Below are positions 1 through 64,000 of a stretch of DNA of 64,000 bases, in pieces; the first letter of the stretch is position 1; every line of letters starts with the position of its first letter. A program made the position numbers and the translations under genes. The DNA lies in NCBI RefSeq assembly GCF_902506555.1, contig NZ_LR732707.1, positions 1 through 64,000 on the forward strand, read 5' to 3'. This DNA comes from Sphingorhabdus sp. 109 (GTDB lineage Bacteria; Pseudomonadota; Alphaproteobacteria; Sphingomonadales; Sphingomonadaceae). Below the pieces are notes generated by a model. That model was not told where the DNA came from and made no database searches. It was given only the letters and a program-made list of their open reading frames with translations.

Positions 1-352
1 GTCCACGCCGATTGTCGAACGGGCGGGGCCGGGCGGGATGGGGCGCTATTTGCATCGCCGGGCCATCACCGGAACGGTGCCGGATCGGGTGGCGTGGAAA
101 CGTTCGAAATATATGGGAGAACGCCAGGCTCCCCATATTCACGATACCAGCGATATTGTCGAGAATATGAAGCGGGTCGATGCCGATCTGCATCCGATGC
201 TGGCGGATATGATCGATCACGAGAAATGGCGGACAAAGATCGAGCGGATCGAGTCAGGCGGTTGTAATGAAATGGAAGGCATCCAGGTCAGGCGGCAGAC
301 AAACTCCCTGAAATGGCTAAACATCTGGCTGCACGGTCTATCGGTTGCCTAG
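1..352 (+). CDS. Asparagine synthetase-like protein, C-terminal fragment (probable lasso-peptide cyclase)
   Basis: The frame is open from base 2, so this is the 3' end of a gene that starts outside the window; about 116 residues are visible. The run RRAITGTVPDRVAWKRSKY resembles the C-terminal part of the AsnB synthetase domain, where a basic stretch follows the G-x-(L/V)-P-x-x-(V/I) motif. The tail, with NSLKWLNIWLHG, resembles the last helix of asparagine-synthetase homologues that close the macrolactam in lasso peptides. That assignment leans on the neighbours: an ATP-grasp, a sulfotransferase and an HprK-like kinase lie just downstream. The catalytic ATP-binding part is missing from the window, so an ordinary AsnB paralogue cannot be excluded. 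Its stop overlaps the next start, which suggests translational coupling. Confidence 0.6.
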   Translation, partial: STPIVERAGPGGMGRYLHRRAITGTVPDRVAWKRSKYMGERQAPHIHDTSDIVENMKRVDADLHPMLADMIDHEKWRTKIERIESGGCNEMEGIQVRRQTNSLKWLNIWLHGLSVA

Positions 353-1580
353 CGGATGGGCAAAACTGTGCGGCGTGCTTCGCCGGGAACTGTGGCGGCG
401 CAATATACCGCACGGGATGATCAGCTGGCGCTATCTGTTTGCAAGCAGCCCGCAATTGGCAGCGCACAGGGAAATATTCTGGACGGCATTGCCGGGTCTG
501 CCAAAACCACTCTATCTGATTCTGGAAATAATATTGTGGCTGAAATGGGCCACTTTGTGCGGCTGGTTGGCGCTGTTCCGGGTGCTGCGCCGATATGGTG
601 GCCTGGTTCGGGACGAACGCGGTATTCCGGTATACCGTCAGTTTTTCCGGCTCGTCCGTCTCAGCATCGGAGCCTGCATGCCGCCCGCCGATGTTTATCG
701 CTTCGGGCTTGTCGAACACCCCGGAGGCTTGTGGAATTATGTCAGCGATCGCCATATCGCCGCTTTTCACCGGTGGCGGAACAGTCGCCAGCCGATATCG
801 TCGCACGAATATTCGCGGCTGGGAAACAAGGCTGTCACGACGGGCATCCTGCTGTCACGCGGGATACCGATGGCGCCGATCCTGGCGACCGCTTCGAGCA
901 CCGCAAGCTTGGATTTTCTCGATGCCTTGAATACGCATCGCCACCTGTTCTGCAAAAGCAGGTCGGGCAATCGCGGTCTCGGGGCTTTTGAATGTTGGCA
1001 AACCGAGCAGACGATTGAAGGCCGGATGTTCGAGGGAGAGGCGCTGCCGGACCAGCAATCGGTAATAGCGGCGTGGGAATCCTTGCTGGAACGCGATCAT
1101 GCTCTGGTGCAGCCGGCGCTGCAAAATCATCCGCAGCTTGCCCCGCTGGTGCCGGACGGGCGTGCAATCACCGTCCGCTGCATCACCTTTCGAGACGGAC
1201 GGGATATCGCGATTTTGTGCGCGTCACTGGAAATCCCGGCCGAGCGCCGGCCGTCGGATCGCCCCGATACCTATGTCATCTTGCCCGTCGACGCCGACAG
1301 CGGACTGGTGCAGCCGCTGGCTGGAAATTTACCGTTGCCGGAGCCAGTGCGGCAGAGTCAGCGGGATATGCTGAAAGCTATCGGTGGCCCGCGGCCGCTG
1401 CCTGATTGGCAAGCTTTGATTGGCCACAGTCTGTCGGCCCATGGCGCTTTTCCCGAGTTCTGGGCGATCGCGTGGGACTGGGTGCTGACCCCTGACGGGC
1501 CAATATTGCTCGAGGGGAATACTGGCTTCGGCGGCAGTCTGCCGCAATCATTGACCGGCGGGTTTCTGGCGCAGCTCTAG
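345..1580 (+). CDS. Sugar-transfer-associated ATP-grasp protein
   Basis: A protein of up to 411 aa resembling the ATPgrasp_ST family (PF14397): a lysine-bearing KSRSGNRGLGAFE segment in the middle, a hydrophobic beta-rich core, and a C-terminal LLEGNTGFGGS motif typical of the metal-binding end of this group. Such proteins are presumed to use ATP to join a carboxylate to an amine or similar acceptor, usually in surface-polymer or peptide-tailoring loci; the substrate here is unknown. The TTG at 345 overlaps the upstream stop by 8 bases, consistent with coupling. An in-frame ATG at 417 is an alternative start that would remove 24 residues. It converges on the sulfotransferase, separated by about 40 bases. 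Confidence 0.6.
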   Translation: MPSGWAKLCGVLRRELWRRNIPHGMISWRYLFASSPQLAAHREIFWTALPGLPKPLYLILEIILWLKWATLCGWLALFRVLRRYGGLVRDERGIPVYRQFFRLVRLSIGACMPPADVYRFGLVEHPGGLWNYVSDRHIAAFHRWRNSRQPISSHEYSRLGNKAVTTGILLSRGIPMAPILATASSTASLDFLDALNTHRHLFCKSRSGNRGLGAFECWQTEQTIEGRMFEGEALPDQQSVIAAWESLLERDHALVQPALQNHPQLAPLVPDGRAITVRCITFRDGRDIAILCASLEIPAERRPSDRPDTYVILPVDADSGLVQPLAGNLPLPEPVRQSQRDMLKAIGGPRPLPDWQALIGHSLSAHGAFPEFWAIAWDWVLTPDGPILLEGNTGFGGSLPQSLTGGFLAQL

Positions 1581-1619
1581 GCGGATGGATCGCCGGACCG
1601 CGCGACCCTATGCCCGGAG

Positions 1620-2474
1620 TTATTGCGGGACACCGCTCTGATCAAGATAGTTGAACCGCCGCATCACCGGTCCGTGGTCGGCGATAATCCTGGCGATCTG
1701 TTCCTCGTTCAGTTCGTTGCGCCAGCCGCCGGCCTTGCCTTGCCTGAAGAAGGAAGGAGTATTGGCCGGCTTTTCCTTGAACCCGTCTGTTTTCTCCTGT
1801 TCCTGCAAGCGATCGAAACGGCTGAAATGAAGAGCTTTTTCGACCCGCGGGCGGTCATGCGGCAATTCCAGAAAGCGTGCTGCCCGGGTGAAGGTGGCCA
1901 GGCTGTCGCCGAGCATGTCTTCATAGCGCAGAATCTCCAGATTGAGCCCGGGGGCGTCGACCCAGCTGAGCACATGGTCGGACCAGCTGAGCAATTTCTG
2001 CCGGACCTGATTGTTCAGCTTTCTTTCCGATTTGACAAAGCTCATGTCCGGCGAAGCCATCCGTTCGATCGCCTTGTCGACGCTGCACTGTAAATGATTG
2101 GCAAAGGACGAGGCCAGATCAAGCGGATTGCGGACAAAATAGACCGCGCCGCGGGTCGCCTTGCTGCTGACCAAAGGCTCTCCCGAGGGCAGGAACGTAT
2201 AGGCATCGTGGATCTTGTGATATTCCAGATCGGGTGACTGCAGGCTCCATTCATATACAGCAGGCCGCAAGGCATCGATATCGTCGTGCCGCAGGTCGGC
2301 CGTATCAAAGCCGAGAACTTCGTCCAGCCAGCTGCGGCCGCTGGCAATCGACCCGGTATGCAGTTCGTTGATGTCGACCGGCGCATCGCCATCTTGTTGC
2401 AGGTTCTGCAGAAACGCACGGAACCATGTGTTGCCGGATTTGGGATAGGAGGACAGCCAGTATATCGCGCCCAC
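1620..2474 (-). CDS. Sulfotransferase (PAPS-dependent)
   Basis: A 284-aa cytosolic sulfotransferase-fold protein. The PAPS 5'-phosphosulfate loop is PKSGNTW at residues 11-17. The conserved Lys-x-His step is KIH near residues 87-89, and the 3'-phosphate loop is the VRNPLDLASSF segment (Arg115, Ser122-123). It should move a sulfate group from PAPS to a hydroxyl or amine acceptor. Only 2 bases separate it from the upstream kinase gene on the same strand, so the two are surely co-transcribed. Together with the adjacent asparagine-synthetase homologue this suggests modification of a ribosomal peptide, but the acceptor is inferred from context only. Confidence 0.85.
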   Translation of the reverse strand: MGAIYWLSSYPKSGNTWFRAFLQNLQQDGDAPVDINELHTGSIASGRSWLDEVLGFDTADLRHDDIDALRPAVYEWSLQSPDLEYHKIHDAYTFLPSGEPLVSSKATRGAVYFVRNPLDLASSFANHLQCSVDKAIERMASPDMSFVKSERKLNNQVRQKLLSWSDHVLSWVDAPGLNLEILRYEDMLGDSLATFTRAARFLELPHDRPRVEKALHFSRFDRLQEQEKTDGFKEKPANTPSFFRQGKAGGWRNELNEEQIARIIADHGPVMRRFNYLDQSGVPQ

Positions 2475-2476
2475 GT

Positions 2477-3379
2477 TCAGACGCTTTCGGACAGGTCAGC
2501 CAGAATATGATCGACCAGCTGATCGATTTCAAAACCCTGGCGCGGGCGCAAGATCCGGGTAATCGCCGTTTGCCCGGCGAGTTTCCCGCAAAGCTTAAGA
2601 TGATCCGACCGCAAATCCATGCTGTCGAGAAATTTCTGGCGGTACGTGTTTGCGTGCAGCGCCGGGAATTTTTGCAAGCCCTTAATGGGGGTGGAGGAAA
2701 ACCCCTTTTCGTCATCGCTGCGCAAAATATAGATATGCTTTACGGGCAGCGGCTTGGGCACAAATTTTTCGGTAATCGGTAGATTGAATTTTTCCATATC
2801 CGGACGGATCCGGCTGAGGGACGTCGTGTCGATTTCCAGCTTGTCGGCCGCATCCTGCCACAGCTTGATCCGGGGAAAGCCGGGGATGGCATGACAGTCA
2901 TTGCCGATTGGAACCACATCATCGGCAAGCAGGTTATAGCCCCGCTGCATGAATGCGGCAGCGAGCGTAGATTTTCCCGCGCCCGAATGGCCGACACAGA
3001 TGATGCAGCCGTCGCCAATCTGTACGGCATTGCCGTGCAGAACCAGATAGCCCCGCTGGAATAGAAGCGCGCCCAGCGCCGAGCCGAGCATGAATACCCG
3101 AACGCTGTCCTCATCAATCCCCGGTGCCGGATCGTAAAGAATGGTATTACCATTGCTGACCAGAAAACGGGCCACATCCGGAATGTGCAATTGCAGGGCA
3201 GTGGGGGAAACCCACAAGAAGGGACCGACCTGTTCGGCGCCGTCCAGTCCATCCGGATCGACTGCGCCTTGCGCGATGCGGACATCAATCGCTGTCGGCC
3301 GATCGGGCAAGGCGACCATTTCGGATAAGGGCATTTCGCTATCGATCGCGAGATTGTAGCAATTGTAGAAATAGTTCAT
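2477..3379 (-). CDS. HprK-like serine kinase (possible RiPP-tailoring kinase)
   Basis: A 300-aa protein related to the C-terminal kinase domain of HPr kinase/phosphorylase. It has a P-loop GHSGAGKST at residues 130-138, an upstream LHGNAV motif (114-119) and a downstream LLADDVVPI segment (about 152-160), all characteristic of HprK homologues. True HprK regulates PTS transport, but standalone homologues with this architecture occur in lasso-peptide clusters of Sphingomonadales and Bacillales, where they phosphorylate the C-terminal residue of the peptide. Its pairing with the sulfotransferase supports a tailoring role over PTS regulation. It is the first gene of this leftward unit; its promoter must lie in 3380-3750. 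Confidence 0.75.
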   Translation of the reverse strand: MNYFYNCYNLAIDSEMPLSEMVALPDRPTAIDVRIAQGAVDPDGLDGAEQVGPFLWVSPTALQLHIPDVARFLVSNGNTILYDPAPGIDEDSVRVFMLGSALGALLFQRGYLVLHGNAVQIGDGCIICVGHSGAGKSTLAAAFMQRGYNLLADDVVPIGNDCHAIPGFPRIKLWQDAADKLEIDTTSLSRIRPDMEKFNLPITEKFVPKPLPVKHIYILRSDDEKGFSSTPIKGLQKFPALHANTYRQKFLDSMDLRSDHLKLCGKLAGQTAITRILRPRQGFEIDQLVDHILADLSESV

Positions 3380-3542
3380 CTATGTCTGTATCTTTATGTA
3401 ATTGGGGGTAAAAAGACGGTTCGCTGATCCTCAAGTCCCTAACGGTTTGGCGCGAGCAATCAAGTTTGTACATCTTCATCCGCACGATTTCGAAAGAGGA
3501 GCTTCAGAGAATCCCGGTCGATCTCGCGTCGAGGAGGGAGAC

Positions 3543-3659
3543 ATGGCAGAATATGTGCAGACATTTCCTGCATTTACGGGCCGGCAGGCCGATCGCAAAG
3601 TCTCTCGTTTGAGAAGTCCGGGTTCGCGACATTTTCTGCTCCCGGTTCATGACCAGTAA
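3543..3659 (+). CDS. Possible 38-aa small ORF with strong Shine-Dalgarno
   Basis: An ATG at 3543 is preceded by GAGGAGGGAG at 3531-3540, one of the best ribosome-binding sites in the window, and opens a 38-residue frame to a TAA at 3657. The product starts MAEYVQTFPAFTG and is basic and otherwise featureless: no signal peptide, no membrane segment. Third-position GC is only about half, well below the surrounding genes, so coding pressure is weak. It does not look like a lasso precursor. It may be a leader peptide, an unrelated small protein or chance. Confidence 0.25.
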   Translation: MAEYVQTFPAFTGRQADRKVSRLRSPGSRHFLLPVHDQ

Positions 3660-3713
3660 ATTAATGAGAATCACTTGCAATAGCAATAGGAAGCTGTAAT
3701 TGGCCTTTTGTCG

Positions 3714-3730
3714 ATGCGAATGATTCGCAT
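3714..3730. promoter_or_regulatory. Fur-type operator upstream of exbB
   Basis: ATGCGAATGATTCGCAT is a perfect 17-base inverted repeat around a single central base. Its inner part has the 7-1-7 geometry of Fur boxes (TGCGAAT-G-ATTCGCA). It sits just upstream of the exbB start and heads an iron-uptake gene block, which supports iron-dependent repression. The regulator identity is inferred. Confidence 0.65.
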
Positions 3731-3766
3731 GAGACATAACAGCTGGCGAAAGTGGTCAAGAGACTT

Positions 3767-4522
3767 ATGGGACATGTTCTGAAATCCGTTGCAATTGCAG
3801 TGTTGCTGGCACCGGCGGCAGCTGCTGCCGCTTCCCCCTCGACAATCCCTGTCGAACTGAGCGTAGGCGGCATGTTCGCTCAGGCGGACTGGATCGTGAA
3901 GCTCGTTATCATCGGCCTGATCATCGCCTCGCTGGTCAGCTGGACGATATTCATTGCCAAGCTTTCGGAATTGCGCAAGGCAATGGCTGCGGAAAGGGTC
4001 GTGCACAGGCAGGTCGCAAGCTTGCGTTCGCTGGAAGACGCCAACAGCGATCCGGCACTGTCCCAAACGGTTCTGGTTCAGGAAGCGGCAACCGAACTCG
4101 CCCTGTCTGCCGATGCCTTGCAGGACGGCGACGGTGTCAAAGAGCGTATTGTCTCCCGCTTCGAGCGCTATGAAGCGGCTCTGTCCCGGAAGATGACACG
4201 TGGCGTCAATATTCTGGCAACCATCGGCGCGACGGCTCCCTTTGTCGGACTGTTCGGCACGGTCTGGGGCATCATGAACAGCTTCATCGGCATCGCCGAG
4301 AAGCAGACCACCAATCTCGCGGTAGTGGCGCCCGGCATTGCAGAAGCCTTGCTTGCGACGGCGCTCGGTCTCGTTGCCGCCATTCCTGCCGTTGTCATGT
4401 ACAATCATTTCTCCCGCCAGATCTCTGCCTATCGCGCGCTTGTTTCGGACACGGCCGCTGCCATTTTGCGGCTGGTATCGCGCGATCTCAGCCGCGGTAC
4501 GGTGAAGATCAAGAAGGATTGA
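3767..4522 (+). CDS. exbB: ExbB/MotA-type proton channel protein
   Basis: Inner-membrane proton channel subunit that, with ExbD, energises TonB. The sequence shows an N-terminal signal-like hydrophobic stretch ending in an Ala-rich run, then a transmembrane helix (WIVKLVIIGLIIASLVSW), a cytoplasmic region, and two closely spaced C-terminal helices around GATAPFVGLFGTVWGIM and EALLATALGLVAAIPAV, the family signature. Chosen start is the ATG at 3767; a GTG at 3752 would add five residues. It is first in an exbB-exbD-tonB unit with a 4-base gap to exbD, directly behind a Fur-type palindrome. Confidence 0.92.
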   Translation: MGHVLKSVAIAVLLAPAAAAAASPSTIPVELSVGGMFAQADWIVKLVIIGLIIASLVSWTIFIAKLSELRKAMAAERVVHRQVASLRSLEDANSDPALSQTVLVQEAATELALSADALQDGDGVKERIVSRFERYEAALSRKMTRGVNILATIGATAPFVGLFGTVWGIMNSFIGIAEKQTTNLAVVAPGIAEALLATALGLVAAIPAVVMYNHFSRQISAYRALVSDTAAAILRLVSRDLSRGTVKIKKD

Positions 4523-4526
4523 TGCG

Positions 4527-4952
4527 ATGTCGATCCGGCTTAACGACAATAGCGATGACCTCCCGGTAAATCACGACATCAACGTCACGCCGTTCATCGA
4601 CGTGATGCTGGTATTGCTGATCATCTTCATGGTGGCTGCGCCGCTGGCGACGGTCGACGTGAAGGTCGATCTGCCGGTCTCAACCGCCAATGCGGCGCCC
4701 AAGCCCGACAAGCCGGTTTTTCTCTCGATCCAGGCCGATGGCAATCTTCTGGTCAATGAAACACCGGTTTCCGAAGCCGGTCTGGGGGCGGCAATCGAAA
4801 CCGCCACCCGGTCCGACAGAGAGCAACGCATTTTTCTGCGCGCTGACAAGAGCATCACCTATGACACGATCATGGGCGCGATGAATTCCTTGCGTTCTGC
4901 TGGTTATCTGCACGTTGCTCTGGTGGGCGCAGAATCGGGTTCGGGCAAATGA
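4527..4952 (+). CDS. exbD: ExbD biopolymer transport protein
   Basis: A 141-aa partner of ExbB. It has a short cytoplasmic N-terminus, one transmembrane helix (residues about 23-43) that begins with the conserved NVTPFIDVMLVLLIIFM motif containing the proton-carrying Asp, and a periplasmic ExbD domain. Its end overlaps the tonB start by 4 bases (ATGA), so translation of the three genes is probably coupled. Length and motif match the family throughout. Confidence 0.93.
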   Translation: MSIRLNDNSDDLPVNHDINVTPFIDVMLVLLIIFMVAAPLATVDVKVDLPVSTANAAPKPDKPVFLSIQADGNLLVNETPVSEAGLGAAIETATRSDREQRIFLRADKSITYDTIMGAMNSLRSAGYLHVALVGAESGSGK

Positions 4953-5695
4953 CGATGGTGACGCTCAGTACAGACGAAAAACGTCGTTGGGTGGTCGCCG
5001 CTGCCATGGCTGTGGCCGCTCATGCCTTTCTCGGGTTGGCGGCCATGGCGTGGAAGGCTCCGCACGACCGCCCCATCCCTGAACCGGTGGTCCTCGTGGA
5101 GCTTCCCCCTGCGAGTGCGAGCGAGGCCATGTCTGAGCCGACGCCCGCATCGCAGCCGGAATATATCCCGCCGCAGCAGGCCCTGCCGTTCGAGGTCCCG
5201 CCGGCGCGCGCACCGTTGCCGGATGACGCGGTCCTGTTGCCACCCGAGCCAAAGCAGAGCCCGACCCCCGTCAGGCCGGTCCAGCAGGCCGCCATCACCC
5301 CGGTTGCAGTCGCGACGCCCGCCCGAAGCGAGGCGCCACCGGTTGCCGCAGCCAGATCCGCTCCCAGCGACAGCGTCGGCAACAGCCCGAAGGCCAGGAA
5401 AGAGCGGGCCAATTATTATGCAATGGTCAGCGCGCATCTGAACCAGCGCAAGCAATATCCCACCGAAGCCCGCAAGGCCCGGCAGCAAGGCGTGGTCAAG
5501 GTCCGCTTCACGGTCGATCGCACCGGCAATATTTTCAATGTGTCGATCACCGGATCCAGCGGCCATGATATTCTGGATCAGGCCACTCTGGCGCTTATGC
5601 AGCGCGTCGCGCCTTTGCCGGCAATGCCCGAATCCATGCAGCGGGACAAAGTGACGATCTCGCTGCCGATTGATTATTCCCTCCGAACTCGTTGA
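4949..5695 (+). CDS. tonB: Energy transducer TonB
   Basis: A 248-aa protein with an N-terminal inner-membrane anchor (around VAAAMAVAAHAFLGLAAMA), a long Pro/Ala-rich periplasm-spanning linker (about residues 35-130) and a C-terminal TonB domain beginning near the RKQYPTEARK segment. The VKVRFTVDRTGNIFNVSI strand motif is typical of TonB_C. It transmits the ExbBD proton-driven motion to the TonB box of outer-membrane receptors, most obviously the one encoded 18 bases downstream. Confidence 0.92.
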   Translation: MTMVTLSTDEKRRWVVAAAMAVAAHAFLGLAAMAWKAPHDRPIPEPVVLVELPPASASEAMSEPTPASQPEYIPPQQALPFEVPPARAPLPDDAVLLPPEPKQSPTPVRPVQQAAITPVAVATPARSEAPPVAAARSAPSDSVGNSPKARKERANYYAMVSAHLNQRKQYPTEARKARQQGVVKVRFTVDRTGNIFNVSITGSSGHDILDQATLALMQRVAPLPAMPESMQRDKVTISLPIDYSLRTR

Positions 5696-5713
5696 AATAA
5701 AGGAAGATTCACG

Positions 5714-8077
5714 ATGAACAAAGACATGTCCCAAATGCAGAGGCCGACAAGCCTGCGGCGCTCGAGCTTCAGCAAGCGCAGTGCGGTTGTTGCGCTTGGC
5801 TTGACCACGGCGCTGTCGACCGCGCCGGCCCTGGCGCAGGATGCCGAACCGGAAGAAGTGGAGCTGGAAACGCTCCAGATCGAGGATAATGCCGCTGACG
5901 TGAATCCCTACACCCAGAAGGGTGCCCCCTATAAAGCACGCGTCTCGGGCGATCTGCGCCGGGTGAAGCCGCTGTCGGAAACGCCGGCAACGATCACCGT
6001 GCTTACCGAAAGCCAGCTCGACGAGCAGGGCGCGACCAATTTGCGCGATATTCTCGATAACCAGCCCGGTGTCACCGTCGGTACCGGTGAAAACGGCAAT
6101 GCCTTTGGCGACCGTTACATCATCCGCGGTCACGAAGCGCGCAGCGACGTTTTTGTCGACGGTTTGCGCGACCCCGGCATGACGACCCGCGAAACCTTTG
6201 CGGTCGAGCAGATTGAAATCACCAAGGGCCCAAGTTCTTCCTTCGCCGGTCGCGGCTCGACCGGCGGCGCGGTGAACTCGATCACCAAGCAGGCCAGCAC
6301 CGACTATAATTTCAACCGCATCGACCTGGGTATCGGCACCGACGATTTCTATCGTGTCACCCTCGACAGCAACTGGGCGCTGAGCGACGATATCGCGCTG
6401 CGAGCCAATCTGCTGTACGGCTATGACGAGGCGCCGAACCGCAATTTCTCCGATCGCGAGCGCATCGGTGCGGCAATTTCGGGTAGCTTCCGGCTGAACG
6501 ATACGGTGCGGGTGCTGCTCGACTATTATCATCTGGAAGCCGACGATACGCCGGACCTGGGCGGTTATGTGCCGCGGCCGACCGGCACCGGTCCGGACGA
6601 TGTAACCGTATATGGTCCGTGGGACGATGTGCCGAATTACACCCAGACCGGAGACTTTCTCAACACGAACGTCGACACGTTCACCGGCCGTATCTTCATT
6701 ACGCCGTTCGAGGGTTTCACGATCGTCAATTCCACTCGCTATGGCGAAACGTCCAACGGCTATGTGCTGACCGGGCTGCGAGGCGGAGCCTATGACGCCG
6801 ATACCGACACATTCGCGCCGGTTACGCTGAGCACCCACCAGGGCAATCAGGAGGTCGAATATTTTGTCAACCAGCTCAACATTCTTGGCGAGTTTGAAAC
6901 CGGCTCGATCGCGCACAGTCTGGTTGCCGGTGTCGAATATTCCGATCTCAAGGTCGCCAATGGCACCTATGACCTGACCAATAACGGAGCGACCAATTGT
7001 GTCACATCCGGACGCGGCGGATTGAGCCCATCCTATTGCATCACCGATGAAAACCGGGAGCTGATCGTCAGCGATATCCACAATATCGTGCAACGCGATA
7101 TCGCTTTCGGTTCCGTCGACAGCAACTGGCAGGTGGAAACAATGTCCGTCTATCTGATGGATACGGTCGACATCAATCCGTGGCTGTCCGTTCATGGCGG
7201 TGTTCGGGTCGATGCGTTTGACTATAACAATGACGTGGTTAGCCAAGGCACCGAAACCGGCTATCGCTATCACGACACATTGTGGAACGGCCATGCCGGT
7301 ATTGGTGTGAAGCCGATGGAAGAAGTCTACGTCTATTTCAACTGGGGGACGGCCAAGAATATCAATGGCGGTGAATCCGATCTGGGCGGAAACTGCGGCT
7401 ATGGCGGAATCTGCGTCGATGACGGAACGGGCATTGGTGACGGACGTCCGGAAAGCTCGACCAGCTATGAACTGGGTGTGAAAGCGGATCTGTTCGACGA
7501 TCATCTGATGCTCACCGCTGCGGCCTTCCAGATCACCAAGAGCGATGTGTTTGAATCGGCCGGCGACGATTATGCAGCGGGCGGAAGCCTGAATACCGGC
7601 GAGAACCGCGTACGTGGTATCGAACTGGGGCTGGTCGGTAATATTACGCCGAAACTGTCCGGTCAGGCGTCGGTAACCTTCATGGACTCGGAAATTACGG
7701 ACTCGAATGACGCCGACAAGATCGGTCGCCGCCTGAGCAATTTTGCCAACACCCAGGCCTCGGCACAGCTCCGCTATCAGGCGACAGAGGCCTTCGCCTT
7801 CGGCGGGACGGCAACCTACAAGGGGGAAATGTTTACCGGTCAGCCGGATGATGCGGCAAGCTATGACAGCACGCTGGAAGTCTATACCTACCGCGTTCCG
7901 GATTACTGGACCTTCGATGCGTTCGCCAGCTACAAGGTGAACGAAAATCTGTCGGCCCGGGTCAATATGACCAACCTCACTAACAAGGATTATTATCTTG
8001 CCGGTTATCGCAGCGGTCACTTCCTCTACAAGGGAGATGAACGGCGCGCGACGCTAACGCTTACCGGACGTTTCTGA
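5714..8077 (+). CDS. TonB-dependent siderophore receptor, Fiu-like (catecholate type)
   Basis: A 787-aa outer-membrane receptor. It has a signal peptide of about 42 residues (ALSTAPALAQ), a candidate TonB box in the acidic segment around residues 49-57, a plug domain with the VLTESQLDEQGATNLRDIL and GRGSTGGAVN signatures, and a 22-strand barrel ending in the terminal Phe of TLTGRF. The overall pattern, and linkage to a PiuC/YbiX dioxygenase, match the Fiu/PiuA group that imports ferric catecholates. A Shine-Dalgarno (AAAGGAAG) precedes the ATG. The exact ligand cannot be read from sequence. Confidence 0.88.
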   Translation: MNKDMSQMQRPTSLRRSSFSKRSAVVALGLTTALSTAPALAQDAEPEEVELETLQIEDNAADVNPYTQKGAPYKARVSGDLRRVKPLSETPATITVLTESQLDEQGATNLRDILDNQPGVTVGTGENGNAFGDRYIIRGHEARSDVFVDGLRDPGMTTRETFAVEQIEITKGPSSSFAGRGSTGGAVNSITKQASTDYNFNRIDLGIGTDDFYRVTLDSNWALSDDIALRANLLYGYDEAPNRNFSDRERIGAAISGSFRLNDTVRVLLDYYHLEADDTPDLGGYVPRPTGTGPDDVTVYGPWDDVPNYTQTGDFLNTNVDTFTGRIFITPFEGFTIVNSTRYGETSNGYVLTGLRGGAYDADTDTFAPVTLSTHQGNQEVEYFVNQLNILGEFETGSIAHSLVAGVEYSDLKVANGTYDLTNNGATNCVTSGRGGLSPSYCITDENRELIVSDIHNIVQRDIAFGSVDSNWQVETMSVYLMDTVDINPWLSVHGGVRVDAFDYNNDVVSQGTETGYRYHDTLWNGHAGIGVKPMEEVYVYFNWGTAKNINGGESDLGGNCGYGGICVDDGTGIGDGRPESSTSYELGVKADLFDDHLMLTAAAFQITKSDVFESAGDDYAAGGSLNTGENRVRGIELGLVGNITPKLSGQASVTFMDSEITDSNDADKIGRRLSNFANTQASAQLRYQATEAFAFGGTATYKGEMFTGQPDDAASYDSTLEVYTYRVPDYWTFDAFASYKVNENLSARVNMTNLTNKDYYLAGYRSGHFLYKGDERRATLTLTGRF

Positions 8078-8084
8078 TAGGAGA

Positions 8085-8115
8085 AAAGGGGGGCGGCGAT
8101 TCGTCGCCCCCCTTT
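8085..8115 (+). terminator. GC-rich hairpin after the receptor gene
   Basis: AAAGGGGGGCG (8085-8095) pairs perfectly with CGCCCCCCTTT (8105-8115) around a 9-base loop. Only three T residues follow, so it is probably a weak intrinsic terminator or mRNA-stabilising structure that lowers expression of the downstream piuC group relative to the receptor. Confidence 0.55.
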
Positions 8116-8138
8116 CAATCTAACTCACGGCTGGCCCC

Positions 8139-8822
8139 ATGCTCACAATCATCGAAAATATTCTGGACGAAAAGCAGGTCCGGGATTTCCGACAGAAGCT
8201 GGAGGCTGCGGAGTGGATCGACGGTGCCGATTCAGCCGGTACGCGCTCGGTCAAGGTGAAGCAGAACCTGCAACTGCCTCGCCAGAATCCGCTGTCGGTC
8301 GAACTGGGCAATGTGATCTTGCGCAAGCTTGGCAACGATCCCCTGTTCATCTCCGCCGCTCTGGCCGAGAAAATCTGGCCGCCGATTTTCAATCTTTATC
8401 AGGATGGCGGCCATTACGGCACGCATAGCGACGCCGCTTTGATGCGCCTTCCCGAAGCCAATATGACCATTCGCAGCGATCTGTCTGCCACCATTTTCCT
8501 CTCCGACCCGGATGAATATGACGGCGGCGAACTGGTGATAGAACAGCAATATGGTGCGCAGCCGGTCAAGCTGGCGGCGGGCGAGATGGTGTTATATCCC
8601 TCCTCCAGTCTGCATCAGGTGATGCCGGTTACCCGGGGCAGACGGATTTGCGCGATCACCTGGATGCAGAGCGCGGTGGCCGATGTCTCGGCGCGGGAGC
8701 TGCTGTTCGACCTCGACCAGTCGATCCAGGCGCTGACCCCAGATCGGCCGCATGACGATCCGGAAATCAACCGTCTGATCCACGTCTATCACAATCTGTT
8801 GCGGCGCTGGGCCGCAGTATGA
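8139..8822 (+). CDS. piuC: Fe(II)/2-oxoglutarate dioxygenase, PiuC/YbiX family
   Basis: A 227-aa PKHD-type hydroxylase. The 2-His-1-Asp iron triad appears as HSD (His96, Asp98) and His159 in the SSLHQVMPVTRG segment, followed by an Arg that should bind 2-oxoglutarate. Homologues are repeatedly encoded next to catecholate-siderophore receptors and are iron-repressed, though their substrate is still unclear. Here the gene sits 61 bases after such a receptor, separated by a hairpin. Its stop overlaps the next start by 4 bases, tying it to the ferric-reductase-like gene. Confidence 0.88.
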   Translation: MLTIIENILDEKQVRDFRQKLEAAEWIDGADSAGTRSVKVKQNLQLPRQNPLSVELGNVILRKLGNDPLFISAALAEKIWPPIFNLYQDGGHYGTHSDAALMRLPEANMTIRSDLSATIFLSDPDEYDGGELVIEQQYGAQPVKLAAGEMVLYPSSSLHQVMPVTRGRRICAITWMQSAVADVSARELLFDLDQSIQALTPDRPHDDPEINRLIHVYHNLLRRWAAV

Positions 8823-9409
8823 AAAATCATGTGATCAAGGGCCTGTTTTGGCTGTTGCTGTCGTTTCCCGCGATTCTGATGGTCCGCTCGTTTTTGCAGG
8901 ACGATGTGCTGGCGATGGACATGCTGCACCCCAGCGGCGAAACGGCGGTGCGACTGATGATCCTGGCCATGTTGCCGGGGCCTTTGTCAGAATTTTTCGG
9001 TCTCAACCGCTTTTTCAAAGGCTGGCTGAAGATCCGGCGCAACCTCGGCGTGGCTGCCTTTGGCTATGCCATGCTCCATCTGATATTCTACATATTCGAC
9101 ATGAACAGCGTTGTTGCGATGCTGGAAGAATTCACGATTCCGGGTATCTGGATGGGTTGGCTGTCGTTGCTGCTGATGCTCCTGCCGGCGCTGATCAGTT
9201 TCGATTTTGCGATGCGCCGGTTGGGGCGGAGCTGGAAAAATATCCAGCGGCTGGTCTATCCTGCGCTGATTATCGGCCTGGTTCACTGGATTCTGCTCGA
9301 CTGGGCGTGGCAGCCAGCAATGGTTCATCTCGCACCGCTCATGATAGTCTGGATTTTACGCTATATTGGCCGGAGACGCCGACACCGCACGCAACGGAGC
9401 ATGACATGA
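8819..9409 (+). CDS. Ferric-reductase-like transmembrane protein (MsrQ-like)
   Basis: A 196-aa integral membrane protein with about six hydrophobic helices, of the ferric-reductase-like domain family (PF01794) that includes the heme b protein MsrQ. Candidate axial histidines are His87 in the GYAMLHLIFY helix and His156 in the GLVHWILL helix, and the RRNLG motif precedes the first. No MsrP partner is encoded nearby; instead it lies between piuC and a periplasmic PepSY protein in an iron-uptake block. Transmembrane electron transfer for iron reduction is therefore a reasonable inference, not a demonstrated role. Confidence 0.75.
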   Translation: MKNHVIKGLFWLLLSFPAILMVRSFLQDDVLAMDMLHPSGETAVRLMILAMLPGPLSEFFGLNRFFKGWLKIRRNLGVAAFGYAMLHLIFYIFDMNSVVAMLEEFTIPGIWMGWLSLLLMLLPALISFDFAMRRLGRSWKNIQRLVYPALIIGLVHWILLDWAWQPAMVHLAPLMIVWILRYIGRRRRHRTQRSMT

Positions 9410-9732
9410 AAAAAATTTCTCGCAAATATACCGCCGCAGCAGCAGTGATTGCCACCATGATGCTGGCGCAACCGGCCTATGCGGATGGCGATATCAAATG
9501 CGATTCCGGCCCGACCAAGGACTGGAAGTCGATCAAGAAGCTGAAGAAAAAAGCCTGGATGGAAGGTTGGGAATTGCTCAAGACGCAGGTCGAGGGTGAC
9601 TGCTATGAAGTCTATGCCCGGACCGATAGCGGACAGGCCATCGAAGCTTTTTTCCATCCGGTAACGCTCAAGAAGCTGGTCGTGTTCCGGCGCGGCACCG
9701 AAATCTATCGCGCGCCGGGTTTCAAGGGCTAG
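9406..9732 (+). CDS. Secreted PepSY-domain protein
   Basis: A 108-aa protein whose ATG at 9406 overlaps the preceding stop by 4 bases. Residues 1-26 form a clear signal peptide (Lys-rich start, Ala-rich core, AYA cleavage site). The rest fits a single PepSY-like domain: basic KKLKKKAWMEGW helix, then strands ending in EAFFHPVTLKKLVVFR. PepSY proteins often accompany ferric-reductase-like membrane proteins. Its position here suggests a periplasmic partner of the upstream gene. The name rests on domain resemblance only. Confidence 0.7.
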   Translation: MKKISRKYTAAAAVIATMMLAQPAYADGDIKCDSGPTKDWKSIKKLKKKAWMEGWELLKTQVEGDCYEVYARTDSGQAIEAFFHPVTLKKLVVFRRGTEIYRAPGFKG

Positions 9733-9770
9733 GGTGCAACAGGCGCGGGCCGATCGCGCCCGCTATATTT

Positions 9771-10553
9771 CTAGCGAAGTTCGACCGCTCGCCCGTAAGC
9801 GGCCTCAAGCGTCTCGCGGATCAGCGCGGAAAATTCGTTCTGGCCGTTTAGCGCGTTAAGCCCGGCGGCCGTGGTGCCACCCTTGCTGGTGACATTGTTG
9901 CGCAATTGCTCGAGCGACAGGTCGGAGTCCAGGGCCAGTTCCAGCGTCCCGCGGACCGTCCCCAGCACCAGATTTCTGGCATCTTCTCCACTGAAACCCA
10001 GCTGTTCGGCGGCGTCGACATAGGCGCGCAAAATCTCGAACACATAGCCGGGACCGCTCCCGGCCACCGCGGTCAGGCGATCCAGCATATCCTCGCTGTC
10101 GACCCAGACGATATCGCCGGAACATGAGGCAAGCTGCTCGATCTGGCTGGATGCCGCTTCCGGTACGGAGCCATGGGCATAGAGGCCGCTGACACCTTTT
10201 CCGATGACGGCGGGCAGGTTCGGCATGATCCGGACAACCGAACGCCCCGGTGCATGGGCGGCCAGCTTCGCCGCCGAATATCCCGCGGCGATCGAGCTGA
10301 TCGTGCCTGACGGTTTCAGCCTTGGCAAATAATCGGGCAGCACGTCGTCGATCAGCTGCGGTTTCAGTGCAACGATGAGATAGTCAAAATGCTGTTCGCC
10401 CAATTCGGCCACCGAACCGACCAGCGTCACGTCGTCCGGCAGATCGGGACCGGCCGGATCGGCCACGGTAAAGTCATGATCTGTGTTGGCGGCCCATGCC
10501 TTGAGCAGCGCACCGCCCATGTTTCCGCATCCTAGGAGCAATATTTTTGTCAA
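9771..10553 (-). CDS. proC: Pyrroline-5-carboxylate reductase
   Basis: A 260-aa enzyme that reduces 1-pyrroline-5-carboxylate to L-proline with NAD(P)H, the last step of proline synthesis. The N-terminal Rossmann motif is GCGNMGGAL, and the C-terminal signature VAGSGPGYVFE plus NVTSKGGTTAAGL are diagnostic of ProC. It is transcribed leftward, head to head with proB, so two of the three enzymes of the pathway share one intergenic region of 184 bases. proA is not in the window. Confidence 0.93.
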   Translation of the reverse strand: MTKILLLGCGNMGGALLKAWAANTDHDFTVADPAGPDLPDDVTLVGSVAELGEQHFDYLIVALKPQLIDDVLPDYLPRLKPSGTISSIAAGYSAAKLAAHAPGRSVVRIMPNLPAVIGKGVSGLYAHGSVPEAASSQIEQLASCSGDIVWVDSEDMLDRLTAVAGSGPGYVFEILRAYVDAAEQLGFSGEDARNLVLGTVRGTLELALDSDLSLEQLRNNVTSKGGTTAAGLNALNGQNEFSALIRETLEAAYGRAVELR

Positions 10554-10737
10554 TTCAATCTCTTGTTTTCAGGTGTCTGGGGGGTCTGCGATATGCTTAG
10601 TATTCAAATTAGATATGTCAACAAATGCTTATATTATGGGGATTCCATGCAAATTTAAATATTTTGATCACTAAATTATTGCACTGGTCAGCTTCAATCC
10701 CTACTTCCATCGCTGAGTAATAAGGGCATCACGTTAC
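10554..10737. promoter_or_regulatory. AT-rich divergent promoter region between proC and proB
   Basis: This 184-base spacer contains an unusually AT-rich core (about 10595-10680), in sharp contrast to the GC-rich genes on both sides. It must hold the promoters of both proC and proB. I could not single out a convincing operator or paired -35/-10 element by eye. Confidence 0.4.
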
Positions 10738-11904
10738 ATGGTTCAAGGCAAAACAATCGTAGTGAAAATCGGCTCCAGTCTGCTTGCCAATGAGCAGAGG
10801 CTCACGCCGCGCTGGGCTGTCATGCACAATCTGCTCGAGGATATCGCCCGGCTGCGGGAAGGTGGCGCGAAAGTCATATTATGTTCGTCCGGATCCGTGG
10901 CGCTGGGCATGAACATGATCGGCGAGCGGCCGGAGACGGCCGGTCTGCGCGACAAGCAGGCGGCAGCAGCCTGTGGCATGCCGCTATTGCTCAATGCCTA
11001 CAAGCAGGTGGCCCACGAATATAGCTTCGAAATAGCGCAGGTACTGGTGACCTTGCGCGATCTGGAAGACCGCAAGCGGTTCCTGAACACCAAGAATACG
11101 GTCGACCGGCTGCTGGATGCCGACATCATGCCGATCATCAACGAGAATGACACGATCACCACGGAAGAAATCCGTGTTGGCGACAATGACCGCCTGTCAG
11201 CGAAAATCGCACAAATGCTGCAGGCGGACGAACTGATCATTCTGACACAGGTTGACGGTCTGTACGACAAGGACCCTTCGGAACCGGGCGCCCGACTGGT
11301 TGAGGAGGTCGCCGATGTTTCGCCCTATCTGGCGGTGACAGAAGGCGTCAGCAGCCTCGGCAGCGGTGGCATGCTGACCAAGATACAGGCGGCCCATATG
11401 GCGCAAAATGCCGGTTGCGACACACGTATTGCCCATGGGGAACACGAACATCCGGTAACTTCGGTTCTGAAAGACGAGAGAAAGCATACGCGTATTCTGG
11501 CCAACGAGCGGCCCGAGTCCGCTTGGGCAAACTGGCTGTCCGACCGTCTGCAAATGGCGGGCAGTATTGTGGTCAACGAAGCGACAGCGGAAGCGTTCAA
11601 ATCCGGACGACGGAATATCGGACGGGAGGATGTCCTGTCCATTCACGGCCCTTATGTCAAAGGCGATGTCATCCATATCTACGGGGAGTCCGGTGACGAG
11701 CTGGCCCGTGGCCTGACAAATTTCTCGTCCGACGAAACCATGGCCCTGGCACGCAATCCGGCTTTGTCAGCCATGCAGCTGCTGGGTTATAAAACCCTGG
11801 GTACGCTGATCACCGACAAGAATATGGTTGTGCTGGATGATCGCCATCTGACGTGGGACCTGCCGGCAGATGAAGTCATGACCGACGTCATCCCGCAGAG
11901 CTAG
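10738..11904 (+). CDS. proB: Glutamate 5-kinase
   Basis: A 388-aa kinase that phosphorylates L-glutamate to open proline synthesis. The amino-acid-kinase domain shows KIGSSLL near the start, the INENDTITTEEIRVGDND motif and a GSGGMLTK segment in place of the common GTGGM. A C-terminal PUA domain (from about residue 285, including RRNIGREDVLSIHGPYVKG) is the usual ProB arrangement. It is slightly longer than the E. coli enzyme. Its end overlaps the convergent MarR gene by 4 bases. Confidence 0.93.
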   Translation: MVQGKTIVVKIGSSLLANEQRLTPRWAVMHNLLEDIARLREGGAKVILCSSGSVALGMNMIGERPETAGLRDKQAAAACGMPLLLNAYKQVAHEYSFEIAQVLVTLRDLEDRKRFLNTKNTVDRLLDADIMPIINENDTITTEEIRVGDNDRLSAKIAQMLQADELIILTQVDGLYDKDPSEPGARLVEEVADVSPYLAVTEGVSSLGSGGMLTKIQAAHMAQNAGCDTRIAHGEHEHPVTSVLKDERKHTRILANERPESAWANWLSDRLQMAGSIVVNEATAEAFKSGRRNIGREDVLSIHGPYVKGDVIHIYGESGDELARGLTNFSSDETMALARNPALSAMQLLGYKTLGTLITDKNMVVLDDRHLTWDLPADEVMTDVIPQS

Positions 11905-12365
11905 ATTTCGCCAATCTCGAGGATCGGGGCGGATTCAATCTGGTTCGCGTCCATCATTACAGCGATGCGCTGAACCGAGGAGATCAGCAGATTCTGCTCC
12001 CACGGTTCCAGTTTCGACAGAGCCACCAGGAAATCTTCCTGCAGCAATTCCGGCGCGTTTTCGATGCATGTGCGGCCCTTGTCGGTCAGTACGATTTCTA
12101 CCGAGCGCCGGTCGTCTTCGCTGCGTTCGCGGATGACCATCCCGGATTTCTCCAGCCGGTCGACGATCGACGTCACCGTGGCATGCGACAGGTGCACCGA
12201 TTTGGCGATGACCGACGGTTTTGCACGCCCGTCCTTTTCCAGCGCCTTTAACAGCAGAAGCTGAGGCGTTGTCTGGCCGGTTTCCCGCTCCAGTTTCTTG
12301 GACTGCAAGTCGATTGCCCGGTTGATCTGCCGCAAGGCGACCAGAAGTGCGTTTGAATTGGACAT
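11901..12365 (-). CDS. MarR-family transcriptional regulator
   Basis: A 154-aa winged-helix protein. The central DNA-binding part reads as PSVIAKSVHLSHATVTSIVDRLEKSGMV followed by the wing RERSEDDRRSVEIVLTDKG, the standard MarR signature with the conserved Asp-Arg pair. Long helices at both ends should form the dimer interface. It is not adjacent to an obvious divergent target: it converges on proB and lies upstream of nothing on its own strand that it clearly controls, so the ligand and regulon are unknown. Confidence 0.88.
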   Translation of the reverse strand: MSNSNALLVALRQINRAIDLQSKKLERETGQTTPQLLLLKALEKDGRAKPSVIAKSVHLSHATVTSIVDRLEKSGMVIRERSEDDRRSVEIVLTDKGRTCIENAPELLQEDFLVALSKLEPWEQNLLISSVQRIAVMMDANQIESAPILEIGEI

Positions 12366-12441
12366 GGGAGGTCTGATACAGATTTTTCCGGCAATCGCCC
12401 AGCATATTGAAAATTTCCTGACCGGCCCGCAAGCGGAACGG

Positions 12442-12867
12442 TCATTGCCAGACGGAAAGGAACCGCGCCTTGTCGTCGACCAGGTCGGCGAGGGTGAAGC
12501 CGTCGAGATGCCGAAGAAAGGCCTCGATGCCGTCGGCTAGTATGTGGCGCAGGCCGCAGACAGGTGTGACCACGCAGTCGCCGTCCCCTGCATCAAAGCA
12601 TTGCACGAAGGCACCATGGTCCTCGAACGTGCGAACGACATGGCCGACATTGATGCGCTCGGCCGGCTGGTGGAGCAACAGGCCGCCGTTCCGCCCCTTC
12701 ACGCTGTCGATGAAGCCTTCTGCCGCCAGCCGCTGCGCCACTTTCATCAGATGGTTTTTCGAAATTCCATATCGCCGGGCGATTTCGGCGATCGAATGGT
12801 GGCCTTCGTGCGCCGCCAGATACATCAATGTGCGCAGCGCATAGTCGGTTTGAACGGACAATCTCAT
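12442..12867 (-). CDS. nsrR: Rrf2-family NO-sensing regulator (NsrR-like)
   Basis: A 141-aa Rrf2 protein with an N-terminal winged helix (SVQTDYALRTLMYLA, ISKNHLMKVAQRL, GRNGG) and three cysteines at 90, 98 and 104 that would hold an Fe-S cluster. E. coli NsrR has Cys at spacing C-x4-C-x5-C; here it is C-x7-C-x5-C, with the conserved TP-x-C and FTLADLV segments kept. It diverges from a globin operon, and NsrR-type palindromes fill the space between, which supports a nitric-oxide-responsive repressor acting on both directions. Confidence 0.82.
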   Translation of the reverse strand: MRLSVQTDYALRTLMYLAAHEGHHSIAEIARRYGISKNHLMKVAQRLAAEGFIDSVKGRNGGLLLHQPAERINVGHVVRTFEDHGAFVQCFDAGDGDCVVTPVCGLRHILADGIEAFLRHLDGFTLADLVDDKARFLSVWQ

Positions 12868-12888
12868 AAAAGATGTATATCATATATT

Positions 12889-12900
12889 GCATTTAAATGC
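12889..12900. promoter_or_regulatory. NsrR-like palindrome (nsrR-proximal)
   Basis: GCATTTAAATGC is a perfect 12-base palindrome equal to the core of NsrR operators, although it lacks the usual central spacer base. It lies 22 bases upstream of the nsrR-like start and on the promoter side of the globin gene, and may serve as an autoregulatory site. Confidence 0.45.
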
Positions 12901-12913
12901 CAAGGGGGGGTAA

Positions 12914-12936
12914 ACGGTGCATATGGAATGCATCTT
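12914..12936. promoter_or_regulatory. NsrR-like operator (globin-proximal)
   Basis: An 11-1-11 inverted repeat. The right half is GAATGCATCTT (10 of 11 matches to the NsrR half-site AAATGCATCTT) and the left half is ACGGTGCATAT (8 of 11 to AAGATGCATTT). It ends 15 bases before the chosen globin start, where it could block transcription. The match was scored by eye against the E. coli consensus. Confidence 0.6.
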
Positions 12937-12951
12937 AAGAAAGTCGAAACG

Positions 12952-13416
12952 ATGACCGAAGCCAGCTATGCGGAACGCGCGAGAGCGAAGAAAATGGCCC
13001 AGGCCCATGCGCTGGAAATTGACGACGCGCTGATCTCCGATCTGGTGGAGACATTCTATCGCGCGATCCGCGATGATGCGCTGCTCGGTCCGATATTTGA
13101 AGCCCATGTTACGGACTGGCCGCCGCATCTCGCCAGGATGGAGGATTTCTGGGCATCGGTCACGCTGGAGTCGGGCCGGTTTCGCGGCAATCCCATGCTC
13201 AAGCATATTGCAATTGGTGGCCTTGATGACCGGCATTTCAACCGCTGGCTGGTGCTGTGGAACAGGACGCTGGACAGCATCGCGCCGAATGATGCGGCCG
13301 CTCAGGTCTTTCGCGAAGCGGCGGAACGGATCGCGGGCAGCCTGCTCACCGGGATCAAGGTTCAGCGGGACGGCCTGGCGGGCGTTTCGCGAGCGAAGGA
13401 GAAGCAATCATGCTGA
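12952..13416 (+). CDS. Group III truncated hemoglobin
   Basis: A 154-aa 2-over-2 globin of the group III (trHbP/Ctb) type. The expected landmarks are Phe35-Tyr36 at B9-B10, the WPPHLARMEDFWASV segment, proximal His85 within NPMLKHI, and HFNRWLVLW with Trp103. Such globins bind O2 and NO and are linked to nitrosative-stress defence. I chose the ATG at 12952 because an AAGAAAG lies about 8 bases upstream and the NsrR-like operator then falls in the leader; an ATG at 12928 would put the operator inside the coding region. The stop overlaps the next small frame. Confidence 0.88.
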   Translation: MTEASYAERARAKKMAQAHALEIDDALISDLVETFYRAIRDDALLGPIFEAHVTDWPPHLARMEDFWASVTLESGRFRGNPMLKHIAIGGLDDRHFNRWLVLWNRTLDSIAPNDAAAQVFREAAERIAGSLLTGIKVQRDGLAGVSRAKEKQSC

Positions 13417-13544
13417 TGGATTTTGAAAGCGCAACCGGACAGGCGGGCAGCGCGGAAATCAACGCGGGCATAGAGACGTCGTCCCTACCGGTTTTGCCAA
13501 CGGTCTTCGCCGGCGCCCTTGCCGTCATCCGGGGGCTGGCCTGA
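13410..13544 (+). CDS. 44-aa small ORF coupled between globin and DUF1971 genes
   Basis: The ATG at 13410 lies inside the last codons of the globin gene, preceded by GAAGGAGAAG, a strong Shine-Dalgarno. The stop TGA at 13542 overlaps the next ATG by one base. The product begins MLMDFESATG and ends with a mildly hydrophobic, Ala/Leu/Val-rich segment (LPVLPTVFAGALAVIRGLA) that could be a membrane-associating helix. I do not recognise it. Tight coupling on both sides and the strong ribosome-binding site argue that it is translated. Confidence 0.55.
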   Translation: MLMDFESATGQAGSAEINAGIETSSLPVLPTVFAGALAVIRGLA

Positions 13545-13852
13545 TGGACGGCGGACCGGCGGCCGCGGTCCCTTATGGCGCTTCTCCGATATTCGACGAG
13601 AATAGCCTGCCGGACAAGCTGCGCAACGAGCATAGCACCAAGCAGGGGACATGGGGCCTGTTGCGGGTGCTGGAAGGGGCGGTCGAACTGGTTTTCGTCG
13701 ATCCGCCCTCGCGGCACGTGGTTACCGTCGACAAGCCCGCACCGATCCCGCCTGGAGAGCCGCATTTTGTCCGGCTGTCCGGGCCGGTGAAAATGCAGGT
13801 GGAATTCTACCGGGAACATCCCTTGCCCGAGCGAAACCGGTCCGTGCGATAA
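13544..13852 (+). CDS. DUF1971 / YeaR-like cupin-fold protein
   Basis: A 102-aa protein covering the DUF1971 domain (PF09313): SPIFDENSLPDKLRNEHSTK, GTWGLLRVLEG, then PGEPHFVRL and a final strand with VEFYRE. E. coli YeaR belongs here and is induced by nitrate and nitric oxide; the biochemical role is unknown. Its place as third gene of an apparently NsrR-controlled operon behind a globin fits that regulation. Its start overlaps the previous stop by one base (TGATG). Confidence 0.8.
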   Translation: MDGGPAAAVPYGASPIFDENSLPDKLRNEHSTKQGTWGLLRVLEGAVELVFVDPPSRHVVTVDKPAPIPPGEPHFVRLSGPVKMQVEFYREHPLPERNRSVR

Positions 13853-14605
13853 TCAGCCGCCGGCCTCGGCGTCGGCGCGCTTGACCTGCTTGTGGTCGTC
13901 CTCGATCAGGCCGCGCTTCCAGTAGCTTGAAATATAGAGGCGGTCCGGCCCAAACCCCTGCTCGACGCGCAGAAATTGACGCAGCAGCTTCATCGCCTCG
14001 AATTCGCAGGCAACCCAGGCGTAGGCCAGCTCCTCCACCGCCGGCAATTGCCGCGCGGCATCGGCTAGCAGCGCGGGATGCGCGCCCAGTTCGGCGTCGA
14101 CCAGCCAGTGGACCGTCACGCCGTCAGGCTTGGCCAGAGTCTGCTTGTCTTCTTCGTCGCGGACAAGCAGGATTGCATCTCCGGTCGCATCGGCGGGCAG
14201 ACCTTCCAGATTCACCGATATGGCTGGCAGCGCCGTCATGTCGCCGACCAGCAGAAACGGTCCGCGCCCTGTCGGCAACGGCTTGGCATCGCCGGGACCG
14301 CCAAGTCTGATCAGGTCGCCCGCCTGCGCCTCGAGGGCCCAGCTTGTCGCAGGCCCGGAATCCCCATCCGGTCCGTGCAGGGCAAAATCGATCGCTATTC
14401 CTGTTTCCGATTGGCTGCGGATGCTATAAGTCCGCATCAGGGGGCGGCCGCCGCCGGCGTCGGGCAGCATCAGCTTGACATAGCCGCCGCTCCGCTCGGC
14501 CGGAAATCCGGCCAGCCCGTCGCCGCCCAGTATCACCCGGTGCATATTGGGGGTGAGGCGCATGCTGTCGATTACCTTCAATATTCTCGGTTCGGGTCGT
14601 GCCAT
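13853..14605 (-). CDS. Siderophore-interacting FAD-binding protein
   Basis: A 250-aa flavoprotein of the ViuB/YqjH type, which reduces ferric siderophores in the cytoplasm. It has an FAD-binding barrel with the RTYSIRS motif and a C-terminal SIP domain with AWVACEFEAMKLLRQFLR and the closing YWKRGLIEDDHK segment typical of the family. It ends one base after the convergent DUF1971 gene with no visible terminator between. A 10-base G run (C run on the coding strand) lies 25-34 bases before its start. Confidence 0.87.
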   Translation of the reverse strand: MARPEPRILKVIDSMRLTPNMHRVILGGDGLAGFPAERSGGYVKLMLPDAGGGRPLMRTYSIRSQSETGIAIDFALHGPDGDSGPATSWALEAQAGDLIRLGGPGDAKPLPTGRGPFLLVGDMTALPAISVNLEGLPADATGDAILLVRDEEDKQTLAKPDGVTVHWLVDAELGAHPALLADAARQLPAVEELAYAWVACEFEAMKLLRQFLRVEQGFGPDRLYISSYWKRGLIEDDHKQVKRADAEAGG

Positions 14606-14742
14606 ATTGTCATGTTCCGTTGCTTCTCTGGGGGGGGGGTATATTTTGGTTCACCGGGAAAGGCGGCATCGGGGAAGGGGCCGGTACCCGTTACGCCATT
14701 GGCCGTTTCTCCCGCAAAACGCCCGGCATCGCGCCGCTACCG

Positions 14743-17700
14743 TCAGGTCGGAGCAGCGGTCGAAAACAGACCGTTCCAATATTCTATCGCGCGTCGCTTG
14801 CCCTTATATTCCAATATGGTCAGGGCAGGGATCAGCAATTGCAGGATGATCGCGCCAAACAATACGCCGAAGCCCAGGCTGGCCGACATCGGGATCAGGA
14901 ACTGCGCTTGCAGGCTGGTCTCGAAGGTGATCGGAGCAACGCCGAGAAAGGTGGTCAGCGATGTCAGCATGATCGGCCGGAAGCGCGATTTGGCGCCGGC
15001 GAGTATGGCGTCTTCAATCGCCATGCCGTCGCGCAGATTTTCGTTGATAAAGTCGATCAGAATCAGAGAGCCGTTGACGATCACGCCCGAGAGGGCGATC
15101 ATGCCAAACATGCTCAGCACGCCGATCGGCAGGCCGAGAAGCAGGTGCCCGATCAGTGCGCCGATGATACCGAAAGGGATCACCGTCATGATGATCAGCG
15201 GCTGCACATAAGATCGGAACGGTATCGCGAGCAGCGCATAGATCATCAGCAAAGCAGCGGCGAAAGCGATCCCGAGATCGCCGAAGCTATCGGCCTGTTC
15301 CTGCTGTTCGCCGCCAAAGCTGTAGAGCAGCTGCGGATAATCCGCCTGCAACGCGGGCATGATTTCGTCGGTCAGCGCCTCGGCGATTTCCTGACTGGTG
15401 ACGATATTGGTGTCGATATCGGCGGTCACAGTGGTGATCCGTCTGCCGTCGGTCCGACGGATGATGGCGGGAGCCTGACCAAAAGATACGTCGGCCAATG
15501 TGGCGAGCGGAACTTCGCCGCCCGGAACGCGCACGCGAAAGCGTTCGACGTCGATGATGGAATTGCGCTCTTCTTCCGGCAGACGGATATAGACACGCAT
15601 ATCTTCCTGGCCCCGCTGTACGCGCAGCGCTTCGCTTCCGAAGAAAGCGGCGCGGACCTGAAGCGCGACGTCCTGCAGGGTGACGCCGAGAGACCTGGCT
15701 TCCGGTTTCAGCCGAAGCTGGATTTCTTTCAGGCCCTGATCCTGGTCGCTCTCGATATCGAACACGCCGGCGAAGCGGTTCAGTCTCGCCATGAGTTTGA
15801 TCGACGCGGCTTCCACCACCGCCGGATCGGGATCGGACAGTTGCACGTCCACCGGTGCGCCGATCGATATCAGGTCGGAAGCGAAAACCAGCGAGCGCGC
15901 TTCGTCAATTGGTCCGACATTCTCGCGCCAGGCATTTTCAAAATCCCGCGATGCCAGAGAGCGCTGGTCACCGGGAATGAAGCTGAACTGGATGCTGGCA
16001 ATATTGGTGGCAAAACTGCCCTCCTGGGCATTGGGGCCCGTGCCGCGCGGCTCCTGCCCGACCAGCGTGAATATGCCGCGCAACGGGGACGGTTCATCCT
16101 CTTTCTTTTCCTTTTCGAACCGGGCGTAGGTTTCGCGTCCCTTCTCCTCGATAAACCGCGCCATTTTTTCGGTCTCGGCTATCGTCGTACCGGTCGGCAT
16201 TTCGAGACTGGCCGTGACGACATCGGCCTCGATTGCGGGAAAGAAGGAGTTTTTGATGATACCGGCCGGGACCAGCGATCCAACCAGGATCAGCAGGGCG
16301 ACGCTGCCGGCCAAAATGATGAACGGCATGCGCACCGCATAGCGCACAGCCCGGTCGAGCGGTCCGTCAACAAACCGCTGATATTGCACGTCGACGCTGG
16401 CCTGCACCCGTTCGAAAAACCGAGTGACGGGATTGCGCGTCGGCGCTCCGGGAGGCGGCAAATGGCTGAGGTGATTGGGCAGGATCAGCAGGCTTTCAAC
16501 CAGCGAGAGAAAAAGAACCGAGACCACAACAAGAGGGATGTCGGCCAATATCTTGCCCATGATGCCACCGACCGCAAACAGCGGTGAAAAGGCAGCGACC
16601 GTTGTCAGCACAGCGAAGATTACCGGCATGGTGACCCGTCGCGCACCGGTTACCGCCGCGCCCATTCCGGTGCGCCCTGCTTCCCGGCGGGCATAGACGC
16701 TCTCGCCAACGACAATGGCATCGTCAACCACCAGCCCTAGGGCAAGGATGAAGCCGAACAGGGAGAACATGTTGATGCTCGATCCGGCCAGATCGAGCAG
16801 GAAGATCGCACCGACAAATGTTACGCCTATGCCGAGCGCCGTCCAGGCCGCGAGCCGGATGTCGAGGAACAACGTGAGTGCGATCAGCACCAGAAACAGG
16901 CCAATAGCCGCATTTTCCAGCAGCAGGGTCAGCCGGTCATTCAGCAGTTCGCTATCGTCGCTCCAGATCGCGTAGGAAATGCCCTCGGGCAGCGAATGGG
17001 CAAAGGGGCCCTCAAGATATTCCCGAGTGGCACGGGAGACATCAAGGACGCGCTCGTCACTGGTGCGGAACACCTCGACGAAGGCAACAGGTTTGCCGTT
17101 GTACAGGGAGATAAGGGCAGAATCCTCGAATTCGTCGCGAATATTGGCAATCTGTCCGAGCCGGACCATCGCGCCATTTTCATTGCTGACCAGCACGATA
17201 TCCTCGAAATTCTGCTGGTTGTAATTCTGTCCGATGGTGCGCACGCGCACTTCTTCACTGTCGGTGTCGATCGAGCCGGCGGGGCTGTCCAGGCTACTGG
17301 CGGCAACGGTGCGCGAGATGTCATTGAGCGAGAGGCCAAAGGCCTGCAGCGTGTCCTGGGGCACTTCGATCGACACTTCGTAATCGCGGATGGAGCTGGT
17401 GTCGACGAAGGAGATTTCCGGCAGTGCGGCGAGAGAGTCCTCGAGCCGGTAGGCGGTTTCCTTCAGCGCGCTTTCCGACACGTCACCGAAAATGGCGATG
17501 CGCACGACGCTCTGCCGCGTGGTCAATTCGCGAACGCTGGGTTCTTCGGCATCGTCGGGGAAAGACTGGATCTGATCAATTTCGGCTTTGATGTCATCAA
17601 GCGCCCGGTCGATATCCGTGCCCAGTTCCAGTTCGATCGAAACCGTTCCGATATTTTCGGCCGCACTGGATTTGATCTCTTTGACATTTTCAACTGCTTC

Positions 17701-17979
17701 GACCGCTTCCTCGATTTTCTGGACAATCGACTCCTCGACCTCGTCGGGCGTGGCACCGGGATAGGCCACGCTGACCTGAATCGTGTCGAGGCTGTTCTCC
17801 GCAAACACCTCCTGGACGATCGTACGGTAGGAGGCGATGCCGGCCACGAACAGAAATATCATCAGCAGATTGGCCGCAACGCCGTTGCGCGCCATGAACG
17901 CGACAACGCCGCCTTGCTGCAAGACTTCCTTGCTCGGCTGTTCCGTCTGCGGCAGATCCGGGCTGGATGGTTCTGTCAT
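14743..17979 (-). CDS. RND efflux transporter permease (AcrB/MdtB-like)
   Basis: A 1078-aa inner-membrane pump subunit with the RND layout: N-terminal helix after MARNGVAANLL, periplasmic porter loop, a block of helices including the GLVVDDAIVVGE segment with the acidic pair of the proton relay, a second periplasmic loop, then a second helix block ending near the C-terminus. It drives substrate efflux by proton antiport. Its start overlaps the upstream adaptor gene by 4 bases. Substrates are unknown; the divergent TetR gene suggests inducible drug or solvent efflux. Confidence 0.9.
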   Translation of the reverse strand: MTEPSSPDLPQTEQPSKEVLQQGGVVAFMARNGVAANLLMIFLFVAGIASYRTIVQEVFAENSLDTIQVSVAYPGATPDEVEESIVQKIEEAVEAVENVKEIKSSAAENIGTVSIELELGTDIDRALDDIKAEIDQIQSFPDDAEEPSVRELTTRQSVVRIAIFGDVSESALKETAYRLEDSLAALPEISFVDTSSIRDYEVSIEVPQDTLQAFGLSLNDISRTVAASSLDSPAGSIDTDSEEVRVRTIGQNYNQQNFEDIVLVSNENGAMVRLGQIANIRDEFEDSALISLYNGKPVAFVEVFRTSDERVLDVSRATREYLEGPFAHSLPEGISYAIWSDDSELLNDRLTLLLENAAIGLFLVLIALTLFLDIRLAAWTALGIGVTFVGAIFLLDLAGSSINMFSLFGFILALGLVVDDAIVVGESVYARREAGRTGMGAAVTGARRVTMPVIFAVLTTVAAFSPLFAVGGIMGKILADIPLVVVSVLFLSLVESLLILPNHLSHLPPPGAPTRNPVTRFFERVQASVDVQYQRFVDGPLDRAVRYAVRMPFIILAGSVALLILVGSLVPAGIIKNSFFPAIEADVVTASLEMPTGTTIAETEKMARFIEEKGRETYARFEKEKKEDEPSPLRGIFTLVGQEPRGTGPNAQEGSFATNIASIQFSFIPGDQRSLASRDFENAWRENVGPIDEARSLVFASDLISIGAPVDVQLSDPDPAVVEAASIKLMARLNRFAGVFDIESDQDQGLKEIQLRLKPEARSLGVTLQDVALQVRAAFFGSEALRVQRGQEDMRVYIRLPEEERNSIIDVERFRVRVPGGEVPLATLADVSFGQAPAIIRRTDGRRITTVTADIDTNIVTSQEIAEALTDEIMPALQADYPQLLYSFGGEQQEQADSFGDLGIAFAAALLMIYALLAIPFRSYVQPLIIMTVIPFGIIGALIGHLLLGLPIGVLSMFGMIALSGVIVNGSLILIDFINENLRDGMAIEDAILAGAKSRFRPIMLTSLTTFLGVAPITFETSLQAQFLIPMSASLGFGVLFGAIILQLLIPALTILEYKGKRRAIEYWNGLFSTAAPT

Positions 17980-19328
17980 TTAACCGCTTCGGCCTTCGGT
18001 TTCGCTGCGGTGGCGGTTGTCTGCGCAGCGGCAATCCTGACGCGCAGGCCTTCCGTCGCAACCTTCAGATTGCCGGTTACGGCAACCGGATCGGGACCCA
18101 GACCACGCGTGCTGATCAGCGCGCTTGTTTCGGTTCGCTGATAGATTTCCACCGTGACGATATGCAATTTTCCGTCCCGCACCAGCCAGACCTGGTTGTC
18201 CGCTTGCAGGGCGGCCAGCGGCAGCACGGCATATTCTTCCAGCGCCCGGCCGTTGATTTCTGTTTCGACAAAACTGCCGACGAACAGTGGCGGTGCGGAA
18301 GATGCCGTGGCCGACTTCCCGCTATTTTCCGCAACAGCCGCCGGTGCGCCGCCCCGCAACGGGTTGGGAATGCGCAAATAGACGTCGATCGTACGGGTCT
18401 GCGGATTGAGCACGCCGTTGACACGGTCGACATAGGCGGGCCAACGATAGCGGATCCCGCCATAGTCGGAATATATCGAGGCCTGGATCCGGTTTCCGGA
18501 ACCTGCACGGAACAATTGCGGAATGAGCGCTGCATCCTGTTCGGAAAGCGGGATCACCGCTTCATAATCGGCGGTTCCTACCAGTGATCCCAGCGCCTGG
18601 CCGGGCTGTACATAGCTGCCCACCGCGATGTCCTCGGTGCGGACGATGCCGGAAAATGGCGCGCGCACCACGGTGCGGCGCAGGGCTGTCTGCGCATTGG
18701 CCAAATTGGCCTGTGCCCTTCGCAAACCGGCCCGCGCGGACTGTAGTTGCGGCTCTCTTGTCGCCAAACTGTTGGTAGCAATATTCTGGCGGGCCGGCGG
18801 TCCGTCATCAGCCGCTTTTTGCGCCAGTGCATCCGGGGGAAGAATTCTGGCTGCATAGTCGCTTTTGTCGACGCTGGCATAAGCATTGCCGCCACTGACA
18901 GCGCGCCGCTGGAAACGGTCGAGCTCGGCTTTGGCGAGTGCGACTTCCTCTTGCGCCTGCAGGACGGAGATGCCTTGGGATGCAACATCGGCCTGCGCGG
19001 TCTGCACCGCGTTGCGGTAGTCCGATGTATCGATGCGAAACAGCACCGCGCCGCGGGCGATGCGCTGGCCTTCCCGCAGGTCAGGATTGACATAGACCAG
19101 CTTGCCGGCGACCTCAGAGGCCAGAGTCAGCTCTTCCCGGGCACGGACGGTACCCGCGCCCCTGACCATCAGATTACCCGAACGGATTTCCAGCTTTTCG
19201 GCCTGTACCAGCGGAACGAGATCCTCCGGCGGCTTTTCTGCCGGTTCGGAACGGAGCAGGATCAGGACCGCGGCGATCAGAATCGCTCCGAGCAGGATCA
19301 GGCCGCCGACTACGCGTTGCCTTTGCAC
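17976..19328 (-). CDS. RND efflux periplasmic adaptor subunit (MFP/HlyD type)
   Basis: A 450-aa membrane-fusion protein. It has an N-terminal membrane anchor (VVGGLILLGAILIAAVLIL), a lipoyl-like half motif around VRAREELTLASEVAGKLVYV, a long helical hairpin, the return lipoyl half with VVRAPFSGIVRTEDIAVGSYVQPGQ, and a beta-barrel plus membrane-proximal domain. The hairpin is longer than usual because of an insert with KSDYAARILPPDALAQKAADD. It bridges the RND pump and the outer-membrane channel encoded on either side of it. Confidence 0.9.
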   Translation of the reverse strand: MQRQRVVGGLILLGAILIAAVLILLRSEPAEKPPEDLVPLVQAEKLEIRSGNLMVRGAGTVRAREELTLASEVAGKLVYVNPDLREGQRIARGAVLFRIDTSDYRNAVQTAQADVASQGISVLQAQEEVALAKAELDRFQRRAVSGGNAYASVDKSDYAARILPPDALAQKAADDGPPARQNIATNSLATREPQLQSARAGLRRAQANLANAQTALRRTVVRAPFSGIVRTEDIAVGSYVQPGQALGSLVGTADYEAVIPLSEQDAALIPQLFRAGSGNRIQASIYSDYGGIRYRWPAYVDRVNGVLNPQTRTIDVYLRIPNPLRGGAPAAVAENSGKSATASSAPPLFVGSFVETEINGRALEEYAVLPLAALQADNQVWLVRDGKLHIVTVEIYQRTETSALISTRGLGPDPVAVTGNLKVATEGLRVRIAAAQTTATAAKPKAEAVK

Positions 19329-20810
19329 TTAATTTTCTCCCTCAATGGCTGGAGGTTCGGCCATGATATCCGGTGCCGGCGGTGTATCGTCCCAGCTGCC
19401 GCCTAGCGCCCGGTGTATGCCAAGCCGCGCCAGTGCCACGTCACGCGCTGCGGACGAAAGCGATGATTCCACCTGAAATTGCGCCCGCAACGCATCGAGA
19501 TAGTCGACATAGCTGCCGACACCGGTGGCAAAGCGGCGGGATTGCAGAGCGGCAGCGGCCTCGGTCTCGTCGCGTTGCGAGAACAGGAAACGGTAACGCT
19601 GCCGTTCTTCCTCATAACGTTCGATCGCTGTGGTAACTTCCTGATAGGCGGTCAGAACCGTGCGGGCATAAACCGCTGTCTGCTGCGCATATTCTGCATC
19701 TGCTATCTCGATATTGGCCCGTATCCGCCCACCCTGGAACAGCGGAGCGGTCAGGCCGGCCCCGAGATTCAGTACCCATTTGTCGAATATGTCGAGCACC
19801 CCAGGTGGCGATCCGGCCTGGCTGCCGGTGCCGGCGGAAAGGCTGATCGCGGGAAAAAGTTCCGCCCGCCGCGCGCCCAGATTATACCGCGCTGCCTCGA
19901 GCCGCTGGCTCTCTGCAAAAACATCCGGCCGCTGGGCCAGCAGGTCGATTGGCAGGCCTGCGGGGACCGGATCGAAAGCCAGTTTGGGAGTCAGATTCCG
20001 GCCGATGAGGTCATCCATATCATTGGAATACCGGCCGACCAACACAGCCAGCTGTCCCTCGGTCGCGGCCAGCTGGCTTTCCCGCTGCGGCAGACCGGCC
20101 TGCACATTGCGGAAGTCCTGTCGCACCTGATAGAGTTCGAAGGAGGTGATCAGGCCGCGGCTGTAGCGGTTTTCGCTCTGTTCGACCCGGTCGCCGAGTA
20201 CATCGATAATCCGGGTGGTCAGCGCAATCTGGTGGCGCGCGTCGACAATGTCAAAATAGCTGGTAATGACTTCCGCCATGACCGCCAGACGCGCGGCCTG
20301 CAAATCGGCGGCCGAGGCGATGGCATCGGCGCGGCCAGCCCGCGCATCATTGCGCAGTTTGCCCCAAATATCCAGTTCATAGGAAAAGGCGAGGCTGGAT
20401 GAATAGGTTTCGCTCTGCAGCCGCGCGCCGCCGGCGATCGCGCTAAAGCTGGTGCCGGCCGTCGGCGAATCCGAATAGCTGCTGTCCAGTCCGGCACTGA
20501 TCTGCGGGAACAGGCCGCTTTTCGAGATACGCGCCCGCGCTTCGGCGGCGCGCAATCTGGCCGATGCTTCCGCCAGATCGAGATTCCTGCTCAGCGCTTG
20601 GTCCAGCAGATTGTCGAGTACCGGATCCTCGAAGGAAGCCCACCAGCGGGCGGACTCATAGGGGGTGCCGGATTCGCTCTGGTCAAAAGCTACAGGCATG
20701 GCGGCGTTGATGGCGGGCGCCGTCGATTCGGGGGCCATGCTTACGCAGCCGTTGGTCGCGAAAAGCATCGCAACCAGCATGAATCGGGAATTGGTGAATC
20801 GATTCTTCAA
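19329..20810 (-). CDS. RND efflux outer-membrane lipoprotein, NodT/OprM family
   Basis: A TolC-like channel with two OEP domains (about residues 60-260 and 270-470) and a lipobox LFATNGC, so it is probably acylated. The frame stays open up to an ATG at 20885, but that codon would sit upstream of the expected transcription start and inside the TetR operator. I therefore take the TTG at 20810, which gives a proper lipoprotein signal peptide (MKNRFTNSRFMLVAML). It is first in the three-gene efflux operon, with no gap to the adaptor gene. Confidence 0.85.
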   Translation of the reverse strand: MKNRFTNSRFMLVAMLFATNGCVSMAPESTAPAINAAMPVAFDQSESGTPYESARWWASFEDPVLDNLLDQALSRNLDLAEASARLRAAEARARISKSGLFPQISAGLDSSYSDSPTAGTSFSAIAGGARLQSETYSSSLAFSYELDIWGKLRNDARAGRADAIASAADLQAARLAVMAEVITSYFDIVDARHQIALTTRIIDVLGDRVEQSENRYSRGLITSFELYQVRQDFRNVQAGLPQRESQLAATEGQLAVLVGRYSNDMDDLIGRNLTPKLAFDPVPAGLPIDLLAQRPDVFAESQRLEAARYNLGARRAELFPAISLSAGTGSQAGSPPGVLDIFDKWVLNLGAGLTAPLFQGGRIRANIEIADAEYAQQTAVYARTVLTAYQEVTTAIERYEEERQRYRFLFSQRDETEAAAALQSRRFATGVGSYVDYLDALRAQFQVESSLSSAARDVALARLGIHRALGGSWDDTPPAPDIMAEPPAIEGEN

Positions 20811-20854
20811 GGAGACATCCGGGGTTTGACCAGCTTGGACTTTACCAAGCCTCG

Positions 20855-20910
20855 ATAATATGTCATCAAAGAAAATGAACGTCAACGTTTAATTTGAACG
20901 CTATCGTTCA
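20855..20910 (-). promoter_or_regulatory. Efflux promoter with two tandem TetR operators
   Basis: Two 6-4-6 inverted repeats lie 19 bases apart: TGAACGTCAACGTTTA (20876-20891, one mismatch) and TGAACGCTATCGTTCA (20895-20910, perfect). On the minus strand a -35-like TTGACG at 20885-20880 overlaps the first, and a -10-like CATATT/TATTAT lies at 20862-20855. Binding of the divergent TetR protein would block the efflux promoter. The assignment to that regulator is inferred from position. Confidence 0.7.
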
Positions 20911-20946
20911 TTATATTGGTCGCGTCGAATATGGAAGGAAACGGCC

Positions 20947-21582
20947 GTGGAAAGCACGGATATTGTAAAAGAGCGCGCGGATCGGCCCTCAAGCCAGCGT
21001 AAAATTGCCAAGATCCTCGCTGCTGCGCGCACGGAATTTTTTGCCAACGGCTTTTCCGGAGCGAGCATCGAATCGATTGCAGCGCTCGCCGAAGTTTCGA
21101 AAGTGACCGTTTACAACTGGTTCAGCACCAAGGAAAATCTGTTTGCAGAAGTGGTAAAGGCGGAATGTCGCCATATGAGTGAGAGTCTGGTCGGCGAGAA
21201 TTCGAAGACCCGCAGCCTGCGCGAAACCCTGATTGCTGTGGCCGAGCGCATGTTGGATTCGCTGACGAAAGAGGAGAAGGTTCGCTTCGACCGTGTTCTG
21301 GCTGCAGAAGTTGACCGGGACCCCAGAATTGGCCAGTTTTTTCTCGACAACGGTCCCCGCACGATATTGCAAAATATCGTCAATCTGCTCAAAATTTCGC
21401 AGAAAAAAGGCGAAATCCAGAGCAACGACCTGACCTCCTCGGCGGAAATGTTCGTCAGCCTGGTGATGGGGCGGATCGATCTGTTTCTCCGCTATGGCGA
21501 GAATATCAAGCTGACCGCAGCGCAAAAACGGGAAAGGGCCAGAAAAGCCGTCGATGCCTGGATGCAAATCCACCAGATATAA
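20947..21582 (+). CDS. TetR/AcrR-family repressor of the efflux operon
   Basis: A 211-aa regulator. The N-terminal helix-turn-helix reads KILAAARTEFFANGFSGASIESIAALAEVSKVTVYNWF, followed by a variable ligand-binding domain. It starts at a GTG with GGAAGGA 7-8 bases upstream and is transcribed away from the RND operon. The 130-base region between them carries two tandem palindromes, the standard autoregulated repressor layout. The inducer cannot be predicted. Confidence 0.88.
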   Translation: MESTDIVKERADRPSSQRKIAKILAAARTEFFANGFSGASIESIAALAEVSKVTVYNWFSTKENLFAEVVKAECRHMSESLVGENSKTRSLRETLIAVAERMLDSLTKEEKVRFDRVLAAEVDRDPRIGQFFLDNGPRTILQNIVNLLKISQKKGEIQSNDLTSSAEMFVSLVMGRIDLFLRYGENIKLTAAQKRERARKAVDAWMQIHQI

Positions 21583-21596
21583 AGAGTTCCCGCGCC

Positions 21597-22247
21597 TTAT
21601 TCGCGAACCGCTCGTAGCGCCGCTCCGGCGGCAAGCGGTGTGATCGCGACCAGCAATAACGAGATAGCGGACAAAAACAGCAAAGCGCTGGTGCCTTGTG
21701 CGGAAAGACTGCCCGCACCGAAGATCAGCAGCGGAATTGCCAGCGGTACCAGCAGCAGCCCACCCAGCGCGCCCGCGCCTTTCAGCCCGGCGGTCAGCGC
21801 AGCGATCATCACGGCCAGACCGGCAAGAGCCGGTGTCGCAATTGCGAGGCTCGCCAGCAATGTACCGAGAGCGGGCCCCTCCAGCCCCATCAATCCGCTG
21901 GCCAGAAAAGCGGCGAGCAGCAGCGGTGGGCCGAAAGCCAGCCAGTGCGAGATCAGCCGCGCGGCAGCGATCATCTCGTCGGACAGGCCGCGTACAATCA
22001 TTTGGTCATAGACGCCATTTTCCAGATCGGGCTGGATCAGCCGGTCGAGCGGTAACAGGGTAGCCAGCAAGGCGGCGATCCACAATATCCCGCCGCCGGT
22101 CTGCAGCAGCAATGCGCGGTCCGGGCCGACGGCGAAGGGAAATAGCGTCGCGGCCGAGAGATAGAATATCACCGGCAGCCAGGTCCCGCCGCTGGCGTAG
22201 CTCTGCCGGACATCGCGCCAAATGATCGAGGCGATGCTGCCGGTCAC
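21597..22247 (-). CDS. ccmB: Heme exporter protein CcmB
   Basis: A 216-aa permease of the CcmAB complex in cytochrome c maturation system I. The start is a GTG at 22247 that overlaps the ccmA stop (GTGA); the frame extends further upstream but only inside ccmA. It has about six transmembrane helices, and LPLDRLIQPDLENGVYDQM is the conserved early cytoplasmic motif of CcmB. CcmC to CcmH are not encoded nearby. The pair is thought to release holo-CcmE from CcmC rather than to export heme itself. Confidence 0.9.
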   Translation of the reverse strand: MTGSIASIIWRDVRQSYASGGTWLPVIFYLSAATLFPFAVGPDRALLLQTGGGILWIAALLATLLPLDRLIQPDLENGVYDQMIVRGLSDEMIAAARLISHWLAFGPPLLLAAFLASGLMGLEGPALGTLLASLAIATPALAGLAVMIAALTAGLKGAGALGGLLLVPLAIPLLIFGAGSLSAQGTSALLFLSAISLLLVAITPLAAGAALRAVRE

Positions 22248-22870
22248 GAATATGCCTCCAGTTCTTCCAGTGGCTCGAGCGCCAGCGTGCAATCGAAGGC
22301 AATCGGCAAAGGGATATGGCTGGCCGCGAGAATGATCCCATCATGGTCAAGATGGCTTTGCAGCACCCGTCCGAGCTGCTCTACCGAAGCGGTATCGAGT
22401 CCATTGGCCGGTTCGTCGAGCAGCCATAGTTTCGCATCCGCCAGATAGGTGCGCGCCAGCCGCGCTCTCTGCCTCTGTCCGGTGGAAAAATAGCGCACCG
22501 GCACTTCCGCCAGATGGCTTAGGCCTGCGCGCTCCATCGCCCCTGCCGTAGCTGCCCTGTCCTTACCGTCCAGTTTCGCCCAGAAGCCAAGCGCCTGCTC
22601 GAGCGGCAAATGTTCATCCAGCGCCAGCCGGTCGTCGCACAGGGCTTTGGTCTCCGGCGCATTGCAGATTCCTGCCACTGGCTCTAGCAGCCCGGCGAGC
22701 AGTCGCAACAGGCTCGATTTGCCGACACCATTGGGGCCGGTCAGCAATCCTGCCTGGCCCGGTTCCAGCGTGAAATTCAGATTGCGAAACAATGTGCGCT
22801 CGCCGCGCACACAGTCGAGGGACTCGGCGACCAGACGATTATTGCTTCCGGTTGACTGGCTCTTGCTCAT
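22244..22870 (-). CDS. ccmA: Cytochrome c biogenesis ATP-binding protein CcmA
   Basis: A 208-aa ABC ATPase. Walker A is GPNGVGKS at residues 45-52, the signature is FSTGQRQRARLAR, a CcmA-typical variant, and Walker B with D-loop is LWLLDEPANGLD. It energises the CcmB permease encoded immediately downstream with a 4-base overlap. It diverges from phhB, leaving 53 bases for both promoters. Confidence 0.92.
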   Translation of the reverse strand: MSKSQSTGSNNRLVAESLDCVRGERTLFRNLNFTLEPGQAGLLTGPNGVGKSSLLRLLAGLLEPVAGICNAPETKALCDDRLALDEHLPLEQALGFWAKLDGKDRAATAGAMERAGLSHLAEVPVRYFSTGQRQRARLARTYLADAKLWLLDEPANGLDTASVEQLGRVLQSHLDHDGIILAASHIPLPIAFDCTLALEPLEELEAYS

Positions 22871-22923
22871 TGCACAGACTTAAGACATGAATTGGTAAGA
22901 AAGCCAAGCAAGGAGCGATAATT

Positions 22924-23220
22924 ATGGTGGCGCAACTGACTGAAGACGAGCGCGAGGCGCTGCTCGCCGAGCTGTCGGACTGGCAATATGACGAGGAACG
23001 CGATGCGATCAGCCGTTCGTTTAAATTTGCCGATTTCACCGAGGCCTTTGCTTTCATGACCCGCGTTGCCCTGCACGCGGAAAAGGCCGATCACCATCCC
23101 GAATGGTTCAATGTCTATAACCGGGTCGATATCCTGCTCACGACACATGATGCGGGCAACAATGGCGGATTGTCGCAGCGCGATGGCGAACTGGCCCGGA
23201 CAATCGAAAAAATGCTCTAG
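22924..23220 (+). CDS. phhB: Pterin-4a-carbinolamine dehydratase
   Basis: A 98-aa enzyme that dehydrates 4a-hydroxytetrahydropterin during aromatic amino acid hydroxylation. The active-site run [18 protein letters not shown] carries the conserved His-His and Trp, and the length is typical of DCoH-like proteins. GGAGCGATAATT precedes the ATG. No phenylalanine hydroxylase gene is in the window. Its stop overlaps the convergent SDR gene by 4 bases. Confidence 0.92.
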
Positions 23221-24050
23221 TTTTTGGATTCCGCTCCGGCAAGCACATCCCCCATGTCGGCGAGCTGGGCCTGCTGCTTGCGCAAACGTCCCGGCATCCA
23301 GCGTGCGGCAAAGGCCAGTTGCTTGGCCATTTTGTTGACCGGCGTATGGACCTTTTCGCCGTGCACGGCCTCCCAGGCTGCCGGACCGATGATCGAAACG
23401 GGGCTGACCATCACGCCGGCCTCTTCCAGCCGTTCCTTGCCGGTCTGATTGGTGCCTTCAACGACGTTCGAGATGATATTGGTGTCGACAAAGCCCGGCA
23501 TCAGCGACCGGGATTTTATGCCATGTTTGCGCAATTCGATATCGTGCGATTCAGCCAGCCCGCGCACTGCAAACTTGGTTGCGCTATAGACGCTCAGATC
23601 CGCGACACCGTAAATGCCGGCGGCCGAGGCGGTGTAGAGAATGCAGCTGTCCGGGGTGTTCTTGAGCATCTCGAAACAGGCACGTGTCCCGCTGATAACG
23701 CCGGTCAGGTTGATCGCGATCATCAGATCGATATCTTCGTCCGGCATCTGCTCGATCGGGCCGCCTTCGCCAATGCCGGCATTGTTGAACAGGACATTCA
23801 TCCGGCCACCGGTAATCGCGCCAAATTCGGCAACCGCCTGCTTCCATTGCGCGCGATCGGTGACGTCCAGCTTGTGGGTCGAGCTTTGTCCTTCGGGGAG
23901 GAGCGCTGCCGTTTCGGCCATGCCTGCATCATTGATATCGGCAATTCCGATAAACCAGCCCCGCTCGGCGAAATAGCGACCGACTTCGCGACCAAGGCCG
24001 GAGGCGCCGCCGGTGATGAAGATCGTCTTTTGCCCAGTTTGATAGCCCAT
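23217..24050 (-). CDS. Short-chain dehydrogenase/reductase
   Basis: A 277-aa classical SDR. The cofactor loop is [10 protein letters not shown] (about 13-22), the NNAG motif is present, and the catalytic Ser, Tyr and Lys are readable in TASAAGIYG and [12 protein letters not shown]. The Asp in IADIND after the second strand suggests NAD preference. The C-terminal region is basic and longer than the minimal fold. Substrate is unknown. A 16-base palindrome about 50 bases upstream may be its operator. Confidence 0.85.
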
Positions 24051-24099
24051 GAATCCGCTCCCACGTCGTTATTAACATTGATGTTCATTCGAGCGGTTT

Positions 24100-24115
24100 T
24101 TGACGCGAACGTCAA
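24100..24115. promoter_or_regulatory. Perfect 6-4-6 palindrome upstream of SDR
   Basis: TTGACGCGAACGTCAA has two perfectly complementary 6-base arms around CGAA. It lies in the divergent space between the SDR (start 24050) and the ABC ATPase (start 24160), the size and geometry of a TetR- or MerR-type operator. No matching regulator gene is adjacent. Confidence 0.45.
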
Positions 24116-24159
24116 GTGAAGTTGGACATGCGCGGCAAAGCGCGTCACTATATCGGCCT

Positions 24160-24933
24160 ATGCCTGTCTCCGGTCCTTCCATCCGGCTGAAAAATATCAG
24201 TCGCCATTACGGGAATGTGTGCGCTGTTGACGGGGTTTCGCTGGATATTGCCGCGGGCAGCATGGTTGCCCTGGTCGGCTTGTCCGGTTCGGGAAAATCG
24301 ACCCTGCTGAAGATGATGAACCGGCTGGTCGAGCCGGACGGTGGAGAGATTATCATCGGCGCCGATCCCGTCGACTCGGTCGACCCCCATATCTTGCGTC
24401 GCCGCATCGGCTATGTATTCCAGAATATTGGCCTGTTTCCGCATATGACGATCGCCCGCAATATCGCCATCGGGCTGGAGCTGGCGGGCGAGACAGAGGG
24501 CAGGAGAGAGCGGATTGCCGAACTGCTCGAACTCGTGGAGCTGCCGCAGGAGATGGCCTCGCGCATGCCGGACCAGCTGAGCGGCGGCCAGCAGCAGCGC
24601 GTAGGTGTCGCGCGGGCTCTGGCGACCCGGCCCGGACTGATGCTGATGGACGAACCCTTCGGCGCGCTTGACCCGGTGACCCGCGACAGTCTGACCGATC
24701 AATATAAGGCGCTGCACCAGCGTCTCGGGCTGACCACGATCATCGTCACCCATGATATGGCCGAAGCGCTCTACCTCGCTGACCGCATCCTCGTGATGGA
24801 GGCCGGCCGGATCAGGGCCGATGCGACCCCCGCCGAGCTGGTGTCCGGCAATGTTGGCGAGGAAGCCGAGGCGCTGGTCGCCATTCCCCGCGCGCAGGCC
24901 GCCCATCTGATCGCACTGGGCAATAAATCATGA
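24160..24933 (+). CDS. ABC importer ATP-binding protein, glycine-betaine/QAT type
   Basis: A 257-aa ATPase resembling OpuCA/ProV-type subunits. Walker A is GLSGSGKS (40-47), the signature [15 protein letters not shown], and Walker [13 protein letters not shown]. The short C-terminus lacks the CBS pair often found in osmoregulated members. I prefer the ATG at 24160; an in-frame TTG at 24100 would add 20 residues of unconserved sequence that overlaps the palindrome. It shares an ATGA overlap with the permease gene, so the two form one transporter. Confidence 0.87.
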
Positions 24934-26465
24934 ACGAGGCTTGGCAACAGGCCCTGTCCCGGGTGCCGGAATTGCTCGCAGCCCATGTGCAGATCAGTGT
25001 CTCGGCGCTGGCTCTGGCGATGCTTATCTGTCTGCCCCTGGCAATATGGGCCGCGCGCTCGCCGAGAGTGGCTGCCGTCACGCTGACCATTGCCAGCCTG
25101 ATCCAGACGATCCCGGGACTGGCGTTGCTGGCGCTATTCTATCCGCTGCTGCTCGGGGTGTCGGCCTTGATTGGCGGCGGCATCTCCGCTTTCGGCTTCC
25201 TTCCGGCACTGCTCGCGCTCACCCTTTACGCGCTGCTCCCGATCCTGCGCAATGCTGTGACCGGGTTGACGGGTGTCGACCCGGCGGCGCAGGAGGCCGC
25301 AGACGGTCTCGGCATGACCGGCAGCCAGAAATTATATTATGTCGAAGCGCCACTGGCCGCGCCCACGATCATGGCCGGTATCCGCACCGCCGCGGTCTGG
25401 ACCATCGGCGCAGCGACGCTGTCCACCACCGTTGGCCAGCCCAGCCTGGGCGATCTGATCTTTGCCGGATTGCAGACGCAGAACTGGACCCTGGTACTGG
25501 CCGGTTGCCTGTTCTCCGCAGCTCTGGCGATTTCGGTCGACCTGCTGCTCGGACTGATCGAGCGAGGCATCCGCGAACGGCGCCGGATATGGGCATGGGC
25601 CGGGCTGGCGATGATCGCCGCGGGGCTGCTGGTCGCGACGCTGCCGCTGATGATCGCCCGCGACAATATTGTGGTGATCGGGGCCAAGGGCTTTTCCGAA
25701 CAATATATATTGGCGCGGCTGATCGGCTCGCGTCTGGAAGAAGCTGGCTATGCCGTGCGTTATCGCGACGGGTTGGGATCGGCAGTGGTCTATCAGGCTT
25801 TGTCGGAGGGCGATGTCGATGTCTATGTCGATTATTCCGGCACGATCTGGACGAACCAGATGCAGCGCAGCGACAATCTTCCGAAAGCGGAGATGCTCGA
25901 AGCGATCGCGCAATGGAGCAGTCACAGTCACGGGGTCAAAATGCTTGGCGCACTGGGCTTTGAAAATACCTATGCATTCGCCGTCCGGCCGGAAGACGCC
26001 CGGGCAAAGTCGCTGCGCACCCTCGACGATCTGGCGCGGGTGTCGAGCGATTTCAATTTCGGCACCGATGTCGAATTTCTCGAACGGCCGGAATGGCAAA
26101 TGGTGCGCGACGCTTATCCGATCCGCTTCAAGAATGCCCGCTCCTTCAGTCCGACATTCATGTATCCGGCGCTCGTCAGCGGCGAGGTAGACGTGATTTC
26201 CGCTTTTTCCTCCGACGGACGGATCGCGGCCAACGGACTGGTCGTGCTTGCAGACCCGAAGGGCGCGGTGCCATCTTATGAAGCGATCCTGTTGCTGGCG
26301 CCTGCCCGGGCCGGTGATCAGAAATTTGTCGCCGCAATCAATCCGCTGATCGACGCAATCACGGTGGATAATATGCGCGAGGCCAATTATATGGTCGATC
26401 GCGAAGGGGACAAGAAAACCCCCCGGCAGGCCGCTCGCTGGCTGAACGAAAAACTGAGGGAATGA
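24930..26465 (+). CDS. Fused permease and substrate-binding protein of a QAT-family ABC importer
   Basis: A 511-aa fusion. Residues 1-215 form a BPD permease with about five helices and the EAA-loop AADGLGMTGSQKLYYVEAP (123-141). A further helix (221-241) anchors a periplasmic OpuAC-like binding domain (246-511) starting IVVIGAKGFSEQYILARLIG. Fused permease-binding proteins occur among choline, betaine and ergothioneine importers. The ligand cannot be fixed by eye; a quaternary-amine osmolyte is the first guess, which would fit the compatible-solute genes further along the window. Confidence 0.85.
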   Translation: MNEAWQQALSRVPELLAAHVQISVSALALAMLICLPLAIWAARSPRVAAVTLTIASLIQTIPGLALLALFYPLLLGVSALIGGGISAFGFLPALLALTLYALLPILRNAVTGLTGVDPAAQEAADGLGMTGSQKLYYVEAPLAAPTIMAGIRTAAVWTIGAATLSTTVGQPSLGDLIFAGLQTQNWTLVLAGCLFSAALAISVDLLLGLIERGIRERRRIWAWAGLAMIAAGLLVATLPLMIARDNIVVIGAKGFSEQYILARLIGSRLEEAGYAVRYRDGLGSAVVYQALSEGDVDVYVDYSGTIWTNQMQRSDNLPKAEMLEAIAQWSSHSHGVKMLGALGFENTYAFAVRPEDARAKSLRTLDDLARVSSDFNFGTDVEFLERPEWQMVRDAYPIRFKNARSFSPTFMYPALVSGEVDVISAFSSDGRIAANGLVVLADPKGAVPSYEAILLLAPARAGDQKFVAAINPLIDAITVDNMREANYMVDREGDKKTPRQAARWLNEKLRE

Positions 26466-26992
26466 ACGTGAAATCTGCTTTTGCAAATCTGTTGAGAATG
26501 GCCGGTCTGGCCGCGCTGCTGTTCATGGCAAGCTTCTCGGTCACGGCGCGCGCGGAAGTGACGGTCACTTTCTATTCGCACGATTTCGGGAAGAATTTTC
26601 CGCATGCATTCTTTGTCGCCAAGGGAGAAATGGCTGATGGCAAGAAAGTCGATACCGGCTTTGGTTTCACCGCGGTCAATGTCTCGCCGGGCATTTTGTT
26701 CGGCTCGGTCAAAGGCCATGTGAAGGCTCCGTCCGCCGACTATGTCGCCAGCAGCAACCCGCATTTCACCGTGAAAGTGAGCGACAAGAAATATCGCGAC
26801 CTTTTGGCCGTGGTGCAGAAATGGCAGGCTATTCCACAAAAAAGCTACAGCCTTAACAAGCGCAATTGCGTGCATTTCATCAATGATGTGATTCAGACGC
26901 TCGACCTCAAGACCAATCTGAAAACCGCCAACTGGAAGAAGCCGCGGTCCTTCATGGAAGAAGTGATGAAGCTCAATCCTTTCCTCAAATGA
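26462..26992 (+). CDS. Secreted protein, possible NlpC/DUF4105-like hydrolase
   Basis: A 176-aa protein whose start overlaps the ABC permease gene by 4 bases. Residues 1-31 are a signal peptide ending in ARA. The mature part has His48 in an early HAFF segment and a later RNCVHFINDV motif (Cys136, His138), an order of His then Cys reminiscent of permuted papain-fold proteins such as DUF4105 or PPPDE. That fold is my inference. Coupling to the ABC genes suggests a periplasmic function, but I do not recognise the family with certainty. Confidence 0.5.
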   Translation: MNVKSAFANLLRMAGLAALLFMASFSVTARAEVTVTFYSHDFGKNFPHAFFVAKGEMADGKKVDTGFGFTAVNVSPGILFGSVKGHVKAPSADYVASSNPHFTVKVSDKKYRDLLAVVQKWQAIPQKSYSLNKRNCVHFINDVIQTLDLKTNLKTANWKKPRSFMEEVMKLNPFLK

Positions 26993-27005
26993 CAAGGCGC
27001 GCACT

Positions 27006-27782
27006 ATGACGGATGTTTGCATGATAATCGGGGCAGGGGCCGGTATAGGCGGCCATGTCGGCCGGCGTTTTGCAAAGGATGGCTATCATGTCGCGCTCTG
27101 CCGTCGCAGCGATCAGGATGGGCTCGACAAGATGGTCGCGGAAACTGAAGCGTCAGGCGGTGAGGCCTCGGGCCATTTGCTCAACGCGGTGGACGAGGGC
27201 GCGATCGAGCAGCTGATCGACGATGTCGAGGCCGATATCGGGCCGATCAATGTACTGGTCTATAATCTCGGCGCGCAGATCGGCAACCGGGCGCTGGCGG
27301 ACACGCCGCTAAAGACCTTTGAACTGGGCTGGCGGATGGGCACGCTCGGTGTGTTCCGGGTAGCGCAAAAACTGTTTCCGAAGATGGTCGAACGCGGGGG
27401 AGGGGCGCTACTGGTGACCTCCGCGACTTCGGCGATGCGCGGCAATGCCGGGCAACATAGTCATGCCGCCGCCATGGGTGGCCGACGGATGCTCTGCCAG
27501 ACTCTCAACGCCGAGTTCGCACCGCAGAATATCCATGTCGCGCATATATTGATCGATAGCGCGGTCAACGCGCCGGATACGCTGGGCAAGCTGCTCGGGC
27601 CGGAACGTTTTGCCCAGTTGCGCGAAGCCAAGGGCAACGGCAAGGACGAGATCATGGAACCCTCGGCAATTGCCGACACCTATTTCCATATCGCCCACCA
27701 GCACCGCTCGGCCTGGACGTTTGAGCTCGACATGCGCGCGTTCACCGATGCCGCCTGGTGGAATCATCCGGTCGATCTCTAG
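27006..27782 (+). CDS. Atypical short-chain dehydrogenase lacking catalytic Tyr/Lys
   Basis: A 258-aa SDR-fold protein. The dinucleotide loop GAGAGIG (9-15) and the LVYNLGA equivalent of NNAG are present, and the family Ser is at about 139. However the expected Y-x-x-x-K is replaced by residues around 151-157 (HSHAAAM), so the usual proton-relay residues are missing. It may bind nucleotide without classical catalysis, or use another mechanism. The C-terminal half with FELDMRAFTDAAWW is recurrent in a small SDR subgroup of unknown role. It starts 13 bases after the secreted protein gene. Confidence 0.75.
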   Translation: MTDVCMIIGAGAGIGGHVGRRFAKDGYHVALCRRSDQDGLDKMVAETEASGGEASGHLLNAVDEGAIEQLIDDVEADIGPINVLVYNLGAQIGNRALADTPLKTFELGWRMGTLGVFRVAQKLFPKMVERGGGALLVTSATSAMRGNAGQHSHAAAMGGRRMLCQTLNAEFAPQNIHVAHILIDSAVNAPDTLGKLLGPERFAQLREAKGNGKDEIMEPSAIADTYFHIAHQHRSAWTFELDMRAFTDAAWWNHPVDL

Positions 27783-27785
27783 CCG

Positions 27786-28403
27786 CTACATCACCATGAC
27801 ATGATAATGATGCCAGGTGAAGATCGCCACGGCGCCGCGATGCGGGGACCAGCTTTCCGCGATATCGCGCAGCTCTTTTTCCGAAGGCCGCTCCGGCAGG
27901 TCGAGAAAATTCCCGACACCGACCTGTATCGCCAGATCGCCCGCCGGCCAGATGTCCGGGCGGCCCTGCGCGAACAGCAGATAGATTTCCGCCGACCAGC
28001 GGCCAATGCCCCTGATTCGGGTGAGCAGAGCAATCGCCTCTTCGTCATCCTCTGGCAGATTTTCCAGATCCACACTGCCGGAGAGAATCAGCTCCGCAAG
28101 GCTTCTGGCATAGCCCTGTTTCTGCCGTGAAAGCCCGCAGGCGCGCAGTTCGTCAAATTCCGTGGCAATCAGCGCTTCAGGAGGACAACCGTCACCCAGT
28201 CGTGCCTCCAGCCTGGTCCAGACCGCCGCCGCCGAAGCCACGCTGACCTGCTGGCCGACGATGGTGCGGAGCAATGTTTCATAGCCTTCCGGCCGGATGC
28301 GCGGCTCGGGATAGCCGGACGTTTCGATGGCGGCTGCCAGCCTAGGCTCGAGGGCAGCGGCATGGTCCAGCCCGGCTTTGATTCCTTCTTTTGATAGGCC
28401 CAT
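27786..28403 (-). CDS. DNA-3-methyladenine glycosylase II-like HhH-GPD protein
   Basis: A 205-aa base-excision repair glycosylase. The helix-hairpin-helix is LLTRIRGIGRWSAEIYLLF and the catalytic Asp lies in the following PAGDLAIQ loop, as in AlkA. The early LLRTIVGQQVSVASAAAV helix is also characteristic. It lacks the N-terminal AlkA domain, making it the short Mag1-like form. I chose the ATG at 28403 because GAGGA lies upstream; an ATG at 28454 would add 17 basic residues with no ribosome-binding site. Confidence 0.87.
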   Translation of the reverse strand: MGLSKEGIKAGLDHAAALEPRLAAAIETSGYPEPRIRPEGYETLLRTIVGQQVSVASAAAVWTRLEARLGDGCPPEALIATEFDELRACGLSRQKQGYARSLAELILSGSVDLENLPEDDEEAIALLTRIRGIGRWSAEIYLLFAQGRPDIWPAGDLAIQVGVGNFLDLPERPSEKELRDIAESWSPHRGAVAIFTWHHYHVMVM

Positions 28404-28495
28404 CGAATATCGGTCCTCGTTTCGGCCCTTGATTCTTTTTGAAGGTCCAGACATAGCGTGCGGGATTTTTAATGAACAGTCACTAAGGGGTAGCT

Positions 28496-28813
28496 ATGCC
28501 AACGATTCACGTAACCGGCCGCGATGGCGAAGAAAAAGCAGTTTCCGTCGATGCCGGAGTCAGCGTCATGGAAGCGATCCGCGACAACGGCTTTGACGAA
28601 TTGCTTGCTCTGTGCGGCGGCTGCTGCTCCTGCGCAACCTGCCATGTCCACATCGATGCGGACTGGAAAGCCAAATTGCCGGAAATGAGCGAAGACGAAG
28701 ATGATTTGCTGGAAAGCAGCGACCATCGTGACGAGTTCTCGCGGCTCAGCTGCCAGATTGAGCTCTCCGACGAACTCGATGGCCTGAAAGTTCGGATCGC
28801 CGAAGAAGACTGA
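28496..28813 (+). CDS. Adrenodoxin-type [2Fe-2S] ferredoxin
   Basis: A 105-aa ferredoxin. The cluster ligands are Cys40, Cys46, Cys49 and Cys86, in LCGGCCSCATCHVHI and LSCQIEL. The acidic stretch EMSEDEDDLLESS between them is the usual partner-docking helix of putidaredoxin-like proteins. It could serve cytochrome P450s or Fe-S assembly; neither partner is encoded here. AAGGGGTAGCT precedes the ATG, and a strong terminator follows. Confidence 0.92.
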   Translation: MPTIHVTGRDGEEKAVSVDAGVSVMEAIRDNGFDELLALCGGCCSCATCHVHIDADWKAKLPEMSEDEDDLLESSDHRDEFSRLSCQIELSDELDGLKVRIAEED

Positions 28814-28831
28814 TTTCTTCTGACCGATTGC

Positions 28832-28867
28832 AAAAAAAGGGGCCGCTTTTCAGCGGCCCCTTTTTTT
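28832..28867. terminator. Strong bidirectional intrinsic terminator
   Basis: A perfect 16-base stem closes on the loop TTTC: GGGGCCGCT pairs with AGCGGCCCC, flanked by seven A on the left and seven T on the right. It lies between the convergent ferredoxin and lipoprotein genes and should stop transcription from both sides. Confidence 0.92.
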
Positions 28868-28881
28868 GTCTGGTTCAAAAT

Positions 28882-29625
28882 CTAGTTGGCCAGTTTGACA
28901 ATCGCGCGCGGGCTTCCTTCCGGGCCGCTCGTCGCATCTACCTTCCAGTGCATGTTTTTCAGGGAACCATCGACGGTCAGGCCATCTTCGGTATTGTTGG
29001 ACAACACGGTGCCATCGGTGACGATGGTGAAGGTTCCGTCGATCAGTTGCGCTTTTGATTCGTCCGATGGACCGCCCAGCGAAGGCGGGCGCAAATTGCC
29101 CACCAGTCCGCCAGCGCTTGCCATGGCCGGCGTCAGTATCTCGAGTTCGCCCTTGTTGCGCCTGATGACCTGGACGAAGGGAAATTGCATCGTTGCCCCC
29201 GGTATCGTCGGAAAAGCAAGCATCCGGTCGAATTTGCCGCTGATGGCATATTCGACCTCGAACATATTATCACCGATATATTCGACTTTGTTCCAGCCAT
29301 CATATTTGGCGAGCTTCGCGGCAAAAAGCTTCAGGCCTTCATCATCGCCGGGCACCGCGCCTCCGAAAATCGAGCGCATCGCGGCGTTTTTCTGGTCTTC
29401 CTCGCTTGAACCACTTCCAGCCTGCTCGCCATCCGCCATGCCGGACGGCGAAGACATGGCATCATCACCACCTTCAGCGAGCTGCATCTGTCCGTTATAG
29501 ACAAAGCTATAAGTGCCGTCGTTCATCAGGCGGAGTTCTGATTCGAATTTGCCCGGAATGAGCAAGCAGCCGGCCAATAGCAGCGGCGCGACCAGAGCCA
29601 GCAGCCATTTGCTATATTTCCCCAC
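28882..29625 (-). CDS. Uncharacterised lipoprotein
   Basis: A 247-aa protein with a lipoprotein signal peptide (LLLAGC lipobox, Cys20). Residues 50-80 are rich in Gly, Ser, Glu and Asp and look disordered. The rest appears beta-rich, including ELRLMNDGTYSFVYNGQMQL and NMFEVEYAISGKFDRM, suggesting a folded periplasmic domain of unknown function. It follows the methyltransferase gene by 2 bases on the same strand, so they share a transcript, though a functional link is not obvious. Confidence 0.75.
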   Translation of the reverse strand: MGKYSKWLLALVAPLLLAGCLLIPGKFESELRLMNDGTYSFVYNGQMQLAEGGDDAMSSPSGMADGEQAGSGSSEEDQKNAAMRSIFGGAVPGDDEGLKLFAAKLAKYDGWNKVEYIGDNMFEVEYAISGKFDRMLAFPTIPGATMQFPFVQVIRRNKGELEILTPAMASAGGLVGNLRPPSLGGPSDESKAQLIDGTFTIVTDGTVLSNNTEDGLTVDGSLKNMHWKVDATSGPEGSPRAIVKLAN

Positions 29626-29627
29626 GA

Positions 29628-30374
29628 CTATTCCCCTTTTTTCCTTGTATATTCAGCATATAGCGCAATCGCGGCGGCATTGGAAACATTCAGGCTTTCC
29701 ATCTTGCTGCTTATCGGCAGCCGGGCCAATGTGTCGCAATGGCCGGCAACATTCTGCCGCAGGCCTTCGCCTTCCGCGCCCATGACCAGCGCGATCTTGC
29801 CGGACCCCATGGCCGGTTCAAGTTCGTCGACCGCCTCGCCGTCGAGCCCGATTCGCCAGTATCCGGCTTCGGCAATGTCGTCGAGTGCGCGGGACAGGTT
29901 GACCACGCGTATCCACGGCACAATTTCCAGCGCACCGGAGGCGGATTTCGCCACGACGCCCGATTCGGGCGGCGCATGGCGGTCCTGGGTAATGATGGCC
30001 GCTGCGTCAAAGGCCGCGGCGGAGCGCAATATCGCCCCGACATTATGCGGATCGGTCACCTGATCAAGCAGCAGCAACGGCCGGTCGCTCTGCTGGTCGA
30101 GAATGTCGCCCAGCCAGATATCGGGCAGGGGGTCGACATCGGCGACCATGCCCTGATGCGGCGCATCGCGCGGAATCACCCGGCCGAGATCGGCGACATC
30201 GCTGATAACCACTGGGATATCGTCGGGAATCTCCAGCGTTGCCAAGGCCTCGCGGGTGATCGAGATTTTCTTGATCACCCGTCTCGGATTGTCGAGCGCG
30301 GCTTCGACCGCGTGCCGTCCCCAGAATTTGAGACCACCGCCGGTTTTCTTAATAGATCTGTTCTTGCGTGCCAT
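29628..30374 (-). CDS. rlmB: 23S rRNA (guanosine-2'-O)-methyltransferase, TrmH/SpoU family
   Basis: A 248-aa knotted methyltransferase. The three SPOUT motifs are visible: NVGAILRSAAAF, ALVMGAEGEGLRQNV and LNVSNAAAIALY. An N-terminal substrate-binding domain (FWGRHAVEAALDNPRRVIKK) matches RlmB/TrmH-group proteins that methylate G2251 of 23S rRNA. The symbol is given by family resemblance; other TrmH members have similar layouts. Confidence 0.85.
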   Translation of the reverse strand: MARKNRSIKKTGGGLKFWGRHAVEAALDNPRRVIKKISITREALATLEIPDDIPVVISDVADLGRVIPRDAPHQGMVADVDPLPDIWLGDILDQQSDRPLLLLDQVTDPHNVGAILRSAAAFDAAAIITQDRHAPPESGVVAKSASGALEIVPWIRVVNLSRALDDIAEAGYWRIGLDGEAVDELEPAMGSGKIALVMGAEGEGLRQNVAGHCDTLARLPISSKMESLNVSNAAAIALYAEYTRKKGE

Positions 30375-30509
30375 ATTGGCTCTCTAGACGCTATGGCTGC
30401 TGCCGACAGCCTTTTTTTCTGCAAATTTCAAAGGGCAGGCATTGACAGTTTGCCATCCCTTCGTCATTGAGCCGCTCTTGTCGCCGATGGCGGCCTTGGG
30501 TACCCATAT

Positions 30510-30595
30510 GGACAGGTGGCCGAGTGGTTAAAGGCAGCAGACTGTAAATCTGCCCGCGTAAGCGTACATAGGTTCGAATCCTATCCTGTCCACCA
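30510..30595 (+). tRNA. tRNA-Tyr (anticodon GTA)
   Basis: An 86-base class II tRNA. The acceptor arms GGACAGG and CCTGTCC pair perfectly, followed by A and an encoded CCA. The D-arm is GGCCGAGTGGTTAAAGGC, the anticodon loop CTGTAAA contains GTA, a long variable arm is present, and GGTTCGAATCC is the T-arm. The long variable arm with GTA identifies bacterial tRNA-Tyr. Confidence 0.97.
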
Positions 30596-30637
30596 TCCCG
30601 TCTTGACGCGTCAGAGCCCGTGAGCCATGCGCTGGCG

Positions 30638-31639
30638 ATGCGATTTTTCTCTGATAATGCCGCGTCGGTGCACCCGAAAGTTCTGGAAGCGCTCGCCGCC
30701 GCCAATGGGCCGGATACGGCCTATGATGGCGATGCCCTGAGCGGGCGGCTGAATGCCGCCTTTTCCGATTTGTTTGAAACCGAGGTCGAGGCGCTTTGGG
30801 TGGCGACCGGCACGGCGGCCAATTCGCTGGCGCTCGCCGCGATGTGCCAGCCGCACCAAGGCGTGATCTGCCATCGCGAAGCGCATATCGAGCAAGACGA
30901 GGCCGGCGCGCCCGGTTTCTTTACCGGTGGGGCGAAGCTGATGCTGCTCGACGGCGAGGGCGCCAAACTGTCGCCGGAAAGCGTGGAAGCCTGTTGCAGG
31001 GCGATCCGCGACGATGTCCATCAGGTCCAGCCGGCGGCGGTTTCGATCACCAACGCCAGCGAATATGGTCTGGTCTACCGGCCGGACGAGGTCGCCGGAC
31101 TTGCCGAAGTCTGCAAGGCGCGCGGGCTCAGTCTGCACATGGACGGGGCGCGCTTTGCCAATGCGGTGGCGACGCTCGGTTGTTCGCCCGCCGAGCTGAC
31201 CTGGAAGGCTGGCGTCGATGCGTTCAGCTTCGGTTTCGTCAAAAATGGCGGCATGAGCGCTGAAGCGCTGATATTCTTCGATCGCGAAATGGCGGGCGAC
31301 ACCCATTATCGCCGCAAACGTGCTGGGCATTTGCAGTCGAAGGGCCGGTTTCTCGCGGCCCAGATATTGGCCATGCTGGAGGATGACCTGTGGCTCGAAA
31401 ACGCCGGGGTGGCCAACGCCGGTGCGCAGATCATCGCCGAAGCCGCGGGTGACCGGCTGCTCTACCCGGTTGAAGCGAACGAGATTTTTATCCGATTATC
31501 GGCAGACGAAGCAGAGAAACTGCGCGGCGCCGGATTTGATTTCTACGACTGGGGCGAGGGGCAGGCCCGGCTGGTGACCAGCTGGAACCAGAGCGCGGAA
31601 AATATCCGCCCGCTGGCCGAAGCGATCGCATCCCTATGA
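30638..31639 (+). CDS. Low-specificity threonine aldolase / beta-eliminating lyase
   Basis: A 333-aa PLP enzyme of fold type I that cleaves L-threonine or allo-threonine to glycine and acetaldehyde. FFSDNAASVHP at the start, the GTAANSLAL phosphate-binding segment, the LHMDGARFANA Asp motif and the SFGFVKNGGM Lys motif are characteristic. A GTG at 30620 would add six residues; I take the ATG at 30638. Its stop overlaps the EamA gene by 4 bases. Confidence 0.88.
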   Translation: MRFFSDNAASVHPKVLEALAAANGPDTAYDGDALSGRLNAAFSDLFETEVEALWVATGTAANSLALAAMCQPHQGVICHREAHIEQDEAGAPGFFTGGAKLMLLDGEGAKLSPESVEACCRAIRDDVHQVQPAAVSITNASEYGLVYRPDEVAGLAEVCKARGLSLHMDGARFANAVATLGCSPAELTWKAGVDAFSFGFVKNGGMSAEALIFFDREMAGDTHYRRKRAGHLQSKGRFLAAQILAMLEDDLWLENAGVANAGAQIIAEAAGDRLLYPVEANEIFIRLSADEAEKLRGAGFDFYDWGEGQARLVTSWNQSAENIRPLAEAIASL

Positions 31640-32574
31640 ACACAGGTGAAGAGAGCGAACCAAGCCTGCTCGCTCCCCGAATTTTGATTCCGTTCCTGCT
31701 GGTCTCGCTGATCTGGGGATCGACCTGGCTGGTGATCAAGGACCAGATTTCCGAAGTGCCACCCGGATGGTCGGTGAGCTACCGCTTCCTGATCGCGGCT
31801 GCGGCGATGTTCGTGCTGGTTGCCTACAAGCGCCTGTCTTTCCGGCTCGATCGTACCGGCTATCTGTTCGCGCTAATCCTCGGCCTGTTCCAGTTCACGT
31901 TCAATTTCAACTTTGTCTACAATGCCGAGCTGTTCATCACCTCGGGGCTGGTCGCGGTCCTGTTCGCGCTGCTGATGGTCCCCAACGCGATCATGGGTCG
32001 TATTTTCCTCGGCCACAGGATATCCGGCCCCTTTCTCGGCGGATCAGCGATTGCCGCGGTCGGAATCGCGCTTTTGTTCTGGCACGAATATAGAGCTTCT
32101 CCTGCCAGCCTCGAACAGGTGCTGATCGGCGCGGCGCTGGCTTTCGGCGGAATCATGTCGGCCTCGATTGCCAATGTCATGCAGGCGGGCCAGCGGCTCA
32201 AATCCTATCCGATCATCACCGTCCTCGCCTGGGCGATGCTGTTCGGGGCGCTGATCAACGTGCTGTTGTCCTGGGTCACCGTCGGTCCGCCGGTCTATGA
32301 AACGCGCGCCGCCTATTGGGGCGGGATCGTCTATCTCGGCGTAATCGGCTCGGTCGTGACCTTCCCGCTCTATTTTGCGATGATCCGGGAAATAGGGCCG
32401 GGCAAGGCGGCCTATTCCAGCGTGCTGGTGCCGGTGGTGGCGATGATATTGTCGACGGTTTTCGAGGATTATGTCTGGACCTGGCTGCCCGCCGTTGGCG
32501 CGCTTCTGGCGATGGCCGGATTGCTGGTCGCGCTGCGCGCGCGCAAGCCGAAGACGCCGCGGATCGCGGCCTGA
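31636..32574 (+). CDS. EamA/DMT-family permease
   Basis: A 312-aa membrane protein with ten predicted helices in two EamA repeats. The first begins FLLVSLIWGSTWLVIK and the second shows the SVLVPVVAMILSTVFEDY signature. Members export amino acids or other metabolites. Coupling by a 4-base overlap to threonine aldolase hints at an amino-acid-related substrate, but that is inference. Confidence 0.88.
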   Translation: MNTGEESEPSLLAPRILIPFLLVSLIWGSTWLVIKDQISEVPPGWSVSYRFLIAAAAMFVLVAYKRLSFRLDRTGYLFALILGLFQFTFNFNFVYNAELFITSGLVAVLFALLMVPNAIMGRIFLGHRISGPFLGGSAIAAVGIALLFWHEYRASPASLEQVLIGAALAFGGIMSASIANVMQAGQRLKSYPIITVLAWAMLFGALINVLLSWVTVGPPVYETRAAYWGGIVYLGVIGSVVTFPLYFAMIREIGPGKAAYSSVLVPVVAMILSTVFEDYVWTWLPAVGALLAMAGLLVALRARKPKTPRIAA

Positions 32575-32577
32575 CCA

Positions 32578-33384
32578 TCACTCGAGCAGCGACTGCAGCC
32601 CCGCTTTATAATCCGGATATTGCGGTTGCCAGCCGAGTAATCGCTTCGCCTTGCCATTGGCAACGCGCCGGTTTTCTTCATAAAAACCGAGCGCGGCCTG
32701 CGACAGATTGGCCTCCTCCAGCGATAGCAGCGGCGGGACATCCATGCCCAGCAGGCGCGCGGCATGAGCGATCACTTGATGTTGCGGCGCTGGTAGGTCA
32801 TCGGAAATATTATAGACGCCCGCCGGCCCGTCGAACGAGGCGATCGCCGCGCTGACGATATCATCGACATGGATACGGCTGAACACCTGTCCGGGCATAT
32901 TGACCCGCCGGGCCTTGCCGCTGCGCACCCGGGTGAGTGGGCTGCGGCCCGGACCATATATGCCCGGAAGGCGCAGAACATGCACATCCTCGCGCAATCT
33001 TTGCCAGCGCTGGTCGGCCTTGCTGCGCGCCTTGCGGCGACCCGAGCCGGTTGGCGCGCTTTCGTCCACCCAGGCGCCGTCGACATCGCCATAGACGCCG
33101 GTTGCGGAGAGATAGCCGCACCATTGCAGCGAAGCGGCCCTTATCGCCTCGCCATATTGCTCAAGCACCGGTTCGCTGTCATCGCTCGCTGGCGGAACCG
33201 AGGAGAGGACATGGCTCGCCGATTCCAGCGCCGCCAGCACGGAGCGCCTGTCATCAAAAGCCAACGCGCCATCCTGCGGTTCCCGGCGGGTGCCGATCAC
33301 CTCATAGCCCAGCGCCCGCAACCGGTGTGCCAGCCGCGAGGCGGTGTAGCCCATGCCGAAGATCAAGACGCGCTGCATCGTCAC
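32578..33384 (-). CDS. NAD-dependent epimerase/dehydratase family protein (YeeZ-like)
   Basis: A 268-aa extended-SDR protein. It starts with a Rossmann motif FGMGYTASRLAHRLRALG, and carries SSVPPASDD, the active-site-like WCGYLSATGVYGD, and a FSRIHVDDIV segment. This pattern matches the small SDR group typified by E. coli YeeZ, whose substrate is unknown. The usual YxxxK is altered in this group. It ends 3 bases before convergence with the EamA gene and starts one base from the M48 stop. Confidence 0.8.
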   Translation of the reverse strand: MTMQRVLIFGMGYTASRLAHRLRALGYEVIGTRREPQDGALAFDDRRSVLAALESASHVLSSVPPASDDSEPVLEQYGEAIRAASLQWCGYLSATGVYGDVDGAWVDESAPTGSGRRKARSKADQRWQRLREDVHVLRLPGIYGPGRSPLTRVRSGKARRVNMPGQVFSRIHVDDIVSAAIASFDGPAGVYNISDDLPAPQHQVIAHAARLLGMDVPPLLSLEEANLSQAALGFYEENRRVANGKAKRLLGWQPQYPDYKAGLQSLLE

Positions 33385-34680
33385 CTATTCCTGTTCCAGC
33401 TTGCCGGGGTTCTGAATCACCGGATTCTCGATATTGTCTGCCTTCCACTGCATCGCCATCCGGACACGCGTGGCGCCGGAAGGATGATCGAAGAACAGCA
33501 TTTCCTCGACCGGACCCGGTTCGATCTTGCGATATTCCGACAAGCGCATCGCCACCTTGGCAAAGCCGTCCGGTTCTCTGGCCGTATCCAGCCCGAACTG
33601 GTCGGCATCGCTTTCGGTAATCCTGACGAGGCTATTCAGTGCCGGCGTTGCGGCAAAGAAATAGGCCGTGAGGATAAGGCTGAGTATCGGAATCGCTGCT
33701 GGATCGGAAATGGTACGAACGCCCCACTTCGCGCCATGGCGTTCGATCAGCCGCGGCGCGAGCCGTGCGACAAGGAACAGTCCCAGTCCGATAATGAGCG
33801 CCAGGATGAAGATCGTGCGCCACGTGTGGCCGAGGACATAATGGCCCAGTTCGTGCCCCATTACCGCTGCGACCTCGTCCGGATCGGTCCGTTCGAGCAG
33901 ATTGTCGTTGAGCGATATCCGGATCGTCGGTCCGATACCGGAAACATTGGCCGATATTCTCTTATGCTGCTTCGACTGGTCAAACACATAGATATTCTCC
34001 GCCGGAATATCATATTCTGCGGCCATCGCGACAATCCTGTCGCGCATCGGTCCGTCCGCCATCTCGTGATAATCGTTGAACAAAGGCGAAATGAACACCG
34101 GCCCGAGCATCATGCCGATGAACAGGAAGATCGAAACCACCCCGGTGCCCCATAGCCACCATGTCTTGGGCGCCCGCCGGATCACCGCGAAAATCGCCAT
34201 GACCAGCAGCGGGAATATGAGCAGCGAGATGACAAGACCGATCATCTGCTCGCCGAACCAGTCGCCGAAGCTCTGGCTCATCAGGCCATATCGCTGCTCC
34301 CGGAAAAAACCGGTGTAAATTGTCCATGGCAGGGTGAGCAGAAATCCGGCGATGACATAAGGCAAGGCATAAAGCGCCGGTTGCAGCCAATGTCGCTTGG
34401 TGACCCGTTCGGCCCAGTCGCGGAATCGGGCAGAAAAGCGGGACTGTAGAATGACGAAATCGACCAGGATACCAATCAGGGCCCCCCAAAGGATCAGCCA
34501 GTAGCCGCCTTCAAAATAATTGTTCGATTTTTCCAGCTCTTCGCCCTGCAATGTGTCGATATAGGCGCGGCTGGCCTGCTCAACGTCAAAAGGCGCGCTG
34601 CCGGATTGCGCAAAAATAATGTCCGCTGGCAAGCCAGCGACCAGCAGACCGGCAAAGACGATGAACAATATTCTGGACAT
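33385..34680 (-). CDS. M48-family membrane zinc metalloprotease (Ste24-like)
   Basis: A 431-aa membrane protease. The zinc motif HELGHYVLGH and the downstream ESDADQFGLD, with the third ligand Glu, are intact. Several helices precede the catalytic domain and two follow it, as in Ste24/CAAX protease 1. The start at 34680 is supported by GGGAGTGG about 8 bases upstream and gives a signal-like first helix; the frame extends 24 codons further without a ribosome-binding site. Role: probably membrane protein quality control. Confidence 0.9.
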   Translation of the reverse strand: MSRILFIVFAGLLVAGLPADIIFAQSGSAPFDVEQASRAYIDTLQGEELEKSNNYFEGGYWLILWGALIGILVDFVILQSRFSARFRDWAERVTKRHWLQPALYALPYVIAGFLLTLPWTIYTGFFREQRYGLMSQSFGDWFGEQMIGLVISLLIFPLLVMAIFAVIRRAPKTWWLWGTGVVSIFLFIGMMLGPVFISPLFNDYHEMADGPMRDRIVAMAAEYDIPAENIYVFDQSKQHKRISANVSGIGPTIRISLNDNLLERTDPDEVAAVMGHELGHYVLGHTWRTIFILALIIGLGLFLVARLAPRLIERHGAKWGVRTISDPAAIPILSLILTAYFFAATPALNSLVRITESDADQFGLDTAREPDGFAKVAMRLSEYRKIEPGPVEEMLFFDHPSGATRVRMAMQWKADNIENPVIQNPGKLEQE

Positions 34681-34750
34681 GACCCACTCCCTTTCGTTCC
34701 AGCCATAAACGCAATTGCGCGGGGTGCAAATGGCTCTTATGGCAAGGCCC

Positions 34751-37381
34751 ATGCTTGATATTCAGAAAACATCGAACGACGAAATGGCCGATGCCGCGCC
34801 AGCACCCCACGATCCCGCGACGATCCGCCGCGAGGATTATCGCCCGCCTGCCTGGTTCATTCCGGAAGTCGACCTGGATTTCCAGCTCGGTCTGGAGCAC
34901 ACGCTGGTCCGTTCGAAACTGGATGTCCGCCGGTCAAAAAGCGCGAAGGCTGGCGAACCGCTGGTGCTGCAAGGCGATGATATTTCGCCGACGGCAGTCC
35001 GGGTGGACGGCGCCGCGTTTACCGATTGGAAACTGGTCGAAGGCGATCTGGTGCTGCCGCTGGACGGTGCATCGCACAGCGTCGAGATCGAGGTTGAACT
35101 GGACCCGTCGACCAACACCCAGCTGATGGGACTATATGCATCGAACGGGATGTTGTGCACGCAGTGCGAAGCGGAAGGATTCCGCCGGATCACCTTCGCT
35201 CCCGACCGGCCCGATGTGCTCAGCCGCTATCAGGTGCGGATGGAAGCCGACAAGGCGAAATTCCCCATATTGCTGTGCAACGGCGACAAGATTGCCGAAG
35301 GCGATGGCGAAAATGGCCGCCACTGGGTGCAATGGAATGATCCCTGGCCCAAGCCGAGCTATCTTTTCGCACTGGTTGCGGGCGATCTGGTCGCCAACAG
35401 CGACAGCTTCACCACCCGTTCGGGCAAGCCGGTCGAACTCAATATCTGGGTGCGCGACGGCGATCTCGATCGTACCGGCCATGCGATGCAGGCGCTGAAG
35501 GACTCGATGCGCTGGGACGAAGAAACCTATGACCGCGAATATGACCTTGGCCTGTTCAACATTGTTGCCGTCAGCGATTTTAACATGGGCGCGATGGAGA
35601 ATAAGGGGCTGAATATCTTCAACTCCCGCTATATTCTCGCCGATCCCGAAGTCGCCACCGACGCCGATTTTGACGGCATCGAGGGCGTGGTCGCGCATGA
35701 ATATTTTCACAACTGGTCGGGCAATCGCGTCACCTGCCGTGACTGGTTCCAGCTCAGCCTGAAAGAGGGCTTCACTGTCTACCGCGATCAGAGCTTCTCT
35801 GCCGACATGGGTTCGGCGGCGCTGAAGCGGATCGAGGATGTGCGGATATTGCGGGCAGCGCAATTCCCCGAGGATGCGGGGCCATTGGCCCATCCGATCC
35901 GTCCGGAAAGCTATCAGGAAATCTCTAATTTCTACACCGCGACCATCTATAACAAGGGTGCGGAAATCATCCGGATGATGAACACGCTGATGGGGCCGGA
36001 GAATTTCCGCAAGGGTACCGATCTCTATTTCGACCGGTATGACGGCGAGGCGGCGACCTGCGAGGATTTTGTCACCGCGATGGAAGACGGCGGCGACATC
36101 GCCCTGAAACAGTTCCGCAAATGGTATGAGACGCCGGGCACGCCGCGGGTAAGCGCGACGCTGTCCCACGACCCGCAAACCGGCACGGCCACAATCCGGC
36201 TGACGCAGAGAATTGCGCAAAATGGCGCAAAGCCGAAGCCGTCCGAACTGCTGATACCGCTGCGCACGGCGCTGCTCGATCCGGAAACCGGCGCGCACCA
36301 GGGCGAACAGCTGCTGTTGCTCGACCAGTCCGAGAAAAGCTTCGCGCTTGAAGGCCATAAGGAACGGCCCATCCTGTCGATCAATCGCGGTTTCTCCGCG
36401 CCGATCATCTTGGACAGCGACCAGACCGCCGAGGAACTGGCCTTTCTGTCGGCGCATGACGACGACCCTTTCGCCCGGTTCGAGGCGATGCAGCAACTGA
36501 TGACCAATTATCTGACGGCTAGGGTTTCGGGCACGCCGGTTGATCGCGATATCATCCTGCTGGCGGTCGCGAAAATACTCGCCGACACGTCAATCGATCC
36601 TGCCTTTCTCGCCGAGCTGATCCAGCTGCCCAGCGAAGCCTTTCTCGGTGACCAGATGGTCGAGGTCGATCCGCAGGCGATCCATGAGGAGCGCGAGAAA
36701 TTGCGCGGCAAGATCGCGGTGCAGTTCGAAAAGCAGTTCCGCAAGCTCTACAAGAGCTGCTGGCCCGGCGAATTCTCGCTCGATGCCGAGGCGCGCGGCA
36801 AGCGTAAATTGCGCAACGTGACTCTGGCCTATCTGGCCGCATCCTTTGCCGAAGATGCAGCTGAGCTGGCCTTTGACCAATATCGCGATGCGGACAATAT
36901 GACCGCCATGCAGGGGGCGCTGGCGGTATTGTCCAATCTCGAATCCGAAGAACGGTCCGCGGCCTTTGACAATTTCTACAAGAGATTCAGGGACAACGCG
37001 CTGGTTCTCGACAAATGGTTTAGCCTGCAGGCAATGTCGCAGCGCCCCGATGCGCTGAAACGGGTCGAAAGCCTGTCGCGCCATCCCGACTTCACTCTGT
37101 CCAATCCCAATCGGGTGCGCGCGCTCTATGGAGCGTTTACGGGCAATCAAGTCCGCTTTCATGATCCGTCGGGCAAAGGTTACCAGTTGATCGCAGACAT
37201 GGTGATCGCGCTGGACAAGCAGAATCCGCAGACTGCGGCCCGATTCATCCCGCCGCTCGGGCGCTGGCGGCGCTACGAACGGGGTCGTTCGGACCTGATG
37301 CGGCTGGCGCTGGAGAAGATTGCGGCGCAGCCGGGCCTGTCGAAAGATGTCGCCGAACAGGTGCACAAGAGCCTTGCTTGA
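34751..37381 (+). CDS. pepN: Aminopeptidase N (M1 family)
   Basis: An 876-aa zinc aminopeptidase. The substrate motif is GAMEN in NMGAMENKGLNIF, the zinc site is HEYFHNWSGNRVT with the distal Glu in LKEGFTVYRDQ, and a helical C-terminal domain typical of bacterial PepN follows. It removes N-terminal residues in the cytoplasm. Several in-frame starts exist (34715 TTG, 34730 and 34739 ATG); I choose the ATG at 34751, preceded by CAAGG, since the conserved part begins soon after. It diverges from the M48 protease and overlaps pgeF by 8 bases. Confidence 0.92.
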   Translation: MLDIQKTSNDEMADAAPAPHDPATIRREDYRPPAWFIPEVDLDFQLGLEHTLVRSKLDVRRSKSAKAGEPLVLQGDDISPTAVRVDGAAFTDWKLVEGDLVLPLDGASHSVEIEVELDPSTNTQLMGLYASNGMLCTQCEAEGFRRITFAPDRPDVLSRYQVRMEADKAKFPILLCNGDKIAEGDGENGRHWVQWNDPWPKPSYLFALVAGDLVANSDSFTTRSGKPVELNIWVRDGDLDRTGHAMQALKDSMRWDEETYDREYDLGLFNIVAVSDFNMGAMENKGLNIFNSRYILADPEVATDADFDGIEGVVAHEYFHNWSGNRVTCRDWFQLSLKEGFTVYRDQSFSADMGSAALKRIEDVRILRAAQFPEDAGPLAHPIRPESYQEISNFYTATIYNKGAEIIRMMNTLMGPENFRKGTDLYFDRYDGEAATCEDFVTAMEDGGDIALKQFRKWYETPGTPRVSATLSHDPQTGTATIRLTQRIAQNGAKPKPSELLIPLRTALLDPETGAHQGEQLLLLDQSEKSFALEGHKERPILSINRGFSAPIILDSDQTAEELAFLSAHDDDPFARFEAMQQLMTNYLTARVSGTPVDRDIILLAVAKILADTSIDPAFLAELIQLPSEAFLGDQMVEVDPQAIHEEREKLRGKIAVQFEKQFRKLYKSCWPGEFSLDAEARGKRKLRNVTLAYLAASFAEDAAELAFDQYRDADNMTAMQGALAVLSNLESEERSAAFDNFYKRFRDNALVLDKWFSLQAMSQRPDALKRVESLSRHPDFTLSNPNRVRALYGAFTGNQVRFHDPSGKGYQLIADMVIALDKQNPQTAARFIPPLGRWRRYERGRSDLMRLALEKIAAQPGLSKDVAEQVHKSLA

Positions 37382-38141
37382 TATCGCGATCTCTCCACTG
37401 CTCAAGGGCGTGGAACATGGTTTCCTCGGCCGGGCAGGGGGTGTCTCGAAAGGAATCTACAGCGGGCTGAATATCGGTCTGGGCAGTGATGATGACCGCG
37501 AGTCGATCATGGAAAATCGCCGCCGCGCCACGGAAGGCGTGTTGCCGGGTAGCGAACTGGTGACCGTGCACCAGATCCATAGCGCAGAGGTTGTCACCGT
37601 GACCGAACCCCTGCCGCTCGACCAGCGCCCACAGGCCGATGCGATGGTGACGGTCAAGCCAAACCTGCTGCTCGGGATATTGACCGCTGATTGCGTGCCG
37701 GTGCTGTTCTATGACCCGCAAGCCAAAGTGATCGGCGCCGCCCATGCCGGCTGGAAGGGCGCTTTGGCCGGGGTTACCGACAATGTACTCATAGCGATGG
37801 AAAAGCTGGGCGCGGATCGCGGCAATATTGCCTGTGCCATCGGGCCCTGCATCGCGCAGCCCAGCTATGAGGTCGATGCGGCCTTCCGGACGCGGTTTCT
37901 CGAAGCCGATACGGATAATGACCGCTTCTTCACTGCGGGCAAAGCGGACCATTTCCAGTTTGATATAGAGGATTATGTCGCTGCCCGACTGCAAGCAGCA
38001 GACATTAACAAGTTCGATAAACTCGGTCTCGATACTTATGCCAACGAGAACCGCTATTTCAGCTACCGCCGCTCCTGTCACCGCGATGAAGCGGGCTATG
38101 GCAGGCAGGTTTCGCTGATCGGCCTTGCGGAATACTATTGA
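37374..38141 (+). CDS. pgeF: Peptidoglycan editing factor / YfiH-type purine nucleoside hydrolase
   Basis: A 255-aa multicopper-oxidase-like (laccase domain) protein. The metal ligands appear in VHQIHSAEV, LTADCVPVLF and AAHAGWKGAL. E. coli PgeF limits wrong amino acids in peptidoglycan precursors, while other members act on adenosine. The only in-frame start that fits the family is the TTG at 37374, overlapping the pepN stop by 8 bases, so expression depends on pepN translation. Confidence 0.88.
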   Translation: MLDIAISPLLKGVEHGFLGRAGGVSKGIYSGLNIGLGSDDDRESIMENRRRATEGVLPGSELVTVHQIHSAEVVTVTEPLPLDQRPQADAMVTVKPNLLLGILTADCVPVLFYDPQAKVIGAAHAGWKGALAGVTDNVLIAMEKLGADRGNIACAIGPCIAQPSYEVDAAFRTRFLEADTDNDRFFTAGKADHFQFDIEDYVAARLQAADINKFDKLGLDTYANENRYFSYRRSCHRDEAGYGRQVSLIGLAEYY

Positions 38142-38153
38142 TTTCCCCCGTCA

Positions 38154-38171
38154 CCCCAGCGAAGGCTGGGG
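38154..38171. repeat. Hairpin resembling a dispersed intergenic repeat
   Basis: CCCCAGCGAAGGCTGGGG forms a perfect 7-base stem with a GAAG loop and is preceded by CGTCA. Elements of the form CGTCAnCCCAGCGAAnGCTGGGnT are scattered through many Sphingomonadales intergenic regions. A partly matching second half (CGCCGGCGCAGACTGGGA) lies at about 38215-38233. Only one copy is visible in this window, so the repeat status is from general knowledge. Confidence 0.5.
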
Positions 38172-38256
38172 GCTGAACCAATCTGGCCATTAACAAAGGC
38201 CAGCCGGTTTGCACGCCGGCGCAGACTGGGAGAACGGGATACGGGGGGGATAGGGC

Positions 38257-39663
38257 ATGAACGCACAACGCATCGGTCTATGGGCGGGGCTCGCCGGATT
38301 TGTCATCATGCTGCTCGTGCCCGCTCCGGAAGCCATGTCGACGCCGGCCTGGCAGGTGGCTGCGCTGACCCTGCTAATGGCGACCTGGTGGATGACCCAG
38401 GCGGTGCCGCTGACCGCCACGGCCTTGCTGCCCTTCTTGGCGCTGCCGACGATGGATGTCATGTCGGTCAATGAAACCGCCAGCCAATATTATTCGCCGA
38501 TCCTGTTCCTCATCCTCGGCGGCGCCTTTCTGGCGCTGGCCATCGAGCGGGTCGGACTGCACAAGCGGCTGGCTCTGGCGATCATCGGCCTGTCCGGCAA
38601 GACCGCCTGGGGCATATTATTTGCCTTCATGATCGCCACCGCCTTGCTCAGCATGCTGATTTCCAACACGTCCTCGACCCTGATCATGATCCCGATTGCG
38701 GTGGCGGTACTGGTCGCTGGCGGGGTCCGGGATGGCGAGACCGAAGGGTTCGCCGGAGCGCTGGTCATGGGCGTGGCCTTTGCCGCCTCTATCGGCGGCC
38801 TCGGCACATTGGTCGGCAGTCCGACCAACGCGATTGCTGCGGGCCTGATCAACAAGACATTGGGCATGGATCTCAATTTTCTCAGTTGGCTGAAATTCGG
38901 TATCCCGATCGTGCTTATCGGCATCCCCGTCCTCGCCGCCATTCTGATCGCGGTACAACAGGTTGGGCGTCACAGTTTCGATGGCGTCAAGGCAAAGCTG
39001 GCAATCGGTTCGCCGGGCCCCTGGAGCGTGCCGGAAAAGCGCCTCGTTCCGGTCGTCGCTATCGTCGTGCTGGGCTGGCTGTTCTTGCCGCAACTCAAGA
39101 CGATCTTTCCGGAAGGGGCGCTGCACGATGGCAGTATCGCCATTTTCGGCGGACTGCTGCTATTCTCGTTGCCCGACGGGACCGGTCGGCGGCTGCTCAA
39201 CTGGGATGAAGCGGACCGGGCGCCCTGGGGCGTGATCATGCTGTTCGGCGGCGGTTTTGCGCTGGCCGCCGGGATCATCGAGTCCGGTCTGGCCGAATGG
39301 CTGGGCGGAGCGCTGGAACCGCTGCAGTCGGTTCCGGTATTGATCATCGCCATCGCGCTGGTCGCGCTGGTCATTCTGGTCACCGAATTTGCCTCCAACG
39401 TCGCCACCGCCAGCGGCATCATGCCGGTGGTCGCCAGCCTGATCCTCGCCACCGGCGTCGATCCGGTGCTGCTCGCTGTGCCTGCCGCAATGGCCGCCAG
39501 TTGGGGATTCATGCTGCCTAGCGGTACCGGTCCCAATGCGATTGCCTGGTCGACCGGTCATATCGAGCTGCCGAAAATGCTGAAATCCGGCCTGCTGCTC
39601 GACCTTGCCGGCATCCCGATCATAATCGGCTGCATCTGGATGGTTTCCGTTGTAACCAGTTAG
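38257..39663 (+). CDS. SLC13/DASS-family anion:sodium symporter
   Basis: A 468-aa transporter with about 11-12 helices in two inverted repeats. The SNT motif in LISNTSSTLIMIP and the matching ATASGIMPVVASL in the second half are the sodium/carboxylate-binding loops of DASS proteins such as VcINDY. It probably imports dicarboxylates or sulfate with sodium. No neighbour clearly defines the substrate. Confidence 0.88.
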   Translation: MNAQRIGLWAGLAGFVIMLLVPAPEAMSTPAWQVAALTLLMATWWMTQAVPLTATALLPFLALPTMDVMSVNETASQYYSPILFLILGGAFLALAIERVGLHKRLALAIIGLSGKTAWGILFAFMIATALLSMLISNTSSTLIMIPIAVAVLVAGGVRDGETEGFAGALVMGVAFAASIGGLGTLVGSPTNAIAAGLINKTLGMDLNFLSWLKFGIPIVLIGIPVLAAILIAVQQVGRHSFDGVKAKLAIGSPGPWSVPEKRLVPVVAIVVLGWLFLPQLKTIFPEGALHDGSIAIFGGLLLFSLPDGTGRRLLNWDEADRAPWGVIMLFGGGFALAAGIIESGLAEWLGGALEPLQSVPVLIIAIALVALVILVTEFASNVATASGIMPVVASLILATGVDPVLLAVPAAMAASWGFMLPSGTGPNAIAWSTGHIELPKMLKSGLLLDLAGIPIIIGCIWMVSVVTS

Positions 39664-39710
39664 ATTTTCAGGCAAGACTTCATGCAAATATTTGATGTGG
39701 AGAGACAGAC

Positions 39711-41036
39711 ATGGCCAAGCAAGATGATCCCAACGCAGCCGTCCCGGTGACCCGCCGTATGCCCAAGGCGCCGATCGAGAAAATCGGTGGCCGCAAGCTG
39801 AAACCGGCTACCCTGATGATGGGCCATGGCTATGATCCGGAGCTTTCAGAAGGCTCGCTCAAGCCGCCGATCTTCCTGACCTCGACCTTTGCCTTTGAAA
39901 ATGCCGCCGCCGGCAAACGCTTTTTCGAAGGCATTACCGGCAAGCGGCCCGGCGGTGCGGACGGTTTGGTCTATTCACGCTTCAACGGCCCCAATCAGGA
40001 AATTCTCGAAGACCGGCTGAGCATCTGGGACGAGGCCGAGGATGCGCTGGTTTTCTCCAGCGGCATGTCGGCGATCACCACGGTGCTGCTGGCCAATGTC
40101 AATCAGGGTGATGTCGTCGTCCACAGCGGGCCGCTCTATGCCGCGACCGAAACGCTGATCAACAAGATACTCGGCCGCTTCGGTGTCACTTTCCTTGACT
40201 TCCCCGCCGGCGCGAGCCCGTCGGAAGTCGCCACGATGCTCGAAGAGGCGAGAGCGAAGGCCGCAGCCAACGGCGGCAAGGTCGCGATCATCTATCTCGA
40301 AAGCCCGGCCAATCCGACCAATGCTCTGGTCGATATCGAAGGCGTGGCTGACGCGCGCAAACAGGTGTTTGGGGATGAAGCCGCGCCACAGATCGCTATC
40401 GACAATACCTTCCTCGGCCCGCTCTGGCAGCAGCCGCTGAAACACGGCGCGGATATCGTCATCTACAGCCTGACCAAATATGTCGGCGGGCACAGCGATC
40501 TGGTCGCGGGCGGCGTGCTCGGCAGCAAGGCGCATATGGACCCGATCCGCGCGATCCGGAACACCATCGGCACGATCTGCGATCCGAATACCGCCTGGAT
40601 GCTGATGCGCAGCCTCGAGACGCTGGAATTGCGCATGACCCGGGCTGGTGAAAATGCCGAAAAGGTCTGCGCTTTCCTGCGCGACCATCCCAAGGTCGAT
40701 GGTCTCGGCTATCTCGGCTTCATCGACGACGAAAGCCAGCAGGATATCTACGACCGCCATTGCAGCGGCGCCGGTTCGACCTTCTCGCTGTTCATCAAGG
40801 GCGGCGAGGCGGAGGCCTTCCGCTTTCTCGATGCGATGAAGATCGCCAAGCTGGCGGTTAGCCTCGGCGGTACCGAAACATTGGCCAGCCTGCCCGCTGC
40901 GATGACCCATATCTCGGTTCCTGACGAACGCCGCGCCGCGCTCGGCATCACCGACAATCTGGTCCGCATTTCCATCGGTGTCGAAGACCCGGACGATTTG
41001 ATAGCCGACTTCGACCAGGCGCTGGCCGCCGTCTGA
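39711..41036 (+). CDS. Cystathionine gamma-synthase/lyase family PLP enzyme
   Basis: A 441-aa Cys/Met-metabolism PLP enzyme. The cofactor lysine is in SLTKYVGGHSDLVAGG, the PLP-stacking Tyr in the YSRFNGPN loop and the SSGMSAITTVL phosphate site follow the family. The N-terminal extension of about 30 basic residues and the length are typical of a Sphingomonadales subgroup annotated as cystathionine gamma-synthase family; the actual reaction (gamma-synthase, gamma-lyase or methionine gamma-lyase) cannot be told by eye. A GGAGAG site precedes the ATG. Confidence 0.85.
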   Translation: MAKQDDPNAAVPVTRRMPKAPIEKIGGRKLKPATLMMGHGYDPELSEGSLKPPIFLTSTFAFENAAAGKRFFEGITGKRPGGADGLVYSRFNGPNQEILEDRLSIWDEAEDALVFSSGMSAITTVLLANVNQGDVVVHSGPLYAATETLINKILGRFGVTFLDFPAGASPSEVATMLEEARAKAAANGGKVAIIYLESPANPTNALVDIEGVADARKQVFGDEAAPQIAIDNTFLGPLWQQPLKHGADIVIYSLTKYVGGHSDLVAGGVLGSKAHMDPIRAIRNTIGTICDPNTAWMLMRSLETLELRMTRAGENAEKVCAFLRDHPKVDGLGYLGFIDDESQQDIYDRHCSGAGSTFSLFIKGGEAEAFRFLDAMKIAKLAVSLGGTETLASLPAAMTHISVPDERRAALGITDNLVRISIGVEDPDDLIADFDQALAAV

Positions 41037-41044
41037 TCTTCTCG

Positions 41045-41072
41045 CCAAAGCGGCGGAACCAAGCCGCTTTGG
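41045..41072. terminator. Hairpin after the PLP-enzyme gene
   Basis: CCAAAGCGGC (41045-41054) pairs perfectly with GCCGCTTTGG (41063-41072) around an 8-base loop, 9 bases after the stop codon. There is no T run, so it may be a Rho-assisted or 3'-end stabilising structure. Confidence 0.5.
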
Positions 41073-41137
41073 TCACGGGGTAGAGTTTTCTACAGATAAG
41101 CGCTTTCCGGTTCAGGCCGGACTGCTATATCGGGGCT

Positions 41138-41974
41138 ATGGCAAAGCGACCCGTTTACCCCGTGATATGCACCGACCTGGATGGCACGCTGCTTGATCAT
41201 CACAGCTATTCGGCCAAGCCCGCGGACGGGCTGGTCGCTGATCTGGCCCGGCGATCGCTGGCGGAAGTCGTTCCGGTTACCAGCAAGACCCATGCGGAAC
41301 TGATTCACCTGCAGCAGACACTGCCCCTGCCATTCTCGCTCTGCGTGACCGAGAACGGGTCCGTCCTACATGGTCCCGAAAACTTCATTACCGGCGAGGA
41401 CGACCCCTCCGGCAGGATCACCATGGGAGTCGCCTATCCGGCGATACTGGACCAGATCGGCAAGCTGCCGGCCTCGTTGCGCCGCCATTTTCGCGGATTT
41501 TCCGACATGTCTGTCGATGCGGTGGTCGAGGCGACCGGGCTGGCCTACGGCGATGCGCGGCGGGCGAAGGACCGTCAGGCGACCGAACCCTTCCTCTGGT
41601 CTGGCACAGACGGCGAGCTGGAATCGCTTGCGTCCGTCGTCGCCGAATCCGGTCTGCGGATCCAGCGCGGCGGACGGTTTTACCATCTGACCGGTCACGC
41701 GACCAAGGAGCAAGCGATGGCCCGGATCATCGAAACCATCGCCGGACGAAAACCGGACTGCGACATCCTTTCGATCGCTCTTGGCGACGGGCCCAATGAC
41801 CTGGGGATGATAGAGGCGGCCGATTTTGGCGTGATCATGCCCAATCCGCAGGGCGTCACAATTGTCTCCGTCAAGCCCAGTGTCCGCACCGCCCCGGCGC
41901 CGGGCCCGGAGGGCTGGGTGAGCGCGGTCACGGAAATTCTGGCAGAATTGGGTTTAAACCTGCGCCAAAGCTGA
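41138..41974 (+). CDS. HAD phosphatase, mannosyl/glucosyl-3-phosphoglycerate phosphatase type
   Basis: A 278-aa HAD hydrolase of the MpgP/GpgP group. Motif I is DLDGTLLDHHSY, motif II is in VPVTSKTHAE, and GDGPNDLGMI is motif IV with its metal-binding Asp. A C2-type cap lies between. It should remove phosphate from glycosyl-3-phosphoglycerate to give the free glycosylglycerate. It is 34 bases upstream of the cognate GT81 synthase and faces the same way, which makes the assignment firm at pathway level. Confidence 0.87.
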   Translation: MAKRPVYPVICTDLDGTLLDHHSYSAKPADGLVADLARRSLAEVVPVTSKTHAELIHLQQTLPLPFSLCVTENGSVLHGPENFITGEDDPSGRITMGVAYPAILDQIGKLPASLRRHFRGFSDMSVDAVVEATGLAYGDARRAKDRQATEPFLWSGTDGELESLASVVAESGLRIQRGGRFYHLTGHATKEQAMARIIETIAGRKPDCDILSIALGDGPNDLGMIEAADFGVIMPNPQGVTIVSVKPSVRTAPAPGPEGWVSAVTEILAELGLNLRQS

Positions 41975-42008
41975 TTAGGCTCGTCTCTCGGCAAACACAG
42001 GGACATCT

Positions 42009-43223
42009 ATGGCTGACTTTCATCAAAACGGTTCAATTTCCACGCTTCACAATCTGTCCGGTCGCTCGGTCGATTCGCTGGAAGCCGATTTGATGGGCTT
42101 TCGCAAAGCCAATCCCATGGCACTGGTCCTGCCCAGCCTGTTTTCCGAACTGGAAGGCCCCGCGCTCGAAAATATCGTCGATGAACTGTGCCAGGTGCCC
42201 TATCTCGACGACATCATCATCGGGCTGGATCGCGCCGACAAGGAGCAGTTCGAATATGCGAAACAATATTTTTCGCGGCTGCCGCAACGCCATCATATCC
42301 TCTGGAACAGCGGCCCCCGGCTGACTGCGCTCGACGCAGAGCTGAAAGAATGCGGCCTGTCACCGGCGGAACCGGGCAAGGGCCGCAATGTCTGGTTCTG
42401 CTTTGGCTATTTCCTGTCAGCCACCAACGCCCAAGTGGTCGGGCTGCACGATTGCGACATATTGACCTATGACCGGGAATTGCTCGCGCGGCTGATGTAT
42501 CCGGTGGCCAATCCGACTTTCCCCTATGTCTTCTCCAAAGGTTATTATGCACGGACGACCGAGGAAAAATTCAACGGCCGTGTCGTGCGTCTGCTGATCG
42601 GGCCGTTGCTGGCGGCGCTCAAGAAAGTCTGCGAACCCAATGACTATATCACCTATCTGAACAGCTTCCGCTACGCGCTGGCCGGCGAGTTCGCAATGGG
42701 CCGGCAGGTGGTCAAGAATATCCGAATCCCGTCCGACTGGGGTCTGGAGGTCGGGGTATTGTCCGAAGTCTGGCGCAACCAGTCGACCCAGTCGATCTGC
42801 CAGGTCGAGATCGCCGACAATTATGACCACAAGCACCAGTCGGTTTCGCATGACAATCCCGAAGGCGGTCTGTCGAAAATGAGCATCGACATTACCAAGT
42901 CGCTGTTCCGCAAGCTTGCCACCGACGGTCAGGTCTTTTCCGCAGGCACCTTCCGCACGCTGAAAGCGACCTATTTCCGGATCGCCCTCGACCGGATCGA
43001 GACGTTCTATAACGACGCGGTGATGAACGGCCTGACGCTTGACCGGCATGAAGAGGAGACGACGGTCGAACTGTTCGCGCAGAATATCATGACCGCCGGT
43101 GAAACATTTCTGGAATCGCCGAACGAAACACCCTTCATGGCAAACTGGAACCGGATCAACAGCGCCATTCCGGATTTCACCGACCGGTTTAAGGAAGCGG
43201 TCCGCCTGGATAACGAAGACTAG
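42009..43223 (+). CDS. gpgS: Glucosyl-3-phosphoglycerate synthase-like GT81 glycosyltransferase
   Basis: A 404-aa GT-A fold transferase. The metal-binding DxD is HDCD near residue 147 in VVGLHDCDILTYDRE, and the ALVLPSLFSELEGPALENIV start is typical of GT81. It should transfer glucose (or mannose) from a nucleotide sugar to 3-phosphoglycerate. Glucose is favoured because a glucosylglycerate-phosphorylase-like gene lies next door. GAC AT context and an intact catalytic core suggest a working gene. The end overlaps the convergent GH13 gene by 4 bases. Confidence 0.82.
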   Translation: MADFHQNGSISTLHNLSGRSVDSLEADLMGFRKANPMALVLPSLFSELEGPALENIVDELCQVPYLDDIIIGLDRADKEQFEYAKQYFSRLPQRHHILWNSGPRLTALDAELKECGLSPAEPGKGRNVWFCFGYFLSATNAQVVGLHDCDILTYDRELLARLMYPVANPTFPYVFSKGYYARTTEEKFNGRVVRLLIGPLLAALKKVCEPNDYITYLNSFRYALAGEFAMGRQVVKNIRIPSDWGLEVGVLSEVWRNQSTQSICQVEIADNYDHKHQSVSHDNPEGGLSKMSIDITKSLFRKLATDGQVFSAGTFRTLKATYFRIALDRIETFYNDAVMNGLTLDRHEEETTVELFAQNIMTAGETFLESPNETPFMANWNRINSAIPDFTDRFKEAVRLDNED

Positions 43224-44998
43224 CTCTGGGACGTCTCGGCCGGGTCGGGCGCGACGTTGCTGAACCAGACGGTCCGGTAGGGAGACAGGCTGAAATCCCC
43301 CTCGATGTCGGCAATGATATGGCCTGAGATCAGGTCCCACCAGCTGTCCCCGGCGATCAGATTGACGTCGGCCAGCGACAGCATTTTTTCTTCGTTGGTT
43401 ACATTGGTGATCGCGAAGATGCTCTGTGTCCGTTCGCGGCTCTGGCGCCAGATGCCGAACAGGCCTTCGGGCAACGCCAGCGTGAATTGCACCGCGTTGG
43501 GGTGAAAAGCCGGCTGCCGTTTGCGGGTTTCAACCAGCGCAAGAAAACGCGAAAAGACCTGCGCCTCGACGGCTTCCGGATCGCCGAGTTTCGCACTGAT
43601 CGTGTCATAGTCCAGCTGCGACCGGTTGATCGACCGGTTATGGCCGGTCCGGTTAACATCTTCATAGCCGTTCGGCGTCGCCAGCAGGCTGTGGATATAG
43701 ATGGCCGGAATACCTTCCAGCGCCAGCATGATCGCCATCGCCGCCATGAACCGGTCGATCTGATATTCGTCCGGTCCGTCGAGCGTGCCCTGCATCGCTT
43801 CGAAAAAGGAGATGTTCATCTCATAGGGCTTCTCGGTGCCACCCGGCCCGCGCCGCATCGACACACGCCCGCCAAAGCCCTGGATACAGGCCAGCATCTG
43901 GTCGACCTCGCCCTGTGGCAGCGCCCCTTCGGTCGGACGCAGACCGATCCCGTCGTGGCTGGCGGTGAAATTGAGATAGGTACAACCGGTCAATGCCGGC
44001 GGATTGCTCCGTGTCAGCCGCTTCAGATAAAGCGCGTTGCCGGTCAGCAGCGCATGGACCAGCAGCGGCGGCAGCGAGAAATTATAGATGACATGCGCTT
44101 CGTTCTGGTTGCCGAAATAGGTCAGATTCTCGTGATTGGGGATATTGGTTTCGGTGATGATGACCAGCGTCTCGGCATGATGGTCCATCAGGGTCCGAAG
44201 CAGACGGATGATCTCGTGGGTTTCGTCGAGATTGATCGAGGGCGTGCCGATTTTCTTCCACAGGAACGCGACCGCGTCGAGCCGGAAAATCCTGACACCA
44301 TGGTCGATATAGGCGGCGATGATCTTGACAAATTCGATCAGCAGCTCGGGATTGGTAAAATCGAAATCGAGCTGGTCGCTGCTGAATGTGCTCCAGACAT
44401 GGCGGTCGCCGGAGACGGTGCGAAACGGTGTCAGCAGCGGATGCGCCCGCGGACGCACCACCTGCCCGAGATCGGCGGCTGGATCGGCGGTATAATAATA
44501 GTCCTTGCCCGGTGCTTCATCGGACAGAAATTGCTGGAACCAGACGGATTTGCTCGATCCGTGATTGATCACCAGATCTCCCATCAGGCGATAGTCGCCG
44601 GCAATCGCCTCGATATCGGACCAGTCTCCCAGATCCTCGTCGACCGCGAGATAGTCGATCACCCCGAAGCCGTCATCACAGCTATAGGGAAAGAAAGGGA
44701 GGATATGAACGGCGCCGATGGTCTGTCCGATATGCTGCTTCAGGAATCGGTGCAGCGTCCGCAGGGGCCGCTCGCCATCCGACCGAATCGTGCCTCCATA
44801 AGTGATCAGTGCGATATCGCGTTCGTCCCACAAATGCTTGTCGGCGATTTCCGATCGCGGGATCATCTTGCTCTTGTCGGGCCAGAACAGGTCGACAATA
44901 CGCTCGGCCAGTGCCTCGCAATCGTAATCGGGATAGACCGCACCCAGATGCGCCGTCAGCCGTTGCAGAAGGTGGTCGATAGTGGCGCGATCATTCAT
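43220..44998 (-). CDS. GH13_18 sugar phosphorylase, glucosylglycerate phosphorylase-like
   Basis: A 592-aa (alpha/beta)8 enzyme of the sucrose-phosphorylase family. The nucleophile Asp is in FRLDAVAFLWK, the acid/base Glu in IITETNIPNHENLTYFG, and SHDGIGLRPTEGALP and HNRSINR mark the acceptor side. Close context with gpgS, its phosphatase and a glycerate kinase points to glucosylglycerate phosphorolysis (giving glucose 1-phosphate and glycerate) rather than sucrose. I choose the ATG at 44998; a GTG at 45013 is possible. It diverges from the kinase gene. Confidence 0.82.
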   Translation of the reverse strand: MNDRATIDHLLQRLTAHLGAVYPDYDCEALAERIVDLFWPDKSKMIPRSEIADKHLWDERDIALITYGGTIRSDGERPLRTLHRFLKQHIGQTIGAVHILPFFPYSCDDGFGVIDYLAVDEDLGDWSDIEAIAGDYRLMGDLVINHGSSKSVWFQQFLSDEAPGKDYYYTADPAADLGQVVRPRAHPLLTPFRTVSGDRHVWSTFSSDQLDFDFTNPELLIEFVKIIAAYIDHGVRIFRLDAVAFLWKKIGTPSINLDETHEIIRLLRTLMDHHAETLVIITETNIPNHENLTYFGNQNEAHVIYNFSLPPLLVHALLTGNALYLKRLTRSNPPALTGCTYLNFTASHDGIGLRPTEGALPQGEVDQMLACIQGFGGRVSMRRGPGGTEKPYEMNISFFEAMQGTLDGPDEYQIDRFMAAMAIMLALEGIPAIYIHSLLATPNGYEDVNRTGHNRSINRSQLDYDTISAKLGDPEAVEAQVFSRFLALVETRKRQPAFHPNAVQFTLALPEGLFGIWRQSRERTQSIFAITNVTNEEKMLSLADVNLIAGDSWWDLISGHIIADIEGDFSLSPYRTVWFSNVAPDPAETSQS

Positions 44999-45062
44999 GG
45001 CTTCTTCTGTCACTCCGAAAATCTTCTTGACCCCGGCGGAACAATCGGGCCCTTATTGTGCA

Positions 45063-46337
45063 GTGCATCAAACAACAAATCCCGATTCAATAAAAGCTTT
45101 TTTAGAGGATCTCTATTTGCAGGCGCTGCAACCCGCGCTGCCGGCCAATGCGATGCGCCATGTCGATTGGCCAAAAGTGCCCGGTCGGACCTATCTGCTT
45201 TCCATCGGCAAGGCAGCCACCCAGATGGTCGCCGCTATCCTCGATCGCCTGCCGGAAAATGTCGAGGGCCTGATCGTCACGCGCCAGGGCTATGTCGAAG
45301 CCGGCTTTGCGCCGGATAATTTTAAGATTGTCGAAGCATCGCATCCGGTCCCTGATTCGGTTGGCGCCGAAGCTGCGCAAAGCGCCCTGCAGGCAGCGGA
45401 CGCACTTGGCAAAGATGATCTCTTGCTGGTGCTGATGTCCGGCGGCGCCAGCGCGCTGCTGCCCGCGCCGGCCGAGGGCATATCGCTGGTCGGGAAACAG
45501 GCCGTCACCCGCGCCCTGCTGCGCAGCGGTGCACCGATCGGTGAAATGAATATGGTCCGCAAGCATCTTTCGGCGATCAAGGGCGGACGGCTGGCCGTTC
45601 GTGCCTGGCCAGCGGCAACCCATATGATTGCCATCTCCGATATTCCCGGCGACGATATCGCGATGATCGGCTCGGGCCCGACGGTCGCGGACAGCTCAAC
45701 CTGCGCCGATACGCTGGCGATTGCCGCAAAATATGACATTGTCCTTCCGCCCGCGATCCGCAGCCAGTTGCGTTCCGGCGCTCTGGAAACGCCGAAAGCA
45801 GACGATCCGAAGATGCAACGCGTGACCGCCGATCTCTGCGCCCGGCCTGCCGACATGTGCGCAGCAGCGGTCGAAGCCGTTCAGGCGATGGGCTATGAAG
45901 CGGTGATGCTCGGCGATGCGCTGGAGGGCGACGCGCTGGAACTCGGGCGCGACCACGCCGCACAGGCGCTGGCGATCAAGGCAAGTGGTCGCAAGGCGGC
46001 CCTGATATCCGGTGGCGAAGCGACGGTGATGATCAGCAACCGGGATGGTCGCGGTGGCCGTTGTACCGCTTATCTGCTGGCTTGTGCCTTGGCATTGAAC
46101 GGCGAACCGGATATTTGCGGCTTCGCCGCCGACAGCGACGGCATCGACGGTTCGGAAGACAATGCCGGAGGCTTTTTGTGGCCCGGAATCGTCGAGCTGA
46201 TGGGGGGAGCAGGCGAGGCGCGCCATCTGCTCGAACAGGATAATAGCTATCTGGCTTTTGAAAAGGCGGGCGCTCTGTTGATGACCGGTCCTTCAGGCAC
46301 CAATGTGAACGATTTGAGAGTGATCCTCGTCGGCTGA
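45063..46337 (+). CDS. Glycerate 2-kinase (GckA/MOFRL type)
   Basis: A 424-aa kinase that turns glycerate into 2-phosphoglycerate. LLSIGKAATQM, VLMSGGASALLPAP, MNMVRKHLSAIKGGRLA and the C-terminal MOFRL segment with GFAADSDGIDGSEDNAGG are hallmark motifs. The frame is open from 44982, but that region overlaps the divergent GH13 start; the GTG at 45063 gives the usual family length, though its ribosome-binding site is weak. It would return the glycerate released by the phosphorylase to glycolysis. Confidence 0.85.
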   Translation: MHQTTNPDSIKAFLEDLYLQALQPALPANAMRHVDWPKVPGRTYLLSIGKAATQMVAAILDRLPENVEGLIVTRQGYVEAGFAPDNFKIVEASHPVPDSVGAEAAQSALQAADALGKDDLLLVLMSGGASALLPAPAEGISLVGKQAVTRALLRSGAPIGEMNMVRKHLSAIKGGRLAVRAWPAATHMIAISDIPGDDIAMIGSGPTVADSSTCADTLAIAAKYDIVLPPAIRSQLRSGALETPKADDPKMQRVTADLCARPADMCAAAVEAVQAMGYEAVMLGDALEGDALELGRDHAAQALAIKASGRKAALISGGEATVMISNRDGRGGRCTAYLLACALALNGEPDICGFAADSDGIDGSEDNAGGFLWPGIVELMGGAGEARHLLEQDNSYLAFEKAGALLMTGPSGTNVNDLRVILVG

Positions 46338-46517
46338 ACCGGACTCTTCTACAGTGGCGGGGATCGCTTGTCCTCGGGCCGGCTCATTGACATATCGACC
46401 GGAAAATCTGCGGTTTCCGGCGCATAAATCACAGAAAATAAAAACGGCATATTGTGTCAGGCGGGTGGCGATCCATCACCGGGACATTTTTCCGCGGCTT
46501 TTGTCCGCTGGCCCGGC

Positions 46518-46991
46518 TCATGACTGCGGGAACACCGCAATGGACAGTATCTCGATGGCATCCTCTCGTCCGGCAAAATCGCCGAAATCGCCCGGCTCCA
46601 TTCCCATCAGGGCACGGCTGACCGGCGCGGAAAAGGAGACTCGCGCGCTGGCCGGATCGGCTTCGTCATCCCCGACGATCGAGAGAGTCTTTTCCCTGCC
46701 ATCGAGAAGGAAAGTGACCCTGGTGCCGAATTCGACTCGTTCCCCGCTCGGTTTCGGCGGCAATTCCGCCGTTGATTGTCTGGTGCTCCAGTAGCGCAGG
46801 TCGCGCTTGGCAATCTTGCGGGTCGTCTCGTCGGTCAGTTCGGCGACCTCGGCCTGCAATTCCACGACGCGCTGCTTGATTTGCCGTAACCCGCGCGCGG
46901 TAACCAGATTGGGCCCGACGGGGATCGGATGCTCGAACTTGGGCTCGAGATGCTCGTCATCACCTTCTCTGCGGAAAGCAACGCTCATCAC
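46518..46991 (-). CDS. GreA/GreB-family transcription elongation factor
   Basis: A 157-aa protein with a coiled-coil N-terminal arm (ARGLRQIKQRVVELQAEVAELTDETTR) and a C-terminal FKBP-like domain with SIVGDDEADPASARVSFSAPVSRALMG. These match GreB-like cleavage factors that rescue backtracked RNA polymerase. It is shorter in the arm tip than canonical GreA and has an extended, acidic N-terminus, so it may be a paralogue with a specialised role. Confidence 0.83.
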   Translation of the reverse strand: MMSVAFRREGDDEHLEPKFEHPIPVGPNLVTARGLRQIKQRVVELQAEVAELTDETTRKIAKRDLRYWSTRQSTAELPPKPSGERVEFGTRVTFLLDGREKTLSIVGDDEADPASARVSFSAPVSRALMGMEPGDFGDFAGREDAIEILSIAVFPQS

Positions 46992-47201
46992 TCAGGCTTT
47001 CTCTGCCTTGGGAGTAACCCAGATTGAGATCGGCGCGACAAATTTGCCGTGCGCTGGCGTGCCGACATCGATCCGTTCGGCGGTCACCAGCTCGCCGCTC
47101 TCGAGACTGAAGGAGGCCCAGGGTTTGGGCATGCGGCCAAAGGTCATTTTTTGGATCGGTTGACCTGTGCTGCTGTTCATGATGATTGCGATAATTGCCA
47201 T
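46992..47201 (-). CDS. Uncharacterised 69-aa protein
   Basis: Its stop abuts the ATG of the Gre-like gene, so both should be on one transcript. The ATG at 47201 is preceded by AGGTGG. The sequence starts MAIIAIIMNSSTG and is mixed, with a basic PKPWASFSLESGELVTAERIDVG middle and beta-strand-like VAPISIWVTPKAEKA end. It lacks a signal peptide or clear membrane helix. I do not recognise a family. Confidence 0.5.
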   Translation of the reverse strand: MAIIAIIMNSSTGQPIQKMTFGRMPKPWASFSLESGELVTAERIDVGTPAHGKFVAPISIWVTPKAEKA

Positions 47202-47266
47202 GCCGCGCCACCTGCGACGGCAGGGCAGAACTGTCAACCACCGGTTGACGCCCGGAAGCCAAACGA

Positions 47267-47833
47267 TCAGTGTGCTGGGATCGTATCTGGCCGAATATAG
47301 GGAAACATGTGCGGGATATAATCCGCTTTACCGAGTTCGATCATCTCGCTGCGCAATATCGCATAAGCGGTCATCAGGTGAAAATAGAACTGTCCCAGCG
47401 TCCAGTCCCGGGCATATTGCTCCGCGGTGAGATCAAGCACCATGCCATTGGGAAGTTCGTGCGCGACCGGGGCGCCCGGGTCTTTGTCGAGCGCGCCGGG
47501 GATCAGACCTTCCAGCAAGGCGATGGTTTCGTTAATCCGCGCCTCGGCATCGGCGAACGAACCGGGCTGTTCTCCTGCGTTGCGCCCTTCATCGACAAGC
47601 GCGCCTAGCGAAGAGGGGAATGTTTCCCCCTGCAGACGGAATACGGCCTCCTGCGCTTGCACGCAGGCAAAGCGGATCTGGGTGGACAGGGGAAACATGT
47701 CGGGTGCGAGACGCGCGGACAGCAGCGCACTCGCGTCCGCTTCCGGAAGCTGATCCTGTGCCTTCCCGAGCCAGCCCTGGAGAGCCCGCAGCATTTGTGT
47801 ATAGGTCGGTACGAGCAGTTGCGTGAATGACAT
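47267..47833 (-). CDS. DUF1993 domain protein
   Basis: A 188-aa all-helical protein that matches the DUF1993 family over its full length: LLVPTYTQMLRALQGWLGKA, PDMFPLSTQIRFAC, GAPVAHELPNGM and WTLGQFYFHLMTAYAILR. The fold resembles DinB-like four-helix bundles and a His pair could bind metal. Function is unknown. A GGAGAT ribosome-binding site lies just before the ATG. It is followed by the small unknown gene at 46992 on the same strand. Confidence 0.85.
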   Translation of the reverse strand: MSFTQLLVPTYTQMLRALQGWLGKAQDQLPEADASALLSARLAPDMFPLSTQIRFACVQAQEAVFRLQGETFPSSLGALVDEGRNAGEQPGSFADAEARINETIALLEGLIPGALDKDPGAPVAHELPNGMVLDLTAEQYARDWTLGQFYFHLMTAYAILRSEMIELGKADYIPHMFPYIRPDTIPAH

Positions 47834-47978
47834 ATGTTGTTATCTCCGAAAAAGCAGGGTCAGCTGGTCATCCTGTCGATCTGGTTCATCGCTGCTTGTC
47901 TGTCCACCGGAATCGGGGTGCTGATTGTGGCGAGATCAGTTTTTCGTCTGTCGCTCCGGGCGATTCGTTCCCCCCGGA

Positions 47979-48650
47979 TCAGCGCCAGTCGACGATTTTC
48001 CAGCCGCGCAGCCGGGCCAGACGGCGCAATTTGGGGGTCGGGGTGGTGGCGATGGCCTCGTCAGCAAATTCCAGCATTGCCTCGTCGCTGACATGATCGG
48101 AATAGGCGCGGACATGAGCCTCTCCGCGCTGCCAGCCCTGTGTGGAGAATAGCTGCTTGATCCGGCCGATCTTGGCATCGTCGTAGCAATTTTCGCCGTT
48201 GATCTGTGGCAACACGCGCCCCTCTCCGTCGACCACCAGCTGCGTCCCGATCAGATGATCGAACCCCAGACGCCGGGCAATGGCCCCGGCATATAATTCG
48301 TAGGAGGCGGTCACCAGCACCAGTTTCCGTCCGTCCGCGCGGTCTGCCTCTATCTGATTGATCGCTTTTCGGTGTCGATTGTGGCGCAAGACACCGTCGG
48401 CGAACCGTTCGATATGCGGCTGCAACGTCGAAAGCCTGGGGGCGCTGCCGAGCAGCCACCGCTGGTTGAAGGTCTTCAATTGGCCGCGGCTGATCAGCTT
48501 GAGCGCATAGGCGATAAAACCGAACGGCAGGATCGGCAGGAAGATCAGGCGCCACGGGGCGAGGGCGAAAACCATGTGGAACAGAAACGGTGTATAGGTT
48601 CCGCGCACGGTGATCGTGCGGTCCATGTCGTAAAGCGATATTTTCTGCAT
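47979..48650 (-). CDS. HAD-IB phosphatase, PgpC-like
   Basis: A 223-aa HAD phosphatase. Motif I is LYDMDRTIT, motif II LVLVTASYELY, and the metal Asp is in VRAYSDHVSDEAML. A hydrophobic hairpin (PFLFHMVFALAPWRLIFLPILPFGFIAYAL) follows motif I, as in E. coli PgpC (YfhB), which dephosphorylates phosphatidylglycerophosphate at the membrane. A lipid-phosphate role is therefore likely. It lies next to the Mla-like lipid transport operon, transcribed in the other direction, which would fit. The frame continues upstream, but only the ATG at 48650 fits the family. Confidence 0.8.
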   Translation of the reverse strand: MQKISLYDMDRTITVRGTYTPFLFHMVFALAPWRLIFLPILPFGFIAYALKLISRGQLKTFNQRWLLGSAPRLSTLQPHIERFADGVLRHNRHRKAINQIEADRADGRKLVLVTASYELYAGAIARRLGFDHLIGTQLVVDGEGRVLPQINGENCYDDAKIGRIKQLFSTQGWQRGEAHVRAYSDHVSDEAMLEFADEAIATTPTPKLRRLARLRGWKIVDWR

Positions 48651-48756
48651 GGTGTCCCGATAGTTCCGTTTGCGCCGCCCATAGCAGTCCGCAGGCAAAT
48701 GCGCCAAATATTTGAACCGTTTAATCTCTTGAGCTTTGTCGCAATTTCCGTCACCT

Positions 48757-49878
48757 ATGGATGCGATGTCGATAGCGAGCGATTTTGTCGAAGAGACGGC
48801 CGAAGATGGTGCGGTTACGCTGCATTTTTCCGGCGACCTGTCGATTGCCAGCATTGACGATCTACCGGAACGGCTCAGGCAATATGAAGGCGATGCGCAG
48901 CGTCTGGATATTTCCGCGACCGGCTATGTCGATACCGTTGGTGCATGGCTGATCCATCGCACCGCGCGCGACTGGCACGCCGAGATAGTCGGCGCCAATG
49001 ATGATGCGGAACGGCTCATCGCCGCGGTCGCCTCCGCCGATCAGCCGACCGAAATCCGTCCGGAACCGGCCAATCCGGTGATCCGGGTGCTGGGCGAAGT
49101 CGGTGAGGCGACGACGATTGCCTTTACCACGATGACCGGACTGATCGGCTTTTTTGGCGCGATCATGATCGGCTTCCTGCGGCTCATCCGGCATCCCGGT
49201 CGTATCAGATGGAATGCGGTGATCCAGCGTTTCGACGTGGTCGGCGTCCGCTCGCTCGGGATTATCGGGCTGATGAGCTTTCTTATCGGTCTGGTGATCG
49301 CGCAACAGGGCGCGGTGCAATTGCGGCAATTTGGCGCCGAAGTATTTACCGTCAATCTCGTCGGCCGGCTGACCTTGCGTGAGCTGGGCGTGCTGATGAC
49401 CGCGATCATGGTCGCGGGCCGGTCGGGCTCCGCTTTTGCCGCCCAGATCGGCACGATGAAGCTGACCGAGGAAATCGATGCGATGCGCACGATCGGAGTA
49501 TCACCGATCGAGGCGTTGGTGCTGCCGCGGTTTATCGCCGCCATCGTCATGTTGCCGCTGCTCGGCTTTTACGCATCCATCGTCGCGATCATCGGCGGCG
49601 GCCTGCTCAGCTGGGTCGAACTGGATATTCCGCCTGCGACCTTTTTCTCCCGCATCCGGGAAGTGGTCCCGCTGACCGATGTCTATGTCGGGCTGGTCAA
49701 GGCCCCGGTTTTCGGCGCGATCATCGCGGTGACCGGCTGTTACCAGGGCATGCAGGTCAAGGGCAATGCCGAAGATGTCGGTAAACGGACCACTGCAGCC
49801 GTGGTGCAAGCCATTTTCCTTGTGATCGTGCTTGATGCCTTTTTTGCTGTCTTCTTTACCTGGATCGGATGGGACTGA
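48757..49878 (+). CDS. mlaE: MlaE-family lipid ABC permease with N-terminal STAS domain
   Basis: A 373-aa protein. Residues 10-95 form a STAS-like domain (GAVTLHFSGDLSIASIDDLPERL, then DISATGYVDTVGAWLIH), equivalent to the separate MlaB protein of E. coli. The rest is an MlaE permease of about five helices with VGRLTLRELGVLMTAIMVAGRSGSAFAAQIGTMKLTEEIDAM. Together with MlaF, MlaD and a lipoprotein downstream it should move phospholipids between membranes. No Shine-Dalgarno is visible at the ATG 48757; 48766 is an alternative. Confidence 0.88.
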   Translation: MDAMSIASDFVEETAEDGAVTLHFSGDLSIASIDDLPERLRQYEGDAQRLDISATGYVDTVGAWLIHRTARDWHAEIVGANDDAERLIAAVASADQPTEIRPEPANPVIRVLGEVGEATTIAFTTMTGLIGFFGAIMIGFLRLIRHPGRIRWNAVIQRFDVVGVRSLGIIGLMSFLIGLVIAQQGAVQLRQFGAEVFTVNLVGRLTLRELGVLMTAIMVAGRSGSAFAAQIGTMKLTEEIDAMRTIGVSPIEALVLPRFIAAIVMLPLLGFYASIVAIIGGGLLSWVELDIPPATFFSRIREVVPLTDVYVGLVKAPVFGAIIAVTGCYQGMQVKGNAEDVGKRTTAAVVQAIFLVIVLDAFFAVFFTWIGWD

Positions 49879-50693
49879 TGCTCGACTCTCAAACCATCGC
49901 CTATGATCCCGATTATGAAGGCCCGATCGTCAGTGTACACGGCCTGCGCAACGCCTTTGGCGAGCAGGTTGTGCATGACAATCTCGATCTTGATGTGCAG
50001 CGTGGCGAAATTATCGGTGTGGTCGGCGGGTCAGGAACCGGCAAGTCGGTGCTGATGCGCTCGATCATCGGTCTGCAGACGCCGCAAGAAGGCGAGATCA
50101 AGGTGTTCGGCGAACCGATTTTGGGCAAGTCCGATGCCGAGACAATCGAGATCCGCAAGCGCTGGGGCGTGTTGTTCCAGGGCGGCGCGCTATTTTCGAC
50201 GCTAACGGTGGCGGAAAATGTAATGGTGCCGATCCGCGAATTCTATCCGGATATGGACCGTGATTTCCGCCGCGAAGTGGCCAAATACAAGGTTTGCCTG
50301 TCCGGACTGTCGCCCGACGCCGCCCCGAAATATCCGTCCGAACTGTCCGGCGGCATGCGCAAGCGGGCCGGCATCGCGCGGGCGCTTGCGCTCGATCCGG
50401 AACTGCTGTTTCTGGATGAGCCAACTGCCGGTCTGGACCCGATCGGCGCGGCCGCATTTGATGCCCTGACCAAGGAATTGCAGCAGACCCTCGGCCTGAC
50501 GGTGTTTCTGATTACCCATGATCTGGACACGTTGCACGCCATTTGCGACCGGGTGGCGGTGCTTGCCGATCAGCGGGTTATCGCGGTTGGCACAATCGAC
50601 GAGCTGCTCGCGCTGGACCATCCCTGGATCCAGGAATATTTCAACGGCCCGCGTGGCCGAATGGCCTTTGCAGGTAAAAAGGTGCCGGCATGA
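49878..50693 (+). CDS. mlaF: MlaF-family lipid ABC ATP-binding protein
   Basis: A 271-aa ATPase. Walker A is VGGSGTGKSVL, the signature LSGGMRKRAGIARAL is of the Mla type (GGMRKR) and Walker B is LLFLDEPTAGLDP. It powers the MlaE permease whose stop overlaps the ATG at 49878 by one base (TGATG); an in-frame ATG at 49869 is also possible. The C-terminal tail EYFNGPRGRMAF is typical of the ATPases that bind the permease regulator. Confidence 0.9.
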   Translation: MLDSQTIAYDPDYEGPIVSVHGLRNAFGEQVVHDNLDLDVQRGEIIGVVGGSGTGKSVLMRSIIGLQTPQEGEIKVFGEPILGKSDAETIEIRKRWGVLFQGGALFSTLTVAENVMVPIREFYPDMDRDFRREVAKYKVCLSGLSPDAAPKYPSELSGGMRKRAGIARALALDPELLFLDEPTAGLDPIGAAAFDALTKELQQTLGLTVFLITHDLDTLHAICDRVAVLADQRVIAVGTIDELLALDHPWIQEYFNGPRGRMAFAGKKVPA

Positions 50694-50758
50694 GAGCGGG
50701 CAAGCGGGTCAGAGAATCGTTGCAGCTGGCGGCACGGCCCGTCATAGAGGTGAAATAG

Positions 50759-51706
50759 ATGGAAACGCGCTCCAACCATACCCTTGTCGGTGTTGTCACT
50801 TTGGCGATGCTGGCCCTTGTGGCCGCCTTTCTCGTATGGATCGTCCGCTTCGGCGACGGCACGACGAAGGAATATGATATATTCTTCGCGCAATCGGTGG
50901 GCGGGCTGGCGTCCGGAACTGGCGTGACCTTTGCCGGCGTACCGTCCGGGCAGGTGCTCAAGGTCGAGCTCTGGAAAAAAGATCCGAATTTCGTTCGCGT
51001 CCGCATCGCTGTCAGCGAAGACACGCCGATCCTGGAAGGCACCACCGCCACGATCCAGAGCGTCAGCTTTACCGCTCCGCCGAATATCCAGCTGGATGGT
51101 GCCAAAAAGGGTGCGCCGCCGATTTCCGATCTTGGCCCCGAAGGGGTGCCGGTAATCCCGACCAAACCGGGCGCGCTCGGCGAATTGCTCAACAGCGCAC
51201 CCTTGGTGGTGGAGCGACTGGCGACGCTGACAGACCGGCTGACGCTGCTGCTGTCGGACGAAAACCAGAAATCAATCACCGGCATATTGGCCAATACCGA
51301 CAAGCTTACCGGGAGCCTCGCGCAGCAGGCGCCGGCTCTCAAAGCGCTAATGGAAGAATCCCGTATTGCCATTCGCAACGCGGGACAGACAGCCGAGAAA
51401 CTGGGGCTGGTAGCGGATAACACCAATGCTTTCCTGACCGACAATGGCGAGCCTATAGCAAAAAATCTTGCGACCACATTGGACTCCGCTTCGAAAAGTC
51501 TCCTTGCGCTGGAAGGCGTGTTGAAAAATGCGCAGCCCGGTGCGGAACGGTTCTCGAAAAAGACACTGCCGGAAATCGATCAGCTGGTCGAAGATATGCA
51601 GGCGCTGACCAAGTCGATGACCAACGTGACCGAACGGCTGGATCAGGGCGGGGCAGGATCTTTGCTCTCGGCACCGGCGCTGCCCGATTATGAGCCAGGA
51701 AAATGA
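50759..51706 (+). CDS. mlaD: MCE-domain periplasmic lipid-binding protein (MlaD-like)
   Basis: A 315-aa protein with one N-terminal transmembrane anchor (LVGVVTLAMLALVAAFLVWIVRF), an MCE domain (about 40-115, with GLASGTGVTFAGVPSGQV and RVRIAVSEDTPI) and a long helical C-terminal part with heptad-like Leu/Ala patterns, much longer than E. coli MlaD. The helical tail may extend as a channel, as in larger MCE proteins. It is separated by 65 bases from mlaF. Confidence 0.9.
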   Translation: METRSNHTLVGVVTLAMLALVAAFLVWIVRFGDGTTKEYDIFFAQSVGGLASGTGVTFAGVPSGQVLKVELWKKDPNFVRVRIAVSEDTPILEGTTATIQSVSFTAPPNIQLDGAKKGAPPISDLGPEGVPVIPTKPGALGELLNSAPLVVERLATLTDRLTLLLSDENQKSITGILANTDKLTGSLAQQAPALKALMEESRIAIRNAGQTAEKLGLVADNTNAFLTDNGEPIAKNLATTLDSASKSLLALEGVLKNAQPGAERFSKKTLPEIDQLVEDMQALTKSMTNVTERLDQGGAGSLLSAPALPDYEPGK

Positions 51707-51716
51707 AGGGACCGAT

Positions 51717-52310
51717 ATGATGAGCACAATCTGGAAATCCGTCGGTCTGCTCGGTGCCACCGTTGCGTTGAGCGCTTGCGTCAGCTTTGGCGGGACCGAG
51801 CCGCCGCCATCGCTGCTATCGCTCTCGCCGGACCATAAACTCTCGGCTGGAGCTGTGCGCAGCGGACCGCAGGCCGGCTCGCTGGTGGTGGCCTTGCCCG
51901 CCGCACCGCAGAAGCTGAACACGATCCGCGTGCCGGTACAGACGACCGGCACGGGCATAGCCTATCTGAAGGATGCTGTCTGGGTCGACAAGCCGGCGCG
52001 CCTCTTTCAGGATTTGCTGAGCGAAACCATTGCCGCCAAAAACGACCGGCTGGTGCTGACGGCAACGGAAGCGGGCGGCAACGCGCAAATCTATATCACA
52101 GGCGAACTGGTTGATTTCGGCCTCGACGGTCCTAGCCTGACAGTTACCGTCACCTATGACGCAGTCAAGATGGTCGCGGACAAGCCGGTCGAGAAAAAGC
52201 GGTTTCAGGCTAGCGAAACCGTCTTTGCCGCCGAACCCGATCCGGTCGGGGAAGGCTTGAACCGCGCGGCCAATACCGTAGCCGCGGAAGTTGCCGAGTG
52301 GGTCGGATAG
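51717..52310 (+). CDS. ABC-type transport auxiliary lipoprotein (PqiC-like)
   Basis: A 197-aa lipoprotein: signal peptide MMSTIWKSVGLLGATVALSAC with the lipobox LSAC. The rest matches the ABC_trans_aux family: RVPVQTTGTGIAYLKDAVWVDKPARLFQDLLSET, in line with PqiC, which sits in the outer membrane and joins MCE complexes. The start at 51717 has AAGGGA 5-6 bases upstream; it lies inside a frame that begins earlier, within mlaD. The operon has no MlaC gene, so this lipoprotein may supply the outer-membrane end. Confidence 0.85.
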   Translation: MMSTIWKSVGLLGATVALSACVSFGGTEPPPSLLSLSPDHKLSAGAVRSGPQAGSLVVALPAAPQKLNTIRVPVQTTGTGIAYLKDAVWVDKPARLFQDLLSETIAAKNDRLVLTATEAGGNAQIYITGELVDFGLDGPSLTVTVTYDAVKMVADKPVEKKRFQASETVFAAEPDPVGEGLNRAANTVAAEVAEWVG

Positions 52311-52327
52311 CACACTAGCAAGTTCGG

Positions 52328-53407
52328 CTATTCCTCTCCGTAGCTGAAACCCTCGGGCTCCGGCCAGTCGATCGAGGTTGCCGACATCACGCGAAACAAA
52401 CGGCCCATCTCGTCCACATGGGTCAATCGCTGGTGAGCGGCAGCGATCGTGTCAGCTTCTTTCGGCGAGGCTGCCATCAGAGCCTCGGCGCGCTGGTCGA
52501 TACCCAGCGATTTCAGCCATTGTCCCTGTTCCGATGGTCCGTGGATTTTCAACATTCGTGTGCGCGCGATATTGGCCAAGGTATGAAAATCGATATGGGC
52601 CGTCAGGTCGGAAGCACCGGGACTGTCGAACGGGCTGATCGGCATATGGTCCTTCACTGCCTGCAATGTGCTGCCGGTGCCTGGTTTTGCATAGCCATAG
52701 TCGATGACCAGCAGGGTACCGCCCTGTTTGGCAACCCGGCTGGCGATCTGGCCCGTCATCTCCACACTGACCGGAGAACGCTCGATGATCGTGTTTTCGG
52801 GGAATCCGCTCATACTGCCACCCACCCGCTCTTCGGCTACATCCTCGCTCAGGACCGCGACGAATTTGCTGCGGTCCCGCGCGACCATCTGCCGCCGCCA
52901 ACCCTTCGATGTCGCGACGAACTGCTCGACCGGCAGCGCATCGAAAAATTCGTTCGCAATGATCAGCAATGGCCCGTCGTCCGGCAGGCTGGCCATGCCG
53001 TCATGCCATGTGGCGTCAGGATGCAACTCGGCCTGCCGGGTTTTCAGAACCGGGCTGGTTTCGACGAAATGAACCGAAGGATGACAGCCGAATTTGCGCA
53101 TAGCGCGCAGCGCGTCTCTGGCCAGAGTACCGCGCCCCGGGCCCAGTTCGACATAATGACAATGGCCGGGCGATCCCTTGCGTAACCATAAATCAGCCAG
53201 CCAGATGCCGATGATTTCGCCGAACATCTGGCTGATTTCCGGAGCGGTGACAAAGTCGCCTTCTTCACCCAGCGGGTCCTTGCTGGCGTAATAATGGTCA
53301 TTGGCGATCGCCATATAGTCGCCGAGCGGGATCGGACCTTCACGGTCGATCCTGTCCGCGATTACATGCGCTGCGCTGGGGAAATCTGCCTTTATGCCGT
53401 CAGGCAA
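52328..53407 (-). CDS. MidA/NDUFAF7-family SAM-dependent methyltransferase
   Basis: A 359-aa methyltransferase that, in mitochondria, methylates an arginine of complex I subunit NDUFS2. The [21 protein letters not shown] segment and the SAM motif [18 protein letters not shown] are diagnostic. Alpha-proteobacterial homologues may serve NADH dehydrogenase assembly. I choose the TTG at 53407, which overlaps the lgt stop; another TTG at 53434 is possible. Translation is therefore probably coupled to lgt. Confidence 0.85.
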
Positions 53408-54266
53408 CGCTCTTGTCTCCAGCCACCGGTTCAACCCGCTTGCGCCGCCCCTTCGCGGTGAGCACCAGCCACGCGCCGAGCAATATCATCGGCACCGTCA
53501 GCCACTGGCCCATGCTGAAACCGAACTGCTCGACCAGCCAGATCAACTGGGCGTCGGGCTGGCGGAAAAACTCGACGAAGAAGCGACTGAATCCGTAAAC
53601 CAGCAAGCCGGTGCCGACCAGCTTGCCGGGCTGGTAGCGGGCATCGGTTTTCCAGAAGAGCAAGGAGAGAATGATGAAGTAGAGAATGCCCTCAAGCCCC
53701 GCTTCATAAAGCTGGCTGGGATGGCGCGCGACATTGCCGCCCATCGGGAAGACAATAGCCCAGGGCACATCGGTCGCGCGGCCCCACAGCTCGCCATTGA
53801 CGAAATTGGCCAGCCGCCCGAAGAACAGGCCAAAGGGAATGACACAGGCGATATAATCGCACATACGCAGAAAATCGAGCTTCTCCCGCCGCGCGGACCA
53901 CCACAGGGCGAGCACAACGCCGATCGTGCCGCCGTGAAGCGACATGCCGCCGTTCCAGACCTGCAATATCCTGACCGGTTCGAGCAGGATTTCGGGTGCG
54001 TAGAAAAACACATAACCGAGACGGCCACCGACGATGATCCCGAGCGTTGCCCAGAAGATCATATCATCGGCATGGCGGCGGGCCATGGGCGATCCCGGCT
54101 GGTCGACCAATTTGGTGAGATACCAGTAGCCGATCAAAATGCCCGCGAGATAGGCCAGCGAATACCATTTGAGCTGAAAGAAGCCGAGATCGAGCGCATT
54201 GGGAGAGAGGCCAAGCTCTGTAAACTGCGTAAACTGTGCCGCATTGGCCAATATAATATCAATCAA
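53400..54266 (-). CDS. lgt: Prolipoprotein diacylglyceryl transferase
   Basis: A 288-aa inner-membrane enzyme that attaches diacylglycerol to the lipobox Cys of prolipoproteins. The Lgt signature [14 protein letters not shown] is intact, and HGGTIG and [12 protein letters not shown] also match. Seven helices fit. The frame extends to 54380, overlapping the divergent acyl-CoA synthetase start; the TTG at 54266, with GGGGAAAAGAG upstream, gives the normal length. It is essential for the many lipoproteins in the window. Confidence 0.9.
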
Positions 54267-54345
54267 CTCTTTTCCCCGCGTGGTTTCCTGTCCATATAAA
54301 GGGAAATTCCCCTTTACCAAGAGGGAACAACGGGAGACTTGAATA

Positions 54346-56055
54346 ATGGCGACCTCTGAACTGGATCTGGTAATCGACAAAACGCTGGAAGCGCTGACCC
54401 AGCCTGGTCAGTTACTGGAACTGGACACGATCAACAAATTCGGCGTCGACATGCCGATTTTCAAAAACGCGCCACAGAATGTTTCGGATTATTTCGCCTA
54501 TTTCTGCAATCAACATGCGGACAAGGAATTTCTGGTCGACGGTGATATCCGGCTGACCTTTGGCGAGACTTACAAGGCCGCCCGCGTTTTGGCCGGCGGA
54601 CTGGTCGAGGGCTATGGCGTGCAAAAAGGCGACCGGATCGGTATCGCCGCGCGCAACTCGGCCAACTGGGTCGTTCTCGACATGGCCATCACCATGGCGG
54701 GCGGCGTCTCGACCAAGCTGAATGGCTGGTGGCAGGGCGATGAACTGGCCGACGGGATCGAGGATGTCGGCTGTTCCTATGTTTTTGCCGATTACCAGAG
54801 AGCGCAGCGTCTGGTGGAGTCCAAACGCGATCACGGCGCGGAGTTGCTGATTTTCGAACATGACAAGATGCCGCTCGAAGGCCTGAAAATCATGCTGGAA
54901 AAAGGAGGTGGGGCAGAAACGCCGCTGCCGCAGATGGCGCCGGAAGATAATGCGACCATCCTGTTTACCTCCGGATCGACCGGCCGCTCGAAGGGCGCCT
55001 ATGCCGAGCATCGCTCGGTGGTGCAGGGCGCGATGAGCTTTGTCGGCACCGTGCTGGTGCTGGTCCATATCATGGAGAAACAGGGCACGATGCCCGAGGG
55101 ACAGCCGACCGCGATGGTCTGTGTGCCGTTGTTCCATGTCACCGCGTCGGTACCACTGGTGCTGGTCAGCTATGCGATCGGTCGCAAGCTGGTGTTCCTC
55201 AACAAATGGGACGCGGAAGAGGCGATGCGTCTGATCGAGAAAGAGCGCGTAACCTATTTTGTCGGCGTGCCGCTGATGAGCATGGAAATCTATTCCCACC
55301 CGCATTTCGACAAATATGATCTGAGCAGCTGCGTTACCATGGCCGCCGGTGGCGCGCCGCGTCCGGTCGAACATGTCCGGCGGATCAAGGAGAAGATGGG
55401 CGATGGCTATCCGGTGATCGGCTATGGCCTGACCGAAACCAACGGTGTCGGCTGTTCCAACCAGAATGAAAATTATCTCGCCAAGCCGGACAGCACCGGC
55501 CGCGCGACCCCGCCAATCGTCGATGTCGCGATCCTCGACGATGACGGCAACAAGATGTCGCAGGGCGAGCGCGGCGAAGTGTGCATCCGGACCGCTGCCA
55601 ATTTTACCGGCTACTGGAACAATGAAGAGGCAACCAAGGACGCGTTCACCGATGATGGCTATTTCCGCACCGGCGATATCGGCTATCTCGATCCCGAGGG
55701 CTATCTGTTCATCGTCGACCGCAAGAAGGAAATCATCATCCGCGGCGGCGAGAATATCAGCTGTCAGGAAGTCGAAGCGGCGGTCTATGCCAATCCGGCG
55801 GTGGCCGAAGCCTGTATTTTTGGTGTTCCCGACGAACGGTTCGGGGAGGTGCCGGCTCTGGTCTATCACACCAAGGATGGACACAGCCTGACCGACGAGG
55901 AACTGATGGAGTTTCTCAAACACCAGCTCGCACCGTTCAAGCTGCCCGTCCATATCTGGCAATATGACGAGCCGCTGCCGAAACTGGGCACTGCAAAAAT
56001 CGCGAAAATCGTGCTGGCGAAAAAGCATCGCGACGAACTGGCGGCAACAGGATGA
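54346..56055 (+). CDS. Class I acyl-CoA synthetase (AMP-forming)
   Basis: A 569-aa adenylate-forming enzyme. The P-loop motif is [14 protein letters not shown], the GYGLTETNG segment is A5, [12 protein letters not shown] is A7, and the catalytic C-terminal Lys is in [10 protein letters not shown]. It should activate a carboxylic acid, probably a fatty acid, to its CoA thioester. The substrate is not predictable. Its stop overlaps glnD by 4 bases, an unusual partner. Confidence 0.88.
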
Positions 56056-58832
56056 ATATTCGGGCTGATATTCCGGCAGCGCCAGCAGATCCGGGCAAAC
56101 GGATCGTCCGGCAGCGGGATATCGTCAACCGGCGTGAGCTGGCGGAAGAGATTGACGCGCTGATTGCCGAATATGGCATGCCCAAGGCGCGGGAGAAGAT
56201 TCTGCCGGTCCTGCAGGATGCTCTGGCATCGGGGCGCGCGGAAATCAGCAGGCGGCTGCTGAAGAAGCCCTCGGCCGGGCACGAAATGGCGGCGGCCCAG
56301 TCCTTTCTGGTTGACCAGCTGGTCCGCCTGATTCACGATATCGCCGTCTATCACCAATATCCGGTAAGCAATCCATCGTCCGGCGAGCGTATCGCGGTGA
56401 TGGCGGTCGGCGGTTACGGCCGCGGTGAAATGGCGCCACACAGTGATGTGGATATCGCTTTTCTCACACCGCACAAGACCAACAGCTGGACCGAGCAGGC
56501 GGTCGAGGCAATGCTCTACTGGCTCTGGGATCTCGGCTTCAAGGTCGGGCAGAGCAGCCGCTCGATCGACGAAATGGTGCGTATGGCAAAAGAGGATTTG
56601 TCGATCCGGACCGCCTTGCTTGAAGGCCGCTATATCTGGGGCGATACCGGCGTCTACGAAGAAGCCAAGCAGCGTTTTTTCAGCGATGTCGTCGCCGGTA
56701 CCGATAGTGCCTTCGTCTCCGAAAAACTGGCCGAGCGCGATGCCCGGCACGTCAAGATGGGGGACAGCCGCTATGTCGTCGAACCGAATGTCAAGGAAGG
56801 CAAGGGCGGCTTGCGCGACCTGCAGACGCTCTACTGGATCGGCAAATATATCCATCGGGTGACATCCGCCGAACAGCTGGTCGACGTCGGCTTGCTCACC
56901 GTCGATGAATTCAAGCGCTTTCGCAAGGCCGCCAATTTCCTCTGGGCGGTACGCTGCCATATGCACGACATCACCGGTCGGGCGGAAGACCGCCTGACCT
57001 TCGATCTGCAACCCGAAGTGGCGAGCCGGATGCGTTTCGCCGATCGGCCCGGCAAATCGTCGGTCGAACGGTTCATGCAATATTATTTCCTGAACGCGAA
57101 GGTCGTTGGCAATCTGACGGGCGTATTCCTCGCCCATCTCGATGAAACCCATAACGCCGGCGTGCGGCGTTTCCTGCCGTCGCTGACCCGCAAGCCGAAA
57201 AAGCTCAAGGGGTTCGTGCTGGATCGCGGTCGGCTGGCCTTGCCCAGCGAGGAATTTTTCGAGGAAGACCCGCTGCGGTTGCTGGAAATCTTCTGGCTCG
57301 CCGACAAATATGAACTGGAAGTCCATCCCATGGCGATGCGGGCTGCGCGCCGGGATGCCAAGCTGATCGATAATAAAGTCCGCAAAAACGCGCGGGCCAA
57401 CAAACTGTTTCTGGACATACTCTGCTCGCCGCGGGATCCCGAGCTGGTGTTGCGCTGGATGAACGAGGCTGCAATCTTCGGCCGCTTCATTCCCGACTTT
57501 GGCCGGGTTGTGGCGCAGATGCAGTTCGACATGTACCACCATTATACGGTCGACGAGCATACGATCCGTGCCATTGGCCTACTGGCAAAGATTGGACGGG
57601 GCGATCTTGCGGACGATCATCCGAACAGTACGGCGACGATGGAGAAATTGCAGAACCGGCGGGTGATATTCGTTGCGACCCTGTTGCACGACATTGCCAA
57701 GGGACGAGGCGGCGATCATAGCGTGCTGGGTGCGGAAGTGGCGATGGAGCTTTGCCCGCGACTGGGCCTGAAACCGCATGAAACCGAACTGGTTGCCTGG
57801 CTGGTCCGCAACCATCTGCTGATGTCGGCGGTCGCGTTCAAGCGCGATCTTTCGGATTTCAAGACGATCCAGGATTTCGCCAGCCAAGTGAAAAGCGTCG
57901 AACGGCTCCGCCAACTCACGGTATTGACTGTCGTCGACATTCGCGCGGTAGGGCCTGGCGTGTGGAACAGCTGGAAACGGCAGTTGCTGACCGACCTGTT
58001 TGAAGCCGCGCAGGAAATGCTTCTGCTCGGCCACAAGCAGCGTGGTCGCAAGGATCGGGTCGAGGAGAAAAAGGCAGTTCTGGCAGAGGCGCTGAAATTG
58101 CCGGAAGCCACATTCAACGATCTGGCCGCGCGCTTTACCGATGCCTACTGGATTGCCGAGCCGGACGATATCATCGTGCAAAACGCCCAGCTGGTCCTGG
58201 AAGCCGGTGATACGGATCTCGCGATTTTCGCGGATGTCTATCCCGAACGCGGCGCGACGCTGATCACCGTCTATGCCGCTGACCATCCCGGGCTATTCTA
58301 CCGGATCGCCGGGGGCATCCATGTCTCGGGCGGCAATATCATCGACGCGCGCATTCATACCACCCGCGATGGCATGGCGCTGGACAATTTTCTGGTACAA
58401 GACCCGCATGGCAAGGCCTTTTCGGAAAAGGCGCAGCTGGAGCGGATCAAGCAGGCGGTCGAGGATGCCTTGGCAAACCGGGCCAAGCTCTCCAGCAAAC
58501 TGGAGGCACGCCCGCTGGCCCATTCGCGGGCCGGGGCGTTCAAGATCACTCCCTTTGCCCTGGTCGACAATGAAGCTTCCAACCGGTTTACCGTGATCGA
58601 AGTCAATGCCCAGGATCGCCCGGCGCTGCTCAACGAACTGGCCTATGCGCTGTTCGAATCAAAGGTCACCGTGCACAGCGCGCATATCGCCACCTATGGC
58701 GAGCGGGCGGTTGATACATTCTATATCACCGACCTTCTCGGCAGCAAGATCACCAGCAAACAGCGGCTGAACGGATTGCAGAAGCGGCTGATCAATGCAG
58801 CGGCGATCAAGGATGACAAGGAAACAGCCTAG
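56052..58832 (+). CDS. glnD: Bifunctional PII uridylyltransferase/uridylyl-removing enzyme
   Basis: A 926-aa nitrogen sensor that uridylylates PII proteins when glutamine is low. Domains in order: nucleotidyltransferase with GGYGRGEMAPHSDVDIAF near residue 120; a linker; an HD domain with HHYTVDEHT (about 495) and HDIAKGRGGDHS (about 545); and two ACT domains near 735 and 850 that sense glutamine. All catalytic motifs are intact. It is translationally coupled to the acyl-CoA synthetase gene upstream. Confidence 0.95.
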   Translation: MNIRADIPAAPADPGKRIVRQRDIVNRRELAEEIDALIAEYGMPKAREKILPVLQDALASGRAEISRRLLKKPSAGHEMAAAQSFLVDQLVRLIHDIAVYHQYPVSNPSSGERIAVMAVGGYGRGEMAPHSDVDIAFLTPHKTNSWTEQAVEAMLYWLWDLGFKVGQSSRSIDEMVRMAKEDLSIRTALLEGRYIWGDTGVYEEAKQRFFSDVVAGTDSAFVSEKLAERDARHVKMGDSRYVVEPNVKEGKGGLRDLQTLYWIGKYIHRVTSAEQLVDVGLLTVDEFKRFRKAANFLWAVRCHMHDITGRAEDRLTFDLQPEVASRMRFADRPGKSSVERFMQYYFLNAKVVGNLTGVFLAHLDETHNAGVRRFLPSLTRKPKKLKGFVLDRGRLALPSEEFFEEDPLRLLEIFWLADKYELEVHPMAMRAARRDAKLIDNKVRKNARANKLFLDILCSPRDPELVLRWMNEAAIFGRFIPDFGRVVAQMQFDMYHHYTVDEHTIRAIGLLAKIGRGDLADDHPNSTATMEKLQNRRVIFVATLLHDIAKGRGGDHSVLGAEVAMELCPRLGLKPHETELVAWLVRNHLLMSAVAFKRDLSDFKTIQDFASQVKSVERLRQLTVLTVVDIRAVGPGVWNSWKRQLLTDLFEAAQEMLLLGHKQRGRKDRVEEKKAVLAEALKLPEATFNDLAARFTDAYWIAEPDDIIVQNAQLVLEAGDTDLAIFADVYPERGATLITVYAADHPGLFYRIAGGIHVSGGNIIDARIHTTRDGMALDNFLVQDPHGKAFSEKAQLERIKQAVEDALANRAKLSSKLEARPLAHSRAGAFKITPFALVDNEASNRFTVIEVNAQDRPALLNELAYALFESKVTVHSAHIATYGERAVDTFYITDLLGSKITSKQRLNGLQKRLINAAAIKDDKETA

Positions 58833-59350
58833 GGCAGCTTGTCCTTCAGCGCTGCCAGCGCGCCAAAGGGCCCGGCTTCTTCTTCCGATTTGAGCACTTC
58901 CTGTGCCACCGCATCGGCATTGGGGCCGCGCGGAAAGGGATCGAGCGCAAGGTAGAGCGTCTGGGCGATCGCTTCGCCGAGATCGAGCTGGCCGTTTTCA
59001 TATTCGATGATGTCGCAATCTTCTTCGGTCAGCTCGATTTCTTCCTCCGCGCTGGCGATGTCCAGTTCAGGCACAAAGGCGATATCGAAATCCTCGCGGA
59101 GCCGGACCTGAAAGCTTTCCCCGGTAACGACACAGCGCTGCTGCAGGTCGGATTCCAGTTGCCCGGTAAAGCCGATACGGTCTTCGCCGGCGAGCAGGCT
59201 GTAGCTGGCTTCCAGCCTGCTGATCTTCGGCAGATCAAACCGTCGTGCCAGCTTTTTGCGTTCCTCCTCGTCGGCAGACAGCTCGCCGCTGCGCGCGGTG
59301 GATCCAATTTCCGACAGCCTGACGATACGCGAGAATTCCGGTTGCTCCAT
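58829..59350 (-). CDS. DUF177/YceD-family protein
   Basis: A 173-aa protein. The CVVTGESFQVRLREDFDIAFVPE segment and the acidic block EEEIELTEEDCDIIEYENGQLDLGEAIAQTLYLALDPFPR are conserved in YceD/DUF177, which is linked to 23S rRNA accumulation and ribosome biogenesis. The cognate rpmF, often next door, is not seen here. The ATG at 59350 overlaps the stop of the upstream chaperone gene (ATGATGG), so they form one unit. Confidence 0.87.
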   Translation of the reverse strand: MEQPEFSRIVRLSEIGSTARSGELSADEEERKKLARRFDLPKISRLEASYSLLAGEDRIGFTGQLESDLQQRCVVTGESFQVRLREDFDIAFVPELDIASAEEEIELTEEDCDIIEYENGQLDLGEAIAQTLYLALDPFPRGPNADAVAQEVLKSEEEAGPFGALAALKDKLP

Positions 59351-59883
59351 CATATGGCCGTCCCGCTGGCGGGCAGTTGTCCTGCGATGATCGCTTCGGT
59401 GCCGCAAGCACCGAGCGCGGCATGATAGGCCGCGAGGCGGCGGGCAAGAATATCCAGGGCCTCGTCATCCGGTTTCTCGCCGCGGAAAATATTACGCACG
59501 ATTGCGTCCTTCAGATCGGCATCATTTTCCAGCGCATCACGATAGGCGCCGACCCGGCCGCCAAGCGCGCCCATCAGCCGGCCGACATGCTTGCCCACAA
59601 CCATGTCACCAATACCGATCTGGCGCAGCTGTCCTTCCATATCACTGATGAAAATCTCTGACAGCCAGGCGATGTCCTGACCCCGGGACTCGTCCTTTTC
59701 CAGACGGATCAATACGAGTGAAAATATCGCCGCGATCATGTCAAACCGGCCATCGATGCTGTCGGGCACTTGCGCCTCTTCATACCAGGCCAGTTGCCGC
59801 CCCTCGCTGACGATCGCATTATATAATGACTGCATCTTGGCATTGGGGTTGTCACGGGAAAAAATCTTGCTGAAAAAGGACAT
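59350..59883 (-). CDS. Ubiquinol-cytochrome c chaperone family protein
   Basis: A 177-aa homologue of mitochondrial CBP3/UQCC1, needed for cytochrome bc1 assembly. LYNAIVSEGRQLAWYEEAQVPDSIDGRFDMIAAIFSLVL and GIGDMVVGKHVGRLMGALGGRVGAY are family-typical. Linkage to a DUF177 gene is common in alphaproteobacteria. No bc1 gene is in the window. Confidence 0.87.
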   Translation of the reverse strand: MSFFSKIFSRDNPNAKMQSLYNAIVSEGRQLAWYEEAQVPDSIDGRFDMIAAIFSLVLIRLEKDESRGQDIAWLSEIFISDMEGQLRQIGIGDMVVGKHVGRLMGALGGRVGAYRDALENDADLKDAIVRNIFRGEKPDDEALDILARRLAAYHAALGACGTEAIIAGQLPASGTAI

Positions 59884-60030
59884 TGCTGGTTCCGCTGGTT
59901 GGATCGCAAGTTTATGGACGATCGGGCCGGTTGTTAAGTCTGGATACAGGGCATATTGATATTTATGGCGCGAGATGCAATGGGCGATGATGAGTCAGGC
60001 ACCGATACGGTGCTGGCTGGATAGTGGAGA

Positions 60031-60522
60031 ATGAGTTTGATGGTCGGCAATATCAAGAAATACAGTCTGTGGCTGGGGCTCATGGCCGGCACGATGACGA
60101 TCGCCGGCTGCACGCAGGTGCGGGGCCATCAGGGATATATCGCCGACGAGGTGTTGATGTCCGCCGTTCAGGCTGGCGTCGACAATCGCCAGTCGGTAGA
60201 AGCTTCGCTCGGCCGGCCGACTTTCACCGGCCAGTTTGACGACAGCACCTGGTACTATCTGTCCCGCGACACCCGGCAATATGGTTTCAACAACCCGCGC
60301 CCTCGCGAACAGCAGGTTATGCGGATAATTTTCGATGCAGACGGCAATGTTGCTGCGGTCGACCGGACCGGTCTGGAACTGGTTGCGAGTATCAGCCCGG
60401 ATGGCGACAAGACGCCGACGCTCGGCCGCGACCGCTCCTTCTTCGAGGAATTGTTCGGCAATATCGGTGCAGTTGGCGCGCCCGGCGCGCAAGGCGCAAG
60501 CAACGATCCCACCATGCCCTGA
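60031..60522 (+). CDS. bamE: Outer-membrane assembly lipoprotein BamE/SmpA
   Basis: A 163-aa lipoprotein with lipobox IAGC. The SmpA/OmlA fold is visible as GYIADEVLMSAVQAGVDNRQSVEASLGRPTFTGQFDDSTWYYLSR, followed by a strand ending VMRIIFDADG. It stabilises the BAM complex that inserts outer-membrane proteins. The region after residue 125 is low in complexity (Gly/Ala/Asp/Pro-rich). A second ATG at 60040 is possible. Confidence 0.88.
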   Translation: MSLMVGNIKKYSLWLGLMAGTMTIAGCTQVRGHQGYIADEVLMSAVQAGVDNRQSVEASLGRPTFTGQFDDSTWYYLSRDTRQYGFNNPRPREQQVMRIIFDADGNVAAVDRTGLELVASISPDGDKTPTLGRDRSFFEELFGNIGAVGAPGAQGASNDPTMP

Positions 60523-60527
60523 CGGGC

Positions 60528-60550
60528 CCGCCGGGTCTGGGACCCGGCGG
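60528..60550. terminator. Hairpin between convergent bamE and malic enzyme genes
   Basis: CCGCCGGGTC pairs perfectly with GACCCGGCGG (10 bases) around a TGG loop. It lies in the 34-base space between convergent genes. No T run follows on the plus strand, but it could act for both directions, possibly with Rho. Confidence 0.6.
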
Positions 60551-60556
60551 TCGCTA

Positions 60557-62827
60557 CTATTTCGCGATACCGCTGGCAGCCAGCACGGCGAGTGTTACCA
60601 GTTCGGACGCCGCCGATGCCATGGTGGCAATCTGTACCGATTTTTCCAGACCGACAAGCATCGGTCCGATGACCGAGTCCCCACCCAGTTCGCGTAACAG
60701 CTTGGCGGACAGATTGGCTGATTGCAGTCCTGGCATGACCAGCACATTGGCCGGCTGCGACAGACGGCTGAACGGGTAATTGCCCATCAGTTTCGGATTG
60801 AGCGCGACGTCCGGCGCCATTTCGCCTTCATATTCGAAATTGACCCGACGCTGGTCGAGCAGCGCAACCGCTTCACGCAGATTTTCCAGCCAGCGGCCTT
60901 CGGGATTGCCGAAGGTCGAATAGCTGAGAAAAGCGACGCGCGGTTCGTGGCCCATCTGCCGGGCAACCGCGGCTGTCTGTTCGGCGATATCCGCCAGTTC
61001 ATGCGCAGAGGGCCGTTCATTGACCGTCGTGTCTGCCATGAATACCGTGTGATGCTGGCCGACCATGACATGGATGCCGAGCGCCGTACGACCCTTCTCG
61101 ACATCAATCACCTTGGCGACATCGCGGAAGGTCTGCGAATAGGGGCGGGTTACGCCGGTGATCATCGCATCGCCCTGATCCATGGAGAGCAGCGCGGAAC
61201 CGAAGATATTCCGGTCCTGGTTAACCATGCGCTTGATGTCGCGCTCCATGAACCCGCGGCGATGGAGACGTTCATAAAGCATGCTGACCATGTCTGGAAC
61301 CAGCGGACTGTTGCGGCTGTTGTGTACCTCGAAACTGTCCGGATCGCTGACGCCCAGTTCGGCAAGCTGCTGGCGAACGCGATCTTCGCGCCCGACAAGA
61401 ACCGGCGTGCCATAGCCGCCATCGCGGAACTGGATCGCTGCCCGCAATACGACAGCTTCTTCGGCCTCGGCGAAAATGACGCGCTTCGGAGACAGCCGGC
61501 AGGCTTCATAAGCCTGCGTCAGTACCGAAGTGGTCGGATTGAGACGCGCTTTCAGGCTCTGCCGGTAGGCGTCGAGATCCTCGATCGGTTTCTGGGCCAC
61601 GCCGCTGTCCATCGCGGCCTTGGCGACGGCGGCGGATACCACGTCCATCAGGCGCGGGTCAAAAGGGGCGGGAATGATATATTCGACGCCAAATGTCGGC
61701 GCTTTTCCGCCATAGGCCGCGGCCACCTCTTCCGGAACCTGTTCGCGCGCCAGTTCGGCAATGGCATGGGCCGCCGCGACTTTCATTTCCTCGTTGATCC
61801 GGGTCGCGCGGACATCCAGCGCACCCCGGAAAATGAAGGGGAAGCCGATGACATTATTAACCTGGTTGGGATAGTCGGAGCGCCCGGTTGCGATAATCGC
61901 GTCGGGACGCGCTGCCTTGGCATCGGGCGGGGTAATTTCCGGATCGGGATTGGCCATCGCGAAGATGATCGGCTGCGGCGCCATTTCCTTCACCATTTCG
62001 GGCTTGAGCGCACCGGCAGCGGACAGGCCGAGGAAACAGTCGGCACCCTGCAACGCGTCTGTCAGGCTGCGCGCATCGGTATCTATGGCGTGCGCCGATT
62101 TCCACTGGTCAACATCGTCGCGGCCCCGGTAGATCACGCCTTTGCGGTCGCACATGGTCAGATTGTCGTGCGGTACGCCGAGGCTCTTGATCAGCGACGC
62201 GCAGGCAATGGCTGCGGCGCCGGCTCCGTTGACGACAACCTTGATATCCTCGATCTTGCGGTTGGTGAGCAGGCAGGCGTTGATGAGCCCGGCGGCGGCG
62301 ATAATTGCGGTGCCGTGCTGGTCATCGTGGAAGACCGGGATGTTCATCCGGTCGCGCAATGTCTGTTCGATGATGAAACAGTCCGGCGCTGCGATATCTT
62401 CCAGATTGATGCCGCCAAAACTGGGCTCCATCAGCTGGACTGCATTGATAAACGCGTCTGCGTCTTCGGTATCGAGTTCCAGATCGATGGAATCGACATC
62501 GGCGAAGCGCTTGAACAATACCGCCTTGCCTTCCATTACCGGTTTGGAAGCAAGCGCGCCGAGATTGCCGAGACCCAGGATAGCAGTACCGTTGGAGATC
62601 ACCGCGACCAGATTGCCCTTGGCGGTATAATCATAGGCCTTCGACGGGTCTTCGGCGATGGCGCGGACCGGGACGGCAACGCCGGGTGAATAAGCGAGGC
62701 TGAGATCGCGCTGGGTGGCCATCGGCTTGGAGGCAATAATCTCGATTTTCCCGGGACGACCGTGGGAGTGAAAGAGCAAAGCTTCCCGTTCGGAAAATTC
62801 TAGATCATTGTCGTTCTGGTCGGCCAA
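60557..62827 (-). CDS. maeB: NADP-dependent malic enzyme fused to phosphotransacetylase-like domain
   Basis: A 756-aa enzyme that decarboxylates malate to pyruvate. The malic domain (SLAYSPGVAVPVRAI, then FHDDQHGTAI) is followed by an NAD-binding domain with VVNGAGAAAIACASLI, and from about residue 430 by a PTA-like domain that is thought to be regulatory and to respond to acetyl-CoA. This is the standard MaeB arrangement. It diverges from mutS, leaving 165 bases. Confidence 0.92.
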   Translation of the reverse strand: MADQNDNDLEFSEREALLFHSHGRPGKIEIIASKPMATQRDLSLAYSPGVAVPVRAIAEDPSKAYDYTAKGNLVAVISNGTAILGLGNLGALASKPVMEGKAVLFKRFADVDSIDLELDTEDADAFINAVQLMEPSFGGINLEDIAAPDCFIIEQTLRDRMNIPVFHDDQHGTAIIAAAGLINACLLTNRKIEDIKVVVNGAGAAAIACASLIKSLGVPHDNLTMCDRKGVIYRGRDDVDQWKSAHAIDTDARSLTDALQGADCFLGLSAAGALKPEMVKEMAPQPIIFAMANPDPEITPPDAKAARPDAIIATGRSDYPNQVNNVIGFPFIFRGALDVRATRINEEMKVAAAHAIAELAREQVPEEVAAAYGGKAPTFGVEYIIPAPFDPRLMDVVSAAVAKAAMDSGVAQKPIEDLDAYRQSLKARLNPTTSVLTQAYEACRLSPKRVIFAEAEEAVVLRAAIQFRDGGYGTPVLVGREDRVRQQLAELGVSDPDSFEVHNSRNSPLVPDMVSMLYERLHRRGFMERDIKRMVNQDRNIFGSALLSMDQGDAMITGVTRPYSQTFRDVAKVIDVEKGRTALGIHVMVGQHHTVFMADTTVNERPSAHELADIAEQTAAVARQMGHEPRVAFLSYSTFGNPEGRWLENLREAVALLDQRRVNFEYEGEMAPDVALNPKLMGNYPFSRLSQPANVLVMPGLQSANLSAKLLRELGGDSVIGPMLVGLEKSVQIATMASAASELVTLAVLAASGIAK

Positions 62828-62992
62828 ATTCTGTCTCCGGATATGCTGAGAGCGGCTCGATAGTACCGATCACAGGTTCAAGTTTCGTTCGGGACCTACT
62901 CTTTTTGTCCCTGAGCCGCAATATCAAGTAAAAATCAATAGGATGCGATCGCTACTCTTTTATGTCCAGCCGCAGTCCGCTATCGCAGGGCC

Positions 62993-64000
62993 ATGGCAAT
63001 CCAGACTCGGGACAAAGCAGACAAAAAGGCAAAAGAGCCCGCGCCGAAAGCGGCCAAGGTCACGCCGATGATGGAGCAATATTTCGGGCTGAAGGAAAAG
63101 GCCGGCGATTGCCTGCTATTTTACCGAATGGGCGACTTTTTCGAGCTGTTTTACGAGGATGCAAAGCTGGCTGCGGCGGCGCTCGATATCGCGCTGACCT
63201 CGCGCGGCAAAAATGCCGGAGATTCGATCCCGATGTGCGGGGTGCCCGTACATTCGGCCGAGGGCTATCTGGCCAAGCTGATCCGGTCCGGATTCAAGGT
63301 GGCGATCGCCGAACAGACAGAAACCCCGGCCGAAGCCAAGGCACGGGGCGGCTACAAGGCGCTGGTTGCGCGGGATATCATCCGCTATGTGACCGCGGGT
63401 ACCCTGACCGAAGACAATCTGCTCGATGCGCGCAGCGACAATATGCTGGTCGCGCTGGCCGAGGTGCAGGGCGAGATCGGGCTGGCCGCGGCGGATATTT
63501 CGACCGGCAATTTCGAACTGGCGACGATTTCCGACGATGCGCTTGATGCGGAACTCGCCCGGATCGCACCATCGGAAATAATCTGTCCGCCATCGCTGCT
63601 GCCACGGCTGCACAAGGCAACCGGCTGGGCGAAAGATAATTTCGACAGTAGCCGGGCCGAAAAGCGGTTGCGCGAACATTTCGGAGTGGCGACGCTCGAT
63701 GGCATGGGCGAATTTTCGCGGGCCGAACTGGCCACGGCCGGTGGTCTTGTCGCCTATGTGAATCATGTCTCGCAAGGCCATGCTCCCTATCTGCATCCGC
63801 CGAAAAGGCGGGAAACGCGGGAATTTCTCTCGATCGACGGCCCGACGCGGGCGAGCCTGGAGATCGACCGGACGCTGGCCGGCGGGCGCGAAGGGAGTCT
63901 GCTCCATGCCATCGACCGCACGGTTACACCCGCTGGCGCCCGCTTGCTGGCACGCGATCTGTCCGCGCCCCTGTTTGCCGAACAGCCGATCAATCGTCGG
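62993..64000 (+). CDS. mutS: DNA mismatch repair protein MutS, N-terminal part (cut by window edge)
   Basis: An open frame of 336 codons runs from the ATG at 62993 to the last base without a stop. It encodes the MutS mismatch-binding domain: MMEQYFGLKEKAGDCLLFYR, the Phe-x-Glu motif in GDFFELFYEDA, IPMCGVPVHSAEGYLAKLI and RDIIRYVTAGTLTEDNLL, then the connector domain. The N-terminal 25 residues are Lys/Ala-rich and probably disordered. A long antisense frame at 63116-63907 is only its shadow. Confidence 0.93.
   Translation, partial: MAIQTRDKADKKAKEPAPKAAKVTPMMEQYFGLKEKAGDCLLFYRMGDFFELFYEDAKLAAAALDIALTSRGKNAGDSIPMCGVPVHSAEGYLAKLIRSGFKVAIAEQTETPAEAKARGGYKALVARDIIRYVTAGTLTEDNLLDARSDNMLVALAEVQGEIGLAAADISTGNFELATISDDALDAELARIAPSEIICPPSLLPRLHKATGWAKDNFDSSRAEKRLREHFGVATLDGMGEFSRAELATAGGLVAYVNHVSQGHAPYLHPPKRRETREFLSIDGPTRASLEIDRTLAGGREGSLLHAIDRTVTPAGARLLARDLSAPLFAEQPINRR

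Follow-up and report, generated by a model that had tools for sequence, protein, structure and literature searches.

At the left edge of a 64,000-nucleotide stretch of the Sphingorhabdus sp. 109 genome (the window, contig NZ_LR732707.1), genes for an HprK-like kinase (K) and a PAPS sulfotransferase (ST) lie side by side, next to an ATP-grasp gene and the end of an asparagine-synthetase-like gene, raising the question of what these enzymes would modify. A first-pass annotation had read this edge as part of a lasso peptide locus, in which two anionic modifications would be placed on one peptide with an extra ATP-grasp step, and had placed the precursor, the B1/B2 protease and the rest of the cyclase to the left. 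We find that the locus is lasso-type but has no recognisable precursor nearby, and that lasso-like precursor genes occur elsewhere on the chromosome. We therefore infer that one set of enzymes probably matures a family of dispersed precursors in trans.

Gene content of the locus and its missing left side

To test if the four genes are as described, we searched the translated frames against Pfam and NCBIfam models (Table 1). The observation holds for all four, with K and ST separated by two bases. First, the asparagine-synthase C-terminus matches only weakly when taken alone (Pfam Asn_synthase E=0.018, below its cut-off; best NCBIfam match lasso cyclase, E=0.0059), but is 67% and 73% identical to the cyclase C-termini in the contiguous clusters of two relatives from the genus, genomes G208 and G089, respectively. 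Second, the following gene matches ATPgrasp_ST (E=2.4e-14), with an ATP-grasp ligase fold that is Ddl/RimK/LysX-like and with K204, Q256-P257, R278, D378, E390 and N392 invariant in an alignment of nine rows. Third, ST matches Sulfotransfer_1 (E=4.9e-22) and carries YPKSGNTW, R115/S123 and FFRxG, the 5'-phosphosulfate and 3'-phosphate binding motifs, which are kept in an alignment of seven rows. Fourth, K matches Hpr_kinase_C just above the cut-off (E=2.6e-8, 34 bits versus 33.3), whereas the NCBIfam HprK models match far below their cut-offs; it has the His, P-loop Lys and Asp-Asp residues (LHGNAV, GHSGAGKST, LADDV) of lasso-precursor kinases (PMC9266682, PMC10368454). The gene order is conserved in G089 and G208.

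Table 1. Positions of the features of the locus, in the window or on contig C2 of the same genome (G000); L006 denotes the C2 locus that holds the left side
Feature	Position	Strand	Remark
Scaffold-end overlap	1..102	.	repeats C2:3460319-3460420 (98%), showing the true left neighbour
Lasso-type cyclase C, C-terminal part	2..352	+
ATP-grasp ligase (ATPgrasp_ST, PF14397)	345..1580	+	overlaps the cyclase gene by 8 bp
PAPS-type sulfotransferase ST	1620..2474	-
HprK-like kinase K, lasso-precursor type	2477..3379	-
Cyclase C, first 545 residues	about C2:3458784-3460420 (L006:3785-5421)
B1 (RRE, PqqD-like)	L006:3326-3610
B2 leader peptidase	L006:2818-3291

The left edge of the window is a scaffold artefact, as its first 102 bp repeat a stretch of C2 that ends at a single N. 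This overlap and the contiguous orthologous cluster of G089 (locus L042) reveal the missing left side: the rest of a lasso-type cyclase, B1 (NF033536, 83.8 bits, cut-off 80) and B2 (NF033537, 74 bits, cut-off 33). The best NCBIfam family for the cyclase part in L006 is lasso cyclase (E=1.2e-66), at 225.7 bits against a cut-off of 525, a score that refers to the scaffold-truncated part and not to the full-length orthologues of G089 and G208.

These genes also bear on the possibility of an exopolysaccharide or surface amidation locus, in which a glutamine-dependent asparagine synthetase, the ATP-grasp and the sulfotransferase would act on sugars. ATPgrasp_ST is named after sugar-transfer loci and asparagine-synthase-like genes also occur in exopolysaccharide loci. 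However, an ordinary asparagine synthetase with exopolysaccharide genes and no B proteins, set beforehand as the outcome that would overturn the lasso reading, was not what we found to the left. B1 and B2 match lasso-specific models above their cut-offs, and 63 of the 68 ST relatives with a K-ST pair (next section) have at least one of B1, B2 and C nearby. Moreover, the cyclase has SGGIDS and starts with MFAGLL, also in the G089 orthologue, and thus lacks the catalytic Cys2 of glutaminases. We consider this alternative very unlikely and rejected a plain asparagine synthetase or exopolysaccharide locus.

A recurrent kinase-sulfotransferase pair

We next asked if the K-ST arrangement recurs. In 68 of the 80 closest ST relatives, across phyla, K lies directly before ST, and 63 of these 68 have at least one of B1, B2 and C nearby, indicating a recurrent lasso tailoring pair. 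All lasso-associated ST genes among the 80 that could be checked have K directly upstream (63 of 63, one further locus being cut off by its contig end). Genes related to the ATP-grasp occur in 7 of the 80 loci. The first-pass annotation's proposal of K and ST as a tailoring pair is therefore backed by a pattern across phyla, while dual phosphorylation and sulfation of one peptide is plausible but unproven.

No recognisable precursor beside the enzymes

To search for a local precursor, we scanned small ORFs on both strands with strict and relaxed motifs in the window, in the 40 kb to its left, in two small contigs (two other small contigs, which read as N, are not included) and around the G089 orthologue. 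No precursor with the expected motif was recognised in the window, to its left or near the G089 orthologue, and the matches in G000 looked like chance outside a second K-ST-B1-C locus of this genome (L043), which has a local precursor. Comparison of four stretches of the cluster with G089 gave no precursor either: by eye, the B1-C and K-ExbB spaces show no conserved ORF, and the space between B2 and a neighbouring MFS gene shows none with a lasso motif. A small ORF between B1 and C looked similar in both species, but the DNA alignment revealed no sign of a conserved coding stretch.

An ordinary lasso cluster whose single local precursor is too diverged or too badly sequenced to be recognised, with the dispersed genes being unrelated or vestigial, could also explain this absence. 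Lasso precursors are short and variable, motif scans can miss them, and our profile searches could not have found a precursor of a quite different type. In addition to the intergenic comparisons, the conservation of the dispersed genes described below argues against this possibility, which we regard as unlikely.

Dispersed precursor-like genes occur in the genomes that carry the cluster

Profile searches identified lasso-like precursor genes elsewhere on the chromosome: 3 in G000, 10 in G089 and 4 in G208. They have [YW].KP leaders, and all 17 have Lys2, Glu at 8 or 9 and a C-terminal Ser, although these residues are partly selected for by the profile and motif searches. Thr at position -2, expected by the first-pass annotation, is present in only 10 of 17 (V in 2, A in 3, S in 2). 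Many of the genes have a plausible ribosome site, as read by eye. In four pairs at shared sites the last 18 leader residues agree at 13-17 positions, and the cores at 8-11 of 16-19 aligned positions. By contrast, the upstream regions share no motif: no 10-mer (one mismatch allowed) was present in 6 or more of 20 regions, while five shuffles reached at most 4-5.

A further leader-bearing gene has an invariant predicted core without an acidic residue for a ring, and also ends in Ser in three species. From YEKP onwards it shows purifying selection (7-9 synonymous against 1-2 non-synonymous codon changes), but not in its first 15 codons (2-3 against 7-8).

We then determined the distribution of the precursor family and the cluster. 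Of 32 genus genomes the precursor profile matches 5 at E<=0.01, and of the 24 good ones it matches 3 (G000, G089 and G208), the same 3 that carry the K and B2 of the cluster. As the profile was built from G000 and G089 genes, G208 is the independent hit: of the other 22 good genomes it is the only one with a match and the only one with the cluster. On the other hand, the three species may be one clade, such that the co-occurrence may reflect a single event. Among further genomes, G212 (80% complete) keeps only a B1 fragment and B2 beside ExbB and has no precursor hit, G213 (67%) has one atypical precursor-like hit without a Ser end, and G217 (89%) has a relic without a match to the cluster; as these genomes are incomplete, missing genes there are weak evidence. 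The G213 hit and the G217 relic were not counted in the family, nor were weak profile hits in G002, G023 and G065, which read as other lasso-like precursors where the sequence was seen.

We also considered that the dispersed precursors belong to L043 or other machinery and that the window cluster has another substrate. L043 has its own K, ST, B1, C and local precursor, and G089 has further K/B1/C loci (L049 and L050), two of its ten precursor genes flanking the K and B1 of L049, so that such loci could serve some precursors. However, G208 has the dispersed family but only one K (at E<=1e-15), one B1, one B2 and one high-scoring C, all in the cluster, and no second machinery is visible there. 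Similarly, B2 above the NF033537 cut-off is single in G000 and G089, and lies in the cluster. This alternative therefore seems unlikely.

A model for maturation in trans

On the basis of these findings we favour, with a probability of roughly 0.7, a lasso-type maturation hub (B1, B2, C, ATP-grasp, ST and K) without a recognisable precursor of its own. Gene content and order, the kept motifs and the presence of dispersed precursor-like genes in the same well-assembled genus genomes as the hub rest on sequence, whereas every biochemical step, including lasso ring formation and the expression of the precursors, is inferred. In this view, B1 would bind the [YW].KPxL leader of precursors expressed from several chromosomal sites, K would phosphorylate the C-terminal Ser, ST would add sulfate, B2 would remove the leader, and C would join residue 1 to Glu8 or Glu9 to make the lasso ring; the fold of the ATP-grasp suggests carboxylate-amine ligation. 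A conserved exporter was not found: the MFS gene beside B2 in G000 and G089 was not found in the 20 kb around the G208 hub, and we rejected it as part of the conserved hub. The interpretation of the first-pass annotation is thus supported in part: the lasso-type locus and its left-hand genes were correctly predicted, but the candidate precursors lie elsewhere.

Sulfation of Tyr as the general role of ST is rejected by cores that lack Tyr, namely 8 of the 17 dispersed cores and 11 of 30 Ser-ending motif hits at K-ST loci (some of the 30 being chance hits). As the C-terminal Ser is the only hydroxyl position shared by the 17 cores, and considering the K-ST pairing at all lasso-associated ST genes that could be checked, a speculative and rather improbable extension is that the hub matures a prochlorosin-like library and also a constant non-lasso decapeptide (ALLTSLFRAS), with K and ST acting in turn on the same C-terminal Ser to yield a phosphosulfate, a peptide ending that is, to our knowledge, not known.

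Lasso mining normally looks for a precursor beside the enzymes. If one hub serves unlinked precursors, such searches miss products, and clusters dismissed as precursor-less may be active. The dispersed family would be a natural substrate library for one B1/B2/C set, useful for defining substrate rules, and the K-ST pair, found in many phyla, points to a phosphorylated and sulfated class of lasso peptides. The invariant precursor suggests that lasso leaders may also route linear peptides, perhaps signals.

Relation to known systems

Searches of a literature library with few subscription papers listed no paper on dispersed lasso precursors or on a characterised lasso sulfotransferase, and the word sulfotransferase does not occur in the main text of a 2026 review (PMC13352647). 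The closest systems are the kinase-tailored lasso peptides (paeninodin; SyanK of Sphingobium yanoikuyae; BsfK of Bradymonas), which share the HprK-like kinase, the split B1/B2 and cyclase C, and whose kinases phosphorylate the linear precursor, at the C-terminal Ser in the paeninodin and SyanK systems and, for SyanK, several times on one residue; Ile/Val at -2 is reported in Sphingomonadales (PMC8498205, PMC9266682, PMC10368454; Zhu 2016, two papers, and Zyubko 2019 are cited through these reviews). Here, by contrast, ST and ATP-grasp are adjacent, the cluster has no recognisable precursor and many precursors are dispersed; BsfK targets Ser3. In pseudomycoidin a second tailoring enzyme, a nucleotidyltransferase, works with the lasso kinase, a place taken here by a sulfotransferase; a putative sulfotransferase gene is mentioned, without function, in some Firmicutes lasso clusters (PMC8498205). 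Prochlorosins likewise pair one enzyme set, a lanthipeptide synthetase, with many precursors that have conserved leaders and variable cores and are in part unlinked, whereas the enzymes here are lasso-type with a kinase and a sulfotransferase. In citrulassin with its distantly encoded PAD (PMC9266682, PMC12971885) lasso biosynthesis is also split between chromosomal sites, but there a tailoring enzyme is remote and here the precursors are. Finally, Teg14 and Teg12 are the best solved sequence matches of the ST profile, with StaL also among the ten best, but these sulfotransferases act on non-ribosomal glycopeptide antibiotics.

Gene content of the locus and its left flank

The first four genes of the window encode the end of an asparagine-synthase-like protein, an ATPgrasp_ST protein, a PAPS-type sulfotransferase (ST) and an HprK-like kinase (K), arranged as two converging pairs with K and ST two bases apart, and the observation made in the first-pass annotation is confirmed. 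To the right follow ORFs that we read as ExbB, ExbD and TonB, a TonB receptor whose best NCBIfam match is Fiu, and an Fe(II) dioxygenase. A near-palindrome, ATGCGAATGATTCGCAT, precedes the ExbB gene and looks like a Fur site, and this stretch is conserved in the same-genus genome G089.

Coordinates of the features described (window positions unless a contig or locus is named; C2, scaffold of this genome, G000)
Feature	Coordinates	Strand	Remark
Asparagine-synthase-like protein, end	2-352	+	
ATPgrasp_ST protein	345-1580	+	
ST	1620-2474	-	
K	2477-3379	-	
Near-palindrome before ExbB	about 3710-3735		
Scaffold-end overlap	1-102		98% match to C2:3460319-3460420
Putative scaffold join	window 1 and C2:3460421		single N
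Dispersed precursor-like gene	C2:2829519	-	
Dispersed precursor-like gene	C2:3080941	+	
Dispersed precursor-like gene	C2:3362057	+	
Second K-ST-B1-precursor-C locus	L043:6437-15866		C2, near 1.99 Mb
Degenerate B2-like (3 stops) and B1-like (1 stop) matches	C2:151698-151904 and C2:2178113-2178238	- and -	perhaps traces of lost lasso loci
Invariant leader-bearing gene	L220:9289-9417	-	
Invariant leader-bearing gene	L219:9953-10081	+	
Invariant leader-bearing gene	L211, around 9325-9453	+	

To determine what lies to the left, we compared the start of scaffold C2, which is the start of the window, with the rest of the scaffold. The matching stretch ends at a single N, which we take for a scaffold join, and C2 seems wrongly ordered, its start belonging after position 3460420. 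Upstream of the N lies the rest of the asparagine-synthase-like protein, with B1 and B2 on the other strand. B1 passes the NCBIfam model NF033536 and B2 passes NF033537, whereas the long protein has the lasso cyclase (C) as its best NCBIfam match but, as a fragment, scores below the cut-off. In G089 these genes are contiguous in one contig (K-ST, ATP-grasp and C, B1-B2-MFS), and likewise in a further genome of the genus, G208, but without a detectable MFS gene. The prediction of B1 and B2 to the left is thus confirmed, albeit by overlap and synteny rather than by a closed assembly.

K and ST form a recurrent pair

We then asked if K and ST are linked beyond this genus. A scan with the ST alignment, of which the best 80 of 565 relatives were kept, revealed K on the same strand directly upstream of ST in 67 of 80 loci, and in one more (L086) where the ORF start had hidden it, giving 68 of 80, with a 4-base overlap as the commonest spacing. 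Of these 68, 63 have at least one of B1, B2 and C within the DNA examined (up to 10 kb on each side). Of the 12 others only L106 has a C-like hit, and its contig starts about 430 bases before ST, so that K could not be seen. As the query set was lasso-associated and only the best 80 relatives were kept, these shares describe this branch of the family and not all sulfotransferases. Conversely, the ST relatives at L099, L107, L109, L111, L117-L119, L123, L125 and L131, sometimes in tandem, have no K or lasso genes detected nearby and represent another branch of the sulfotransferase family. As labelled in the sequence records, the 80 loci include Proteobacteria, Bacteroidales, Chloroflexi, Acidobacteria, Verrucomicrobia and a cyanobacterium. 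HprK-like matches alone are common, occurring in 137 of 199 genomes of the bacterial family at E<=0.001.

To look for precursors at these loci, we applied a fixed motif (leader [YWF]xxPx[LIVMFY], Thr-2, acid at 7-9), which gave 45 hits in 35 of the 80 loci, 31 of them ending in Ser. By contrast, five first-order shuffles gave 11-25 hits, 0-2 of them ending in Ser, although hits inside K, ST, B1, B2, C or ATP-grasp genes were left out of the observed count only and some of the 45 are surely chance. Of the 30 Ser-ending hits at loci with K upstream, 19 contain Tyr and 11 do not.

Precursor-like genes are dispersed over the chromosome

The first-pass annotation had also placed the precursor to the left of the cluster, but strict and relaxed motif scans recognised none in the window, in the 40 kb to its left or around the G089 orthologue. 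By contrast, the second K-ST-B1-C locus of this genome (L043) does have a precursor, with Thr or Ile at -2 depending on where the core starts. It lies next to tryptophan-halogenase-like, DUF6445, Asp/Arg-hydroxylase and GT8 genes and carries a short, divergent B2-like ORF.

We then ran a profile of 19 precursors (A6) over the genome and found, besides the L043 gene, three more genes with no lasso gene in the 20 kb around them. A narrower profile (A7, these three and two of G089) matched 11 places in G089 and none in G153, a genome that lacks the cluster. With a third profile (A8, 13 of these genes), G089 has 10, of which two flank the K and B1 of locus L049 and the other eight have no lasso gene within the 20 kb examined, while G208 has four, two strong and two weaker, again with no lasso gene around. 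All 17 lasso-like cores have Lys2, Glu at 8 or 9 and a C-terminal Ser, and 12 end in Pro-Ser, but the searches favour such features and the uniformity is partly by construction. L049 and L050 of G089 contain further K and B1 genes with local precursors (in L050 also C and an A-ST-K run), but no B2 was found there, and they may borrow the B2 of the hub, as we refer to the window cluster and its orthologues.

Hub and precursor-like genes occur in the same three good genomes

To test if hub and precursors co-occur, we searched 32 genomes of the genus, 24 of them good. At E<=0.01 the A8 profile matches five: G000, G089, G208 and, weakly, G213 and G217, which are incomplete. Hub K is found in G000, G089 and G208, and hub B2 in those and in G212. 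Among the 24 good genomes the same three have both, which by simple counting is 1 in 2024, but the profile was built from G000 and G089, so only G208 is independent (1 in 22), and relatedness is not corrected for. G208 shows a single K at E<=1e-15, a single B1, a single B2 match and a single high-scoring C (991.7 bits; a 165-bit relative has counterparts in the other three genomes, hub-less G153 included). G212 keeps B2 and a B1 fragment beside ExbB, but no C, ATP-grasp, ST or K on that contig, and no precursor hit. In the family draw of 199 genomes, which did not include G208, only G000 and G089 have strong hits.

Variable and invariant cores

Some precursor-like genes sit at the same place in different species: one gene in G000, three in G089 and two in G208 share one site, and two others (A3 of G000 and f of G089) share another. 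In four such pairs 13-17 of the last 18 leader residues agree, but only 8-11 of 16-19 aligned core residues. One leader-bearing gene behaves the other way, in that its end, SEIHEKTDALLTSLFRAS, with the core ALLTSLFRAS, is identical in G000, G089 and G208 at one syntenic site, with mostly synonymous changes from YEKP on, while its first 15 codons vary freely. After the predicted Thr-2 boundary it has no Asp or Glu, so it could not form a lasso ring, yet it still ends in Ser. G217 has a relic with changed residues and no ATG, GTG or TTG start that we could see in its frame.

A lasso hub that may act in trans

Taken together, the interpretation offered in the first-pass annotation is only partly supported, and the stronger finding lies outside the region it had singled out: a lasso hub without a recognised precursor of its own, and a family of scattered precursors that comes with it. 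The genes and their retained motifs are read from the sequence, whereas action in trans on the dispersed genes is inferred from co-occurrence and from the single machinery of G208. We hold this reading at a probability of roughly 0.7, slightly lowered because two of the three co-occurring genomes supplied the profile, and for the same reason leave slightly more room for the alternative of a local precursor, which we nonetheless consider unlikely.

Our view of how the locus most likely works draws on published work (PMC9266682; PMC10368454). The C-terminal Ser is the only hydroxyl position common to the 17 cores, and every checkable lasso-associated ST among the 80 has K beside it, so ST may act on the product of K or on the same residue, although other Ser/Thr positions remain possible. 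The motifs of ST are kept, and Teg14 and Teg12 are its best solved matches. Genes related to the ATP-grasp gene were scored in 7 of the 80 ST loci, and the predicted model of the protein (pLDDT 86.5) resembles Ddl, RimK and LysX/ArgX ligases, at a low TM-score of 0.3-0.4 by query length.
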